The notes beneath the pieces were generated by a model. That model was given only the letters and a program-made list of their open reading frames with translations. It searched no databases and was not told the DNA's origin. Source: a virus. Taken from it: 38,808 bases of DNA. The DNA is taken from positions 1-38,808 of IMG/VR virus record IMGVR_UViG_3300043639_000040. One strand, written 5' to 3'. The position numbers and the translations under genes are program-made. How positions within the stretch are numbered: the first letter of the stretch is position 1; every line of letters starts with the position of its first letter. Positions 1 through 38,808 of this stretch are shown here, in pieces.

Positions 1-689
1 CGTCCGATCTCGTTGTTACCCGACGAGCCGATCTGGGCGTTGTTACCCGACGAGCCGATCTGGGCGTTGTTACCCGACGAGCCGATCTTGGCGTTGTAAC
101 CCGACGAGCCGATCTTGGCGTTGTAACCCGACGAGCCGATCTTGGCGTTGTAACCCGACGAGCCGATCTGGGCGTTGTTACCCGACGAGCCGATCTTGGC
201 GTCATCTTCATCGGTGGTAAGGCCGTCGGATGATTTTTTTATAGAAATTACGTCGATTTCCGCGAACGCAGTAAGTTCACTAATATAATTCGGCAGGAAT
301 TGGGCCAGCATCTTTGGCAGAGGACCCGTCTCGATGATGCGAGCCTTTTGAACTTTGACCTTATCGCCTTCTACATCGATCAGAGGACAATCGACGTTCT
401 CAAAGATGACGCCGATCGCGTTCGGGTCCCAATCAAGTAATGACCAATTACCAAGGCCATTCTTTAGGCCATGCAGTCCACCCCCGCAGACCGCCTCAGA
501 TGTATAATCTTCGGCCTCGAGTATCTTTCCTTCTTCCCAGATAAATGGTTCGGCGTCGACGGTCCGGCCGTTTTTAAGCCGCTGACTGCTGCCTTCCATG
601 TTTGGGCCGCAAGTACGAAGCATCTTAAAAGTTTCAAACTCCGGTTTTGCCGCCTTTTGTGTTTTCTTTGTATCTGCTTTATTTGCCAT
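1..689 (-). CDS. Phage repeat protein (SSG 9-mer repeats), N-terminal part, runs off window
   Basis: This is the N-terminal part of a protein that leaves the window at base 1. It begins with ATG at 689, reads MANKADTKKTQKAAKPEFET, and follows an AAACTTGGAG leader (701-710) with GGAG 11 nt before the start. About 163 residues of non-repetitive sequence, including a VCGGGLHG motif and an acidic Asp/Glu stretch, are followed by 9-residue repeats of type IGSSGNNAQ / IGSSGYNAK. Seven repeat units are visible, with cccgacgag at 19, 46, 73, 100, 127, 154 and 181. The same repeat and frame reappear at the right end of the window (38808 to 38393), so this is very probably one gene split by the window boundary. 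Similar repeat proteins of unknown function, with a GLHG-type N-terminal domain, are known from many phages and gut bacteria as I remember them. A beta-solenoid fold is plausible. Function unknown. Confidence 0.8.
   Translation of the reverse strand, partial: MANKADTKKTQKAAKPEFETFKMLRTCGPNMEGSSQRLKNGRTVDAEPFIWEEGKILEAEDYTSEAVCGGGLHGLKNGLGNWSLLDWDPNAIGVIFENVDCPLIDVEGDKVKVQKARIIETGPLPKMLAQFLPNYISELTAFAEIDVISIKKSSDGLTTDEDDAKIGSSGNNAQIGSSGYNAKIGSSGYNAKIGSSGYNAKIGSSGNNAQIGSSGNNAQIGSSGNNEIG
19..207. repeat. 27-bp tandem direct repeat array, left part
   Basis: Seven in-frame 27-bp units share the core cccgacgagccgatct. They alternate between two variants: ctgggcgttgtta (codes NNAQ on the minus strand) and cttggcgttgtaa (codes YNAK). 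The first 18 bases of the window are a damaged unit: three bases (ggg) are missing and the start does not match the consensus, as expected for an assembly end. Confidence 0.95.
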
Positions 690-713
690 TTTTGCTTTTT
701 CTCCAAGTTTTAT

Positions 714-1172
714 TTAGTTTTGCTCCGCTTCAAGTTTTGCCCGGTGACCACGCAAGGCCGTTCGAACCCCGGCTTTGATCGCATCGTCGGCATCCAGCAG
801 CATTTCGAGATCCTTTACCTCTTGCAGCGTTAATTTGCCGTCGGCAATGGCAGCGAGATAGCTCTCGAATATCGCGTTGCTGGATTTGAATTTCTTTTGG
901 AAGATCTCCGCGGTTTCGCGTTTGGGTATGGATCGGCGGTATTTCTCGCGAACATACGCGAGCTCGTTATCCCAAGCCTCAGTAGGTATACCGCCCTTAC
1001 AAGCCCCCTGGTACATAGATAAGAACGCTGTAAAATAATCGTCTTTGTTCTCTTCAAGGATCTGGTAGATGAACGATTCTGATTTGTTCCAACCGATCGC
1101 CATTGCCTTTACTCTGTCCGTCAAAGCTTCCCGGGTAGCGTCTGTGAGATAGCTGTAATTTTCTTTGGGCAT
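714..1172 (-). CDS. Putative CII-like phage regulator (152 aa)
   Basis: The chosen start is ATG at 1172 (MPKENYSYLTDATREALTDR). A TTG at 1265 would add 31 residues, but that extension is Cys/Ser-rich and unlike the rest. The first 50 residues predict several short helices. The segment ALTDRVKAMAIGWNKSESFI followed by YQILEENKDDYF resembles the helix-turn-helix of CII/CP76-type phage regulators, and the next segment (FLSMYQGACKGG) fits the second helical part. The C-terminal half is helical and charged, ending in LRGHRAKLEAEQN. It is the last small gene before the repeat protein, whose leader starts right after the stop codon. A role in the lysis/lysogeny decision or in early transcription is an inference from position and a weak motif match. 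Confidence 0.5.
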   Translation of the reverse strand: MPKENYSYLTDATREALTDRVKAMAIGWNKSESFIYQILEENKDDYFTAFLSMYQGACKGGIPTEAWDNELAYVREKYRRSIPKRETAEIFQKKFKSSNAIFESYLAAIADGKLTLQEVKDLEMLLDADDAIKAGVRTALRGHRAKLEAEQN

Positions 1173-1265
1173 GCAGATCTGGTTGAAAAAAAGACTGAAA
1201 ATTAAACCTGAAAGACAGATAGACCCGGATAGTCTGTGCGCGTTCGAACAACAGATGTTTGACAA

Positions 1266-1400
1266 CTAAATTTGCTTTCGATTTTTACGCCAAAGGTTGA
1301 TGGCTTCGGCAATGATCACTGGCGACAAGACCAATACAGTTACCGGCCAGATCCTGACCGCAAATCTTTGAATTCCCGACGGTAGATGAATGTTCTTCAT
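1266..1400 (-). CDS. Small single-span membrane protein (44 aa)
   Basis: The ATG at 1400 overlaps the stop codon of the upstream gene in an ATGA arrangement and has a good ribosome binding site (cggag, 6 nt upstream). The product starts MKNIHLPSGIQRFAVR, has one hydrophobic segment (IWPVTVLVLSPVIIAEAINL) and ends with a basic tail (WRKNRKQI). This predicts a single membrane span with the basic end in the cytoplasm. A longer reading from 1532 exists but crosses the upstream gene in another frame. No family recognised. Confidence 0.6.
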   Translation of the reverse strand: MKNIHLPSGIQRFAVRIWPVTVLVLSPVIIAEAINLWRKNRKQI

Positions 1401-1660
1401 ATAAGCTCCGTAATTGCCGGTTGCCGGCGGGCGCGTTTTGGAAACTTTCGCTTCGCCGGGTTTCCTTGCTCGATAATTGAATCCCGTAAGGCCTCGCATT
1501 CCTGCCTGGAATAGAGCGTTCTTGACCCACATGGGAACCGCGTTAACTCATTTGTTCTACAAGACCCTGCATAAAGACCTGCCGCACTTACCCATGTCAA
1601 TATTTTCAGAGCCTCTCGCGGCCGTATAAGTTCGTGGGACTCAAATGCTGTGCTTACCAT
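1397..1660 (-). CDS. Excisionase-like HTH protein (87 aa)
   Basis: ATG at 1660, inside the end of the upstream gene, with a gagagg ribosome binding site 8 nt away; it ends in an ATGA overlap with the next gene. Residues about 10-60 follow the pattern of the excisionase/MerR-like winged helix (HTH_17). LIRPREALKILTWVSAAGLY corresponds to the usual sites-eeAAeiLgVs-LY helix pair, then LTRFPCGSRTLYSRQECEAL to the wing and the next helix. The C-terminus is basic (KRKFPKRARRQ). Phage genomes with a tyrosine integrase usually carry a small excisionase of this size, and the integrase here (4455-5594) has no other obvious partner. The match is by eye and degenerate, so a general DNA-binding regulator is possible. 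Confidence 0.5.
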   Translation of the reverse strand: MVSTAFESHELIRPREALKILTWVSAAGLYAGSCRTNELTRFPCGSRTLYSRQECEALRDSIIEQGNPAKRKFPKRARRQPAITELI

Positions 1661-1845
1661 GCCCCTTGCCCTCTCAGCCAATTAGCGGCAAATATGGCGT
1701 CCGCGTCCTGCGGATAAGAAGTTGCCATTCGAACCTGATAATCGATCTCATCGTGATATTGCCAGGTCGCAGCAACTACAGGGTCCATGCTGAGATCGTT
1801 CGACTCTTCGTAATCGGTATCTATGTATTCGCTGATCTCTGGCAT
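1654..1845 (-). CDS. Small acidic hypothetical protein (63 aa)
   Basis: ATG at 1845 (MPEISEYIDTDYEESNDLSM) has a ggag ribosome binding site 8 nt upstream; an earlier ATG at 1938 lacks one and lies within the previous gene. The protein is acidic at the N-terminus and ends ANWLRGQGAW. It overlaps the previous gene by 25 nt and the next by 7 nt, typical of tightly packed phage early genes. No family recognised. Confidence 0.6.
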   Translation of the reverse strand: MPEISEYIDTDYEESNDLSMDPVVAATWQYHDEIDYQVRMATSYPQDADAIFAANWLRGQGAW

Positions 1846-2009
1846 TCCAATTTCTCCGTATCGAGTAAACTTTCCACGAATTCCCATGCGTCGGTGTACC
1901 ATTCGTGATTGATCATGTGATTGCACGTGGCTACGCACATTTGCAGGAAGAGGTAATTAGCGACTCGGGCTAATGTCATCGGATAATCCGGAGCCTCTTT
2001 CGCGTTCAT
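1821..2009 (-). CDS. Small hypothetical protein (62 aa)
   Basis: The ATG at 2009 forms an ATGA overlap with the stop of the SWIM gene, implying translational coupling. The product (MNAKEAPDYPMTLARVANYL...) is helical, contains two Cys and two His near the centre (CVATCNHMINH), and ends KLECQRSANT. A metal-binding cluster is conceivable but not demonstrated. No family recognised. Confidence 0.55.
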   Translation of the reverse strand: MNAKEAPDYPMTLARVANYLFLQMCVATCNHMINHEWYTDAWEFVESLLDTEKLECQRSANT

Positions 2010-2407
2010 GCCAGCCCCAATATCTGCATGGCTCCGTCGCGAGACCAGCCTTCGTCCTGCATGTACTCAACATCGGCGGCTTCCCTTTCGGCGGTGAAGT
2101 AATGCTCGAGCAGTCTTTTTGCAGCCCGATGCCAACAGATGTAGCCGTTCATGTGGGCTTTGCACTGACAGCGACCGTCCGGCTTGATCTCGTAGATCTC
2201 ATTCGAATCGCTCCAGATGAGCAGATTGCCGTCATCTGCCGAATACTCCATGAACGAACCGCTCGTTTGTATCCGATGTGCCGCTTTAGCAATGGCGTTA
2301 ATGGCCCGTGTTTTTTCAAAAGTATTGATCTGGAAGTTTGCATCGACCGTAGCCACTGCATCCGCGATCACCTTTCCAAAAAGATCTTCATTCTCAATCT
2401 TGATCAT
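2006..2407 (-). CDS. SWIM zinc-finger protein (133 aa)
   Basis: ATG at 2407 with ggag 10 nt upstream inside the ACTTGGAGA leader. The key motif is C80-Q-C82, then C91-W-H93 (CQCKAHMNGYICWH), exactly the CxC...CxH arrangement of SWIM zinc fingers, which bind DNA or proteins. The preceding residues (IWSDSNEIYEIKPDGR) fit the short beta strands that normally lead into a SWIM motif. The N-terminal 50 residues are helical. It is the first gene downstream of the operator cluster on the minus strand, so it is probably an early gene under repressor control. Comparable small SWIM proteins occur in other phage and plasmid early regions; the role is unknown. Confidence 0.7.
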   Translation of the reverse strand: MIKIENEDLFGKVIADAVATVDANFQINTFEKTRAINAIAKAAHRIQTSGSFMEYSADDGNLLIWSDSNEIYEIKPDGRCQCKAHMNGYICWHRAAKRLLEHYFTAEREAADVEYMQDEGWSRDGAMQILGLA

Positions 2408-2417
2408 CTGCGTTTCT

Positions 2418-2425
2418 CTCCAAGT
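2418..2425 (-). promoter_or_regulatory. ACTTGGAG leader motif before the SWIM gene
   Basis: ACTTGGAG on the minus strand, 10 nt before the ATG at 2407. It acts at least as a Shine-Dalgarno site. The same extended word precedes the genes starting at 689, 34264 and 35348. Confidence 0.5.
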
Positions 2426-2504
2426 GTTTTTGGTTTACCGGTCAGTGTCCGATGGGTTTGTTCAAGCCGTTCTCTCGGCAGATCGTTGCTAACTTGATAG
2501 ATAG

Positions 2505-2547
2505 CCTAACATAGAATGTTAGGTAATGCAACAGCAAATGTTAGGTA
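2505..2547. promoter_or_regulatory. Operator sites downstream of cro-like gene
   Basis: A perfect inverted repeat, CCTAACAT-AGA-ATGTTAGG (2505-2523), is followed by a half-site aaatgttaggta (2536-2547) that overlaps the stop codon of the cro-like gene. The AATGTTAGG half-site recurs on the other side of that gene. The palindrome overlaps the likely promoter of the minus-strand early operon that starts with the SWIM gene. A phage repressor operator is the natural reading. Confidence 0.7.
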
Positions 2548-2771
2548 GAAGCACAAAAAATTTTAGGCGGGGTTGAGACGAGTATCTTTTTAACGTCTAA
2601 ACCGATCTCCCGGCAAATGTCCGAAAGGAGCTCATAAGATGCGTTTTTACCAGTTTCCGCCCGGTGTATCGTCATCTCCGTAACTCCAAGTCGTTCAGCA
2701 AGTTCCTTTTGGGTGATCTTCTTTTTTCGGGCCGCGGCAAGGAGTTCCGGATTGTAATGGTCTGCGTTCAT
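2541..2771 (-). CDS. Cro-like HTH_XRE regulator (76 aa)
   Basis: A small XRE-family DNA-binding protein. The helix-turn-helix is clear: ITQKELAERLGVTEMTIHRA, about residues 19-38, followed by ETGKNASYELLSDICREIGL. Length and composition fit Cro/antirepressor proteins. It is divergent from the larger repressor at 2870-3322 and flanked on both sides by AATGTTAGG operator sites. ATG at 2771 has no strong ribosome binding site; the predicted promoter is so close that the message may have almost no leader. The C-terminal tail KIFCAST is encoded over part of an operator half-site. It most likely competes with the repressor for the same operators and favours lytic growth. Confidence 0.8.
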   Translation of the reverse strand: MNADHYNPELLAAARKKKITQKELAERLGVTEMTIHRAETGKNASYELLSDICREIGLDVKKILVSTPPKIFCAST

Positions 2772-2782
2772 CGTTTTTGAAA

Positions 2783-2809
2783 ATTATCACATTAATACAG
2801 CGAGGTCAA
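2783..2809 (-). promoter_or_regulatory. Predicted promoter of cro-like gene
   Basis: On the minus strand TTGACC (2804-2809) and GATAAT (2783-2788, preceded by TGT, an extended -10) are separated by 15 bp. An operator half-site lies immediately upstream (2814-2823). The spacer is slightly short for sigma-70. Confidence 0.5.
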
Positions 2810-2813
2810 CACT

Positions 2814-2873
2814 AAATGTTAGGTAATCTATCTTGTAATGTTCGGTTGGGTTATCCAACAATAAATGTTATGC
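2814..2873. promoter_or_regulatory. Operator cluster in divergent region
   Basis: Three related sites: aaatgttaggtaa (2814-2826), aatgttcgg (2837-2845) and aaatgttatg (2863-2872). The last overlaps the preferred start of the repressor gene. Together with the two sites at 2505-2547 they form a five-member operator set around the cro-like gene, consistent with a repressor/Cro switch. Confidence 0.65.
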
Positions 2874-3322
2874 CGTCAATGCTGCCTAAGACCCACTGGC
2901 AACAGTTTGGAGCCTGGATACGAAAGATGCGCAGGGATGCTGAGCTGACACAAAAACAGGTGGCCGATCGCTCCGGCATCCATGAGGTCCAGCTTGCCCG
3001 GATCGAGAAAGGCGAAAGCGGCACAAAAAGGGATACCGTGATCGCTTTGGCAAAAGCTATCGGCATAGATGAAGAGATCGCCTTGAATAACGCCGGTTAT
3101 GCAACGGTGAACTCAGACAATAAATCCGGCTTGATCATTCCCGCTTATCCCAAACGGCCTAAAAATATCGCGGAATTTTTAGAAGCACTTGGAGCCATTG
3201 GTGAATTTAACTTCGCTATAGACCCTGCAGAGTTAGATAAGTACACAGAAGATGATTTTCAAGAACTGCTCGAGCGGATCAAAGCCGATGTGGAAATTAC
3301 AGTACGGAGAAAAAGACGATGA
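2870..3322 (+). CDS. CI-like HTH_XRE repressor (150 aa)
   Basis: The N-terminal XRE helix-turn-helix is clear: LTQKQVADRSGIHEVQLARI, then EKGESGTKRDTVIALAKAIG. The C-terminal part (GLIIPAYPKRPKNIAEFLEA onward) is a short acidic helical region, not the S24 peptidase domain of LexA/CI proteins. Cleavage in trans by the ImmA-type protease encoded two genes downstream is therefore a reasonable model, as in ICEBs1 and similar phages. An upstream ATG at 2816 would read through operator sequence; I prefer ATG at 2870 (MPSMLPKTHW) or 2879. No ribosome binding site is visible, so translation may be leaderless. It overlaps the next gene by ATGA. Confidence 0.8.
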   Translation: MPSMLPKTHWQQFGAWIRKMRRDAELTQKQVADRSGIHEVQLARIEKGESGTKRDTVIALAKAIGIDEEIALNNAGYATVNSDNKSGLIIPAYPKRPKNIAEFLEALGAIGEFNFAIDPAELDKYTEDDFQELLERIKADVEITVRRKRR

Positions 3323-3450
3323 GTATCTACGTAATGCCTGAAACCGAAACACCCGACGAGCTCCCGGAGCCACCGGCAGATAGCCTTATTTGCCAAATAA
3401 AGGTCACTCCGATCGAAGATCCTCAAGAAGATGTTGAGCTAGAAAAATGA
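3319..3450 (+). CDS. Small acidic protein in lysogeny operon (43 aa)
   Basis: ATG at 3319 overlaps the repressor stop (ATGA) and its own stop overlaps the next start (ATGA), so it is translationally coupled on both sides. That is the main evidence it is real. The product begins MSIYVMPETETPDELPEPPA and is rich in Glu, Asp and Pro, probably largely disordered. No family recognised. It could be a partner or inhibitor of the repressor or protease; that is speculation from position only. Confidence 0.65.
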   Translation: MSIYVMPETETPDELPEPPADSLICQIKVTPIEDPQEDVELEK

Positions 3451-3854
3451 AAATACTTATTTGGGCCCTGATCTTGTTATCCGCCGGCGTTTCTTTCGCG
3501 CAATCAGATCTGCCGGATAAAGGATCTCTCTCCGACATAAAAGGCAAAACGAAGATCTATATCGCGGCCGATGCCATCAATGCCGGCTACATAAACAGCG
3601 AGCTCGCCAAGCATAAAGAGTTTGCAAATACTGCCTCAGCAGATACGGCAGAGTTTATTGTTGAATATCACACCATCTCTACCGATACTGCAACGTCGCT
3701 GCAGCTGCCGATTGAGACCGGGCAGGTCGATGTGTATTTCTTTCGAGACGGCAAAAGAGTGGTCGTTTGGAGCAAGGGTGATACCAAAGGCAATAGAGGC
3801 CCCGCGGCATCTTTATTCAAACAGTTCTTAAAAGACCTGGCGAAAACAAAATAA
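3447..3854 (+). CDS. Secreted protein in lysogeny operon, candidate conversion gene (135 aa)
   Basis: The N-terminus (MKILIWALILLSAGVSFAQS) is a textbook Sec signal peptide with likely cleavage after FAQ or SFA. The mature part starts SDLPDKGSLSDIKGKTKIYI and contains a KTKIYIAAD...FIVEYH...KRVVVWSKGD pattern that suggests an alpha/beta domain. From memory, similar exported proteins of unknown function, with a LKGKTKVYI-type start, are common in Acidobacteriota. It is coupled by ATGA to the gene before it and lies on the repressor transcript, so it should be made in lysogens. That makes it a lysogenic-conversion candidate. No catalytic motif is visible. Confidence 0.7.
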   Translation: MKILIWALILLSAGVSFAQSDLPDKGSLSDIKGKTKIYIAADAINAGYINSELAKHKEFANTASADTAEFIVEYHTISTDTATSLQLPIETGQVDVYFFRDGKRVVVWSKGDTKGNRGPAASLFKQFLKDLAKTK

Positions 3855-3861
3855 CTGATTT

Positions 3862-3890
3862 TTGACACGTTCGGCCGCTCGGTTTAATAT
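3862..3890 (+). promoter_or_regulatory. Near-consensus promoter for immA-int
   Basis: TTGACA (3862-3867), exactly 17 bp, then TAATAT (3885-3890): close to sigma-70 consensus. It lies just after the stop of the secreted protein and just before the protease gene, with initiation expected near 3897. Confidence 0.75.
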
Positions 3891-3933
3891 TCAACTATGC
3901 ACTTTGTTTCACAGATGGCACAAAACACTAATC

Positions 3934-4404
3934 ATGCATTTACTCTTTACATCACTGAAACGCGTCTTTCCCTACCTCAACTCTCAGCCGTACACTTTTG
4001 ACGATGTTGAACGAATAGCTAAACGCGAACGCATAAAACTTACGGTCTGTGACTACAATCCGGATATACTTGGCTACTTTTGCACTCGGAAAACTCCACA
4101 GAGAACTAAGAAATTCATCGTCATAAATTCCCGACTGGATATCATCGGCCGGACGTTCATCGGTTTACACGAACTTGCTCATTATTTTCTTCACGCACCG
4201 ACATCGCCAAAACAATGGTTCTACTGTCGCCGGATTGCGGAGCTTACCCGATCCAAGCATGACTGCGAAGCGGACGCCTTTGCTCTTATCGCCATGCTGC
4301 CGCTCTGGATGATAGTCGAATTGAATGGCAGTCAGGACCTTCACCCGGCTTTAGCCGATTTGTGTATTCGTCGTAAGAAGCTTTGGGAAAAACACCGAAT
4401 ATAG
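3934..4404 (+). CDS. ImmA/IrrE-type metalloprotease (156 aa)
   Basis: It carries the zinc-protease motif H79-E80-L-A-H83 in GLHELAHYFLH and a downstream acidic site in CEADAFALIAMLP (E112), the arrangement of the ImmA/IrrE (M78) family. The usual upstream helix pattern is present (DDVERIAKRERIKLTVCDYN). In known systems such proteases cleave a CI-like repressor after DNA damage, and the repressor here lacks its own protease domain, so the pairing fits. An in-frame TTG at 3862 lies on the -35 box of the promoter, so ATG 3934 is preferred. No helix-turn-helix is fused to it. Confidence 0.8.
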   Translation: MHLLFTSLKRVFPYLNSQPYTFDDVERIAKRERIKLTVCDYNPDILGYFCTRKTPQRTKKFIVINSRLDIIGRTFIGLHELAHYFLHAPTSPKQWFYCRRIAELTRSKHDCEADAFALIAMLPLWMIVELNGSQDLHPALADLCIRRKKLWEKHRI

Positions 4405-4416
4405 GACACATCTGAC

Positions 4417-4455
4417 CTATATAGCACATGTGCTATATAGCGTATCTGCTATATA
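4417..4455. promoter_or_regulatory. 24-bp perfect palindrome plus extra half-site at integrase start
   Basis: Bases 4417-4440 are a perfect palindrome with arms CTATATAGCACA and TGTGCTATATAG. A third copy of the half-site, TGCTATATA (4447-4455), runs into the integrase start codon. Protein binding here would block integrase translation initiation or transcription, so it may be an autoregulatory or integrase-binding site. Confidence 0.7.
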
Positions 4456-5594
4456 TGGCAGTCAAAAAGTATTTTGTGAATGGGCCCAAAGACGGCTATC
4501 AGTACGATCGCAAAGAGAATAAGTACTTTTCCTGGGGTTACGATATCTGGATATCAGGTGAACGGATCAGAGAACGCGGATTGCCTACTCGTCAAGCAGC
4601 TGCGGCTGCGATCACACAGCTAAAGCAAAATGCCCGTAACGAACGTTTAGGAATCGTAAGCCCGAAAGACCCGCCGATGCTCATAGAACTATTTCAGCAG
4701 AAGTTAAATGCCATGCCAGTCGGTCCTGAGCGGTCCCGGGCAAAGCGGGTGATGAGCAAATTTCTGGAACCGCTGCCCAATGGTATCAAAGTTACAGAGC
4801 TACGAGCCGTCCATATTCAGGATTACGTTCACGGCCGTGCCGCCGCCGGCGTATCTGCGTCCACCATCCGGCGGGAACTCGTGCCGGTAGTTGCCGCTCT
4901 GAATGCTGCAGGAACATTCTATGAGGCATTGGAATCCTACCGGCCGCCAAAGATCACACGGCCTAAGATCTCAAAAACCCGCAAATCAAAAGTGATCACT
5001 CCGGGCGAACTGGCTGCCATATTAAAATGGCTATTCGATCCTAAAAACGATAAAGGCCGCGGCTTATGTCGACGCGCCGGATTATTCCTACAGTTATGCC
5101 TTTTGACGGCATCGCGGCCTGGTGAAATCGCTCATTTGAAAAAGTCTGACGTCGACCTGAATTCAATGATGCTAAGGATAGAGGGAACCAAGACCCGTTT
5201 TGAGAGTGTCGCCGGGCTCCGGCATTTGAATATCTCACCTGCTATGGAAAAGATCTTGCTCGAGAGAATGGAATTAAGTAACAGTGAATATTTATTTACC
5301 CGGGCCGGAAAGGTGACTGGCAAGATGTACGATGCTTTAAAGGCAGCCTGCGAAGCCAACGGCTATGCTTATGGTAAAAACGAGCCGCATGGGATCACGT
5401 TTAGCAGATCCAGGCATACAGGAATCACCAACATGCTTCGTAGTGGGGTAGATATCCAAACCGTGGGAACGATCGTCGGACATTCGAATTCTACGATGAC
5501 CCTGCACTACGCCCACGGTGATCCTGAAGCTATAAAAAAAGCGATATTTGAGCTAAATAAGCTGTTTAAAGTGCGTGATCTCTTTGATGTTTAG
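4455..5594 (+). CDS. int: Tyrosine-family phage integrase (379 aa)
   Basis: A site-specific recombinase that would integrate and excise the phage. The N-terminal arm-binding-like region includes WGYDIWISGERIRERGLPTR, followed by a SAM-like core-binding domain (about 70-170) and the catalytic domain. Catalytic residues visible: R221 in TASRPGEIAHL, R330 in SRSRHTG, H353 in GHSNSTMT, and the nucleophile Y362 in LHYAHGD. The His normally three residues before the second Arg appears to be Ser327, an oddity also seen in some active relatives. An ATG at 4428 reads through palindromic DNA; ATG 4455 (MAVKKYFVNG) is preferred. The gene is convergent with the lysis genes. Confidence 0.9.
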   Translation: MAVKKYFVNGPKDGYQYDRKENKYFSWGYDIWISGERIRERGLPTRQAAAAAITQLKQNARNERLGIVSPKDPPMLIELFQQKLNAMPVGPERSRAKRVMSKFLEPLPNGIKVTELRAVHIQDYVHGRAAAGVSASTIRRELVPVVAALNAAGTFYEALESYRPPKITRPKISKTRKSKVITPGELAAILKWLFDPKNDKGRGLCRRAGLFLQLCLLTASRPGEIAHLKKSDVDLNSMMLRIEGTKTRFESVAGLRHLNISPAMEKILLERMELSNSEYLFTRAGKVTGKMYDALKAACEANGYAYGKNEPHGITFSRSRHTGITNMLRSGVDIQTVGTIVGHSNSTMTLHYAHGDPEAIKKAIFELNKLFKVRDLFDV

Positions 5595-5835
5595 ACAATA
5601 TCCGGTCAATAAATATGGTTTGTAAATAGCAGAACGCCCTGATTATAAGGCTTTGAAAATAAAAAAGTATGCCCTCGGTAGGTATTTTTTATTTAGGATA
5701 GTATCGTTAAAAGCCTCTGATTTATTGAGGTTTCTTAAAAAGTTAGAGATTTTAAGACATTCTAAAACGCTGATATTTGGCAGATCAGCTATGCAAATGG
5801 ACAAAATCCGGACAACAATTTATTACAGGATAGTT
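5595..5835. other. AT-rich intergenic region, likely attP location
   Basis: 241 bp without a convincing gene lie between the convergent integrase and the lysis operon. A 66-aa plus-strand frame here is of low complexity and has no ribosome binding site. Phage attP sites usually flank the integrase 3' end, so this is the likely place. I could not recognise a tRNA 3' segment or a core repeat. Confidence 0.4.
5711..5737 (+). terminator. Possible weak terminator after integrase
   Basis: AAGCCTC (5711-5717) can pair with GAGGTTT (5727-5733, one G-T pair), followed by tctt. The stem is weak but correctly placed after the integrase. Confidence 0.35.
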
Positions 5836-6312
5836 TTACTGATCACCGGATAGCACAGACTCAAGGTTTTGAATGATGACCTTAATATTCCCCCATCGCC
5901 TGGCAAAAACATTGGTCTCTTCTTCGCTCAGCAGCATTATATTTAACGAATCCATCTCGTTTCGAATGTCCCTAACGTAGCCGTAGATCTTCATTATTGT
6001 GGGCCGGTTCAGGCGTTCGGCCTTTTCAGCCTCCTTGAGCTTTGCCTCAAGCTCTTTGATCTCCTCGTCTTTGTCGTCAACCAGCTTCCACAGTTCCGTA
6101 ATGGTGTTACGTTCGCCCTTTTCGCTGTAGTCGAGTGTTAGCCGTCGGGCCTCAACCGATGCGTCAAGCTTTTTCTGTTCCCGGGCCTCGATCCTCTTTC
6201 TGCGTGCATCAAGCTGGTGGGAAATGAATGTAAATATCTTAATGACGCCGGCAATGGCGCCGCCGGCGATGGTAAGGTAGGCCAGGAATTGGGTAGTTGT
6301 GAAGTCGCCCAT
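5836..6312 (-). CDS. TM plus coiled-coil protein of lysis region (158 aa)
   Basis: One N-terminal hydrophobic segment (FLAYLTIAGGAIAGVIKIFT, about residues 9-28) is followed by a long, highly charged helix (LDARRKRIEAREQKKL... and DDKDEEIKELEAKLKEAEKA) that should form a coiled coil to about residue 100. The last 50 residues are less charged. ATG 6312 directly abuts the stop of the upstream membrane gene (TAAATG). It is the last gene of the lysis cluster. A holin accessory, antiholin or spanin-like role would fit topology and position, but no family is recognised. Confidence 0.65.
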   Translation of the reverse strand: MGDFTTTQFLAYLTIAGGAIAGVIKIFTFISHQLDARRKRIEAREQKKLDASVEARRLTLDYSEKGERNTITELWKLVDDKDEEIKELEAKLKEAEKAERLNRPTIMKIYGYVRDIRNEMDSLNIMLLSEEETNVFARRWGNIKVIIQNLESVLSGDQ

Positions 6313-6756
6313 TTATTCACGGTTTTGCCTTTCACGGAACAACCTGACGGACACAAATACTGCTAGATAGGTGCAAACGAGCAGCGTGGGGACCGCAGGT
6401 GCTATTGATCCGGTGTAGGCGGAAAGCAGCATTAAAAAGAACCATGTAACAGCATAGGTAGATACTACGAACGCCCTGACGATAATATCTTTGATAAAGA
6501 ACGAAATAAGATGCGAGATCGTGGCCAAGGCGAATACCGTTGCCCATGCCGCCCGGCTCATCGCCATTTCCGAGACATACACGCCGACAAATATGAACCA
6601 GACGGTCCATGCCAGCGAAAACATGAACAGGGATGTCTCGCTCAAAGTGACTCGCTTCTTAAGAATAAAGTAATCACTGAACGCCTCGATCGTATCCAGC
6701 AACGCTGTAAATAGGCCATTCAGTCCGGTTTTTAATGTTTGTACAACCATATCCAT
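6313..6756 (-). CDS. Multi-span membrane protein, holin candidate (147 aa)
   Basis: Four hydrophobic segments are visible: SLFMFSLAWTVWFIFVGVYV, AAWATVFALATISHLISFFI, VRAFVVSTYAVTWFFLMLLS and AVPTLLVCTYLAVFVSVRLF. The N-terminal 35 residues are amphipathic and the tail is basic (RLFRERQNRE). ATG 6756 has a strong aaggggg ribosome binding site 4-5 nt upstream. Size, number of spans and the neighbouring endolysin and spanin-like genes make it the best holin candidate. Sequence alone cannot separate this from another membrane protein. Confidence 0.65.
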   Translation of the reverse strand: MDMVVQTLKTGLNGLFTALLDTIEAFSDYFILKKRVTLSETSLFMFSLAWTVWFIFVGVYVSEMAMSRAAWATVFALATISHLISFFIKDIIVRAFVVSTYAVTWFFLMLLSAYTGSIAPAVPTLLVCTYLAVFVSVRLFRERQNRE

Positions 6757-6770
6757 GATTCCCCCTTGAG

Positions 6771-7184
6771 TTATAGACTACCGACATACGCACCGGCCGC
6801 GAATATCAGTATCTTTTCAACCTTTTCAAAAAACTGTCTCAATGCACTCTTACTCGGGTGCACCTGTTTTCGTAAGAAAGTATTATCTGCCATCAGGTCC
6901 GCGATCATTTGGTCTTTGATAGCTAAAGCGGCCACTCTCAGATCGTCCAGGGCCTTACGTGCTGCGATCTCGTTGTCTTTAGCACCAATAACCGCTATAG
7001 CCTTTTCGTAGGCATCGAGGGCTTTATCCAGCCGCTGTTGGCAAACATCAATGCTGACAGGTAGAGTCGTCGGGGAAGTCCCGGCAGAAGCGGTCGCCTG
7101 AGCTGTTGCCGTTGAATGTAGAGCTATCCCGATCAACAGACCTATTGAGAGCATTACCAGCCTGATTACTTTGATTCGCTGCAT
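6771..7184 (-). CDS. Exported/membrane protein nested with Rz-like gene (137 aa)
   Basis: The N-terminus (MQRIKVIRLVMLSIGLLIGI...) is a signal peptide or membrane anchor with a possible cleavage site near ATAQA. The centre is helical and charged (DVCQQRLDKALDAYEKAIAV), and the C-terminus is hydrophobic (ILIFAAGAYVGSL), which may be a second membrane segment. The first 46 codons overlap the end of the upstream gene in another frame. This nested geometry is that of spanin gene pairs, but no lipobox Cys is present, so it is not a classical Rz1 lipoprotein. It may be an outer-membrane partner of another type or a holin-class protein. Confidence 0.6.
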   Translation of the reverse strand: MQRIKVIRLVMLSIGLLIGIALHSTATAQATASAGTSPTTLPVSIDVCQQRLDKALDAYEKAIAVIGAKDNEIAARKALDDLRVAALAIKDQMIADLMADNTFLRKQVHPSKSALRQFFEKVEKILIFAAGAYVGSL

Positions 7185-7392
7185 TATTTACCTCTTTCTC
7201 CTGATTCACCATTAAATTGGCCTGTACCGCGTTCTTGCCTATGTCGATACCAATGTTTACCGCATCTTTTCGCTCATGTTCGCTTACACCATCCCCTGAA
7301 TAAGCCCACCATAGAAGCCCGATGGTGATCAGTGCGGCGATAAGTCCGCCGATAATGAGCCACTTCCACTGTTTTTCCGATAAAGCGATCAT
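7048..7392 (-). CDS. Rz-like i-spanin candidate (114 aa)
   Basis: One N-terminal span (WLIIGGLIAALITIGLLWWA, about residues 11-30) is followed by a periplasmic Asn/Gln-rich stretch and the ending RFCRDFPDDSTCQH. The F-C-x-x-F-P-x-D-S-x-C ending is, from memory, typical of Rz-like proteins encoded next to phage endolysins. The gene starts two bases after the endolysin stop and its 3' end contains the start of the next gene in another frame, the layout of Rz/Rz1 pairs. It would connect inner to outer membrane during lysis if the host is Gram-negative. Confidence 0.65.
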   Translation of the reverse strand: MIALSEKQWKWLIIGGLIAALITIGLLWWAYSGDGVSEHERKDAVNIGIDIGKNAVQANLMVNQEKEVNNAANQSNQAGNALNRSVDRDSSTFNGNSSGDRFCRDFPDDSTCQH

Positions 7393-7394
7393 AG

Positions 7395-8606
7395 CTATGC
7401 TGTCGCCGTCGTCGCCGGCACATCGCCCGTTCCGCGTCTAATAACCACCCACCCGGCCTTGGCATACTTATCGAGCTCGCTTTCAGGCACGATAGTCACA
7501 GTATTGGTCGGGGTTGAATTGACCTGAGCCAAGACGTCCGTTCGCTTACGCTGGCCCCACCATTCGAGCAAATGGGCGGCAGCTTCGTACAACAGCCACA
7601 GGACAAACGCCACCACGCTTCCGAGGATGACGTATATAATTATCCACCCTGGCAATCCAAGATCGTCCAGTTGGTGCTTATATTCGTTAATGCCCGCTAG
7701 TCCACCGGCATACGCAAACCATCCGGCAAGTTTGAGCTTGATCTTCGTAAGAAAACCAACCTGTACTTCTTTTCCAATGGCGACGTTCGTGCTTTGCGTA
7801 ATCGTCTGCGATGCCCCGCTCTCGCCCTCATCCGTTTGGAATGTGGTCTGCTGTACCGTTCCTTGAGACATCGGCGGCTGACTGTTCCCAGCAGGATCGT
7901 CCCCACCAACTGGAGGGGCCGGAGTGTCAGCGGAGACGGACCCGGTTCCGGCAGTGTCCGAATCCTGGCTGGTTGCAGCCGCCGAGATTTGTGAAACTAT
8001 AAGAATGTGTTCAAATTTCATCGCATAACCGGCAATAAGCAGGCCGTTCTTACCTTTATCGCCGTTGATGATCTCTCGAGCTTCTTCATATTGGTGAACC
8101 GTTGCCGAATCGCCATGCAGCATTCGATCGAGCGTGAATTGGCCGCGGCCATCCTTTCGATAGATACCGTGTGACATGCCGGCAACCATCGCCTCGTATG
8201 CCCATTCATTTTCAAGCAGCAGATCGGGATTCTTGACGAACATATCCCCGACGCCAAGCAGCTTGCCAATAGCCCGGTACTTATCTTCCCAAGTCGTTTG
8301 AACTTTGCCTCTACCGTAAAACCCGGATAGCCAGTAGCGGTCCTGATTTGCACGGCCCTTCGATCCCGCACGATTACGGCCTTCTTTGACCGGAACAAAG
8401 TGGTTGCCGTTAATACCGGTCTCGTGGTACTCGGTGGCAAGAACGTAAGAATACTGAGCAATACCGTGAATACGGGTCTCGGTCTCAAATTTGTTGAGAT
8501 CTGCATTTAAGGCGTCGACGGTTGCTTGAGTGGTTGGGCCATACACATCAAAAGCTTTGTGGTAAAGCTGCCAAAAACGTTTACGGTCAAGTTTTAACGG
8601 ACTCAT
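7395..8606 (-). CDS. GH19-like endolysin with C-terminal membrane anchor (403 aa)
   Basis: Residues 1-200 resemble glycoside hydrolase 19-type (chitinase/lysozyme-fold) endolysins: YVLATEYHETG with Glu59 and Glu62 as candidate catalytic acids, FYGRGKVQTTWEDKY (96-110, compare the GRG-xQ-TW motif of the family), and LLLENEWAYEAMVAG. Residues 205-285 are a Ser/Thr/Pro/Gly-rich linker. A strong hydrophobic helix follows at 311-330 (WIIIYVILGSVVAFVLWLLY), then a basic, soluble tail. A C-terminal anchor is unusual for an endolysin and would hold the enzyme at the membrane. It heads the lysis cluster. ATG 8606 has no clear ribosome binding site. Confidence 0.75.
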   Translation of the reverse strand: MSPLKLDRKRFWQLYHKAFDVYGPTTQATVDALNADLNKFETETRIHGIAQYSYVLATEYHETGINGNHFVPVKEGRNRAGSKGRANQDRYWLSGFYGRGKVQTTWEDKYRAIGKLLGVGDMFVKNPDLLLENEWAYEAMVAGMSHGIYRKDGRGQFTLDRMLHGDSATVHQYEEAREIINGDKGKNGLLIAGYAMKFEHILIVSQISAAATSQDSDTAGTGSVSADTPAPPVGGDDPAGNSQPPMSQGTVQQTTFQTDEGESGASQTITQSTNVAIGKEVQVGFLTKIKLKLAGWFAYAGGLAGINEYKHQLDDLGLPGWIIIYVILGSVVAFVLWLLYEAAAHLLEWWGQRKRTDVLAQVNSTPTNTVTIVPESELDKYAKAGWVVIRRGTGDVPATTATA

Positions 8607-8665
8607 ATATCGAAAGAATATGAGTTAAAGCGGTAAGTTATTTTTGCGGGGAGAGCGGAAGAGCC

Positions 8666-9121
8666 CTAATTTGCAGACAATAATACGATCGAGCCATCAA
8701 CTACGTCCATCACAACCGGGCCATTCGATGTATAGAACTGAACGTCTTCAAGGTCCAGATCACTGTCGCCCTTCACCGTATCGAATATTATATCGAGCAA
8801 CACACCGCGTCCGCCGAATCCATACGGATTAACACCATCGAAGTAAAACACACCCGGCTCCTCGCCATTGCAAAGTATCGCCGTACTGCCAATGAAGTCG
8901 CCGGGTGCGCATCCCCAATTATTCTCTTTGCCGCCGGTCGCTTGTAAAACGGCATCGTCGTAATAAATGACACCTTGAAACGCGATGATGTTTCGCACCC
9001 CGCTTGCCCTGAGCGATACCAGAACCTTATCGTTTGGGTTGGCCTTTAGCGTTGGTGCCGTGATCCTTTGGGCTGATGCCCCGATGGTTAGAAGTAGAAT
9101 TGTGATGAGTGTTTTTATCAT
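8666..9121 (-). CDS. Secreted cohesin-like protein (151 aa)
   Basis: ATG 9121 starts a clear signal peptide (MIKTLITILLLTIGASAQ, cleavage after SAQ). An upstream in-frame ATG at 9163 would add 14 non-hydrophobic residues before it. The mature domain has the cohesin-like beta-sandwich pattern: VLVSLRASGVRNIIAFQGVI followed by YYDDAVLQ, then a GRGVLLDIIFDTVKGDSDLD strand-turn. Three Cys are present. Cohesin-like domains bind dockerins or act as cell-surface adhesion modules. In a phage lysis/tail-fibre boundary it may act on the host surface, for example superinfection exclusion or particle adhesion. That role is inferred from export and position only. Confidence 0.6.
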   Translation of the reverse strand: MIKTLITILLLTIGASAQRITAPTLKANPNDKVLVSLRASGVRNIIAFQGVIYYDDAVLQATGGKENNWGCAPGDFIGSTAILCNGEEPGVFYFDGVNPYGFGGRGVLLDIIFDTVKGDSDLDLEDVQFYTSNGPVVMDVVDGSIVLLSAN

Positions 9122-9209
9122 AATTTTAAGGCTGTCCGCCCATAACTCGCCAATTGCAAGCAAATGCGATAAAGCGGCTAGTTCAAAGGCGATAAGACTG
9201 GGAATTCAG

Positions 9210-9226
9210 TGTTGACTGTGTCAACA
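9210..9226. promoter_or_regulatory. Short palindrome between fibre and lysis genes
   Basis: TGTTGAC-TGT-GTCAACA, 7-bp perfect arms, sits between the tail-fibre stop (9252) and the cohesin-like gene. No T-tract follows on either strand, so an operator or processing site is as likely as a terminator. Confidence 0.4.
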
Positions 9227-9251
9227 TGTTCGCTGCCGTCCGCCGGGTTGA

Positions 9252-10598
9252 TCAAGCTTGTGTCCAATCTCCATTACCATCGGCCATGAATTGATGTGTG
9301 CCGAGATAGGTGACTGTGAGTACTGAACCTAACATAGACGCCTGTAACGCACTCGAATCATCAGCAAGAAGCGGGCTGCTATTGATAGAAGTCAGGATTT
9401 GGTCAGAGGAACTACTTGTTTTGACGTATAGCTTGTTTGTGGCGTCTTTCACCCAAAACGTCCAATGAGTTTTGCCTGCTACGCAGTTGGCGGCTAAGTC
9501 TACGGTAGCCGTCACATTTCCACCTGAAGTATCTACTTGATAAATCGTTGTGTGCTCACTTCCAGTAGCGGTAAAATCCGCTGCCTTCCCCACGACCGGG
9601 CGTTTATCCGAGAAATCACCCGAAAAGGTCAGCTCTACCCCTGCATCGGGCAAGTTAAATAGCAATGCTCTCAGATCCGTCTGAGCACTGTTGACTCTTA
9701 TGCGGCGGTAATATGCATTGCCGATCGGGTGAATGTTCAGCCCCCCACTACCAAGCTCGACCTCCTCCGACCCGTTGTGGTATCCAGCATTTGTGCCCGT
9801 CAACAGACGGAAGTTGATATCGTTCGTATCTATCGTGCCGCCGGGGGCTGAAGTGCAAACCCATGTCGTATTGGGGTCAGACGTTCCCGCATTAGCCACC
9901 CTGAACAACACGCCCTGCATGGAGTCGAAGGTGTCAAACAAAGGGTGTCGATACGGCACGGCATCGACTACCCAAATGCCATTTTCCGTGAGGTCGGATT
10001 GATTTGGAACGATCGCGATCTGACCATCAATGAGCGGCAAGCCGTTCAATATATCGCCGTCGTTAAGGTCTGTGGCGATGTCAATATTGCCTTCCGCTGC
10101 AATAACGTCAACCTCGAAATAAAAAGGCTTGGCCGGTGCCCCTGATTTGCGAATATATTGCACCAACTCAACCGCATCGCCAGGGAGTCCAACAAACTCA
10201 GCCTTATCACCCGCCCCCCGGCCCGTGATCTGCTTGCCTTGTACAATTAAAGTGCTGCCGTCCCCAATGATATCCCCGCCGTTGGCTGTGAATTCCAGGG
10301 TGAATTTTTTTCCCGCGGCTAATATAACTGCAGTTATATTGTCTGTGCTATCCGTAGTTCCGTAGTTGCCGTCGATCGGGGCATCTACATCGCTTGCGAA
10401 ATTATCCAGATCGATCGTATCGGTGTCGATGGGAATAGGATCTCCACCGCCGCCTACGACACGGCCCGTGAGACTTGAGACCTTAACTCTTTTTACTGTG
10501 CCATCCGGCTTAACCAACGGCACGTGATCCAATGTGGGACTCGGATTCGCTTCTACTGCTCGCTCGAGTAAATAAGCTGAATAACTTTCGTCAGGCAT
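9252..10598 (-). CDS. Tail fibre/tip protein (448 aa)
   Basis: The N-terminus contains DHVPLVKPDGTVKRVKVSSL, similar to short tail-tip adaptor segments. Residues about 175-265 match a module seen in many phage fibres, with INGLPLIDG-type, NQSDLTENGIWVVD and TTWVCTSAPGGTI elements (here DILNGLPLIDGQIAIVPNQS, NGIWVVDAVPYRH and TTWVCTSAPGGTIDTNDINF). The C-terminus is rich in Thr and Ser and predicts beta structure (GSVLTVTYLGTHQFMADGNG). It is the last gene of the tail block, next to the lysis cluster, where receptor-binding proteins usually lie. It is probably the host-recognition fibre. Confidence 0.65.
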   Translation of the reverse strand: MPDESYSAYLLERAVEANPSPTLDHVPLVKPDGTVKRVKVSSLTGRVVGGGGDPIPIDTDTIDLDNFASDVDAPIDGNYGTTDSTDNITAVILAAGKKFTLEFTANGGDIIGDGSTLIVQGKQITGRGAGDKAEFVGLPGDAVELVQYIRKSGAPAKPFYFEVDVIAAEGNIDIATDLNDGDILNGLPLIDGQIAIVPNQSDLTENGIWVVDAVPYRHPLFDTFDSMQGVLFRVANAGTSDPNTTWVCTSAPGGTIDTNDINFRLLTGTNAGYHNGSEEVELGSGGLNIHPIGNAYYRRIRVNSAQTDLRALLFNLPDAGVELTFSGDFSDKRPVVGKAADFTATGSEHTTIYQVDTSGGNVTATVDLAANCVAGKTHWTFWVKDATNKLYVKTSSSSDQILTSINSSPLLADDSSALQASMLGSVLTVTYLGTHQFMADGNGDWTQA

Positions 10599-10619
10599 TT
10601 ATCTATTATCAAGAAATTT

Positions 10620-12317
10620 TTATTCAGTTAATCTGCCGCCAAATTCATTGGTCAGTCTATGACCCGATCCATCAGTTAAATAAGTAACAGGACCGTCTTC
10701 GATAAGTACCGGTATGGTCCTATCAACTATCGAATCGTCGTAGAGAGTGCTGGAGTATTTGCGGCCGGTGAACGCGGCCCCGGGAAGTGAGGCATTTGAG
10801 ATATCAAATTCGATCTGTTCAAGAATGACTGGAAAATTATAAACACCCGAGCCTCTATCAGTAATAGCGACCACATCTGCTTCTTGAAGAAGAAGAGCTT
10901 CACGGGTAGCTCGCCATTTATAAAAGAAGTCCGCGTCCCGCTGCTCGGCTAAAGCTCCTGCCGCGATGCGATATGCCTGGTCAGTATTATCGATGGCTTG
11001 TCCGTTTAGCTCTTTGGGTGAGGTTTTCTTGATCTTGGCAATATGGGCGTCGTCTCGTAAGCGGAGCTCGATAAGACGCCAATCCTGCCTGGCATCGCGG
11101 TATTTGAGATCGATCCGGTTAATACTGTTGGACCGGCTGCCAAGCAGCCATTGGAATGTAGCTTTTATAACGTTGGATCTTGACGTTGCCGATCGCACTT
11201 CTTCCCGATCGCTGAATACTGCAGCAACCCGCAAAACTTCAGTACCGGTGCGATTCAGGTCCGGCGGCAACGGAGCGGATAGCAAGGGCAATGTGGTAAT
11301 GCTAAACGCTGTTCCGTCATTCTCAGCAATATATCGAAGCTTACTGGAATTTGCTGTTGGTGAAACGAACCATTTAACAGAAGTTACGCCTCCTGGCATC
11401 GTGACAGTCGATACGTCAATCTTCTGGCCGGCGGTGATGATAACGGAGTCAAACGGAGATAAAAGCGTTTCCCCGACTGCATTTACCCAGGCATACGCGA
11501 CCGCATAGGTGCCCGCCGGGAAAGCCGTCGATGATGCAGATGCGGCCAGCACAGGAGCCGCTGTCGGGTCTGAGATAGGCTGTGATGCCGAATCGAACTG
11601 CAGGCTCGTATCGAGCTCCAGATCGCCAAAAACAGCGGTAAGATCTACTACCGCAGATCCTGATACCCAACTTACTCGATATCGCCGGTAAAGTGACGGA
11701 TGAGACGAGATCACGCCCGCTATATAAGAGGCGATGGTCTCATTCGTATCATCGTCGCCGGTCCTAAATGTGAACGTAACACCTTCCAGCGTGATCGTGC
11801 ACGTCGTAGCAGTTGTGTGTGCAGTAACAGTGATCGACGCCGTTGCCGGCGTAGACCCGCCATCGCAACCAGAAAAACCGGAAATGCTGAACAGGCCGCC
11901 AGTTGAACTCAGACCTACGCTATTTTGGGCGGTTGAATAATTCGCATCAATAACTCTGTGGATCTCGCTCTGATTCGTATGCGGGGCAATTAATAGCCAA
12001 TTATCAACATTATCGATCCAGTCAATTACAGAATCTACCGGCAGTGTGGTACCACCGGCCGCGTAATCTTCAGTACACAATGCCCAGGGCGATGGCTTTT
12101 TGTTTTTGATACTGAGCTTGCCATTTGCGGCCTGGGCAAGATATAGACGCGACGAAACGAATATTACATCGTTTAACAGATCGAGAGCATTCATCTGCTC
12201 AGTCACAGCGACATTACAGGTGTAACGCTTGCGCAAGAAGTTACCCAGACCGGGTAGAGCTTCCGGTGGCGGATCTATTGGATCTGGAGGCGGCTCCGGC
12301 GGCCACATTGCAACCAT
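10620..12317 (-). CDS. Tail hub/central tip protein (565 aa)
   Basis: A Pro-rich start (PPEPPPDPIDPPPEALPGLG) is followed by NALDLLNDVIFVSSRLYLAQ and ANGKLSIKNKKPSPWAL, the pattern of tail hub proteins in which a tail-tip domain precedes insert modules. Residues about 250-350 form an Ig-like insert (PAGTYAVAYAWVNAVGETLL). The C-terminal part returns to hub-like sequence: YRIAAGALAEQRDADFFYKW, EADVVAITDRGSGVYNFPVI. It ends HRLTNEFGGRLTE. Position after the distal tail protein and before the fibre fits the central tip (J-like) role. Assignment is by pattern and gene order. Confidence 0.6.
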   Translation of the reverse strand: MVAMWPPEPPPDPIDPPPEALPGLGNFLRKRYTCNVAVTEQMNALDLLNDVIFVSSRLYLAQAANGKLSIKNKKPSPWALCTEDYAAGGTTLPVDSVIDWIDNVDNWLLIAPHTNQSEIHRVIDANYSTAQNSVGLSSTGGLFSISGFSGCDGGSTPATASITVTAHTTATTCTITLEGVTFTFRTGDDDTNETIASYIAGVISSHPSLYRRYRVSWVSGSAVVDLTAVFGDLELDTSLQFDSASQPISDPTAAPVLAASASSTAFPAGTYAVAYAWVNAVGETLLSPFDSVIITAGQKIDVSTVTMPGGVTSVKWFVSPTANSSKLRYIAENDGTAFSITTLPLLSAPLPPDLNRTGTEVLRVAAVFSDREEVRSATSRSNVIKATFQWLLGSRSNSINRIDLKYRDARQDWRLIELRLRDDAHIAKIKKTSPKELNGQAIDNTDQAYRIAAGALAEQRDADFFYKWRATREALLLQEADVVAITDRGSGVYNFPVILEQIEFDISNASLPGAAFTGRKYSSTLYDDSIVDRTIPVLIEDGPVTYLTDGSGHRLTNEFGGRLTE

Positions 12318-12323
12318 AAAAAA

Positions 12324-13547
12324 TTATCCTTCCTGAACAAAAACAAAATCTGAAAGACTTCGATCGATGATAAATTCATCATTAAACTGATAGCTTTCGT
12401 AAGCATCGTCATCCTCGATCCACGCTTCATCGAGCTTAAAATAATCTTGAGACGTTAATATAAATCGGGCGTGAGCCGTCGCGTTATTGCTAAACGTGCC
12501 CGTTGTCACCCAATCCCCTGAACCATCAGGGACTGTCACCAAGCGGCCGTAGACCACGATTGCGATATCCGGGGCCGGCTCGATCACCTCGACAGCGGAA
12601 TTTGTGCACTGTCCGGTTATGCAGGCTGTTCGGGAATAATTACCCGGCGCAACCCACGATGAACCGATCAGATTTAAGGCCCCGATCTTTCCAAATGTTT
12701 CGTGATAATTCGTGACGGAAAGCGGCAAAAGAGCATTAGTCGATCTCGCCCGGGCAAAATGGCTTATCTCACCCTCGCAAACTGCCGATCTAATGCGAAT
12801 ATTGGCCCCCGTATCGTCATAACCGATATGCTGACCAAGAAGTTGTGAGATTCCAAACACTTCCGGTACCGGGCGGGTGGCGTCCAAGTCGCTAAAGCTC
12901 GAGTATGCAAGCGTTTTTTGTACGGTTTTATGCAGGCCGAAAAAGCCGGCTATACCGCCACGCTTTACGCGAACGGAATAACTTGTGGTGCCATACTGCG
13001 GAATAAATAAAAATCCCTCGAATTCCGGATCGGCTGAAACCCGGCCCTCTTGATCTTCTTTCGTGAATTTTCGACGCGGGATCTGTACATCGGTACCGCT
13101 GAAACCGCCCAATATCCAATTTGATTTAACGGTAAGGCTCGATTTGTCCCCGGACTCCGGCTTTTCACACCGGCCGGCAAACAAGATCTGGGAAAGATCA
13201 AGAGAGGTACTTTGACTGCGGGAGATCAGCCGAATAACTTTGATAAGGCCCTCAAAACCGTTATCGAATTCAAACTGTGAGATCTCGCGGGAAATATTAG
13301 AAAACTCGACACTGGCCGTATTCGATTCCGGGCCCAGTTTTCGATTAACGTTACCGAATTTCTTGATCAGGCATTTATATTGAACGCCGTAAAATGCAAC
13401 ACCCTCGACGGCAGCAAAACACTCTATAGAGTAATTCGGGTCAAAACCATCGTCGCCGGGCACGGTATCAGAGCCATAGATCTCGCAAACCACGCTTAGA
13501 TCTGTAGCGGTTGTCAGAATATTTGCCCATGCAGCGTTGTCTATCAT
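12324..13547 (-). CDS. Distal tail/baseplate-like protein (407 aa)
   Basis: The sequence has an N-terminal region with FAAVEGVAFYGVQYKCLIKK and ASVEFSNISREISQFEFDNG, reminiscent of distal tail or hub-1 proteins that describe a field and surface of the tail tip. Then comes LFAGRCEKPESG, and a central part with TTSYSVRVKRGGIAGFFGLH. The C-terminus is acidic (AWIEDDDAYESYQFNDEFII). It lies between the LamG-containing minor tail protein (2 bp gap) and the hub protein, the normal position of the distal tail protein in siphophages. No catalytic residues are recognised. Confidence 0.55.
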   Translation of the reverse strand: MIDNAAWANILTTATDLSVVCEIYGSDTVPGDDGFDPNYSIECFAAVEGVAFYGVQYKCLIKKFGNVNRKLGPESNTASVEFSNISREISQFEFDNGFEGLIKVIRLISRSQSTSLDLSQILFAGRCEKPESGDKSSLTVKSNWILGGFSGTDVQIPRRKFTKEDQEGRVSADPEFEGFLFIPQYGTTSYSVRVKRGGIAGFFGLHKTVQKTLAYSSFSDLDATRPVPEVFGISQLLGQHIGYDDTGANIRIRSAVCEGEISHFARARSTNALLPLSVTNYHETFGKIGALNLIGSSWVAPGNYSRTACITGQCTNSAVEVIEPAPDIAIVVYGRLVTVPDGSGDWVTTGTFSNNATAHARFILTSQDYFKLDEAWIEDDDAYESYQFNDEFIIDRSLSDFVFVQEG

Positions 13548-13549
13548 GC

Positions 13550-14593
13550 TTAATTTGGATAACGGATCAGCTTAAACTTGATCTCTTGAGACCATGCCTT
13601 ATGCGCGGAATGGTCTCTGTCGTAGCTTTCGATCCTTACGTTGTCCCAGACAGTGCCGTATTTATCGGTGAAATTGAACGGAGTGCTCATTCGCACCACA
13701 TCGTTAAATTCGTCAAATAGACGAACTTCATACGGGTCAGTACTGGCAGCGGAGTTATTGAATTTATAGTTATATTCCCATCGCCGCGGAGCGATATCGG
13801 CAACTTCATTGAACGTTTTGCCACCGTCCTCGAATTCAAAACTATCAGTGATCTTCGAATACATTGGCGGCTCCGCGTAGAACCGTCGACGCTTGTACGG
13901 AACAAAATCATCCGAAGGAAAATAAAGCGGTAAGCCGGTCTGGTATTGCTTAAATTTCAAATTGAAATACAGCATCACCCGCTTGCGTTCGGCCGCAGTA
14001 AGTACGCGGCTATAAATAAGCTGCTCTACAAAATAGCCTTTCCAGATGCGGCCGGCTAAATTTCTTTGCAGTCCGATCTGGATGCCATCAAGGGCCAGCC
14101 CTGATGACGAGCTCACTTCCATCAAACCAAAGCTATTGCTCATAGGGGCCTGCAGATTTGAATTCGCATAAGAAACATCGTCTTTGCGATACACATAGAC
14201 GGACCCCAAACCAAAATCAAAAAACTTAGATCCTGAGTTATTGCTTGTTAGGACGTCGCCCGATGTAACGCCTGACAACAAACCGCGATATGCAGCAAAA
14301 GTCGCATCTTGAGCCGACGCTAAAACAAAGATATGTTTTGGATTAAGGGCCCCGGTCCATTTTAATGGAGTGGTATTGGTGCCGTTAAAATACCATCCAG
14401 GGCGGCTATTGATCACGTTCGCCGTCGCAACGGGGTCATGAGCTCCAGACGTCGCGAGATCGCGGCCATGACCGGAATAATCATAGATAACGCTATTCAG
14501 TAAACCGTAATCAGGATCGTACTGATGCCACGCCTCAAGCCCGGACGTAGGCAAGAGGCCAGTGTTTTGCCATTGTGTGATGGTGAGACTCAT
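13550..14593 (-). CDS. Minor tail protein with N-terminal LamG-like domain (347 aa)
   Basis: Residues 15-210 look like a concanavalin/LamG-type beta sandwich: SGLEAWHQYDPDYGLLNSVI with YDYSGHGRDL near the start and VEQLIYSRVLTAAERKRVML near the end, a classical LamG terminal motif. The C-terminal 120 residues (EFEDGGKTFNEVADIAPRRW..., VRIESYDRDHSAHKAWSQEI, KFKLIRYPN) resemble a lambda gpM-type minor tail domain. The gene follows the tape measure and precedes the distal tail protein, as gpM does. A lectin-like module fused to the minor tail protein could contact cell-surface glycans. Confidence 0.65.
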   Translation of the reverse strand: MSLTITQWQNTGLLPTSGLEAWHQYDPDYGLLNSVIYDYSGHGRDLATSGAHDPVATANVINSRPGWYFNGTNTTPLKWTGALNPKHIFVLASAQDATFAAYRGLLSGVTSGDVLTSNNSGSKFFDFGLGSVYVYRKDDVSYANSNLQAPMSNSFGLMEVSSSSGLALDGIQIGLQRNLAGRIWKGYFVEQLIYSRVLTAAERKRVMLYFNLKFKQYQTGLPLYFPSDDFVPYKRRRFYAEPPMYSKITDSFEFEDGGKTFNEVADIAPRRWEYNYKFNNSAASTDPYEVRLFDEFNDVVRMSTPFNFTDKYGTVWDNVRIESYDRDHSAHKAWSQEIKFKLIRYPN

Positions 14594-14596
14594 TTA

Positions 14597-17188
14597 TTAA
14601 GTGTTGGCATCTTGTACTAATTGCCGGACCATGCCGTTCTTACCCATTTCAACTTTGAACATTTGGGCAAACCAATCGGATTTATCTCTGACGGTCAGGA
14701 CCACATGGGTTTGTAAACCGCCCGGGGCATTGCGGCCGACATCCACGGTTTGATCTTCCTGACTCGAATACACTCCACCGTCATTAGACTTACCCTGACC
14801 GGAATTACTTTGACTTCCCGTACTGCCGCCGGCAGTGCCGTAGGCTCCTGATGATTCCTGCTTAAATTTATCGCCTGCTACAAATCGCCCGGCAATGGCC
14901 GCGGCTCCGCCGACGATCCCGTAAATAGCGGCAGCGGTAAAATGGGCTCCGGCAGCCGCTGCATACTTTGGATTACCCGTGAAATACGTTAATGCGAGCA
15001 TGGCAAAGCCTTGGGCGAGCTCCCAGACGGCTTGAACGATCGCCATTTGAGCGACAGACGCGATTATCTCCGCTGCGAATTTTCTAAATGAACCGCCGGC
15101 ACTGCCAAATAGAACGAATGCTTTGACGGCGTTACCAACGCCCTGGGCGATAAGCTGAAACTGGGAACCGATAATATTACCGAGACCTTTTAACGGTTCA
15201 ACCTTTTTCAGCATGTCATCAATCGACGTGCCGAGACCGTTAATTACTCCCGATAAGAAGCCCTTTCCTTCAGTTTCTCCAGGCGTTACGGGAACGGCGT
15301 ATTTGTCCTCGATCTCTTTTTTCTTGTTTTCGAAATCTTCCTGAGTGAGTAGAGCTTTGGCTTTGTAAAGCTTATCGAGTTCGTCTAAAAGCTTTAGCTG
15401 TTCAGTTTTATCCTGTACCTCTTTTTGGATCTTCTCTTTTTCAGCCTGATACTCGGTGTCAAGATCCTCAAGACGGCCATCACGCTGCGCGGTGAAGAGA
15501 ACCACCAAATCGTTATACGCTTCACCGCGCATACGATTTTGCTCATCATTGAACCCCTGCAGGTCCGAGATCTGTTTATCCCAAGATTCTTCAGCTGCTT
15601 TTACGGCGTTATCAGAGATCGTTAATTGGGTTTTTTTAAGATCTAATCCAAGTTTTTGCGAAACCTGTAATCTTTTCTCAGCAGCTTTTTGGTCTGAATC
15701 AACGATCAGTTTATTTGTTTTATCAACCTCGTCGGCGATGAAAGCGTTAAGGGCCCGCACACGCTCCATCTGCTGCTCCGTGGTGAGCTTGTCTTGATTC
15801 TCGGTTTGGGGCCCGGCTGTCTGTCGCTCGAGATCGTTTAGAAGATCATTCGCAACCTGAGTGCCCTCACGGAATTTTGTCAGAGCTTCATCAGCAGCTT
15901 TTACCAGAGCATTATCGTCGCCGGTCTTCTTAAACTCTTCGCGAATACGTTTTAGGGTTTCTTTGTATTCAGCCTCTAATTGCTTGAGTGCGAGTTTTTG
16001 TAGATCTAACTGAGCTTTTAGATCCGCTTCAGCTTGTTTTTCCGCTTCGGACTTTCCTGATTTGGCCTTGCCCCCCTTGCCCGCCGATACATCCGGAGAA
16101 AAACTAGATGTGCTACTGCCACCGGCCTCACCATGTGATTCCTGGGCGTCGTACTGTCGCTTAAACCCTTCACGGGTGATCTTGGCAGCTGCTATTGCAA
16201 GTTCGCTCAGGCCGAACGTAATACCGGCCAGATAGATCCTAAGTGCTTCTGCGTGGTCAGAGATCGTCTTGAACGCTTTGGAGAAAATATCAACCGTGTA
16301 TTCGAGGGTCCGTGCGATCGCAAAACCCCACAGCCGCACTTCATCCTGGTTACGGCCATACCATTCAGACGAGAGCGTAAAAAACTTTGTCAGGACCGGC
16401 ATCAGATCCGATGTAAATGCGACACTGGCCGTCTTTGCCTGAGCGCCTAGCAGCCCAAGGGCATCCCCAAAATCATCACTGGCTTTGATATCTTTTTCAG
16501 TTAATGTGATCCCGAGTCGTTCGGCTTCTTTCTGGGCGGCCGCAAGGTCTCCGCCAAATTGCTTGATGACCGGTATCAGGTCCGCGCCAGCCTTACCAAA
16601 AGCTTTCTGGGCAATAACGATCTGCTCAGTACCGTCTTTAGCGTTAAAAATGGTTTCGGATACCTGAGCAAGAGCCGTATTTAGATCTTTGGAAGTGACC
16701 CCGAGATCTTTTAGAGTTTTTTGAGCTTTCTCATTACCCTCAGCGGCTTGGCCGATCAGTTTGGCAAATTTGGCAGTGCCGCTCGTTACGGTCTCGAGCG
16801 AGCTCCCGGCATTATCCGCGGCAAATTTAAGAGTTGTAAGCGTTGAGGCAGAAAGACCAGTTTTATCTGAGGCGTCCTTTATTTCACTGCCATACTCGGC
16901 GGCTGATTTGGTTAGATTAAATAAGCTGACCGAAAGACTAACAGCGGCAGCGACGGCGGCCACGATCGCAGCAGCGGCGATGGCAACACCACCGGCAAGA
17001 CCAGCGGCAGCACTTTCAGACAACCCCATGCTTTGAGCGAGACCCGCGAAACCGGTTTTGCCTTTGCTGTCGATCGCGTCGACATCGTTGCCAATGGACG
17101 TACGTAGATCGCCGAATGCTTTCTTCGCATCATCCGTGTCGCCTTTTGCTCTGAAGAGTAAACCGATGGAGTCAGAAGTGATTGCCAC
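14597..17188 (-). CDS. Tape measure protein (863 aa)
   Basis: This is the longest gene of the window. It has the usual tape-measure layout: an N-terminal helical region (IGLLFRAKGDTDDAKKAFGD), an Ala-rich hydrophobic stretch about residues 60-95 (SAAAGLAGGVAIAAAAIVAA), long charged helices in the middle (DLKAQLDLQKLALKQLEAEY and similar), and further hydrophobic segments near 690-760 (AVWELAQGFAMLALTYF). It sets tail length; at about 0.15 nm per residue, 863 residues would imply a tail near 130 nm. It is preceded by the tail chaperone with frameshift, as expected. The start lies 87 bp from the palindromic element at 17276-17323. Confidence 0.88.
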   Translation of the reverse strand: MAITSDSIGLLFRAKGDTDDAKKAFGDLRTSIGNDVDAIDSKGKTGFAGLAQSMGLSESAAAGLAGGVAIAAAAIVAAVAAAVSLSVSLFNLTKSAAEYGSEIKDASDKTGLSASTLTTLKFAADNAGSSLETVTSGTAKFAKLIGQAAEGNEKAQKTLKDLGVTSKDLNTALAQVSETIFNAKDGTEQIVIAQKAFGKAGADLIPVIKQFGGDLAAAQKEAERLGITLTEKDIKASDDFGDALGLLGAQAKTASVAFTSDLMPVLTKFFTLSSEWYGRNQDEVRLWGFAIARTLEYTVDIFSKAFKTISDHAEALRIYLAGITFGLSELAIAAAKITREGFKRQYDAQESHGEAGGSSTSSFSPDVSAGKGGKAKSGKSEAEKQAEADLKAQLDLQKLALKQLEAEYKETLKRIREEFKKTGDDNALVKAADEALTKFREGTQVANDLLNDLERQTAGPQTENQDKLTTEQQMERVRALNAFIADEVDKTNKLIVDSDQKAAEKRLQVSQKLGLDLKKTQLTISDNAVKAAEESWDKQISDLQGFNDEQNRMRGEAYNDLVVLFTAQRDGRLEDLDTEYQAEKEKIQKEVQDKTEQLKLLDELDKLYKAKALLTQEDFENKKKEIEDKYAVPVTPGETEGKGFLSGVINGLGTSIDDMLKKVEPLKGLGNIIGSQFQLIAQGVGNAVKAFVLFGSAGGSFRKFAAEIIASVAQMAIVQAVWELAQGFAMLALTYFTGNPKYAAAAGAHFTAAAIYGIVGGAAAIAGRFVAGDKFKQESSGAYGTAGGSTGSQSNSGQGKSNDGGVYSSQEDQTVDVGRNAPGGLQTHVVLTVRDKSDWFAQMFKVEMGKNGMVRQLVQDANT

Positions 17189-17275
17189 TCTCTGAATTTA
17201 GCGAGTTTGCCGGTGTGTTATTTTGTCTGGAATGAGCGGCTGGAAATACGGGTAAAAACAGGGGTGAAAAAGTGC

Positions 17276-17323
17276 AAAGTATAATGGTATAGCCCCTATA
17301 TAGGATATATACCATTATACTTT
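17276..17323 (+). repeat. 48-bp palindromic element, copy 1
   Basis: Perfect 16-bp inverted arms AAAGTATAATGGTATA and TATACCATTATACTTT enclose a 16-bp spacer (gcccctatataggata) that itself holds CCTATATAGG. The same element in reverse orientation is at 35416-35463. A shared word CGGGTAAAAACA lies 15 bp upstream. It is intergenic, between the tail chaperone extension and the tape measure gene. It is unlike a terminator: the stem is AT-rich and has no T-tract. Confidence 0.85.
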
Positions 17324-17385
17324 ACCGTAAGTGCTGTTATTGCAGGGGTTTACAGATTTGCCGAAAATCGCGGTTTTGGGGCTGT

Positions 17386-17715
17386 TTACAGCACGTCATT
17401 TTCGTTAATTTCACCATCAGAATCGTCGTCATTTGATTCGTTTGAGGCCGCTCCAAATAGTTCGGCGACGGCAGATTTAACGGCAAGCTTGAACGACTTC
17501 AACCGCTCCAATTCCCGCTTATTTTCAAACTCAAGCAGTCGCATCGAACACGTCAGATCGAAATCTAACGCAACCATCCGTGACTCTACACCGATCAACT
17601 CAGAGCATCTTATGCCTGCGTCCCGGCCAGCAAGGGCGAGCCACAGCAGGTTAGTATCATTCCGGACGAAAGGTTTCCAGGCTGCCGCCTGACTTACCTC
17701 CTGACAAGACCCAAT
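17386..17715 (-). CDS. Tail chaperone frameshift extension (gpT-like)
   Basis: This reading frame is open from just after a TAA at 17716-17718 and overlaps the end of the gene at 17657-18088. Its only internal starts are a TTG at 17598 and later ATGs. The sequence from LLWLALAGRDAGIRCSELIG through VESRMVALDFDLTCSMRLLE resembles the second domain of siphophage tail chaperones (lambda gpT-like), with a Glu/Asn/Asp-rich tail (NESNDDDSDGEINENDVL). Joined to the upstream gene by a +1 shift (or -2), the fusion would be 233 aa; the length 703 nt leaves remainder 1, which fits. The extension precedes the tape measure gene, the standard position. Confidence 0.7.
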   Translation of the reverse strand: MGSCQEVSQAAAWKPFVRNDTNLLWLALAGRDAGIRCSELIGVESRMVALDFDLTCSMRLLEFENKRELERLKSFKLAVKSAVAELFGAASNESNDDDSDGEINENDVL

Positions 17716-18088
17716 TTACCAGGAACATGAAATCATCGGGCAAGATATCTTCCGGAGCGATCTGATCGTCGTTTGTCGGGTGTAAAGAGATCTGCGGTTC
17801 GACGGCACAGTACAAGATCAGGTCCCGGCCGAATTCCAGATTGCTCATAATATCTTCCGGGGTAAGTTTGGCTAGAAGATCTTTTTGAGCCTGTACAGAA
17901 TTACCGTTTGCTTTTGCCAATCCCGCCATCTTGCTCGTCAGGCTGGCCGGCAGCTTCCCTGCAAGAATAAACTGCTCTATCGGCGGCTCTCTGAGCTTCC
18001 AGACAGATCCTGACGGCAATTCAACGTCAAACACTACCGCCTCTGTACGCTTAGCAGAGGCGAGCTTCTTGTAATCAGATGCATTCAT
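17657..18088 (-). CDS. Tail assembly chaperone (gpG-like, 143 aa)
   Basis: The short chaperone of a siphophage tail: MNASDYKKLASAKRTEAVVF, a beta-rich FDVELPSGSVWKLREPP segment, then helical IEQFILAGKLPASLTSKMAG and FMFLVNWVLSGG. ATG 18088 follows a terminator-like hairpin after the tail tube gene. A candidate slip site is ACC-TTT-C (TTT at 17669-17671), where tRNA-Phe can move from TTT to TTC by +1. An internal AGGAGG (17697-17702) lies upstream but about 25 nt away, farther than in the prfB model. Chaperones of this class coat the tape measure during tail assembly. Confidence 0.75.
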   Translation of the reverse strand: MNASDYKKLASAKRTEAVVFDVELPSGSVWKLREPPIEQFILAGKLPASLTSKMAGLAKANGNSVQAQKDLLAKLTPEDIMSNLEFGRDLILYCAVEPQISLHPTNDDQIAPEDILPDDFMFLVNWVLSGGKSGGSLETFRPE

Positions 18089-18112
18089 ATAATCGTATAT
18101 TCAGAATTAAGG

Positions 18113-18156
18113 ATAAAAATTAATGGGGTCTCAGGTAATGGCATACCGTCGACCCC
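18113..18156 (-). terminator. Terminator-like hairpin after tail tube gene
   Basis: On the minus strand GGGGTC (complement of 18151-18156) pairs with GACCCC (complement of 18125-18130), with a 20-nt loop, followed by attaattttt. It lies after the tail tube stop and may lower chaperone and tape-measure expression relative to the tube protein. Confidence 0.5.
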
Positions 18157-18194
18157 GTTTGCCACTTGGAGAGAGGCAACAAAGAAATTTATGT

Positions 18195-18800
18195 TTATGG
18201 ACCAGTTGGGGCTGTCGTATTGATGTAGATGCAGCCAAACGTGTCAGTTGCGGCCCGTGTCGGTATCGCCACGCCTACGAAATCAAGAGGCAGCTTGGCC
18301 CGCTCAACACGAGACAGGGCTACGTCAAAATCAGCCTTGTTGTAGGCCTTGTAAAGATGGAATACAACAAACTTGGTAGGATCGGCCTTTGTCGGAGCGA
18401 TGGCCGCGATCGAAGTAAAGCTTAAAGCAGATTCACCAAGTGTCCATGCTGTTTTCCCGGTAGGGGTCAGAGCCGTTCCCATGCCCACAGTCGCGAGAGA
18501 GAGCAGATCAGAATCAAGCACCTGGGCGGCCTCAGCCTTTAGCGAACCGCCGATCTGGTCAAGGTTGCGCTCGAGGGCGTATTTAACCTCATCGTAAAAC
18601 TCTTCGGTGAAGCTTCGCTGCAGACTGATCATCGCACCTTTTTCCGTAAGCCCGATCAGCTTTCTGCTAGGGTTTTCAGTTGCATTCGGAGAGCCATCGG
18701 CATCCAGGCTAAGATAAGCTGACCCTGCCGGCACGGCCAACCCAAACCATATGCGACTTGGGTTTTTCTGCGTCTTGGTGATATCAAGTGTGGTTCCCAT
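18195..18800 (-). CDS. Major tail tube protein (201 aa)
   Basis: The N-terminus, TLDITKTQKNPSRIWFGLAV with PAGSAYLSLDADG, and the middle region (TEKGAMISLQRSFTEEFYDE, DQIGGSLKAEAAQVLDS) fit siphophage tail tube proteins, whose subunits are about 200 residues and stack as hexamers. It sits directly before the tail chaperone and after the tail completion genes, the invariant position of this gene. ATG 18800. The C-terminal part ends GVAIPTRAATDTFGCIYINT. Assignment rests on gene order and general pattern. Confidence 0.65.
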   Translation of the reverse strand: MGTTLDITKTQKNPSRIWFGLAVPAGSAYLSLDADGSPNATENPSRKLIGLTEKGAMISLQRSFTEEFYDEVKYALERNLDQIGGSLKAEAAQVLDSDLLSLATVGMGTALTPTGKTAWTLGESALSFTSIAAIAPTKADPTKFVVFHLYKAYNKADFDVALSRVERAKLPLDFVGVAIPTRAATDTFGCIYINTTAPTGP

Positions 18801-18815
18801 AACTTAAAAGCCTCT

Positions 18816-19199
18816 TTATTTTAGACTCGTGTAAAGCGTGTTAATTGCCGCCCGGCTCTCGGCCGCCTTGGTTTTTTGCTCTTCGTAATCCTCAACGGCC
18901 GCCTGAAAATAGAAATCGGCTTCCGGCAAGTGAGCAAAATCTTCTTTTTTTGGAGCCATCACTTTTTCAGGCGACGGCATTGCGAGACCGCCGAATAATG
19001 GCGATTTAAGTTCATTCTCATCGAATAAGCCGTGGCCGCCGATGGCTGCCACCCGCTGCATAACATCGATCGCCCGGTCTTTGCCAAAATGAGCAACCGC
19101 CCGCGGGTACGTGAGCGTACCGATCTCGGTTATTAAATCAACTTTCTCAGCTTTAGCAGCCGGCGGATTCGGGGTTTCTGATTTCTTCTCTTCGGCCAT
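18816..19199 (-). CDS. Hypothetical protein between tail terminator and tube (127 aa)
   Basis: A Lys/Glu-rich, probably disordered N-terminus (MAEEKKSETPNPPAAKAEKV) is followed by a helical segment (LTYPRAVAHFGKDRAIDVMQ), a Gly-rich turn (AAIGGHGLFDENELKSPLFG) and an acidic helical C-terminus (DFYFQAAVEDYEEQKTKAAE). Its place between tail completion and tube genes suggests a virion or assembly role. No family recognised. Confidence 0.55.
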   Translation of the reverse strand: MAEEKKSETPNPPAAKAEKVDLITEIGTLTYPRAVAHFGKDRAIDVMQRVAAIGGHGLFDENELKSPLFGGLAMPSPEKVMAPKKEDFAHLPEADFYFQAAVEDYEEQKTKAAESRAAINTLYTSLK

Positions 19200-19217
19200 A
19201 AGTGTTCACCTGGTCTT

Positions 19218-19727
19218 TTATTGGTTAAATGCAGAGGCTTCAATGTGCCAATTAACACGGGTTTGAAAGACCTCTATAAATTGATTTTTATACTTGTTTT
19301 GCACATCAAAAGTCGTTTCAATGCCCATTCCCGTACTGGTAATTTCAATTATAGAATCCTGATTAAAGGTTGTTTCCGGCACATTCGCGAGCATAGACTC
19401 TATCGCCATGCAGTATTTAGGGGACCTGTCGGCCGCAATATCCTGGTTACCGTGAATATGAGCAAACTCGATCACGAGATTAAAATCTATCTCTAAGATC
19501 TCACCCCATTTTGCTTTATGGTCCGTTTGGAGAAAGGTGATTGCCGGGAACTTGGTCACCACCCGCGGGGCCCGGTGAAAGCTTTTATCTCCGATCAACG
19601 GCAAAGCATCACCACCATTGACCGCCCAGACGAACGCCGCCGCCTGCGTGTCGCGAAGAAACCCCAGAACGTTGTTACGGATCTGTGTTTCATCGAGAAC
19701 GTTTACTTGTGGGTCCCAATCAGTCAT
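19218..19727 (-). CDS. Tail terminator-like protein (169 aa)
   Basis: The gene begins MTDWDPQVNVLDETQIRNNV. The central segment RVVTKFPAITFLQTDHKAKW, then EIDFNLVIEFAHIHGNQDIA and WHIEASAF, gives alternating strands and helices typical of head-tail or tail terminator proteins (gpU/gp10-like, about 130-170 aa). It lies between the Mu-gpG-like morphogenesis protein and the tail tube, where the tail terminator normally sits. Assignment is mainly by gene order. Confidence 0.5.
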   Translation of the reverse strand: MTDWDPQVNVLDETQIRNNVLGFLRDTQAAAFVWAVNGGDALPLIGDKSFHRAPRVVTKFPAITFLQTDHKAKWGEILEIDFNLVIEFAHIHGNQDIAADRSPKYCMAIESMLANVPETTFNQDSIIEITSTGMGIETTFDVQNKYKNQFIEVFQTRVNWHIEASAFNQ

Positions 19728-19729
19728 TT

Positions 19730-20236
19730 TTATCTATCAGTTACAGGGATGTAATAATTACCCCGGCGAAGTTCTTTTATCAGTGATCCCTGTATAACTT
19801 TCATCATTCGGCGTTTCTGATCATCTGAAAAACTGATCGGCTCTCGTTTCGGCAGCGTATCGGAGCCGCGTTGGTGGTAGATCCCTCGAGCAAGTGTTGT
19901 GCCGATCGCTACTTCTTTCTTTGACGTCGCGTAGTACGATCCCGGTGCGTTGCCGGTAAGCGATGCTGCGAGCTCGCCAGTGGCTTCAAGGATCTTCTTG
20001 CCGGCCCCGTATCGTTTTATCTTCTTGAGAGCATAGCGTTCTGATATCTTTGCCCATTTACCGGACCGGCCCTTTGACCCTTCGCTATCAAACTGCTCTT
20101 TTTCAATTCGCCAAAACTCATCCCGGACATCCGGCCAGATCGGAGTGAGATCATCAAAGTTCGCATCGAGCCTGGTAAAAGTACGGTCAAATTCCTCTTT
20201 CCCGTCGACTGTTATTTGTATCCTGGCTCCGGACAT
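19730..20236 (-). CDS. Virion morphogenesis protein, Mu gpG-like (168 aa)
   Basis: The pattern FWRIEKEQFDSEGSKGRSGK, W-A-K-I-SERYALKKIKRYGAGK, then KILEATGELAASLTG matches the phage virion morphogenesis family (Mu gpG-like), in which a QF...EG...W..L...Y..K...ILE.TG.L..S motif is diagnostic. The C-terminus carries the common GIYHQRGSDTLPKREPISFS segment (compare HQ.G....P.R.F). These proteins complete or stabilise the tail during assembly. Its start region is overlapped by 50 bp by the end of a small zinc-ribbon gene. Confidence 0.75.
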   Translation of the reverse strand: MSGARIQITVDGKEEFDRTFTRLDANFDDLTPIWPDVRDEFWRIEKEQFDSEGSKGRSGKWAKISERYALKKIKRYGAGKKILEATGELAASLTGNAPGSYYATSKKEVAIGTTLARGIYHQRGSDTLPKREPISFSDDQKRRMMKVIQGSLIKELRRGNYYIPVTDR

Positions 20237-20342
20237 CTGGTTCTTTTGTCAGTACCTTTTTGCTCTTATAGATCGTCTTACCGCAGAATTTACACTTAAA
20301 TATCTGATCAACCTGTCTTTGAAATTTATGCTCGCAGTGCAT
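20187..20342 (-). CDS. Small zinc-ribbon protein (51 aa)
   Basis: ATG at 20342 directly follows the stop of the upstream connector gene (TAAATG). The product begins MHCEHKFQRQVDQIFKCKFC and contains C3-x-H5 and C17-x2-C20-G, a zinc-ribbon pattern, followed by a basic stretch (KTIYKSKKVLTK). The frame ends at TGA 20187-20189, inside the next gene. The exact stop-start junction and the four metal-ligand residues support a real gene; very small zinc-ribbon genes are common in phage head-tail blocks. Function unknown. Confidence 0.6.
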   Translation of the reverse strand: MHCEHKFQRQVDQIFKCKFCGKTIYKSKKVLTKEPDVRSQDTNNSRRERGI

Positions 20343-20909
20343 TTAACTAAAGAAAGTGTTGCTCGAGTAAATTTCCCGATAACGTTTAGTAACAGCCGTA
20401 AACGTTGGTGAAAACTCAGCGTTAATGGCCGCTGCAGAGATCCCGCTCAGGTCCGCAAAAGCAAGGTCTTTCTTGCGCCACAATTGAAGAGCTTGCTCGA
20501 TGCAGGCTTGTTTAATATCAGCCGCGATCGCAGCAAAGCCATAGATCGCCGTGACGTCGATAAAAGAATTTTCTGAGATCGGGTAATTGAGTATCAGATA
20601 TCCATCTCGCTCACGATACCGGCGATTTGAGACCAGGGCATCATAGTAATCATCGCCATCGATATTTATAATCGTGATCGAATTGGCAATGTACGGAAAA
20701 AGCTTTAGATATTGCGTATTATTGCCACGATATGAACGCAAGGACACTTCCTCACCAGCTTTCGAGAAAAATCCGTCACTGACTACGCACTCACGGTCAA
20801 ACAGCCTGGAGACGCTTTCAGCGAGCAATTCCCAAGTGTCGACGCCATCGGCTTCTTGAGCAATGGCGACGTCTTTAAGCTCGTCGGCTGTTATATAGAG
20901 ATCAGGCAT
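20343..20909 (-). CDS. Head-tail connector protein (188 aa)
   Basis: The sequence is helical at both ends with a beta-rich centre: LYITADELKDVAIAQEADGV, then SLRSYRGNNTQYLKLFPYIA, then ADIKQACIEQALQLWRKKDL and ITVTKRYREIYSSN-type helices (here FTAVTKRYREIYSSNTFFS). The KQAC.EQA..LW.KK segment is typical of gp6-type head-tail connectors (DNA-packaging adaptor). It lies between the capsid block and the tail completion genes. Assignment by pattern and position. Confidence 0.55.
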   Translation of the reverse strand: MPDLYITADELKDVAIAQEADGVDTWELLAESVSRLFDRECVVSDGFFSKAGEEVSLRSYRGNNTQYLKLFPYIANSITIINIDGDDYYDALVSNRRYRERDGYLILNYPISENSFIDVTAIYGFAAIAADIKQACIEQALQLWRKKDLAFADLSGISAAAINAEFSPTFTAVTKRYREIYSSNTFFS

Positions 20910-20915
20910 TCTCAG

Positions 20916-21260
20916 TTACTCCAAATTAGCTATCACATATAGCCGGCCATAAGGCTCATCGCGGTCTGACGGAAAATAATGCGGCTTTACCGCCGGATCG
21001 ACACCCTTGAACTCGATATTGTAGGTACCGGCTGGAATGGCAGCCGTTGTGACGTCGAAAGTATAAGTACCCTGCCCTTTATGTGTTGTTTGATTGGCGT
21101 CGACAACACATACGCCTTCAAATACAGGCTCATCGGCATCACTCCCCCGGGCGATCAACGTAACAGCCCAATTGGTAAGATCGACGGTCCCGCGATCATC
21201 GTATAGCGTAAATCTGATCGTCTCTTGAGCCCCTTGTTTTAGTGTGAAGATCGAGTTCAT
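20916..21260 (-). CDS. BppU-N/Ig-like structural protein (114 aa)
   Basis: A small beta-sandwich: FTLKQGAQETIRFTLYDDRG, then VDLTNWAVTLIARGSDADEP, and GTYTFDVTTAAIPAGTYNIE. This QG-x-T-x-x-I-x-FTL-D-x-G pattern occurs in N-terminal domains of baseplate upper proteins and related phage Ig-like proteins. It abuts the long repeat protein, so it may be its anchor or a decoration protein. Confidence 0.55.
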   Translation of the reverse strand: MNSIFTLKQGAQETIRFTLYDDRGTVDLTNWAVTLIARGSDADEPVFEGVCVVDANQTTHKGQGTYTFDVTTAAIPAGTYNIEFKGVDPAVKPHYFPSDRDEPYGRLYVIANLE

Positions 21261-21261
21261 C

Positions 21262-23202
21262 CTATTCAGATAATTCTATTCTCCTGGCACCAGTGTTGAG
21301 ATCGACGCTACCGCCGCCCGTATTGATGTTGACCCCGGTACCCCCATGGCTGGATACAGCCATCTTTCCGGTAGACATGTCGATCAACGAAACCCCAGAG
21401 TTAATAGAAAACATTAAAGGCAAATTGACAGGCTCGAATGGCTCAACAATACGAGCTCTGCCCGAGATCGTGCGTACTGCCGGAGCCTCTATTCGTGCTT
21501 GCCCCGCAAGCGTTTGGCTTGACGGAGATGTAATTCTGGCCTTACCGAGAATGGTCCGAACCGTAACGATGGATATCCTGGCTAGACCTGTGATGGTCTG
21601 AGTGAGGGTCTTTTGAATTCGAGATAAACCCAAAAGTGTATGAATTACGGTCTTACGAATACGGGCAACACCAGTGATCGTATTCAGTTTTGCAGCCGTA
21701 ACCCTTGCCAGCCCGGTAATTGTCTTTACAGCCGTACTAAATCCAGCCCCGGCGATATTCGCTACGCCGGAGATAGTACGGTTAGTCGTGACTCGTACAC
21801 GAGCTTTACCGGTAGTCGTTTTGGTAACTGTAACGACTATTCGAGCGAGACCGGCGACGGTACGACTGACGGTTTTCCGAATACGTGCAAGGCCTGTGAT
21901 CGTTGGCGATGCTGTTTTTCGTATGCGTGACGTACCAGTTACGGTCTGAAGGACCGTCTTCTGGACCCGGGCTTTTCCTGCCTGAGTGCGACTGGTAAAA
22001 GCCCTAATATTAGCGAGACCTAAAATAGTCGCGTTGACGGTCTTGCGAATACGGGAAAGACCGGTCTGTACGGCCGCAACTGTAACTCGGACGCGGGATT
22101 TTCCACTCTGGGTGCGAGCCGTCGTCGCTGAAATACGTCCCTTACCAGTTGTGGTTCGAACGATAGTAGCGGTTACACGCGATTTTCCTGTCTGTGTTCG
22201 TTGTGAAAGAACCGCGATCGATGACTTGCCAGTCGTTGTCCGTGTGGTGGTTACCCTAACTCGCCCCTTACCTGTCGTCGTTCGAACAGCCGCAGCGGTC
22301 ACTCTCGATTTGCCGGTGATCGTTGCTGCGACGGTTTTGCGGATACGGGAAAGGCCGGATAGTGTAGCTGAGACTACCTTCCGAATGCGCGACTTACCGG
22401 TAGTAGTTTGGCTGGCAGCCTTTTGGATTCGGGCTTTACCGGTCTGGGTTTTAGTTGCTGGTGAGGTGACCCGGGCCTTACCAGTAGTCGTTTTAGTCGT
22501 GGTGACATTCGAACTTCCTGGTCTAACGGCTACCACGCCCCCGCACCAATCATCACTTGCGGAAATCGTAAAGGTGCTTGTGTTCAACGAACTGACGGTG
22601 CTGTTTGTGCTACATACTCCTAAAGTCGCACCGTTAGATCCGCCCGATACATCGGCGGTGTTATTGCTTGCTAATGGATAAACAGAAATCGTGCGGCTTG
22701 TATCAATTCCAAGAAACGCAAACCATAAGGTATCTTCCGTTGCCCAATTAGCAGGGTCGTGAGCAAGCACAGTGACATCAGGTGTGCCCGACACCCCAAA
22801 CGTGACCTCAAGCGAAAGTCCATTTGCGTCTGCAGCATACGCGCTACTATTGTTGCCGTTACTTCCCGGAAGTGTGCCGCCAAACCAACCGGTGATTCGG
22901 AAAATGCGCCACGCTCCCTGTTCCGACGCATTGACGGTGACATTAAACGTTCCCGTTTCTGAACCAGTGGCGACCTTGGCTAATACGTTTATTGTAACGT
23001 TTGAATTGCTTTCCCAGTACGTTTCAAAACCTGCCGGCACACCTATCGGAACACTTATACTGCCTTGCCCATCCGCCGCAAGAAATCCAAGAATTAAATC
23101 ACCAGCGGCTAGATTAGTCGGGTAAGTCAACGTCCAAGTCGTAGAATTGGTCGTGACAGTACCCGACTTAGTATCGGCTGTTTGAATGGTCGGAAAAGCC
23201 AT
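21262..23202 (-). CDS. Virion-associated protein with 25 tandem 14-residue repeats (646 aa)
   Basis: Residues 1-232 form a beta-rich domain (SGTVTTNSTTWTLTYPTNLA, GDLILGFLAADGQGS, ASDDWCGGVVAVRP) resembling lectin-like or fibre-head sandwich domains of phage proteins. Residues 233-588 hold 25 copies of a 14-residue unit, consensus xxRTxTGKARIRKT with variants TGLSRI and AGLARI. The last 58 residues are Gly/Ser-rich with LPLMFSINSGVSLID and end GARRIELSE. The repeats are basic and predict alternating beta strands. The gene lies within the head-tail structural block, next to the Ig-like protein. A fibre, decoration or side-tail structure is likely. No catalytic motif is visible. Confidence 0.75.
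   Translation of the reverse strand: MAFPTIQTADTKSGTVTTNSTTWTLTYPTNLAAGDLILGFLAADGQGSISVPIGVPAGFETYWESNSNVTINVLAKVATGSETGTFNVTVNASEQGAWRIFRITGWFGGTLPGSNGNNSSAYAADANGLSLEVTFGVSGTPDVTVLAHDPANWATEDTLWFAFLGIDTSRTISVYPLASNNTADVSGGSNGATLGVCSTNSTVSSLNTSTFTISASDDWCGGVVAVRPGSSNVTTTKTTTGKARVTSPATKTQTGKARIQKAASQTTTGKSRIRKVVSATLSGLSRIRKTVAATITGKSRVTAAAVRTTTGKGRVRVTTTRTTTGKSSIAVLSQRTQTGKSRVTATIVRTTTGKGRISATTARTQSGKSRVRVTVAAVQTGLSRIRKTVNATILGLANIRAFTSRTQAGKARVQKTVLQTVTGTSRIRKTASPTITGLARIRKTVSRTVAGLARIVVTVTKTTTGKARVRVTTNRTISGVANIAGAGFSTAVKTITGLARVTAAKLNTITGVARIRKTVIHTLLGLSRIQKTLTQTITGLARISIVTVRTILGKARITSPSSQTLAGQARIEAPAVRTISGRARIVEPFEPVNLPLMFSINSGVSLIDMSTGKMAVSSHGGTGVNINTGGGSVDLNTGARRIELSE
21439..22506 (-). 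repeat. 25 tandem repeats of 42 nt (14 aa)
   Basis: About 1.07 kb of in-frame 42-nt units coding T-x-T/S-G-K/L-A/S-R-I/V with 7 variable residues between. The protein repeat is far better conserved than the DNA, so the array is old and maintained by selection rather than freshly duplicated. Copies 18 and 19 are irregular in length. Confidence 0.85.
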
Positions 23203-23212
23203 GTTCCGTTTT

Positions 23213-23629
23213 TTACTTTTGGATTCTCATGTACCGCGTCACGGTCTCGCCTTTAAGCTCAGCCTCCCAGCCGATCGAATAGCCAAGCTCAACAGTGTCC
23301 ACGGGATCACCGGTACCGTCTACGCGGATCGTCCGGTGTTGCGAGACATTACGAAAATAGTGAAGGCGAAATTCTTGGATCGGTTCCGAGTGCTGGAAGA
23401 AAGGAACGCCGTTCACTTCGAAATGGCCGTCCCGCAGATCTACGCCAAATGTGGGATACCCCTCGCCATGCAGTACGAAACAGACAAGCGGCACTTCTTT
23501 CTGACGCTGCAGGACCTCAAAAAAACAATTCCGGTCCGGATTGCTCTCGGACCGGTCTTCTGGGTTTTGCAGGATCTGTGTGCCGTTAGCAAATGTTGCG
23601 ACGAAATGCAGGTAGTTAGGTGCTTCCAT
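23213..23629 (-). CDS. Hypothetical structural-region protein (138 aa)
   Basis: The product begins MEAPNYLHFVATFANGTQIL and alternates strands and turns (PLVCFVLHGEGYPTFGVDLR, IQEFRLHYFRNVSQHRTIRV, SIGWEAELKGETVTRYMRIQ). It directly abuts the 79-aa gene upstream. All-beta prediction and position suggest a virion or decoration component. No family recognised. Confidence 0.6.
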   Translation of the reverse strand: MEAPNYLHFVATFANGTQILQNPEDRSESNPDRNCFFEVLQRQKEVPLVCFVLHGEGYPTFGVDLRDGHFEVNGVPFFQHSEPIQEFRLHYFRNVSQHRTIRVDGTGDPVDTVELGYSIGWEAELKGETVTRYMRIQK

Positions 23630-23869
23630 CTACTCCTCGAACCATTCATCAAGGGCCGACTGACGGGCTTCGACCTCTTCGGCCGAAACAGGTACGTCGC
23701 CGTTGTGCTTGTTGTGTTTCTTGACCTCCGCTGCCAGGTCGCTGCCGGCAGGGAACTTTACGAACTGCCGGTCCTTGCGGTAGCAAATGATCTCGCCATT
23801 ATCGGCCGTCACGACTAGGCAATCCTGGAGCTCACCGTCGAACATGAGTTTTACTGTTTTGTTTGCCAT
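23630..23869 (-). CDS. Hypothetical small protein (79 aa)
   Basis: MANKTVKLMFDGELQDCLVV continues with TADNGEIICYRKDRQFVKFP, a small beta unit, then a helical acidic end (SAEEVEARQSALDEWFEE). It abuts the genes on both sides, suggesting one transcription unit. No family recognised. Confidence 0.6.
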   Translation of the reverse strand: MANKTVKLMFDGELQDCLVVTADNGEIICYRKDRQFVKFPAGSDLAAEVKKHNKHNGDVPVSAEEVEARQSALDEWFEE

Positions 23870-23871
23870 CG

Positions 23872-24492
23872 TTAGTTCTCCTGGTATTGCAGCGTCAGTG
23901 TGACCGTCGCTGTATCGCCAGCTGCGGCACCGCTGGTCTGTAGCTGCGTTGTTAGAAAATTCGTGAACACATCAGCCCCCGAGGTCTTAGACGTCGCCTT
24001 TCCTGTGGCCTCGGGGCCTGTAATGCCAAAACACACACCAACGCCTGACGCGATAGCAATTGCTGAAGTCATATTTGTGGTCAGGTTGGCATTGGTAGAT
24101 GCAGATGGCGTGGTATATAGCAGCCGGTCACCGTCCCCCGTACACGCGGGCGGGCCTTTGAGCGTAAGGCCGGTACCGAATGCCGTCGACGTGTGGGCGA
24201 ACAGGCCGGACAAGACTTGGTTCCATGTGCCAGAGATCCTCCCGAACTGCCATTTCTCAAAGCTATTACTGCCGTCAGAGATCGGAAAACTGGAATAGGC
24301 ATCGGTTTGGACACCGGAGTTCTTCCAGTTAACATCTGTAACGCCGGTTGTCCGGGTAGTTCCCTTCGTGGGTGAGCCCGTTTGTGTGCCGGTATCTTCC
24401 TGCCAGTCGAACGTGGCCGCTCCAAGTACCTTCTGGGCTTCGATGAGCCGTAGAAAGAAATTGTCTTTGTTATAGATCGATCGTCTCAGCAT
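23872..24492 (-). CDS. Hypothetical structural-region protein (206 aa)
   Basis: A Thr/Gly/Ser-rich beta protein: LRRSIYNKDNFFLRLIEAQK at the start, then FDWQEDTGTQTGSPTKGTTR, SDGSNSFEKWQFGRISGTWN, and AAGDTATVTLTLQYQEN at the end. The composition resembles phage decoration or fibre proteins. It lies between two small capsid-associated genes and the long repeat protein. No family recognised. Confidence 0.6.
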   Translation of the reverse strand: MLRRSIYNKDNFFLRLIEAQKVLGAATFDWQEDTGTQTGSPTKGTTRTTGVTDVNWKNSGVQTDAYSSFPISDGSNSFEKWQFGRISGTWNQVLSGLFAHTSTAFGTGLTLKGPPACTGDGDRLLYTTPSASTNANLTTNMTSAIAIASGVGVCFGITGPEATGKATSKTSGADVFTNFLTTQLQTSGAAAGDTATVTLTLQYQEN

Positions 24493-24519
24493 TTTATTCT
24501 CCGATCACCCTTATTTTTT

Positions 24520-24804
24520 TTAGTTAACATCCGAGAGAACATTAAACTTCTTACCCGTGGTTGCACCGACTACCGATAACGCATTGACAATCATCGGAAA
24601 ATCGGCAAAACGCAGGACCTTTTCGTTTCCGGCCTTGACCATAAACCCGACATCCGCGACCGCTGTTGCCAGAAAGTTGCACCACATATCCGTATCCGAA
24701 GTGTTCTGGATCTGAATGGTATGACGGGTCTTATCAGCGGCAATAGCCACTTGCGCAGTGCCGCCAGTCGTGATCGTACCGTTAATTTGTTCAGGGGCTG
24801 CCAT
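24520..24804 (-). CDS. Decoration-like protein (94 aa)
   Basis: A short beta-barrel-like sequence: NGTITTGGTAQVAIAADKTR, HTIQIQNTSDTDMWCNFLAT, FPMIVNALSVVGATTGKKFN. The pattern QIQNTSDT-x-MWCNF resembles small phage decoration or head-fibre base proteins that bind trimeric capsid sites. A terminator-like hairpin separates it from the gene above. Family assignment is uncertain. Confidence 0.5.
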   Translation of the reverse strand: MAAPEQINGTITTGGTAQVAIAADKTRHTIQIQNTSDTDMWCNFLATAVADVGFMVKAGNEKVLRFADFPMIVNALSVVGATTGKKFNVLSDVN

Positions 24805-24870
24805 AGGGTGTGATTCTCCTTAACTCAGATAAGTTTGGAACACTGTTCCCTGAGTTATTTTTGAACAGAC

Positions 24871-24917
24871 GGAAAGAAAACCCGCCGATTTGAGCATTGT
24901 TAAGAGGCTTGGCGGGT
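24871..24917 (-). terminator. Terminator-like hairpin
   Basis: On the minus strand ACCCGCC (complement of 24911-24917) pairs with GGCGGGT (complement of 24880-24886), followed by TTTCTTTCC. The loop is 24 nt, large but usable. It sits between the 24977-25387 gene and the 24520-24804 gene. Confidence 0.55.
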
Positions 24918-24976
24918 ATTGTTTACTGAAAAAAGGTTTTTGATTTTTAGTCTATAAGTTTCTCCTTTTTTTATTT

Positions 24977-25387
24977 CTAACTTCTTCGCTGAAATGTCAA
25001 CAGAACGCGACCCTCAGTGACCGTGTTGGCAAGCGTACCGGCTCCCGTGGCAATAAACTTGAGCCGATCACCCTCAAGGGTGTCTCGATTCGCGAGCGTA
25101 GAGCTAAGCGTCAATGCTCGCTTCGTATTGGCAGCCAAAGCCGAACCGCCGGTTATTTTTGTGGTATTCGCATCAGCGGTACTGAGCATATCCGTTGTAC
25201 CCGCCCCGGCTTGACCCAAATTCTTTAGAGCAAAGCTTGCGTAATTCGTGTCGTGAGCCGCTAAAGCGTCGACGCCTGAAAATATCGCACTGACGAGCCG
25301 GCCACCGGGTGAGATCCCGTAACCGTTCACCGATCCGGCGGCTGTCGCGACTGTTGGGACTGTAATAGTTATTAATTTTTTAGCCAT
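24977..25387 (-). CDS. Capsid decoration-like protein (136 aa)
   Basis: A low-Cys, Ala/Thr/Gly-rich sequence: ITITVPTVATAAGSVNGYGI, SPGGRLVSAIFSGVDALAAH, TANTKRALTLSSTLANRD-like centre, and EGRVLLTFQRRS at the end. The length and all-beta style fit capsid decoration proteins encoded just downstream of the major capsid gene. It lies after the 83-aa gene. No specific family recognised. Confidence 0.5.
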   Translation of the reverse strand: MAKKLITITVPTVATAAGSVNGYGISPGGRLVSAIFSGVDALAAHDTNYASFALKNLGQAGAGTTDMLSTADANTTKITGGSALAANTKRALTLSSTLANRDTLEGDRLKFIATGAGTLANTVTEGRVLLTFQRRS

Positions 25388-25441
25388 GATATTTATTTAC
25401 CGCCTTTTATCGGATATGTTTCGCAAACTGACGATCTTGAG

Positions 25442-25693
25442 TTATTTGTTCTCAGCCGGTGTTTTGGCTTTGTTCGACGCGGGCTGCTTGGCCTTTTCGT
25501 CCGTCTCTTCAGCAGCAATTGCCGCCGGTTTCTCGCCCCTAACAACGCCCAGTTCGACGGCCTCAGCCATTGGGATCGTTACGCCCTTGGCGACTTTCAG
25601 ATAGCTCCTGCCATCCTCGGTTTCGCCATAATAGTCTTTATCAGCCGCGAACTGGCCGATCGTGCTTGTTTCTGTGGTTGCCTTTATCGCCAT
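25442..25693 (-). CDS. Hypothetical capsid-region protein (83 aa)
   Basis: MAIKATTETSTIGQFAADKD followed by YGETEDGRSYLKVAKGVTIP is a small beta domain. The C-terminal third is Lys/Ala/Glu-rich and probably disordered (AEETDEKAKQPASNKAKTPA). A good ribosome binding site (agggag) precedes ATG 25693. It follows the capsid gene, past a strong hairpin. No family recognised. Confidence 0.6.
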   Translation of the reverse strand: MAIKATTETSTIGQFAADKDYYGETEDGRSYLKVAKGVTIPMAEAVELGVVRGEKPAAIAAEETDEKAKQPASNKAKTPAENK

Positions 25694-25729
25694 GATATTT
25701 TTTCTCCCTTGAAATAAAGATTAAAAGTT

Positions 25730-25774
25730 TTTGTTTTACAAAGGCGGCCGCTTTCCCCAAACAACCGCCTTTGT
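25730..25774 (-). terminator. Strong hairpin after major capsid gene
   Basis: Perfect 10-bp arms ACAAAGGCGG (25738-25747) and CCGCCTTTGT (25765-25774) with a 17-nt loop, downstream of the capsid stop. The minus-strand continuation (aaaacaaaaac) lacks a clean T-run, so it may act as a partial terminator or as a 3'-end RNA stabiliser. Confidence 0.5.
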
Positions 25775-25795
25775 ATCCACACCTCGGTAGAAGTT

Positions 25796-27061
25796 TTACC
25801 AGGTGATCAGTTCGAAAGCCTTAGGCCGCGTGACGGCAAATGCCGCTCGGAGCTCCGCAAGGATAGCAACGGCGTTCTGCAGGAAGAAGTTGCCAGGCTC
25901 GCCAACACGGATGTTGCTCTGCTCGCGATCCCACATCTTCGCACCCAATTTGTACTGGCCGACGATGCAATAACCAGTGGTCATTGCCTGAGTCTCGACC
26001 ACCTTGACGCGCCAGATGCGGTTTAAGACCGGATCATACACCTTCAGGTATTGGCCGTTATCGTCCTTTTCCAGTTCGAGCGATTCGCCCTGTCCCGGGT
26101 TGAGAACGACGCCATCCGGCTCATAGAACTCAAGCCGAACGTCAGTGATCGCACGGCGAATGGTGTCCGCCATGTTGTCTGATGCGAGACCACGGGCAGC
26201 CGTGGACTGATGAGTACGGGTCTGAATACCGGACCAGTTTTTGATTCCGGTAAAGTGAACGCCCGAACCAGATCCCACAAGGATCTCGTTTTCGAGAGTC
26301 ACTTCGATCTGGTACATCAACTCGTTATCGATCATTCCCCGTAGGTTCGGGCCGTCAGACAGGATCTGACGAGACGCGGCAACCCACTCAGCGATGGTTT
26401 TGACGGTGGCCGTTTTCAGGTCAAACGTCATATCGCCTTCGGGCTTGTCACCGAATTTGCTGCCATAATCGCCCTCACCCGGCGTGATCGCAGCATCCCA
26501 TTCGAGAACCGGGGATGCATTATTCGTGCGCGTAGCCATCAAAATGTATTCGACGGCATCAACGGACGTCTGACCGATGTTGATCAGGTCAAGAACTGAC
26601 GGCGGACGCTGCCGGGCGATATCGAGAATATCGATCTCCCGATCCGGCCTGATGGTATAACCGCCCTGGGCATCTGTGGTGTTATACAGGGCCTTGAGCA
26701 AATTCGGTACCATGACCGGGGCCATCTTGCCCGATGTGCGATCGGCGGTCTCGAACTGCTTGGACTCGATGACTTGTTCACCGAATGATTTGCGGCTTGC
26801 TTTCGGGTCAGCCTCTTTCACCGGTTCCGGCTTGCCGTCATCACCGCCCGCCGGTTCAAGAGCATACTCGCTCAAAGCGCCAAGGGCTTCGATCTGCTCG
26901 ATCTCGGTGCGCAATGCCTTACCCGCTTCGAGCATGTTTTCGAACTTCGTCCGGTTTTCCGGAGTACGTTCGGCCTCGGTCGTTTCCATAGTCGTCATCA
27001 TCGACTTGGCATCGTTAGTGAGCTTGGCAAGCTCTTGCTTTTTCTTTTTGATATCAGACAT
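25796..27061 (-). CDS. Major capsid protein, HK97 fold (421 aa)
   Basis: The N-terminal 100 residues are a charged coiled coil with scaffold character (KKKQELAKLTNDAKSMMTTM, KFENMLEAGKALRTEIEQIE), removed during maturation in relatives. The mature domain is typical of HK97-type capsid proteins: TIRPDREIDILDIARQRPPS, FDLKTATVKTIAEWVAASRQ, IDNELMYQIEVTLENEILVG, then GVVLNPGQGESLELEKDDNG and YKLGAKMWDREQSNIRVGEP. The strand-loop order fits the E-loop, spine helix, P-domain and A-domain. A good ribosome binding site (aggaga) precedes ATG 27061. It directly follows the prohead protease. Confidence 0.88.
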   Translation of the reverse strand: MSDIKKKKQELAKLTNDAKSMMTTMETTEAERTPENRTKFENMLEAGKALRTEIEQIEALGALSEYALEPAGGDDGKPEPVKEADPKASRKSFGEQVIESKQFETADRTSGKMAPVMVPNLLKALYNTTDAQGGYTIRPDREIDILDIARQRPPSVLDLINIGQTSVDAVEYILMATRTNNASPVLEWDAAITPGEGDYGSKFGDKPEGDMTFDLKTATVKTIAEWVAASRQILSDGPNLRGMIDNELMYQIEVTLENEILVGSGSGVHFTGIKNWSGIQTRTHQSTAARGLASDNMADTIRRAITDVRLEFYEPDGVVLNPGQGESLELEKDDNGQYLKVYDPVLNRIWRVKVVETQAMTTGYCIVGQYKLGAKMWDREQSNIRVGEPGNFFLQNAVAILAELRAAFAVTRPKAFELITW

Positions 27062-27080
27062 TTTGATTATTTCTCCTGAA

Positions 27081-27890
27081 TTAATGAGTCAAAGTTTCCA
27101 GTTCGAAGGCGTGAAGCTTTAACCAATCTGGAGAAAGTGAAGTGCTGATATCATCAGCGGCTTCGGCTTTACCGGTATCGGTTTCGTCACTTTCAACGGG
27201 TAAGCAGAGTGCATACCCGAGATCCAAGGTCGCGTTATGGATCATTTCTATAAGCTTTTGGTCACCGGCGGCATTTCGACGGCCGGCTTTGATCTGCGAA
27301 GCGATCATTGCGAGATTCGAAGCGATCACTCCAAGCGGCATAACGTCCATATGCTTGGCACCAGCGGCCACTGTCGCAGGGTTGCAACCGTAAAGAACGT
27401 CGCTTGTGTCGTAAAGCTTTAGCTCGACAAGTTCGCGGACCTCTTGGGTTTTCTCTGGATCGCCCGGTATGGGCTCGGTTCGCGTAGAGCTCTGAATGGT
27501 GTCGTAGGCAAAGCTCATCTCATTGACGTCGTTCGCGTCGATGGCAGCCAATACCCAGTCAGCAAGATCGATATTTTTGTAATAATCCCGACGCACAAGC
27601 AGCCCGCCTGTGGCATCCGGAGATTTTGCAAGCACTTCCGGTGGTAACTCAGCCCGGCTAAGCTCGCGAAGCTCAACGATGGTAGCGATAGGCGGATGCT
27701 GATAACTGTGGTTCCAAAGGTGTTTGCACCGCTTCGCACCCTCTGCGATCGTTTTAGCGAACGCGCCAGGCATTACACGATCGCCAATGGCGTCGACGTT
27801 GCCAAACACAGACGCAATGCCAGCTCTGGTACGTCCTGAGCTTTCGGATTTTAGGTTTGTAAATGGTAGGGATTTATAATCTCGCTCCAT
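27081..27890 (-). CDS. HK97-type prohead protease (269 aa)
   Basis: The herpes/HK97-assemblin-type serine protease fold is visible: GIASVFGNVDAIGDRVMPGA with FAKTIAEG (residues 24-51), catalytic His61 in HLWNHSYQHPPIAT, and catalytic Ser126 in NEMSFAYDTI. It cleaves the capsid N-terminal scaffold during prohead maturation. It is encoded between portal and capsid, the canonical order. The C-terminus (about 190-269) is a helical tail seen in many homologues, probably lost on autoprocessing. Confidence 0.85.
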   Translation of the reverse strand: MERDYKSLPFTNLKSESSGRTRAGIASVFGNVDAIGDRVMPGAFAKTIAEGAKRCKHLWNHSYQHPPIATIVELRELSRAELPPEVLAKSPDATGGLLVRRDYYKNIDLADWVLAAIDANDVNEMSFAYDTIQSSTRTEPIPGDPEKTQEVRELVELKLYDTSDVLYGCNPATVAAGAKHMDVMPLGVIASNLAMIASQIKAGRRNAAGDQKLIEMIHNATLDLGYALCLPVESDETDTGKAEAADDISTSLSPDWLKLHAFELETLTH

Positions 27891-27935
27891 ACTGAAACGA
27901 GATTAATAAATAATTTTACGGGTTATTTTTTGGGT

Positions 27936-30080
27936 TTAGACTGTAACCAATACATGAATGCACCGGCACCGGTCGCCGCCGTCGCAGTCAGGGTTAGGGG
28001 CAGCCGGTAGATCGGCTTCATCATCCGCGGTTTCGCCGTCGGCATCGCCGCATGGGCCGCACGTATTGGCGTCTAGGACAGCCGAATATTCATAATGGTC
28101 AGCTTTATCAGCGTTGGCTTGCATCTCATCGCTGCGGCCCCGAGAAATAGCAGCATTCACCGAACTACCGGCGATCGGGTCTATGAATTTCTCGCTCTGA
28201 GCATTTAGATTCTCTTTTAGTTTTTCGACGGTGTAATTAAGTAGCAGTTTTAGAGTTAAATATTCGTTTACAGCCCGAACCGTGATCTCGTTGATGATTC
28301 GAGAGATCATTCCGTCGATTAGCTCATCGAGATATTCGAGATAAGAAAGCTCGTTATCATCGGCTTTGATATCAGGAATATTGCAGTCTTTCGCTGCATT
28401 TTGTGCAGCGATCTCCGCCCGAATTTGCATCCGGCCGGCTAAATACGCCGATCTGATAGCCTTGGCAAGCTCTTTTCGGCGTTTTGGGTCTGGGGTAAGG
28501 GTCAACGTATGAGCCGTCTGAGCGGTCAGCTTATCGATCTTTGCAACAGCCTGATCTATCAGATCCAACCGGAACTTTTGCAATATCTTAATTGCCGTTT
28601 CTCTTTGACTTTCGTAATCGGCATTGATCTTTTTGAGATCGATCACCAATTCGACACCACGCGGTTCGCGGCCAAGGGTTAAGCCGTCTAAATCAAAAGT
28701 TTTTTTTTCTGTGTGTTTCGGTAAAGCCTTTGGTGGTGTTGGCTCCGGTAAGGCGTTCGGGTCAGTACCCGCCGGCACTTTCTGCGTGGCCTCTATAGCT
28801 CGATTCTCACCTGATAAAGCCGTAACGTTGATCGGCTGAATATAGTAATCGCCCTCAGGATCTGGCATCATGCCAGTCGCAGTCCGAAACTCGTTTAAGG
28901 TCCATCCGCCGGCTTTGAAGTTGTCCCGGGCCCGTAGGTGCATCTTTTCAACATCTTCCTGCAAAAACGCCACATGCGAGATATCCCAACCAACTCGGAT
29001 AGTTTCAGCTTTGATAGCCTCGATATCTTCAAACTCTGGCAGCACAAACCAGGTGAGCCATTCACGCATAACTGCAAGCTCGCCCGATATCTTGTTGTCC
29101 CAGAAGTTTTGAAGCTCAGCTTTAGCAGTTGCATTAGCCGTCACATGGAGTAAGCCTACATAAGCACCGACCAAATTAGGCGGTACCCCAAATACAGCGC
29201 AGATACGAGATTCGAACCGGCCAGAAAGAGAATCACTGGCGAGCTCGTCTAACTTACTACCGATCTGCTGGAAATCTGCGTTTTGGTCCAAAACGGCTAC
29301 GCCTTTCTGATTAGCACCGCCGCGGGAATACTTTTGTTTCCATTTCGCCTGGAGCTCTTCACGTTTAGTCTCGGTGACATTCGCGTTCAGGATCTTCAGC
29401 ACACCGGACGGTGTACCATCGCTCTCAAAGAAAGCGTCAACATAGTCGGTTAAGCCCAGATCAGAGTTAATAGATTTAAGAGCAGCACTCAACGGAGCAA
29501 AGCCGTTGAATTGGTCTAGCAGGTCTGGCCGCCGGCGAATAAACAGATCTTCAGGCTTGATCTCGATCCGCCGGCCATTCTTGGCTGTGTATTCGTAAAA
29601 AAGTATTTCAGATTGGGTACGATCATACTTTGGCGCGATTCGGTTAGGATTTAGTACCGTCATCGCAACAGGAATGCCAGCTCCTGATCGCTCAATATGA
29701 GCATAGAATCGGCCTAAACCCTGCTCTGACTGGACCATCAACTTGCGAACGTCCCTGCCTGTTTGGTGTTGATTTGGCCGCTTGAAGAGAGCGGGTAACA
29801 GATGTCCGGATTTTGCTTCCCATGCACCTTTAGAGTTCTTGACCTCAACAATGATCTCGGCATCGTTCATCACGTCCGCGATCTTGTTGATACACGCAAA
29901 AACTAACTCGTGAGACCTATAAGCTGTGAACGCAGAGTCTTTATCGTATTTGATGCGGGTATTACGACGGCTTAAACCAAGGATGTCCCAAAAGCCCGTA
30001 TCGGTAAAAGCGACACTCTGCGAGTTTTTCTCTCGAAAGCCCGGGCGAAAATAGTTTGTTATGTTTCCGAACAGGCCCAT
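27936..30080 (-). CDS. Portal protein fused to Mu F-like C-terminal domain (714 aa)
   Basis: Residues 1-420 match HK97-family portals: AYRSHELVFACINKIADVMN, GRFYAHIERSGAGIPVAMTV, EDLFIRRRPDLLDQFNGFAP, SKLDELASDSLSGRFESRIC, AVFGVPPNLVGAYVGLLHVT. After a Pro-rich linker (450-490) the C-terminal 200 residues have the Mu F/SPP1 gp7-type minor capsid motif: Y-S-A-VLDANTCGPCGDADGE, C674/C677, then PNPDCDGGDRCRCIHVL with C705 and C707. In most phages these are separate genes. The start overlaps the TerL stop by one base (TAATG). The portal forms the DNA gateway; the F-like part may help capsid assembly or ejection. Confidence 0.85.
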   Translation of the reverse strand: MGLFGNITNYFRPGFREKNSQSVAFTDTGFWDILGLSRRNTRIKYDKDSAFTAYRSHELVFACINKIADVMNDAEIIVEVKNSKGAWEAKSGHLLPALFKRPNQHQTGRDVRKLMVQSEQGLGRFYAHIERSGAGIPVAMTVLNPNRIAPKYDRTQSEILFYEYTAKNGRRIEIKPEDLFIRRRPDLLDQFNGFAPLSAALKSINSDLGLTDYVDAFFESDGTPSGVLKILNANVTETKREELQAKWKQKYSRGGANQKGVAVLDQNADFQQIGSKLDELASDSLSGRFESRICAVFGVPPNLVGAYVGLLHVTANATAKAELQNFWDNKISGELAVMREWLTWFVLPEFEDIEAIKAETIRVGWDISHVAFLQEDVEKMHLRARDNFKAGGWTLNEFRTATGMMPDPEGDYYIQPINVTALSGENRAIEATQKVPAGTDPNALPEPTPPKALPKHTEKKTFDLDGLTLGREPRGVELVIDLKKINADYESQRETAIKILQKFRLDLIDQAVAKIDKLTAQTAHTLTLTPDPKRRKELAKAIRSAYLAGRMQIRAEIAAQNAAKDCNIPDIKADDNELSYLEYLDELIDGMISRIINEITVRAVNEYLTLKLLLNYTVEKLKENLNAQSEKFIDPIAGSSVNAAISRGRSDEMQANADKADHYEYSAVLDANTCGPCGDADGETADDEADLPAAPNPDCDGGDRCRCIHVLVTV

Positions 30081-31498
30081 TAAATTGTTATTCCAAGAGA
30101 ATTATTGACCATTACGCCGTATCTGAATGCATCGTACCAATCGTCCCCGCCTCTGCCTTGGTCATCGGTATCGACCTTTAGAACATCTTCAGGATCGTTC
30201 GGGTTATGCATCATCGACGGCAAGCATTCGATCAGGCCAGTACACCTTGAACTGATTTTAAGGGAAGGCTCTATAGCTTGTTTTTTATCGCCAAGCATTT
30301 GCAGTATCTTACCGGCTCCTGCCTTGCGCGAAGTATTGGCACATTTCAGATCAATACCGCAGCGGGAAAACTCATCAGCGAAGCTTTCTCCTGAGTCGCC
30401 TTTTTTGGCAAACACATCGGCACCGGCGACAAAATTAGAGAGATAACCCAAGTTGATACCGTTACGCTCAAGCATGTTTAGTATCTCGACGGCATTAGTC
30501 GATATAAGCTGCTTACGGGCAGCGAACTCATCAACGATGTAAATAACACCGTCATATTCGCAAAGAAGATAACAGACCGTGTAATGCTTAAACCCGTAAT
30601 CTAAAGCGCACCAGATATTGAGGTCCGGTATCTGTAGATCAGGAATTTGATTCGGCGGTATGACGTGATCAGAGTGAGAGAACTTTTCAAAGTACTGACC
30701 GGCAAAGATGTCCCAATCGCCATCGAGCCATGCTTTCTTTTTCCAGCCGGATAGGGCCTCGAGCTTAGATCTGTAAAAGATATCGACCTTTTTATTATCA
30801 GAGACATTGGCGAACACGAACCGAGTAGATGTCTCGGTATTAGCTCTATGAGGCTTTATAAACTTGTTTTTTAGAAAGGTGTGAGAGATCCCGCCGGGAT
30901 TAAACGTGTAATAGGTCCTTGGTTTAAATCCCGGTATCGATGTACGGTTTACGGTTTTGATCTCTTCGATCTTCGACTGGGATAGCTGCTCAGCCTGTTC
31001 CATAAAGATCACATCATATTCAAGAGATAAATATTGGTTGATATCTTTTTCATACTGAAAATGCCCGATCTTGATACTGGAACCGTTTGGAAAGTAAATT
31101 ATTGACCTGGTAGGGCGATGCGGTACTCGCGGCAATATGCGGGTACAAAGCTTTTGCATAGACTCTTCAGCAGAGCCGGCTTTCTCGCGCAGAAAGAGAA
31201 CCGATAAGTTTTCCCATTTCTGGCAGTCATCGATCGCGATCTGAGCAAACCCGCAATGGGTCTTACCACCGCCGCGAGCTCCGCCGTACCCGATATCTTC
31301 CAATTCACCAAGGGTATCGGCTAACCGGGCATACCCGTGAAACTGCATTTGTTTTGGCTGTGGAACGTAACCGGCAAGAAGGAACCGCTCAAGCGAGTCT
31401 TTTGGTACCCCGAACGCCTTAGCCGTCCTGATCAGTTCCACTGTCGATTGCGGGACTCTCGGTTTCAGGTTCGGCCTCTGGGCTGTCTGGGTCTGCAT
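30080..31498 (-). CDS. terL: Terminase large subunit (472 aa)
   Basis: The DNA-packaging ATPase/nuclease. Walker A is GGARGGGKT (residues 72-80), Walker B DVIFMEQAE (162-170), and the C-terminal nuclease has acidic sites at CALDYGF (near 287), AGADVFAKKGDSG (near 360) and DDWYDAFRYG (near 455). Coupling motifs YYTFNPGG and LDGDWD are also present. ATG 31498 overlaps the small subunit by 80 nt; a later start is possible. It pairs with the TerS gene upstream and the portal downstream. Confidence 0.92.
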   Translation of the reverse strand: MQTQTAQRPNLKPRVPQSTVELIRTAKAFGVPKDSLERFLLAGYVPQPKQMQFHGYARLADTLGELEDIGYGGARGGGKTHCGFAQIAIDDCQKWENLSVLFLREKAGSAEESMQKLCTRILPRVPHRPTRSIIYFPNGSSIKIGHFQYEKDINQYLSLEYDVIFMEQAEQLSQSKIEEIKTVNRTSIPGFKPRTYYTFNPGGISHTFLKNKFIKPHRANTETSTRFVFANVSDNKKVDIFYRSKLEALSGWKKKAWLDGDWDIFAGQYFEKFSHSDHVIPPNQIPDLQIPDLNIWCALDYGFKHYTVCYLLCEYDGVIYIVDEFAARKQLISTNAVEILNMLERNGINLGYLSNFVAGADVFAKKGDSGESFADEFSRCGIDLKCANTSRKAGAGKILQMLGDKKQAIEPSLKISSRCTGLIECLPSMMHNPNDPEDVLKVDTDDQGRGGDDWYDAFRYGVMVNNSLGITI

Positions 31499-31904
31499 AT
31501 ATCTGGTTAATGGTGGCCTGGATATTTAAATCGAGCACCCCTGCTATATTTTGGTTAACGTCAAACCGTTCGCGGTACTGATCAGGGCGTTTGGATTTTA
31601 GAGCGAACTCAAGTAAGCGATCCGAAAACTTACGGACCTTGGCGATCATCTCGCCTTTATAAAAGACTGGCTCCAATATTCCTTTGGTAGATCGACGGTG
31701 TAGCTCCTCTTCCATGGCATCAACGACATCATCAATTACGCCATCCCATGCCCCGGCAAAGTCAGAGTCAAGTTTTTTATGATCGTAGGCGGACGCACGG
31801 GATATGCCAGCGGCTTTGGCTGCTTTTGAAACATTTCCGGCCGATGCTCGAAGCTTGGCAAGGAATTTTTGTTTCTGTTGTGGGTCTAAAGCTTTTCCCT
31901 GCAT
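31419..31904 (-). CDS. terS: Terminase small subunit (161 aa)
   Basis: ATG 31904 (MQGKALDPQQKQKFLAKLRA) is preferred to ATG 31958, whose extra residues are not conserved-looking. The helix-turn-helix GNVSKAAKAAGISRASAYDH is the DNA-recognition motif of TerS, followed by a helical oligomerisation region (DDVVDAMEEELHRRSTKGIL, RKFSDRLLEFALKSKRPDQY, RERFDVNQNI). The last 30 residues are acidic and disordered (DPDSPEAEPETESPAIDSGT). TerS recognises the packaging site, likely near its own gene. Confidence 0.82.
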   Translation of the reverse strand: MQGKALDPQQKQKFLAKLRASAGNVSKAAKAAGISRASAYDHKKLDSDFAGAWDGVIDDVVDAMEEELHRRSTKGILEPVFYKGEMIAKVRKFSDRLLEFALKSKRPDQYRERFDVNQNIAGVLDLNIQATINQIYADPDSPEAEPETESPAIDSGTDQDG

Positions 31905-32000
31905 CCCTATAATGTCGAAAGTGTCAAAACCGACACACGAATAAAAAGACCGTGCCAATACGACACAGCCTCTATTTTAACGGGTGAGATACGGTGTTAT

Positions 32001-32192
32001 TTAGGTTTTACAGCTTGGAGCCTTACCGGTGAACCGTATGCCATCGATGCGTAAATAGGTCCACAGAATATAACCCCGGCCAACCCAGCAAACGGCTTGC
32101 TTGATGCATCCGCATCGTTTACATCGTTTTTTCTGCCATCTATGCCGCATAAAAGATTGCGGGTGAGGAATTCCCCCTTGTTTGTTCTCCAT
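32001..32192 (-). CDS. Small zinc-finger-like basic protein (63 aa)
   Basis: ATG 32192 with a gagg ribosome binding site 5 nt upstream. The core HRWQKKRCKRCGCIKQAVC resembles a zinc ribbon (C-x2-C-x-C...C with nearby His). A second frame over the same bases (31997-32227) codes a less constrained sequence and is less likely. It lies just upstream of TerS. Function unknown; such genes are common ahead of terminases (compare HNH-family and zinc-ribbon genes there). Confidence 0.5.
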   Translation of the reverse strand: MENKQGGIPHPQSFMRHRWQKKRCKRCGCIKQAVCWVGRGYILWTYLRIDGIRFTGKAPSCKT

Positions 32193-32247
32193 TGGTTCCT
32201 CACCCGCGTTTCCCCCTTGATATCCAATGGAGAAATCTTAGAAAATG

Positions 32248-32296
32248 CCGAACGCCCGTTTTCCTGTTATGTCAGCAGGCCCCGTCAGGCGTTCGG
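32248..32296 (-). terminator. Hairpin between HTH gene and packaging genes
   Basis: Perfect 9-bp arms ccgaacgcc (32248-32256) and ggcgttcgg (32288-32296) with a 31-nt loop; the minus-strand continuation is cattttct. It may be a terminator separating early from late genes, or a structured RNA. Confidence 0.4.
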
Positions 32297-32318
32297 GCGT
32301 CGGAGGCGACGGGAATCT

Positions 32319-32768
32319 TTAATCAGCCTCGGGTAACTTAGCCCGGTTCGATTTAATAGCGAACTGTGGCCGGTCTGAGCCAATAACAGTACGCGATACG
32401 CGATACAGCATGCCGCGCATGATCAAAGCGGCCACGATCTCATTGACCACACATCTATGCAGCCGGGTATCTTCAGCGATCTCAGTTTCAGTTGTGGCCC
32501 CGGACCGCTCGATCGCATACAGCACCATTTCTTCGCGTTGAGAGGGTGTGGCCCGGATCATGGACCTAAGCTCTTCGATAAGCTGATTAACTTTGGGTAA
32601 TCCAAATATCTGCTCTTCAGGAGTAAAAGACCTACGAACCTTAAGAAGCTTATCGATAACGCTCTTTGCAACAGCAGCCTCATCAGAGACCGCCGCCGGA
32701 AGGATATCGGTATCGAATAATTTATGGTTGTCGGCCATTCTAAAGCTTACTGATGCTGAGCTGAGCAT
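32319..32768 (-). CDS. Winged-helix-like DNA-binding protein (149 aa)
   Basis: ATG 32768 has gggga 4 nt upstream and overlaps the previous gene by 29 nt; ATG 32738 (MADNHKL) is an alternative just after the previous stop. The N-terminal half is helical (EEQIFGLPKVNQLIEELRSM). The C-terminal half has a winged-helix pattern: TETEIAEDTRLHRCVVNEIV with AALIMRGMLYRVSR as the recognition helix and wing. It is the last gene before the packaging block, a common place for a late-gene regulator. Specific family not recognised. Confidence 0.55.
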   Translation of the reverse strand: MLSSASVSFRMADNHKLFDTDILPAAVSDEAAVAKSVIDKLLKVRRSFTPEEQIFGLPKVNQLIEELRSMIRATPSQREEMVLYAIERSGATTETEIAEDTRLHRCVVNEIVAALIMRGMLYRVSRTVIGSDRPQFAIKSNRAKLPEAD

Positions 32769-33264
32769 TATTCCCCGCTAATTTCTGAAACCCAAGAAAA
32801 AGTTTTAATTGTATCGAGTTAAATACCCCGCCAGGGTGCACATAAAACAAAGGCACTTCACGGCCGGTACGCCGGCTATAACCGGTTTTGAATTCCTGGG
32901 TCCAATTCCTCTTGATCTCTTTATAGACAAAAGTATGAGTATCTAAATATTTTTTTATATATACCTTTATATTTTCATCATCTATATTCCCCAGAGCGTG
33001 ACCGTGGATCGCATTTACAAGCTCGATCTCCGTGAGATACGCGGCTTCAGTCGGCATACCCAAGCAAAACTGTTCAGTGATGACGCCTGGCCGCCCTGTA
33101 CGCTCGTATGAGCCATCTGAGTGGCCAACGTGGACCTGATACAGATACGCGATAGCCCGGGAAACACTGGACCTATATTTCTCACTTTCAAATAACGCAT
33201 CAAGATCAACATATTCCGGCCAGCTTCGGGCAACATATTTCTTTTTCGGGATAAAGCTAGGCAC
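32740..33264 (-). CDS. Hypothetical early protein (174 aa)
   Basis: A GTG start at 33264 overlaps the previous gene by 8 nt. The product begins MPSFIPKKKYVARSWPEYVD, contains helices (SRAIAYLYQVHVGHSDGSYE, YLTEIELVNAIHGHALGN) and a basic central segment (YKEIKRNWTQEFKTGYSRRT). Part of its coding sequence is unusually AT-rich (about 32935-32990). No family recognised; a replication-initiator-like role is conceivable but not supported. Confidence 0.55.
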   Translation of the reverse strand: MPSFIPKKKYVARSWPEYVDLDALFESEKYRSSVSRAIAYLYQVHVGHSDGSYERTGRPGVITEQFCLGMPTEAAYLTEIELVNAIHGHALGNIDDENIKVYIKKYLDTHTFVYKEIKRNWTQEFKTGYSRRTGREVPLFYVHPGGVFNSIQLKLFLGFQKLAGNNAQLSISKL

Positions 33265-33487
33265 CAGCTTCCCTCAACTGAGCATTCCGCAGATTCGCCG
33301 CGGCCAATTTCTTGTCTCGATTCTCTTGATAATAATTCGACTGATATTTGCCTCTTTTCACAGCCTGCTTAGTTATCTTTTTCTGCGCGGCATTCGGGCT
33401 CGTAATAAACCGAAACAGGCACCAGAGCGATTCTTCATCGCAGGATTCAAGCGGACAATTCCCACAGATCAGATCAACTTGCCGCAT
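33257..33487 (-). CDS. Cys-rich basic protein (76 aa)
   Basis: The N-terminus ICGNCPLESCDEESLWC has four Cys in a zinc-finger-like spacing (C-x2-C-x4-C-x6-C); the remainder is basic and helical (ITKQAVKRGKYQSNYYQENR). ATG 33487 overlaps the previous gene by 14 nt. It may be a zinc-stabilised nucleic-acid-binding protein. Several phage early proteins of similar size have WhiB-like or HNH-like Cys clusters, but no family is recognised here. Confidence 0.55.
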   Translation of the reverse strand: MRQVDLICGNCPLESCDEESLWCLFRFITSPNAAQKKITKQAVKRGKYQSNYYQENRDKKLAAANLRNAQLREAGA

Positions 33488-33683
33488 TTACACCCTTTCG
33501 CTTCTTCGGACCTACATACAATTTCTGACCGACATAGACCCAAATGAGGATCATCATAAATGCCGTCGCTCCCTCGAAAATCTCATGTTGGCGATGCTGA
33601 AAGATGCCGGAGTGAAGATATTCAGTTCCAGCGTCGAATATCGGCCAGCCAAGCATCCATGTTACGAACGATAGGTTTTTCAT
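33474..33683 (-). CDS. Small membrane protein (69 aa)
   Basis: One or two hydrophobic segments: LSFVTWMLGWPIFDAGTEYL and AFMMILIWVYVGQKLYV; a basic tail follows (GPKKRKGVNAAS). A His-rich stretch (HSGIFQHRQHEI) lies between them. It overlaps the next gene by 14 nt. Function unknown. The predicted topology has the basic tail in the cytoplasm. Confidence 0.55.
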   Translation of the reverse strand: MKNLSFVTWMLGWPIFDAGTEYLHSGIFQHRQHEIFEGATAFMMILIWVYVGQKLYVGPKKRKGVNAAS

Positions 33684-33691
33684 AGAGAGCT

Positions 33692-34264
33692 TTACGCCGT
33701 GATTAGCCGGGTGATGTTGTCTTTCAGATGCCCGAGCTCGCTGACTTTGTTTACAACGGCAATACCGCCGGTTGCGGCTGCCAGGTCTTTTAGAAACTGC
33801 CGCCCGGGCCCGGTCTCATTTCCGACAAAAATAGTGTCGATCTTGCTTTTGAACTTTGATGCGGCGGAAAGGGTCTCTTTATCGTTATCCGGTTCGCCGT
33901 CAGATATCAGCACAAGCCGGATATCGGTGTTATTAGCCATGAGCATCATTCGAAGAGCGGCAACCATATCGGTCATACCGCCCTGCATAATGGGAACACC
34001 TGACGGACAAAAATCGGCTCGATTAGAGAACGCTGCGACGGCAATTTCGCCCGGGTAAGCATTCTGCAACTGCTCAAGCTGCTCACAGGCGGCATCATAT
34101 CGGGACCGGCCGCTGCCAGCATCACCCTGCGTCATTGACCCCGACACGTCGACCATGACGAACGCTTTAACGTTCATAAACCCCATCGCGATCGTGGTGT
34201 CATTTTTACGAGCGACGGCCCCAAGCGATCCCGCTACTATTTGTTGATTTGCATTTTCTCTCAT
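33692..34264 (-). CDS. VWA-domain protein (190 aa)
   Basis: A compact von Willebrand factor A domain with a complete metal-ion-dependent adhesion site: D39-V-S-G-S-M (DVSGSM), T98 in GGMTD, and D122/D126 in SDGEPD. The Rossmann-like strands are visible (VKAFVMVDVSGSM, IAVAAFS, IRLVLISDGEPD, KIDTIFVG, GIAVVNKVSEL). Its start overlaps the small Cys-rich gene (ATGA) and the ACTTGGAGA leader lies 9 nt upstream. VWA proteins usually act with a partner ATPase or bind protein ligands; none is encoded nearby except the J-domain protein. Unusual in a phage early region. Confidence 0.82.
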   Translation of the reverse strand: MRENANQQIVAGSLGAVARKNDTTIAMGFMNVKAFVMVDVSGSMTQGDAGSGRSRYDAACEQLEQLQNAYPGEIAVAAFSNRADFCPSGVPIMQGGMTDMVAALRMMLMANNTDIRLVLISDGEPDNDKETLSAASKFKSKIDTIFVGNETGPGRQFLKDLAAATGGIAVVNKVSELGHLKDNITRLITA

Positions 34265-34461
34265 CTCGAATTCTCCAAGTTTTTGTTTAGTCTCACCTCA
34301 ACCCGTTTAGCGATTTTTGCCATTGCCGTTCGGGTTGCACCGCGATATGGGCCACGCCGGTCGCGTGGCTTTTTCATTACATATGCTCGAGTTTTCTTAA
34401 CCTCATATTTACAACCGGCCGCGAAACCGCAGTTGCAGTTAAGGCACTCGTCATATTTCAT
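34261..34461 (-). CDS. Small Cys-rich basic protein (66 aa)
   Basis: ATG 34461 overlaps the stop of the J-domain gene (ATGA), and its own stop overlaps the VWA gene start (ATGA). The sequence MKYDECLNCNCGFAAGCKYE has four Cys (C-x2-C-x-C-x5-C), then a Lys/Arg-rich tail (TRTAMAKIAKRVEVRLNKN). It links the HARP/J-domain and VWA genes in one translationally coupled unit. Possibly a zinc-binding nucleic-acid or adaptor protein. Confidence 0.6.
   Translation of the reverse strand: MKYDECLNCNCGFAAGCKYEVKKTRAYVMKKPRDRRGPYRGATRTAMAKIAKRVEVRLNKNLENSR
34273..34280 (-). promoter_or_regulatory. ACTTGGAG leader motif before VWA gene
   Basis: ACTTGGAG on the minus strand just upstream of ATG 34264 (GGAG, 9 nt away). 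It lies inside the coding end of the previous gene. Same word as at 701-710, 2418-2425 and 35372-35379. Confidence 0.45.
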
Positions 34462-35348
34462 ACCCACGCCATTCCCCATGTGTCATCGGCCCAGAAACTG
34501 ACCATTATCTGACCGATCTCGTTGGTGATGTCTTCCCAGGCGAGAATTTCTTCAACGACAAGAACCCCAAGCTCGCGTTTTGCCCGGACGGTAAGCATTC
34601 CGCAGCGGAGCATCGGCGTGAAGGATGAGTATTTGGAACGATGGTGATAGCCGCCACGGGCAGTTTTAGCCATCTGCTCAAAAGCGAGACCGGCGTTGTA
34701 TTTAGCCCGGCCCAACTGAGAACTGAGAATGTTGTAGGCGTTTTTGATCGTCTCGAACATTTCCCGAGCGTTCTCTTCACGGCAGATATCCGGATGCCAT
34801 TGCCGGGCGGCCCGCTTATAGGCTTTCTTTATTTCGATGTCGCTTGCCGCCTTATCGACACCCAGAACGCCGTACAGCGTTGCCGGTGAGCTTTGGTCAG
34901 CCTGTTTGAACCATGCCCGTAACACTTTCTCCGGGATCTTGGCGTTCCAGCCGCCGTTAGAATGGACCGACGCAGCTTCATTTTTGCAGTTAGCGACGTA
35001 ATCAGCCTGGAAAGTTATCTTGAACGGTTTAGCATCTTCAGCGATCACCGTGGGCATGGCGACGTCACACGAGTAGCAGCGATCGATGATCTGCTTGAGA
35101 ACGTCGGCATAATCTTTTGAGACCAGCCACGCTTTAGCCGGTCCATCCCATTTTCGAGATGTGGCAGGAACTTCCAATTTAAGCTCCGCGACGAACTGCG
35201 AATTGTACGGCGCGTTGACCTTTAGAGAGCCATTTTCGGCAGTGACGGAAACGCCTTGATTTCGCCATGATGAGCTCTGAGAATTTGCCCTCGAGCAGTT
35301 GAATAATGCCCCTTGAGAACCGGGCGGATATTGTGCAAAAATTGCCAT
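34458..35348 (-). CDS. HARP-like plus J-domain protein (296 aa)
   Basis: The chosen start is ATG 35348 (MAIFAQYPPGSQGA) with gagg 8 nt upstream. Residues 43-90 (VNAPYNSQFVAELKLEVPA with KWDGPAKAWLVSKDY) match the HARP-like pattern: yn-x2-ev-x2-LK and (R)KWDgk-x-aW. HARP domains bind forked or single-stranded DNA. Residues 158-212 are a clear DnaJ domain: TLYGVLGVDKAASDIEIKKA, AYKRAARQWHPDICREENAR with the HPD tripeptide at 175-177, then REMFETIKNAYNILSS. The rest is hydrophilic (EEILAWEDITNEIGQIM). It lies next to the primase-polymerase and is coupled to the small Cys-rich and VWA genes. It may recruit host Hsp70 to replication forks; inference. Confidence 0.75.
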   Translation of the reverse strand: MAIFAQYPPGSQGALFNCSRANSQSSSWRNQGVSVTAENGSLKVNAPYNSQFVAELKLEVPATSRKWDGPAKAWLVSKDYADVLKQIIDRCYSCDVAMPTVIAEDAKPFKITFQADYVANCKNEAASVHSNGGWNAKIPEKVLRAWFKQADQSSPATLYGVLGVDKAASDIEIKKAYKRAARQWHPDICREENAREMFETIKNAYNILSSQLGRAKYNAGLAFEQMAKTARGGYHHRSKYSSFTPMLRCGMLTVRAKRELGVLVVEEILAWEDITNEIGQIMVSFWADDTWGMAWV

Positions 35349-35371
35349 ATTTCTTGCCTCTTTTTCGTTTT

Positions 35372-35379
35372 CTCCAAGT
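35372..35379 (-). promoter_or_regulatory. ACTTGGAG leader motif before HARP/J gene
   Basis: ACTTGGAG on the minus strand, 20+ nt before ATG 35348. Here a separate ribosome binding site (gagg) lies between, so this copy is not needed as the Shine-Dalgarno and may have another role (promoter or leader element). Confidence 0.45.
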
Positions 35380-35415
35380 TTGCGTAAAAGCCCCGTATTT
35401 ACTGGGTTTGGCGGC

Positions 35416-35463
35416 AAAGTATAATGGTATATATCCTATATAGGGGCTATACCTTTATACTTT
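35416..35463 (-). repeat. 48-bp palindromic element, copy 2 (inverted)
   Basis: The same 48-bp element as at 17276-17323, in reverse orientation, with one mismatch in one arm (CCTTTATAC instead of CCATTATAC). The shared word CGGGTAAAAACA recurs on the corresponding side (35466-35477). It is intergenic between the primase-polymerase and the HARP/J-domain gene. Confidence 0.85.
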
Positions 35464-35482
35464 CGTGTTTTTACCCGCCTTT

Positions 35483-37438
35483 TCAGTCATCATCTTTCTC
35501 ATAAAAATTCTTCACCGGCGGAGCATCAGTAGCTTTATTTTTGGGATTCGGTTTACTGCAATAAACCCCATGCCCGGGCCGGTCTAAAAAGCCGTCTTTA
35601 TAGAGTTCGCTTACGGCCTTTTTGATAGCGATCTCGCTGAACTGATCCTCGAAGTGCAAGATCAGTTCACCCATGGTTTTTGTGTCCGGGAACACAACGC
35701 TCTCCATGTACCGGCGAATCGTTTTATACGCCGTCATCTTCACCGGTGGGGCAACGATAGTCGTATGGTGAAACCACCGGTCCGCCTCGAGCCTAAATGT
35801 CTCAGAGTAATTCTGGCCGCCATCCGTCTTTCTTTTTGCACACTCGATATTTACTGGCTCGCCTTTTGAGACGTCGCCAAACATATTGATCACAGTCCGG
35901 GATAGCGACTGCAAAGCTGAAGCTCCGCGGCCTGCATGTACCCCGGCGTGTTCGATCTCATTTTTGGCTTTGCCGTAATGGTGAGCAAACAAAAAAGCAC
36001 AGTTGCCTTTGTAGGCCATTTTTAGAAGAGGCTTGATTATCTTCTTGGTTACTTCGGCATTGCTGTTCTCATCGTTTATGTCGTAGGCAGCAGATACGTT
36101 GTCGACAATGATAAATTCCACGCCATTTTGCAGAATTAGAGCATTAGCCCATGTTTCGTGCCGATTAAACTGAAAAAGTTCCCCATCCATAAGCCCTTTC
36201 GGAATAATGATCAGGTTGGTGTTTAGGGCCTTGGTTTCTGTATCTGTAAAAACCTCATCCATTAACCGGAGATCTCTTTGCACGTCCTGAGCGTCATTCT
36301 CGAAATCGAAGTAGGCTATCTTGATCGGTCTCTGCCCGTCATAAAACGGCATGAACGGACGACCGGCCGCCATACAAAGAGTGACGTTGCGCAATAAAGT
36401 AGTTTTGCCGGTATTGGTAGCCGCCTGGATGATCGCTATATCGCGTTTGCCGATGTGAAACGCTAAGATCTCTTTTGGTTCGAAATCGATCTTTCTAAAA
36501 TCGCCATATAAATGCGGTTCTAAGGTGTTCTCATAGTCAGGGTCAGGACTGTTCGGGTCCTTGTCACTTACTTGCCCCAATGCGTCCTGCGGCTTATAAC
36601 GGCCCACGCTGCGAGCGATGGTGTGAAGCTCTTTGTCGTCTACGGGCGGTTTGCAAATACGTTGATTTTCAACGGCAAGAGCGGCATAAATAGCTGCCTC
36701 GCTTAACCCCTTCGAACGCAAGGCCCCGGCAATTTTCGTTAGCTCAACATTTCTCTGGCCTTGATTTATCGAGTCCGGCAGGATCACGCCCGGAGCATTA
36801 GCCGGTACCACGAACGGCGATGAGCCATTACCGTTGCCATTTGTCGCCGGCAGCGGCATGACCAGCTTGTCTATCCACTGCTGAGGCAGATCGAGAATGA
36901 TATCGTTATCCGGATTTAAGAGCTCATAGTTTCGGCCGGAGACGTGCTTGCTTGGCGGAGCGATCACATAACCACCGTCGCCCCGTACATCGATAAATTT
37001 GCCAAGCCGAGACGCAGAGTTTTTTATAATCACACCCGCCGGCAGTTTGTAGTAGAAATGCAGCCCGGCCCCGGTTTTAACTTTTGGCGTGTTAAAAACC
37101 GTATGATCTAAACCGGATATAAGCAGGTCCTTAAGATCCGCACCTTTATCCGTATCGATATCGACCACGACCAATTGCGAGATCTGCCCGGTTGCGATGC
37201 CGATATTTGACGGTTCGGTCGCCGGATCGAACCACGCGGACACCAATCCCGCATCTACCGATGCGTCTAAAGACCCTTTTTGAGTTCGCGGGTGCTTGCC
37301 TTCGGATTTACAGTCAGGCTTACCGCACGTACAAAAACCGTCGGCAGCGATGGAATGGCACGGAAACACGGCCCAACCGAATTCGGTGGCGTAGTTCAGG
37401 GCGTAATCAAGAATTGAAGGGGCGGCAACGTCTTGCAT
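35483..37438 (-). CDS. Primase-polymerase / RepA-type helicase fusion (651 aa)
   Basis: N-terminal prim-pol (AEP) domain: FGWAVFPCHS, the Cys cluster CTCGKPDC, GKHPRTQKGSLDAS, IGIATGQISQLVVVDIDTD with catalytic D93 and D95, KTGAGLHFYY and VRGDGGYVIAPPS. A helicase-like ATPase domain follows: Walker A QAATNTGKTT (residues 338-347), IAYFDFENDAQDV, Walker B VEFIIVDNVSA, and AHHYGKAKNEIEH, as in RepA/DnaB-type AAA proteins. A winged-helix end (MGELILHFEDQFSEIAIKKA) may bind DNA. This is the central replication protein, next to the SSB gene. The leader to the SSB gene holds a strong hairpin. ATG 37438 lacks a clear ribosome binding site. Confidence 0.88.
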   Translation of the reverse strand: MQDVAAPSILDYALNYATEFGWAVFPCHSIAADGFCTCGKPDCKSEGKHPRTQKGSLDASVDAGLVSAWFDPATEPSNIGIATGQISQLVVVDIDTDKGADLKDLLISGLDHTVFNTPKVKTGAGLHFYYKLPAGVIIKNSASRLGKFIDVRGDGGYVIAPPSKHVSGRNYELLNPDNDIILDLPQQWIDKLVMPLPATNGNGNGSSPFVVPANAPGVILPDSINQGQRNVELTKIAGALRSKGLSEAAIYAALAVENQRICKPPVDDKELHTIARSVGRYKPQDALGQVSDKDPNSPDPDYENTLEPHLYGDFRKIDFEPKEILAFHIGKRDIAIIQAATNTGKTTLLRNVTLCMAAGRPFMPFYDGQRPIKIAYFDFENDAQDVQRDLRLMDEVFTDTETKALNTNLIIIPKGLMDGELFQFNRHETWANALILQNGVEFIIVDNVSAAYDINDENSNAEVTKKIIKPLLKMAYKGNCAFLFAHHYGKAKNEIEHAGVHAGRGASALQSLSRTVINMFGDVSKGEPVNIECAKRKTDGGQNYSETFRLEADRWFHHTTIVAPPVKMTAYKTIRRYMESVVFPDTKTMGELILHFEDQFSEIAIKKAVSELYKDGFLDRPGHGVYCSKPNPKNKATDAPPVKNFYEKDDD

Positions 37439-37466
37439 AGATATAAAGAGCCAAATTTGCTCAAGT

Positions 37467-37489
37467 CAGGAGCTCGTATAGAGCCCCTG
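37467..37489 (-). other. Strong RNA hairpin between SSB and prim-pol genes
   Basis: On the minus strand CAGGGGCTC-TATAC-GAGCTCCTG: a 9-bp stem (one G-T pair) with a 5-nt loop, no T-tract, lying between the SSB-like stop and the prim-pol start. It may regulate prim-pol translation or mark an RNA-processing site. Confidence 0.5.
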
Positions 37490-37506
37490 CGGTTCAGCAA
37501 ACTCGC

Positions 37507-38109
37507 TTAGAACGGAATATCGTCGTTACCACCGGCAACAGCGTCAGTCACCGGAGCCGCGGCAGCCGCCGTCTGTCCCGCTGGCTGCCCGTTAGCCTGG
37601 CCGCTGGCAGCCGCCTTTGCTTTAGCGGCAAGAATGGCCTCAGCTTGCGGCTCGTAGTTAAGTGCCTGGATCTCCGGCATTCCTTCCATCAGCGGCATGA
37701 TCGAGCCGATATTTGCATAGGTTTTATCACCAACACTGGTATGTACCACCTGAAGAAGAGCATTCCGGCCGGTCAGGTCCACGTCGACGCCCGGCGGCTT
37801 AAGCTCAGCCTCGGTGAGATCGTGACCCCGCCATTGGAGTAGAAACGCCCGGAGATTCGATTTCTCGGAAAGGATGAGATTTAACGGCTTCGATCGAACC
37901 TCAAAACGCTTTCCGGTCTCGTCGTCCACTTTGTTTAGCTGGAAAATGTACTGGATCTCGTGAACGTTTTTCGGTTCGTCCGCTCCGGTAGTTGTGTTTT
38001 TGTAGTTCTTCTGGGAATAACCCAGATCGACTACTTCCACGCACACGGCCTGGTACTGCCCGGCGGGTGCTTTTTTATACTGAGTTGTTGCTTCAACGTG
38101 AATACCCAT
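37507..38109 (-). CDS. SSB-like protein with acidic DDIPF tail (200 aa)
   Basis: The C-terminus GGNDDIPF is the classical tip of single-stranded-DNA-binding proteins, which docks replication and repair partners. The body predicts an OB-type fold (MGIHVEATTQYKKAPAGQYQ, AVCVEVVDLGYSQKNYKN, VHEIQYIFQLNKVDDETGKR, VRSKPLNLILSEKSNLRAFL) and resembles phage SSB/DUF669-type proteins. An Ala/Gly/Pro linker precedes the tail. I choose ATG 38109 (aggag, 13 nt upstream, a long spacing); GTG 38181 would add 24 Lys-rich residues. It is cotranscribed with prim-pol. Confidence 0.75.
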   Translation of the reverse strand: MGIHVEATTQYKKAPAGQYQAVCVEVVDLGYSQKNYKNTTTGADEPKNVHEIQYIFQLNKVDDETGKRFEVRSKPLNLILSEKSNLRAFLLQWRGHDLTEAELKPPGVDVDLTGRNALLQVVHTSVGDKTYANIGSIMPLMEGMPEIQALNYEPQAEAILAAKAKAAASGQANGQPAGQTAAAAAPVTDAVAGGNDDIPF

Positions 38110-38212
38110 TTTTTTACTTTTGCTCCTATATTTATATTTCTTGCCTTTCGGCTTCTGAGCTAACCGCTCAATGAGACTCACTCTTTCAAATGAGCCTGAT
38201 CAACAGTTAGAT

Positions 38213-38389
38213 CTAACTTCGATCTCTCTCCACCGCTCCGAAAAATGCTTTATCCATATCGTCAGGCTTTCGCTCTCGAACCTTTTCTGCCTGTTTTCGG
38301 CGTTTTATGGACCGATCCCGTTGCACTTGCCGCCGATGGTTCCGGCGAAACGTTAAAACGGCCTCAGGGTCGATCACGTAAAGCGACAT
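38213..38389 (-). CDS. Small basic helical protein (58 aa)
   Basis: ATG 38389 follows the repeat protein's stop by 3 nt. The product is MSLYVIDPEAVLTFRRNHRR followed by a highly charged basic helix (QVQRDRSIKRRKQAEKVRER) and ends FGAVERDRS. No family recognised; a nucleic-acid-binding adaptor is possible. It sits between the repeat protein and the SSB gene. Confidence 0.6.
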   Translation of the reverse strand: MSLYVIDPEAVLTFRRNHRRQVQRDRSIKRRKQAEKVRERKPDDMDKAFFGAVERDRS

Positions 38390-38392
38390 GGC

Positions 38393-38808
38393 TTATCTTT
38401 CAACCTCAATAAATTCACCATCAGAATTGACGGAATACCACGTATCGGCAGTTAGGCCTTCGCCCTCGTAACCGACGGCAATCCGCTTACGCCCGGCGGC
38501 ATCTTCATAAGTCAGGGCGATCGCTCCATTGATACCAACCTTGGCTTTACCATTTAGGCCGGCATTGGCGATGACGGAATCCTTACCCGACGAGCCGATC
38601 TTGGCGTTGTAACCCGACGAGCCGATCTGGGCGTATTCACCCGACGAGCCGATCTGGGCGTATTCACCCGACGAGCCGATCTGGGCGTATTCACCCGACG
38701 AGCCGATCTGGGCGTTGTTACCCGACGAGCCGATCTGGGCGTTGTTACCCGACGAGCCGATCTTGGCGTTGTAACCCGACGAGCCGATCTGGGCGTTGTT
38801 ACCCGACG
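38393..38808 (-). CDS. Phage repeat protein, C-terminal part (continues from window start)
   Basis: The frame runs in from the window end through nine 27-bp units (IGSSG repeats) and then reads KDSVIANAGLNGKAKVGING, AIALTYEDAAGRKRIAVGYE and TADTWYSVNSDGEFIEVER, ending at TAA 38393. The C-terminus (T-x-W-Y-x2-NxDGEFxEV) resembles, from memory, the C-terminal domain of the same phage repeat family. Together with 1-689 it gives one protein of about 370 residues with about 16 repeats. Direct joining of the two ends leaves the array 2 nt short at the junction, so the exact repeat number is unknown. Confidence 0.8.
   Translation of the reverse strand, partial: SGNNAQIGSSGYNAKIGSSGNNAQIGSSGNNAQIGSSGEYAQIGSSGEYAQIGSSGEYAQIGSSGYNAKIGSSGKDSVIANAGLNGKAKVGINGAIALTYEDAAGRKRIAVGYEGEGLTADTWYSVNSDGEFIEVER
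38586..38808. repeat. 27-bp tandem direct repeat array, right part
   Basis: Nine units, cccgacgag at 38586, 38613, 38640, 38667, 38694, 38721, 38748, 38775 and 38802 (truncated). A third variant codes EYAQ (gcgtattcac, three units). The strict 27-bp phase continues to the last base. Confidence 0.95.

Follow-up and report, generated by a model that had tools for sequence, protein, structure and literature searches.

What is the role of two nearly identical palindromes that lie 18 kb apart in a phage genome, in opposite orientation, one next to the replication gene and the other among the tail genes? We addressed this question in a virus record of 38,808 bp, here called the window (the whole stretch of DNA analysed), whose gene content (integrase, CI-like regulator, TerS, TerL, portal, protease, capsid, tape measure and a prim-pol replication protein) is that of a temperate tailed phage. 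The record carries 27-bp tandem repeats at both ends (1-283 and 38497-38808), as if a circular genome had been cut inside a repetitive gene.

An inverted pair of 48-bp palindromes

Element A (17276-17323, + strand) is located between a tail gene (17386-17598) and the tape-measure gene downstream of it (14597-17188, - strand), while element B (35416-35463, - strand) lies 19 bp past the stop codon of the prim-pol gene (35483-37438, - strand), which encodes a 651-aa protein with Prim-Pol (PF09250), PriCT_1 and AAA_25 domains. This setting agrees with the first-pass annotation, which placed one copy beside the prim-pol gene and the other beside the tape-measure gene. Downstream of element B is a gene for a DnaJ-domain protein (34458-35417, - strand), the in-frame start of which is probably further in. 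The DnaJ-domain and VWA-like proteins (33692-35417) stay near prim-pol, as they do in the distant phage MW202444.1.

On the + strand, element A reads AAAGTATA ATGGTATA, centre GCCCCTATATAGGATA, TATACCAT TATACTTT, and element B reads AAAGTATA ATGGTATA, centre TATCCTATATAGGGGC, TATACCTT TATACTTT. Compared as reverse complements, the two copies are identical at 47 of 48 positions and differ solely in an arm, confirming the pair, its orientation and its location as first annotated. With 16-bp arms around a 16-bp centre, 16 of 16 arm positions pair in A and 15 of 16 in B; these are the two best places in the window under a 16-16-16 palindrome model, the next best pairing 13, and none of 200 dinucleotide shuffles of the window reached 15 (maximum 14). 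Because the central 16 bp are not symmetric, the term "opposite orientation" is meaningful, and indeed B carries its centre, flank and tail in the inverse orientation of A. The flanking sequence that had been noted as shared is CGGGTAAAAACA, which lies 15 bp from palindrome A (17249-17260, +) and 2 bp from palindrome B (35466-35477, -, reversed).

Each palindrome is followed by an asymmetric conserved tail, at 17324-17353 (+) for A, a unit that reads on the + strand against the gene direction, and at 35387-35415 (-) for B, which reads in the gene direction. An intrinsic terminator, with a GC-rich stem followed by a T run, was rejected, as it had been in the first-pass annotation: the arms are AT-rich and the end has only TTT. 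A further palindrome with copies of CTATATAG overlaps the start of the integrase gene (4411-4460) and is absent at the same place in one relative, G001. Elsewhere in the window, an abiF RNA was recognized at 24880-24916 (-) (Rfam RF03085, 62.9 bits versus a gathering score of 37); since a Pfam scan of the four ORFs near it found no family above the cut-off, no Abi_2-type protein was recognized there.

A conserved architecture in related phages

The rare group of phages considered here comprises seven contigs, several of them fragments: the window (G000), G001 (3300023267_000006), G002 (3300045926_000231), G003 (IMGVR_UViG_3300009553_000010), G005 (3300026306_000006), G006 (3300006791_000007) and G007 (3300003322_000675), with G002, G005 and G006 among the fragments. 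The element is present in all seven, with 12 units of palindrome plus tail in six contigs and two palindromes without a matching tail. Thus, the element passes the test of conservation in a second genome by which a phage function was to be judged, and the element family is real and conserved across the phage group. A profile built from the 12 units matches the window at 17270-17353 (+, E 1e-16) and 35468-35387 (-, E 1e-18), A and B themselves being among the training units, all 12 of which it re-finds by construction; outside the training set it matches, in the palindrome only, the G005 copy and, partially, element 4 of G007.

Comparison of these copies revealed that each 16-bp arm consists of two tandem 8-mers, giving the element a layout of 8+8+16+8+8. 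Among 12 palindromes, with the degenerate second copy in G003 (G003B) and the G005 copy of other length excluded, agreement between neighbouring words is 0.89 at lag 8, whereas lags 4-7 and 9-11 give 0.12-0.44. Most centres measure 16 bp, and many of them contain CTATATAG or CTATAG; the centre is CTATATAG in the window, in G006 it is 14 bp as judged by its words, and G005 differs. An AT-rich tail of ~30 bp, with a consensus of about GCCGcAA-N8-TAAAATCAACAACTTTAC, belongs to the element on one side only, and the AT content of the units is 0.62-0.65 versus 0.505 for the window. The first-pass description of 16-bp arms around a core was right as far as it went; it missed the tandem 8-mers, the AT-rich tail and the conservation in relatives.

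The words differ by genome (AAAGTATA, AAAGTGTA, AAAAGGTA, GTCCTGTA) while the architecture is constant: each arm of G003 carries AAAAGGTA twice, G002 uses GTCCTGTA, and G007 and G006 use AAAGTGTA, with one G007 palindrome built on other words, AAAGTAGC. Across these word types 14-16 of 16 arm positions pair, so that the structure, and not the sequence of the stem, is conserved.

Orientation of the units

With the tail as reference, we assigned the orientation of each unit by eye from its flanks. Both G003 units, the single G002 unit, element B of the window, its counterpart G001B, and elements 1 and 2 of both G006 and G007 read with the genes, while element A of the window, its counterpart G001A and element 3 of G007 read against them. 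Hence, opposite-facing units occur within G000, G001 and G007. Because G000 and G001 are orthologous, such pairs arose independently in two lineages at most, and because the two G003 units face the same way, a rule of one unit per strand fails in that genome.

The centres of elements 1 and 2 of G007 are exact reverse complements (16/16) while their right flanks align in the same direction, indicating that the centre can flip within its arms. This exact inversion of a 16-bp centre between neighbouring copies, together with symmetric arms around a polar centre resembling recombinase sites, would suit the proposal, raised in the first-pass annotation, that site-specific recombination between A and B inverts the 18-kb segment that they enclose; an attachment or telomere-resolution site is a related reading. 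However, G001 is colinear with the window and keeps both copies at the same junctions, the preserved flanks in G007 are what slipped replication at a palindrome would leave, and the only recombinase found, a tyrosine integrase, is encoded at least some 12 kb away from each of the copies. We therefore regard this explanation as highly improbable. The same holds for an RNA hairpin in leaders that controls processing, stability or translation: a transcript would fold into a 16-bp stem ahead of the ribosome-binding site, but such a stem needs no tandem 8-mers inside its arms, the arm mismatches include both wobble-compatible and incompatible ones, and the units face either way, making this role very unlikely.

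Genomic positions of the copies

The interval between the prim-pol and DnaJ genes holds the element in four of the five contigs in which it is visible, namely G000, G001, G006 (two copies) and G007 (two copies), with small ORFs intervening between prim-pol and the element in G001 and G006; in G003 the prim-pol gene is present and this interval has no element, while the G002 and G005 contigs end short of it. The junction that separates the small tail gene from the tape-measure gene carries the element in G000, G001, G005 and G003, where it was placed by its position directly before the tape measure, the G003 junction being unscored in the junction comparison. At this shared junction G000, G001 and G003 have palindrome plus tail and G005 the palindrome alone, with differing words. 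In addition, G007 has two copies after the tape measure, G002 one at another tail junction, and G003 its degenerate copy between the protease and portal genes.

Several of these positions would suit a dispersed regulatory cassette: a phage regulator would bind the four 8-bp boxes and thereby govern a promoter, situated in the centre or tail, ahead of the DnaJ, tape-measure and small genes. Both copies in G000 and in G001, and in G006 and G007 the unit closest to the DnaJ gene, precede a start codon by roughly 45-90 nt, and the word changes between genomes resemble operator specificities. Arrays of 8-bp boxes are, moreover, typical of ribbon-helix-helix repressors such as MetJ. Against this idea, units face either way relative to the gene they precede, no ribbon-helix-helix family was found among ten proteins scanned, mostly small, and the repeats that belong to the CI-like gene, AACAT..ATGTTAGG, are different ones. 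On balance, we consider a regulatory cassette unlikely. The operator-like AACAT..ATGTTAGG repeats surround the CI-like gene at 2505-2873 of the window and occur in G003 at 22091-22109 and 28076-28094. The motif also precedes a small ORF between the prim-pol and DnaJ genes of G003, which may be a prophage-regulated extra gene.

Searches outside the phage group

Two junctions indicate that the element is gained or lost, because their element-free gaps are at most 8 bp: p19730-p19218 spans 162 bp with the element in G002 versus -4 to 7 bp in five other contigs, and TMP-p13550 spans 276 bp in G007 versus 3-8 bp in four others. Such expanded junctions, the tails that travel with the palindrome, and the small extra ORFs flanked by two units in both G007 and G006 are what might be expected if the element were mobile, either as an intergenic palindrome or as a recombination cassette, and moved from one gene junction to another with small genes as cargo; the promoter-stem-loop cassettes of T4-like phages offer a comparison. 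Arguing against mobility of this kind, the element stays at one junction in G000, G001, G003 and, as a palindrome alone, G005 while its words differ, and we found no copy outside the group.

Specifically, the profile found no element in 50 other loci, and BLAST of the element against phage records, a check proposed for the 48-mer in the first-pass annotation, returned no match. The exact 16-mer arm had 46 matches in viral contigs; beyond the window's own loci, a loose palindrome flag picked out L006 and L020 alone, and both lack the architecture. Looser patterns in viral contigs gave group members, unrelated palindromes and background: TA..TA..CTATATAG..TA..TA matched 33 stretches, with four true elements (two of G001, and those of G002 and G003) and 28 background stretches; GTRTA matched eight, representing G007 (one), a single unrelated palindrome (five) and background (two); and AAAGT matched G007 only. 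One high-scoring stretch with the TA/CTATATAG pattern, L071, was discarded as AT-rich low complexity. The element was absent from distant TerL relatives and from L102, a locus reached through the major tail protein. On the host side, a search of 400 genomes from the phylum to which a TerL-bearing genome belongs gave no full-length prim-pol relative and three partial ones (42-47 percent). The suggestion that the palindrome is mobile and derived from the host thus gained no support from viral contigs, host genomes being weakly covered, and we consider a mobile palindrome to be quite unlikely.

A strict scan for inverted tandem-word arrays covered 604,015 bases of 49 control loci and ten other prim-pol records; because the words of the window and G001 differ at 1-3 of 8 positions, these two fall below its tandem threshold. 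Four control loci (L109, L132, L143 and L146) and one prim-pol record (L166, a prim-pol plasmid) gave hits. L143 has a DUF927/Cch-HTH gene as neighbour and L146 DUF3854 and ParB genes, while L109 is chromosomal, next to gyrB, and L132 is A-rich. These hits weakly support a tie of such arrays to replication genes. The arrays in the distant phages L146 (4440-4600) and L143 (1005-1103) have a 9-bp spacing, one lying 47 bp after the DUF927/Cch-HTH gene and one beside the DUF3854 and ParB genes.

A candidate replication-initiation site

Altogether, the reading best supported by the architecture, the prim-pol neighbourhood and the parallels in other prim-pol replicons is that each element is a compact replication-initiation site, an origin or a priming site, of the phage prim-pol/helicase, present in several copies; judging from these sequence features, we consider this probable. 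Among the four candidates listed in the first-pass annotation, the replication site is hence the one that stands best, while inversion and a host mobile palindrome found no support.

Prim-pol itself is the binder that we infer for the 8-mers. Its C-terminus was modelled as three helices (pLDDT about 76-86 in the core), a weak model that is helix-turn-helix-like; the closest PDB structure was a winged helix (E 1.1), a likeness that is suggestive only. A model of the full protein was unusable (mean pLDDT 39), and a sequence search found no solved relative. In our model, prim-pol subunits would use a DNA-binding C-terminus to occupy the four words in two sets that face each other; the AT-rich centre or tail would then melt or form an extruded hairpin, after which the helicase would load and prim-pol would synthesize the first primer. 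The other copy, facing the opposite way at a distance of about half a genome, might start the other strand or serve as an auxiliary origin. We propose that words differ between genomes because protein and site co-evolve.

Against the origin reading stand a GC skew that changes sign at neither A nor B, the check that the first-pass annotation had suggested for replication sites, the lack of an element by prim-pol in G003, and the lack of a close 3' palindrome in six of seven other prim-pol records. The G007 copy with the foreign words AAAGTAGC is hard to explain with one binder, and a mobile element would equally account for the copies among tail genes and for their gain at junctions that span at most 8 bp in relatives. 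Positions upstream of genes fit a regulator site, and we regard both the regulatory and the mobile reading as serious rivals. An origin that moves and is present in several copies would be consistent with all observations, as would mixtures of these explanations.

Comparison with known prim-pol and iteron origins

The closest parallels come from prim-pol replicons with a stem-loop. In pRN1, PMC4234260 describes a stem-loop 3' of the prim-pol gene that is needed for replication besides the replication operon and its promoter, that functions when moved, and whose shape rather than sequence is conserved; there the plasmid is said to be without iteron structure. Structure kept while sequence changes is also what we observe, and we count this agreement with the pRN1 origin in favour of an origin. 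In each arm of the pRN1 origin stem (NC_001771.1, about 5084-5183), TGTCCA occurs twice at a 9-bp spacing, which 29 of 5000 shuffled arms equalled. The longest lagged repeats of pHEN7 and pRN2 likewise have a lag of 9 but are not significant alone (793 and 1112 of 5000, respectively), while pDL10 and pIT3 have no tandem words and pIT3 has no comparable stem. The Bordetella phage BIP-1 has TTGCCTCGT twice per arm (1/5000 shuffles) around a 60-nt centre, in a palindrome about 470 bp 3' of the published end of the replication gene that may or may not be the stem-loop in Figure 6 of PMC4234260. Among seven other prim-pol records, six have no comparable palindrome within 600 bp 3' of the gene; the seventh, a Thermaerobacter plasmid whose primase shares the Prim-Pol and PriCT_1 domains, has an array upstream (5') of the gene, with three GTGAAC words (GTGAACGAT) per arm around CTATATATAG (0/5000 shuffles). 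The phage elements resemble pRN1 and BIP-1 in having inverted arms beside a prim-pol gene, a structure kept without its sequence, and movability. They differ from them in that theirs is a single-copy stem-loop that spans about 100 nt, has a centre of 58-60 nt and a lag of 9 bp, and goes with an SF3 helicase. The helicase domain of the phage prim-pol is AAA_25 and not of the SF3/D5 type of pRN1.

A second parallel is with iteron origins. According to PMC6092414, PICI origins lie 3' of the initiator and always have two sets of iterons, one on either side of an AT-rich region; SaPI Rep binds iterons through its C-terminus (PMC7581432). With these origins the elements studied here share two sets of short words (2+2, lag 8) that flank an AT-rich stretch, an adjacent primase/helicase initiator, and words that vary by element. 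In contrast to PICI and SaPI origins, they hold only 2+2 words in 48 bp, occur in several copies, one of them far from the initiator among tail genes, and have no constant position 3' of the initiator (B lies immediately 3' of prim-pol, A at the other end of the 18-kb interval); nor is the carrier a satellite island, being a full phage from TerS to tape measure. In phage P4, the initiator uses its C-terminal winged helix to bind ori1 and crr, which lie far apart and contain the same short words. A and B are alike as distant paired sites with the same short words, a likeness drawn from descriptions rather than sequences.

Specific primase start sites, one per strand, are also known: PMC7102993 and PMC4434180 describe one 8-nt recognition site per strand for the NrS-1 prim-pol and one ssi site per strand (ssiA/ssiB) in RSF1010, respectively. 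As described there, the NrS-1 site is a single 8-nt word and the RSF1010 ssi sites are 40-nt hairpins near one origin, both unlike the elements here. Cluster K mycobacteriophages have start-associated inverted repeats dispersed in the phage genome; the dispersal is alike, and by description the words and the host are unrelated.

We speculate, as a possibility well short of probable, that the elements are a small set of movable 48-bp origins, each with 2+2 inverted words read by prim-pol, with copies gained at junctions, all words rewritten together as initiator specificity changes, and opposite copies half a genome apart starting the strands separately. More widely, the "stem-loop" origins of pRN1 and BIP-1 and the "iteron" origins of PICI and P4 would then be one design, because the pRN1 and BIP-1 stems are themselves made of tandem words. 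If this is true, the elements would represent a minimal, portable origin for prim-pol replicons and a natural series of initiator-word pairs for testing specificity switching; the phage would have at least two such origins, one of them hidden within its late genes; and pRN1-like stems would keep their shape and not their sequence because they are inverted tandem words.

Follow-up and report, generated by a model that had tools for sequence, protein, structure and literature searches.

What are the closest described systems?

The role of the J-domain proteins that phages encode has been called not well understood (PMC12619734), and the first of them found to be functional is Rki (gp057w) of phage RB43 (PMC3486835). 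Rki is a natural comparison for the protein discussed here, since in both cases a phage J-domain with an intact HPD motif occurs without a phage Hsp70, so that host DnaK is the likely partner. However, Rki has been presented as an ORFan, one that hinders DnaK and stabilises sigma32, whereas the present J-domain sits in a larger architecture of HARP-like, middle and C-terminal domains, is paired with a VWA protein and lies among replication genes. A second comparison is with the MoxR AAA+/VWA pairs, such as RavA-ViaA and those of Acidianus two-tailed virus (ATV) and the group 2.2 jumbo phages (PMC7824862, PMC7159879), in which a VWA protein with a MIDAS is likewise encoded with a chaperone component. 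The difference is that the 20 phage records scanned here have no MoxR, and the constant partner is instead a J-domain protein, in other words an Hsp70 co-chaperone.

The DnaK system also acts on phage and plasmid replication complexes, and those of P1 RepA are remodelled by host DnaJ and DnaK. In lambda, the release of DnaB from P is the work of host chaperones (PMC5395669), and mutations in GrpE-DnaK-DnaJ reduce lambda Red recombination (PMC3686724). In the lambda P-DnaB and P1 RepA cases it is the host's DnaJ that serves, whereas the phages discussed here would supply a DNA-targeted J-protein themselves, together with a VWA partner. For the DNA-targeting part, the relevant relative is SMARCAL1, which binds forks, single-strand/double-strand junctions and Holliday junctions and whose HARP domain (PDB 4o66; PMC4035279) matches the phage domain by profile over about 50 residues; unlike SMARCAL1, the phage protein has no SNF2 ATPase, so that it would need a motor from another source, probably DnaK, and the family's matches to HARP lie below the Pfam cut-off. 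A phage precedent of sorts is the 'HepA-related protein' of Bacillus phage vB_BsuS_PJN02 (UNH58515.1), which matches the HARP profile (E 1.4e-8, search space 1000) and is encoded free-standing at L132:4707-5213, near a primase subunit and SSB. It differs in being a 168 aa protein without a J-domain, with no VWA annotated nearby and no VWA-family match in the record. In the open-access literature we found no paper that pairs HARP with DnaJ in bacteria or names a J-VWA pair, an absence that is no proof of novelty.

How is the locus arranged?

The window, by which we mean the whole 38,808-nucleotide stretch of viral DNA analysed (IMG/VR record IMGVR_UViG_3300043639_000040), carries three ORFs on its minus strand just where the first-pass annotation had put them, with 33692-35348 running from the stop of the VWA gene to the start of the J-protein gene. 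The HARP-J gene (34458..35348, ATG at 35348, stop included) encodes 296 aa and was delimited from Pfam, its homologues and A3, our alignment of 29 J-family members; L002 has a full-length homologue at 71%. It is followed by a small Cys-rich ORF (34261..34461), an accessory gene of 66 aa if started at 34461 or 72 aa from 34479, and then by the VWA gene (33692..34264; 190 aa). The idea that ATGA overlaps join all three genes holds for the Cys-rich and VWA genes (34261-34264), and for the J and Cys-rich genes only if the latter starts at its second ATG (34461); a start at the first ATG (34479) makes them overlap by 22 bp.

The pair comes directly after a primase-helicase gene (35483..37438, minus strand; Prim-Pol, PriCT_1 and AAA_25 by Pfam, at 1.2e-34, 1.3e-13 and 5.7e-23), and stands a few genes before the terminase on the same strand. 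Downstream of the VWA gene are two further minus-strand ORFs common only to close relatives such as L002, one for an unknown protein (32740-33264) and one for a winged-helix-like protein with a weak MarR match (32319-32768). Far away on the plus strand, an IrrE-like (Peptidase_M78) gene and a tyrosine integrase gene stand side by side (3862-4404 and 4428-5594), and from these the phage looks temperate.

Is this a working J-domain?

The J-domain (34662..34883, minus strand; residues 156-229 from Pfam DnaJ and VIA alignment) had been read as intact, and so it is: the window protein matches Pfam DnaJ at E 6.5e-19 over residues 158-218 and contains the HPD, albeit at residues 185-187 (34788-34796), ten later than the 175-177 at which it had been miscounted. 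All 29 aligned J-family members match DnaJ, and only one of 75 distinct J proteins lacks the HPD, having HSD in its place (L070:7518-8348); its VWA partner is still present. The surface that would face DnaK is retained in the sequence across A3, with K174, Y177, K178 and R179 in helix II followed by the HPD, and the AF2 model of the domain superposes on the DnaK-bound J-domain of DnaJ (5nro_B; VIA Z 9.6, rmsd 1.4 over 62 residues). With HPD and helix II intact, HARP-J may be expected to stimulate an Hsp70 ATPase. Pfam finds neither DnaJ_C nor Zn-finger families in the window protein or the 29 members, the AF2 model showing different domains in their stead, and by this domain content HARP-J is to be classed as a class-C-type J protein and not a class A or B DnaJ, which would have a G/F-rich linker and client-binding C-terminal domains.

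The AF2 model of the whole protein (mean pLDDT 79) has four parts, which in the model span residues 34-92, 109-147, about 156-229 and about 250-295. Besides the J-domain and the HARP-like segment (pLDDT about 88-96) there is a middle domain without a name (34905..35036, minus strand; residues 105-148), delimited from AF2 and A3 as four strands and a helix, with Y117, K122, W134, L143 and F147 conserved in A3 and a weak match to phrog_31194 (E 0.014). The C-terminal beta domain (34461..34616, minus strand; residues 245-296, likewise from AF2 and A3) carries an LRCG...W.D motif, and in A3 R248, G250, W271, D273, W286 and W295 are invariant; no Pfam family matched it. Structure searches with the model (Foldseek/VIA) listed only J-domains from the PDB, and in BFVD Foldseek reached a phage 'HepA-related protein' at rank 43 (E 6.4e-3).

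Is the N-terminal domain a HARP relative?

The answer depends on how one looks. The HARP-like domain (35073..35252, minus strand; residues 33-92, predicted E-E-H-E-E-H) was defined from Pfam, AF2 and a profile, A7, built on 24 homologous N-terminal segments. The first-pass annotation had recognised a HARP-like pattern here, at residues 43-90. The pattern is genuine; it is faint in the window protein taken by itself, Pfam giving no HARP match with the full protein and 13 bits against a 25-bit cut-off (E 0.076) with the excised segment, and it turns convincing at the level of the family. A search with a HARP profile had been proposed as the check, and whole-protein and contig scans with Pfam HARP proved too insensitive for it, a profile of excised segments being required. 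Run against 177,635 solved sequences, A7 has as its top match the SMARCAL1 HARP domain 4o66 (E 0.0014), with the second-best PDB match at only E 0.77. Pfam HARP (PF07443) is the commonest match of the 24 segments (11/24, best E 1.2e-4, all below the curated cut-off), and no member or record passes that cut-off in segments, whole proteins or contigs. K57, R65 and W74, aligned with the core of the SMARCAL1 HARP domain, vary little or not at all among the HARP-bearing members. Since SMARCAL1 HARP is the best match of A7, HARP the commonest Pfam match and the PJN02 protein a further match, we take the domain, on profile evidence, to be a divergent HARP relative. By analogy with what the SMARCAL1 literature describes, it would then bind forks or single-strand/double-strand junctions.

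Four distinct J members (L030, L032, L086/L087 and L090) lack the HARP segment and keep the VWA, which means that fork targeting is not obligatory. Their J genes (L030:5291-5908, L032:7902-8519, L086:3488-4102, L090:8018-8980) retain the middle, J and C-terminal domains. That such members hold on to the VWA suggests that it works with the J/C-terminal part of the protein rather than with HARP. They also lend something to a plainer explanation, in which the J protein keeps replication proteins soluble through DnaK, the HARP-like segment is a protein-protein module and the VWA a client-binding partner, with no DNA-targeted remodelling at all. The persistence of J-domain, C-terminal domain and VWA where HARP is gone, and the very high conservation of the J-domain, would suit such a folding helper well, but it gives no ready account of K57, R65 and W74, the HARP core positions kept so strictly wherever the segment occurs, and we regard it as improbable.

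What does the VWA protein contribute?

The VWA gene product had been credited with a full MIDAS, and this is confirmed: D39-x-S41-x-S43, T98 and D122 are all present (codons at 34136-34150, 33965-33973 and 33893-33904, minus strand), all five residues are invariant in 26 aligned homologues, and DxSxS occurs in 82 of the 82 VWA proteins that cover that region. The AF2 model (pLDDT 92, pTM 0.89) has a VWA fold, as structure comparison confirms with a best Z of 16.9; the best matches are generic and include TFIIH p44, Rpn10, BatB and VWA2, the archaeal ArnB paralogue. VWA proteins often work with a partner ATPase, and the expectation that one of MoxR type would be at hand was disappointed, as MoxR (AAA_3) was not found in 20 phage records, while a control host genome has two. 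Hsp70 was not found in the same 20 records either, and the Ornatilinea host genome encodes DnaK. With neither Hsp70 nor MoxR in those records, host DnaK is the likely motor, and the conservation of the HPD also points to the J protein acting on it.

How constant is the J-VWA pair?

J and VWA form a strongly conserved two-gene pair, and conservation of the neighbourhood, another check that had been put forward, comes out strongly for these two genes and leaves the Cys-rich gene out. A J-first scan of IMG/VR viruses gave 29 full-family contigs and two J-only outsiders; the VWA is on 27 of the 29 (26 in the surrounding stretch and one more in the full contig), and the two contigs without it are fragments of 10.7 and 14.6 kb. 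An independent VWA-first scan gave 80 contigs, 69 of them with J (66 in the surrounding stretch, three elsewhere on the contig), and of the 11 without J, 10 have the VWA less than 3 kb from a contig end; because many contigs are related or overlapping, none of these counts is a tally of independent events. L077 is the one true exception, with a VWA (L077:8050-8754) and no J. The site expected for J is taken up there by an HNH-type endonuclease-like ORF (6973-7518). Where both genes occur they share a strand in 101 of 103 loci, some of the records overlapping, and they are on opposite strands in L103 and L106.

Beyond the IMG/VR contigs, one GenBank phage, MW202444.1, is both the sole VWA-family match and the sole full-length J-family match among 50,697 GenBank phage records. 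Both genes are also in all four bacterial loci, including that of an isolate, Ornatilinea apprima (Chloroflexota, Anaerolineae), and in L122, L124 and L125 the pair adjoins terminase-type phage genes. Among 396 Anaerolineae genomes two have the VWA, each with a J-family gene adjacent. The phage-gene region of this isolate, L125 (NZ_LGCL01000045.1), and the viral contig L019 (IMGVR_UViG_3300005144_000002) share mostly about 93-98% protein identity across the replication module, a similarity that gives these phages a cultured host in Ornatilinea apprima.

Could two genes with unrelated jobs simply have travelled together by shared descent, in one early-gene cluster? Synteny is indeed common to related phages, and the mirror-tree correlation of J and VWA distances (rho 0.68, 70 pairs) shrinks to 0.15 when limited to a common set of 20 loci, so that it gives no independent sign of J-VWA contact. 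Yet the pair stays while other genes of the module change or vanish (in the window, L003, L006, L029 and L033), and it recurs in L042 and L131, both of them distant, so that hitchhiking of this kind strikes us as scarcely credible. In L042 an ORF with HARP and HPD, a small Zn-ribbon ORF and a VWA lie beside an FtsK-like ATPase.

What lies between the two genes?

The first-pass annotation had proposed a trio, and this is not borne out. A phmmer search with the Cys-rich protein found no homologue in any of the fetched loci, and in the closest phages the stretch from J to VWA is filled by different genes. We therefore rejected it as a third component, its gene being unconserved and its place variable. 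What separates J from VWA differs from phage to phage, as in a cargo slot, and its size goes from an overlap to about 5 kb, with a median near 330 bp. Double-CxxC ORFs occur in 12 of 43 such gaps against 2 and 4 in equal flanking stretches, and these are mostly unrelated proteins. Otherwise the contents are diverse: a methyltransferase-like gene and other ORFs in L002 (5454-7065), pentapeptide repeats and a Zn ribbon in MW202444.1, a Lar-like restriction-alleviation protein in L122 (9777-11421), HNH-like and Zn-ribbon ORFs in further gaps, and variable content again at L003:9879-10546.

Cargo of this kind makes one think of defence, and an anti-defence device had indeed been offered as an alternative at the outset. 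Here the J protein would capture host DnaK, or keep DnaK/DnaJ from chaperone-dependent immune sensors, with the VWA as co-factor or ligand-binding partner. Rki shows that a phage J-protein can bind DnaK, stabilise sigma32 and help growth (PMC3486835), an NLR-like defence protein is cited in PMC12619734 as needing DnaJ, and small Zn-ribbon genes, DNA methyltransferases or, in L122, a Lar-like gene are often what fills the slot. However, host takeover or counter-defence has no need of a HARP-like junction domain or of a constant placement among replication and recombination genes, and PADLOC gives no match for the J, Cys-rich or VWA protein, all of which leads us to consider it unlikely.

What company does the pair keep?

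The genes that turn up repeatedly beside the pair encode an ERCC4-type nuclease, an AAA_24 ATPase, a PD-(D/E)XK nuclease, a VapE-type helicase and a Prim-Pol primase. The AAA_24 protein we take to be Sak4-like. Among the J-centred loci, 15 extend 6.9 kb or more in either direction. The VWA is present in all 15 of them, the primase and ERCC4 in 12 each, AAA_24 and PDDEXK in 10 each and VapE in 9, which shows that the pair outlasts its neighbours; in the window itself, the ERCC4, AAA_24 and PDDEXK families are not clustered. In the complete genome of MW202444.1 the pair shares its direction of transcription with RepA and a Holliday-junction resolvase, and the capsid and tail genes run the other way. 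The earlier suggestion of a replication or remodelling complex is thus favoured by context, among replication and recombination genes, while its further step, that host Hsp70 is brought to forks, is an inference.

These orientations also bear on the possibility that the pair is a virion-assembly co-chaperone, the role proposed for the MoxR-VWA pairs of Acidianus two-tailed virus and the group 2.2 jumbo phages (PMC7824862). The window, where the terminase follows within a few genes on the same strand, would fit; but the 20 phage records have no MoxR, the pair in MW202444.1 runs against the virion genes in the company of RepA and resolvase, and a HARP-like domain is present, and so we think this very unlikely.

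How might the pair work?

When the lambda P-DnaB precedent and the effect of host chaperones on Red recombination are set beside the conserved features of the family (domain content, residues, pairing, context and the absence of phage Hsp70 and MoxR), the best-supported account in our opinion is a DNA-junction Hsp70 adaptor. We propose tentatively, giving it a little less than an even chance, that HARP-J and VWA are a two-protein phage Hsp70 adaptor for DNA replication or recombination. The HARP-like domain would place the protein on single-strand/double-strand DNA junctions, as homology to SMARCAL1 suggests, and the J-domain would recruit and activate host DnaK there. The VWA, presumably in physical contact with the J protein, would serve as an obligate adaptor whose Mg-dependent MIDAS site holds either a client or some acidic ligand. 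DnaK might then loosen or dismantle a nucleoprotein complex, most plausibly the phage primase-helicase or the annealing/recombination machinery. A bolder version, which we find rather doubtful, is that VWA and HARP-J turn host Hsp70 into a DNA-junction remodeller, with a fork domain driven by DnaK and not SNF2, and a VWA coupled to Hsp70 and not MoxR.

Why does it matter?

The J-VWA family is widespread in environmental bacterial viruses, and with its DNA-junction domain, its conserved partner and its place among replication genes it offers a candidate answer to the question of what phage J-proteins do. The module is small, amounting to two proteins plus DnaK, and the cultured bacterium Ornatilinea apprima carries it. 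If our account is true, Hsp70 remodelling would be tied directly to forks or recombination intermediates, and a VWA protein would be linked to Hsp70 rather than to MoxR.
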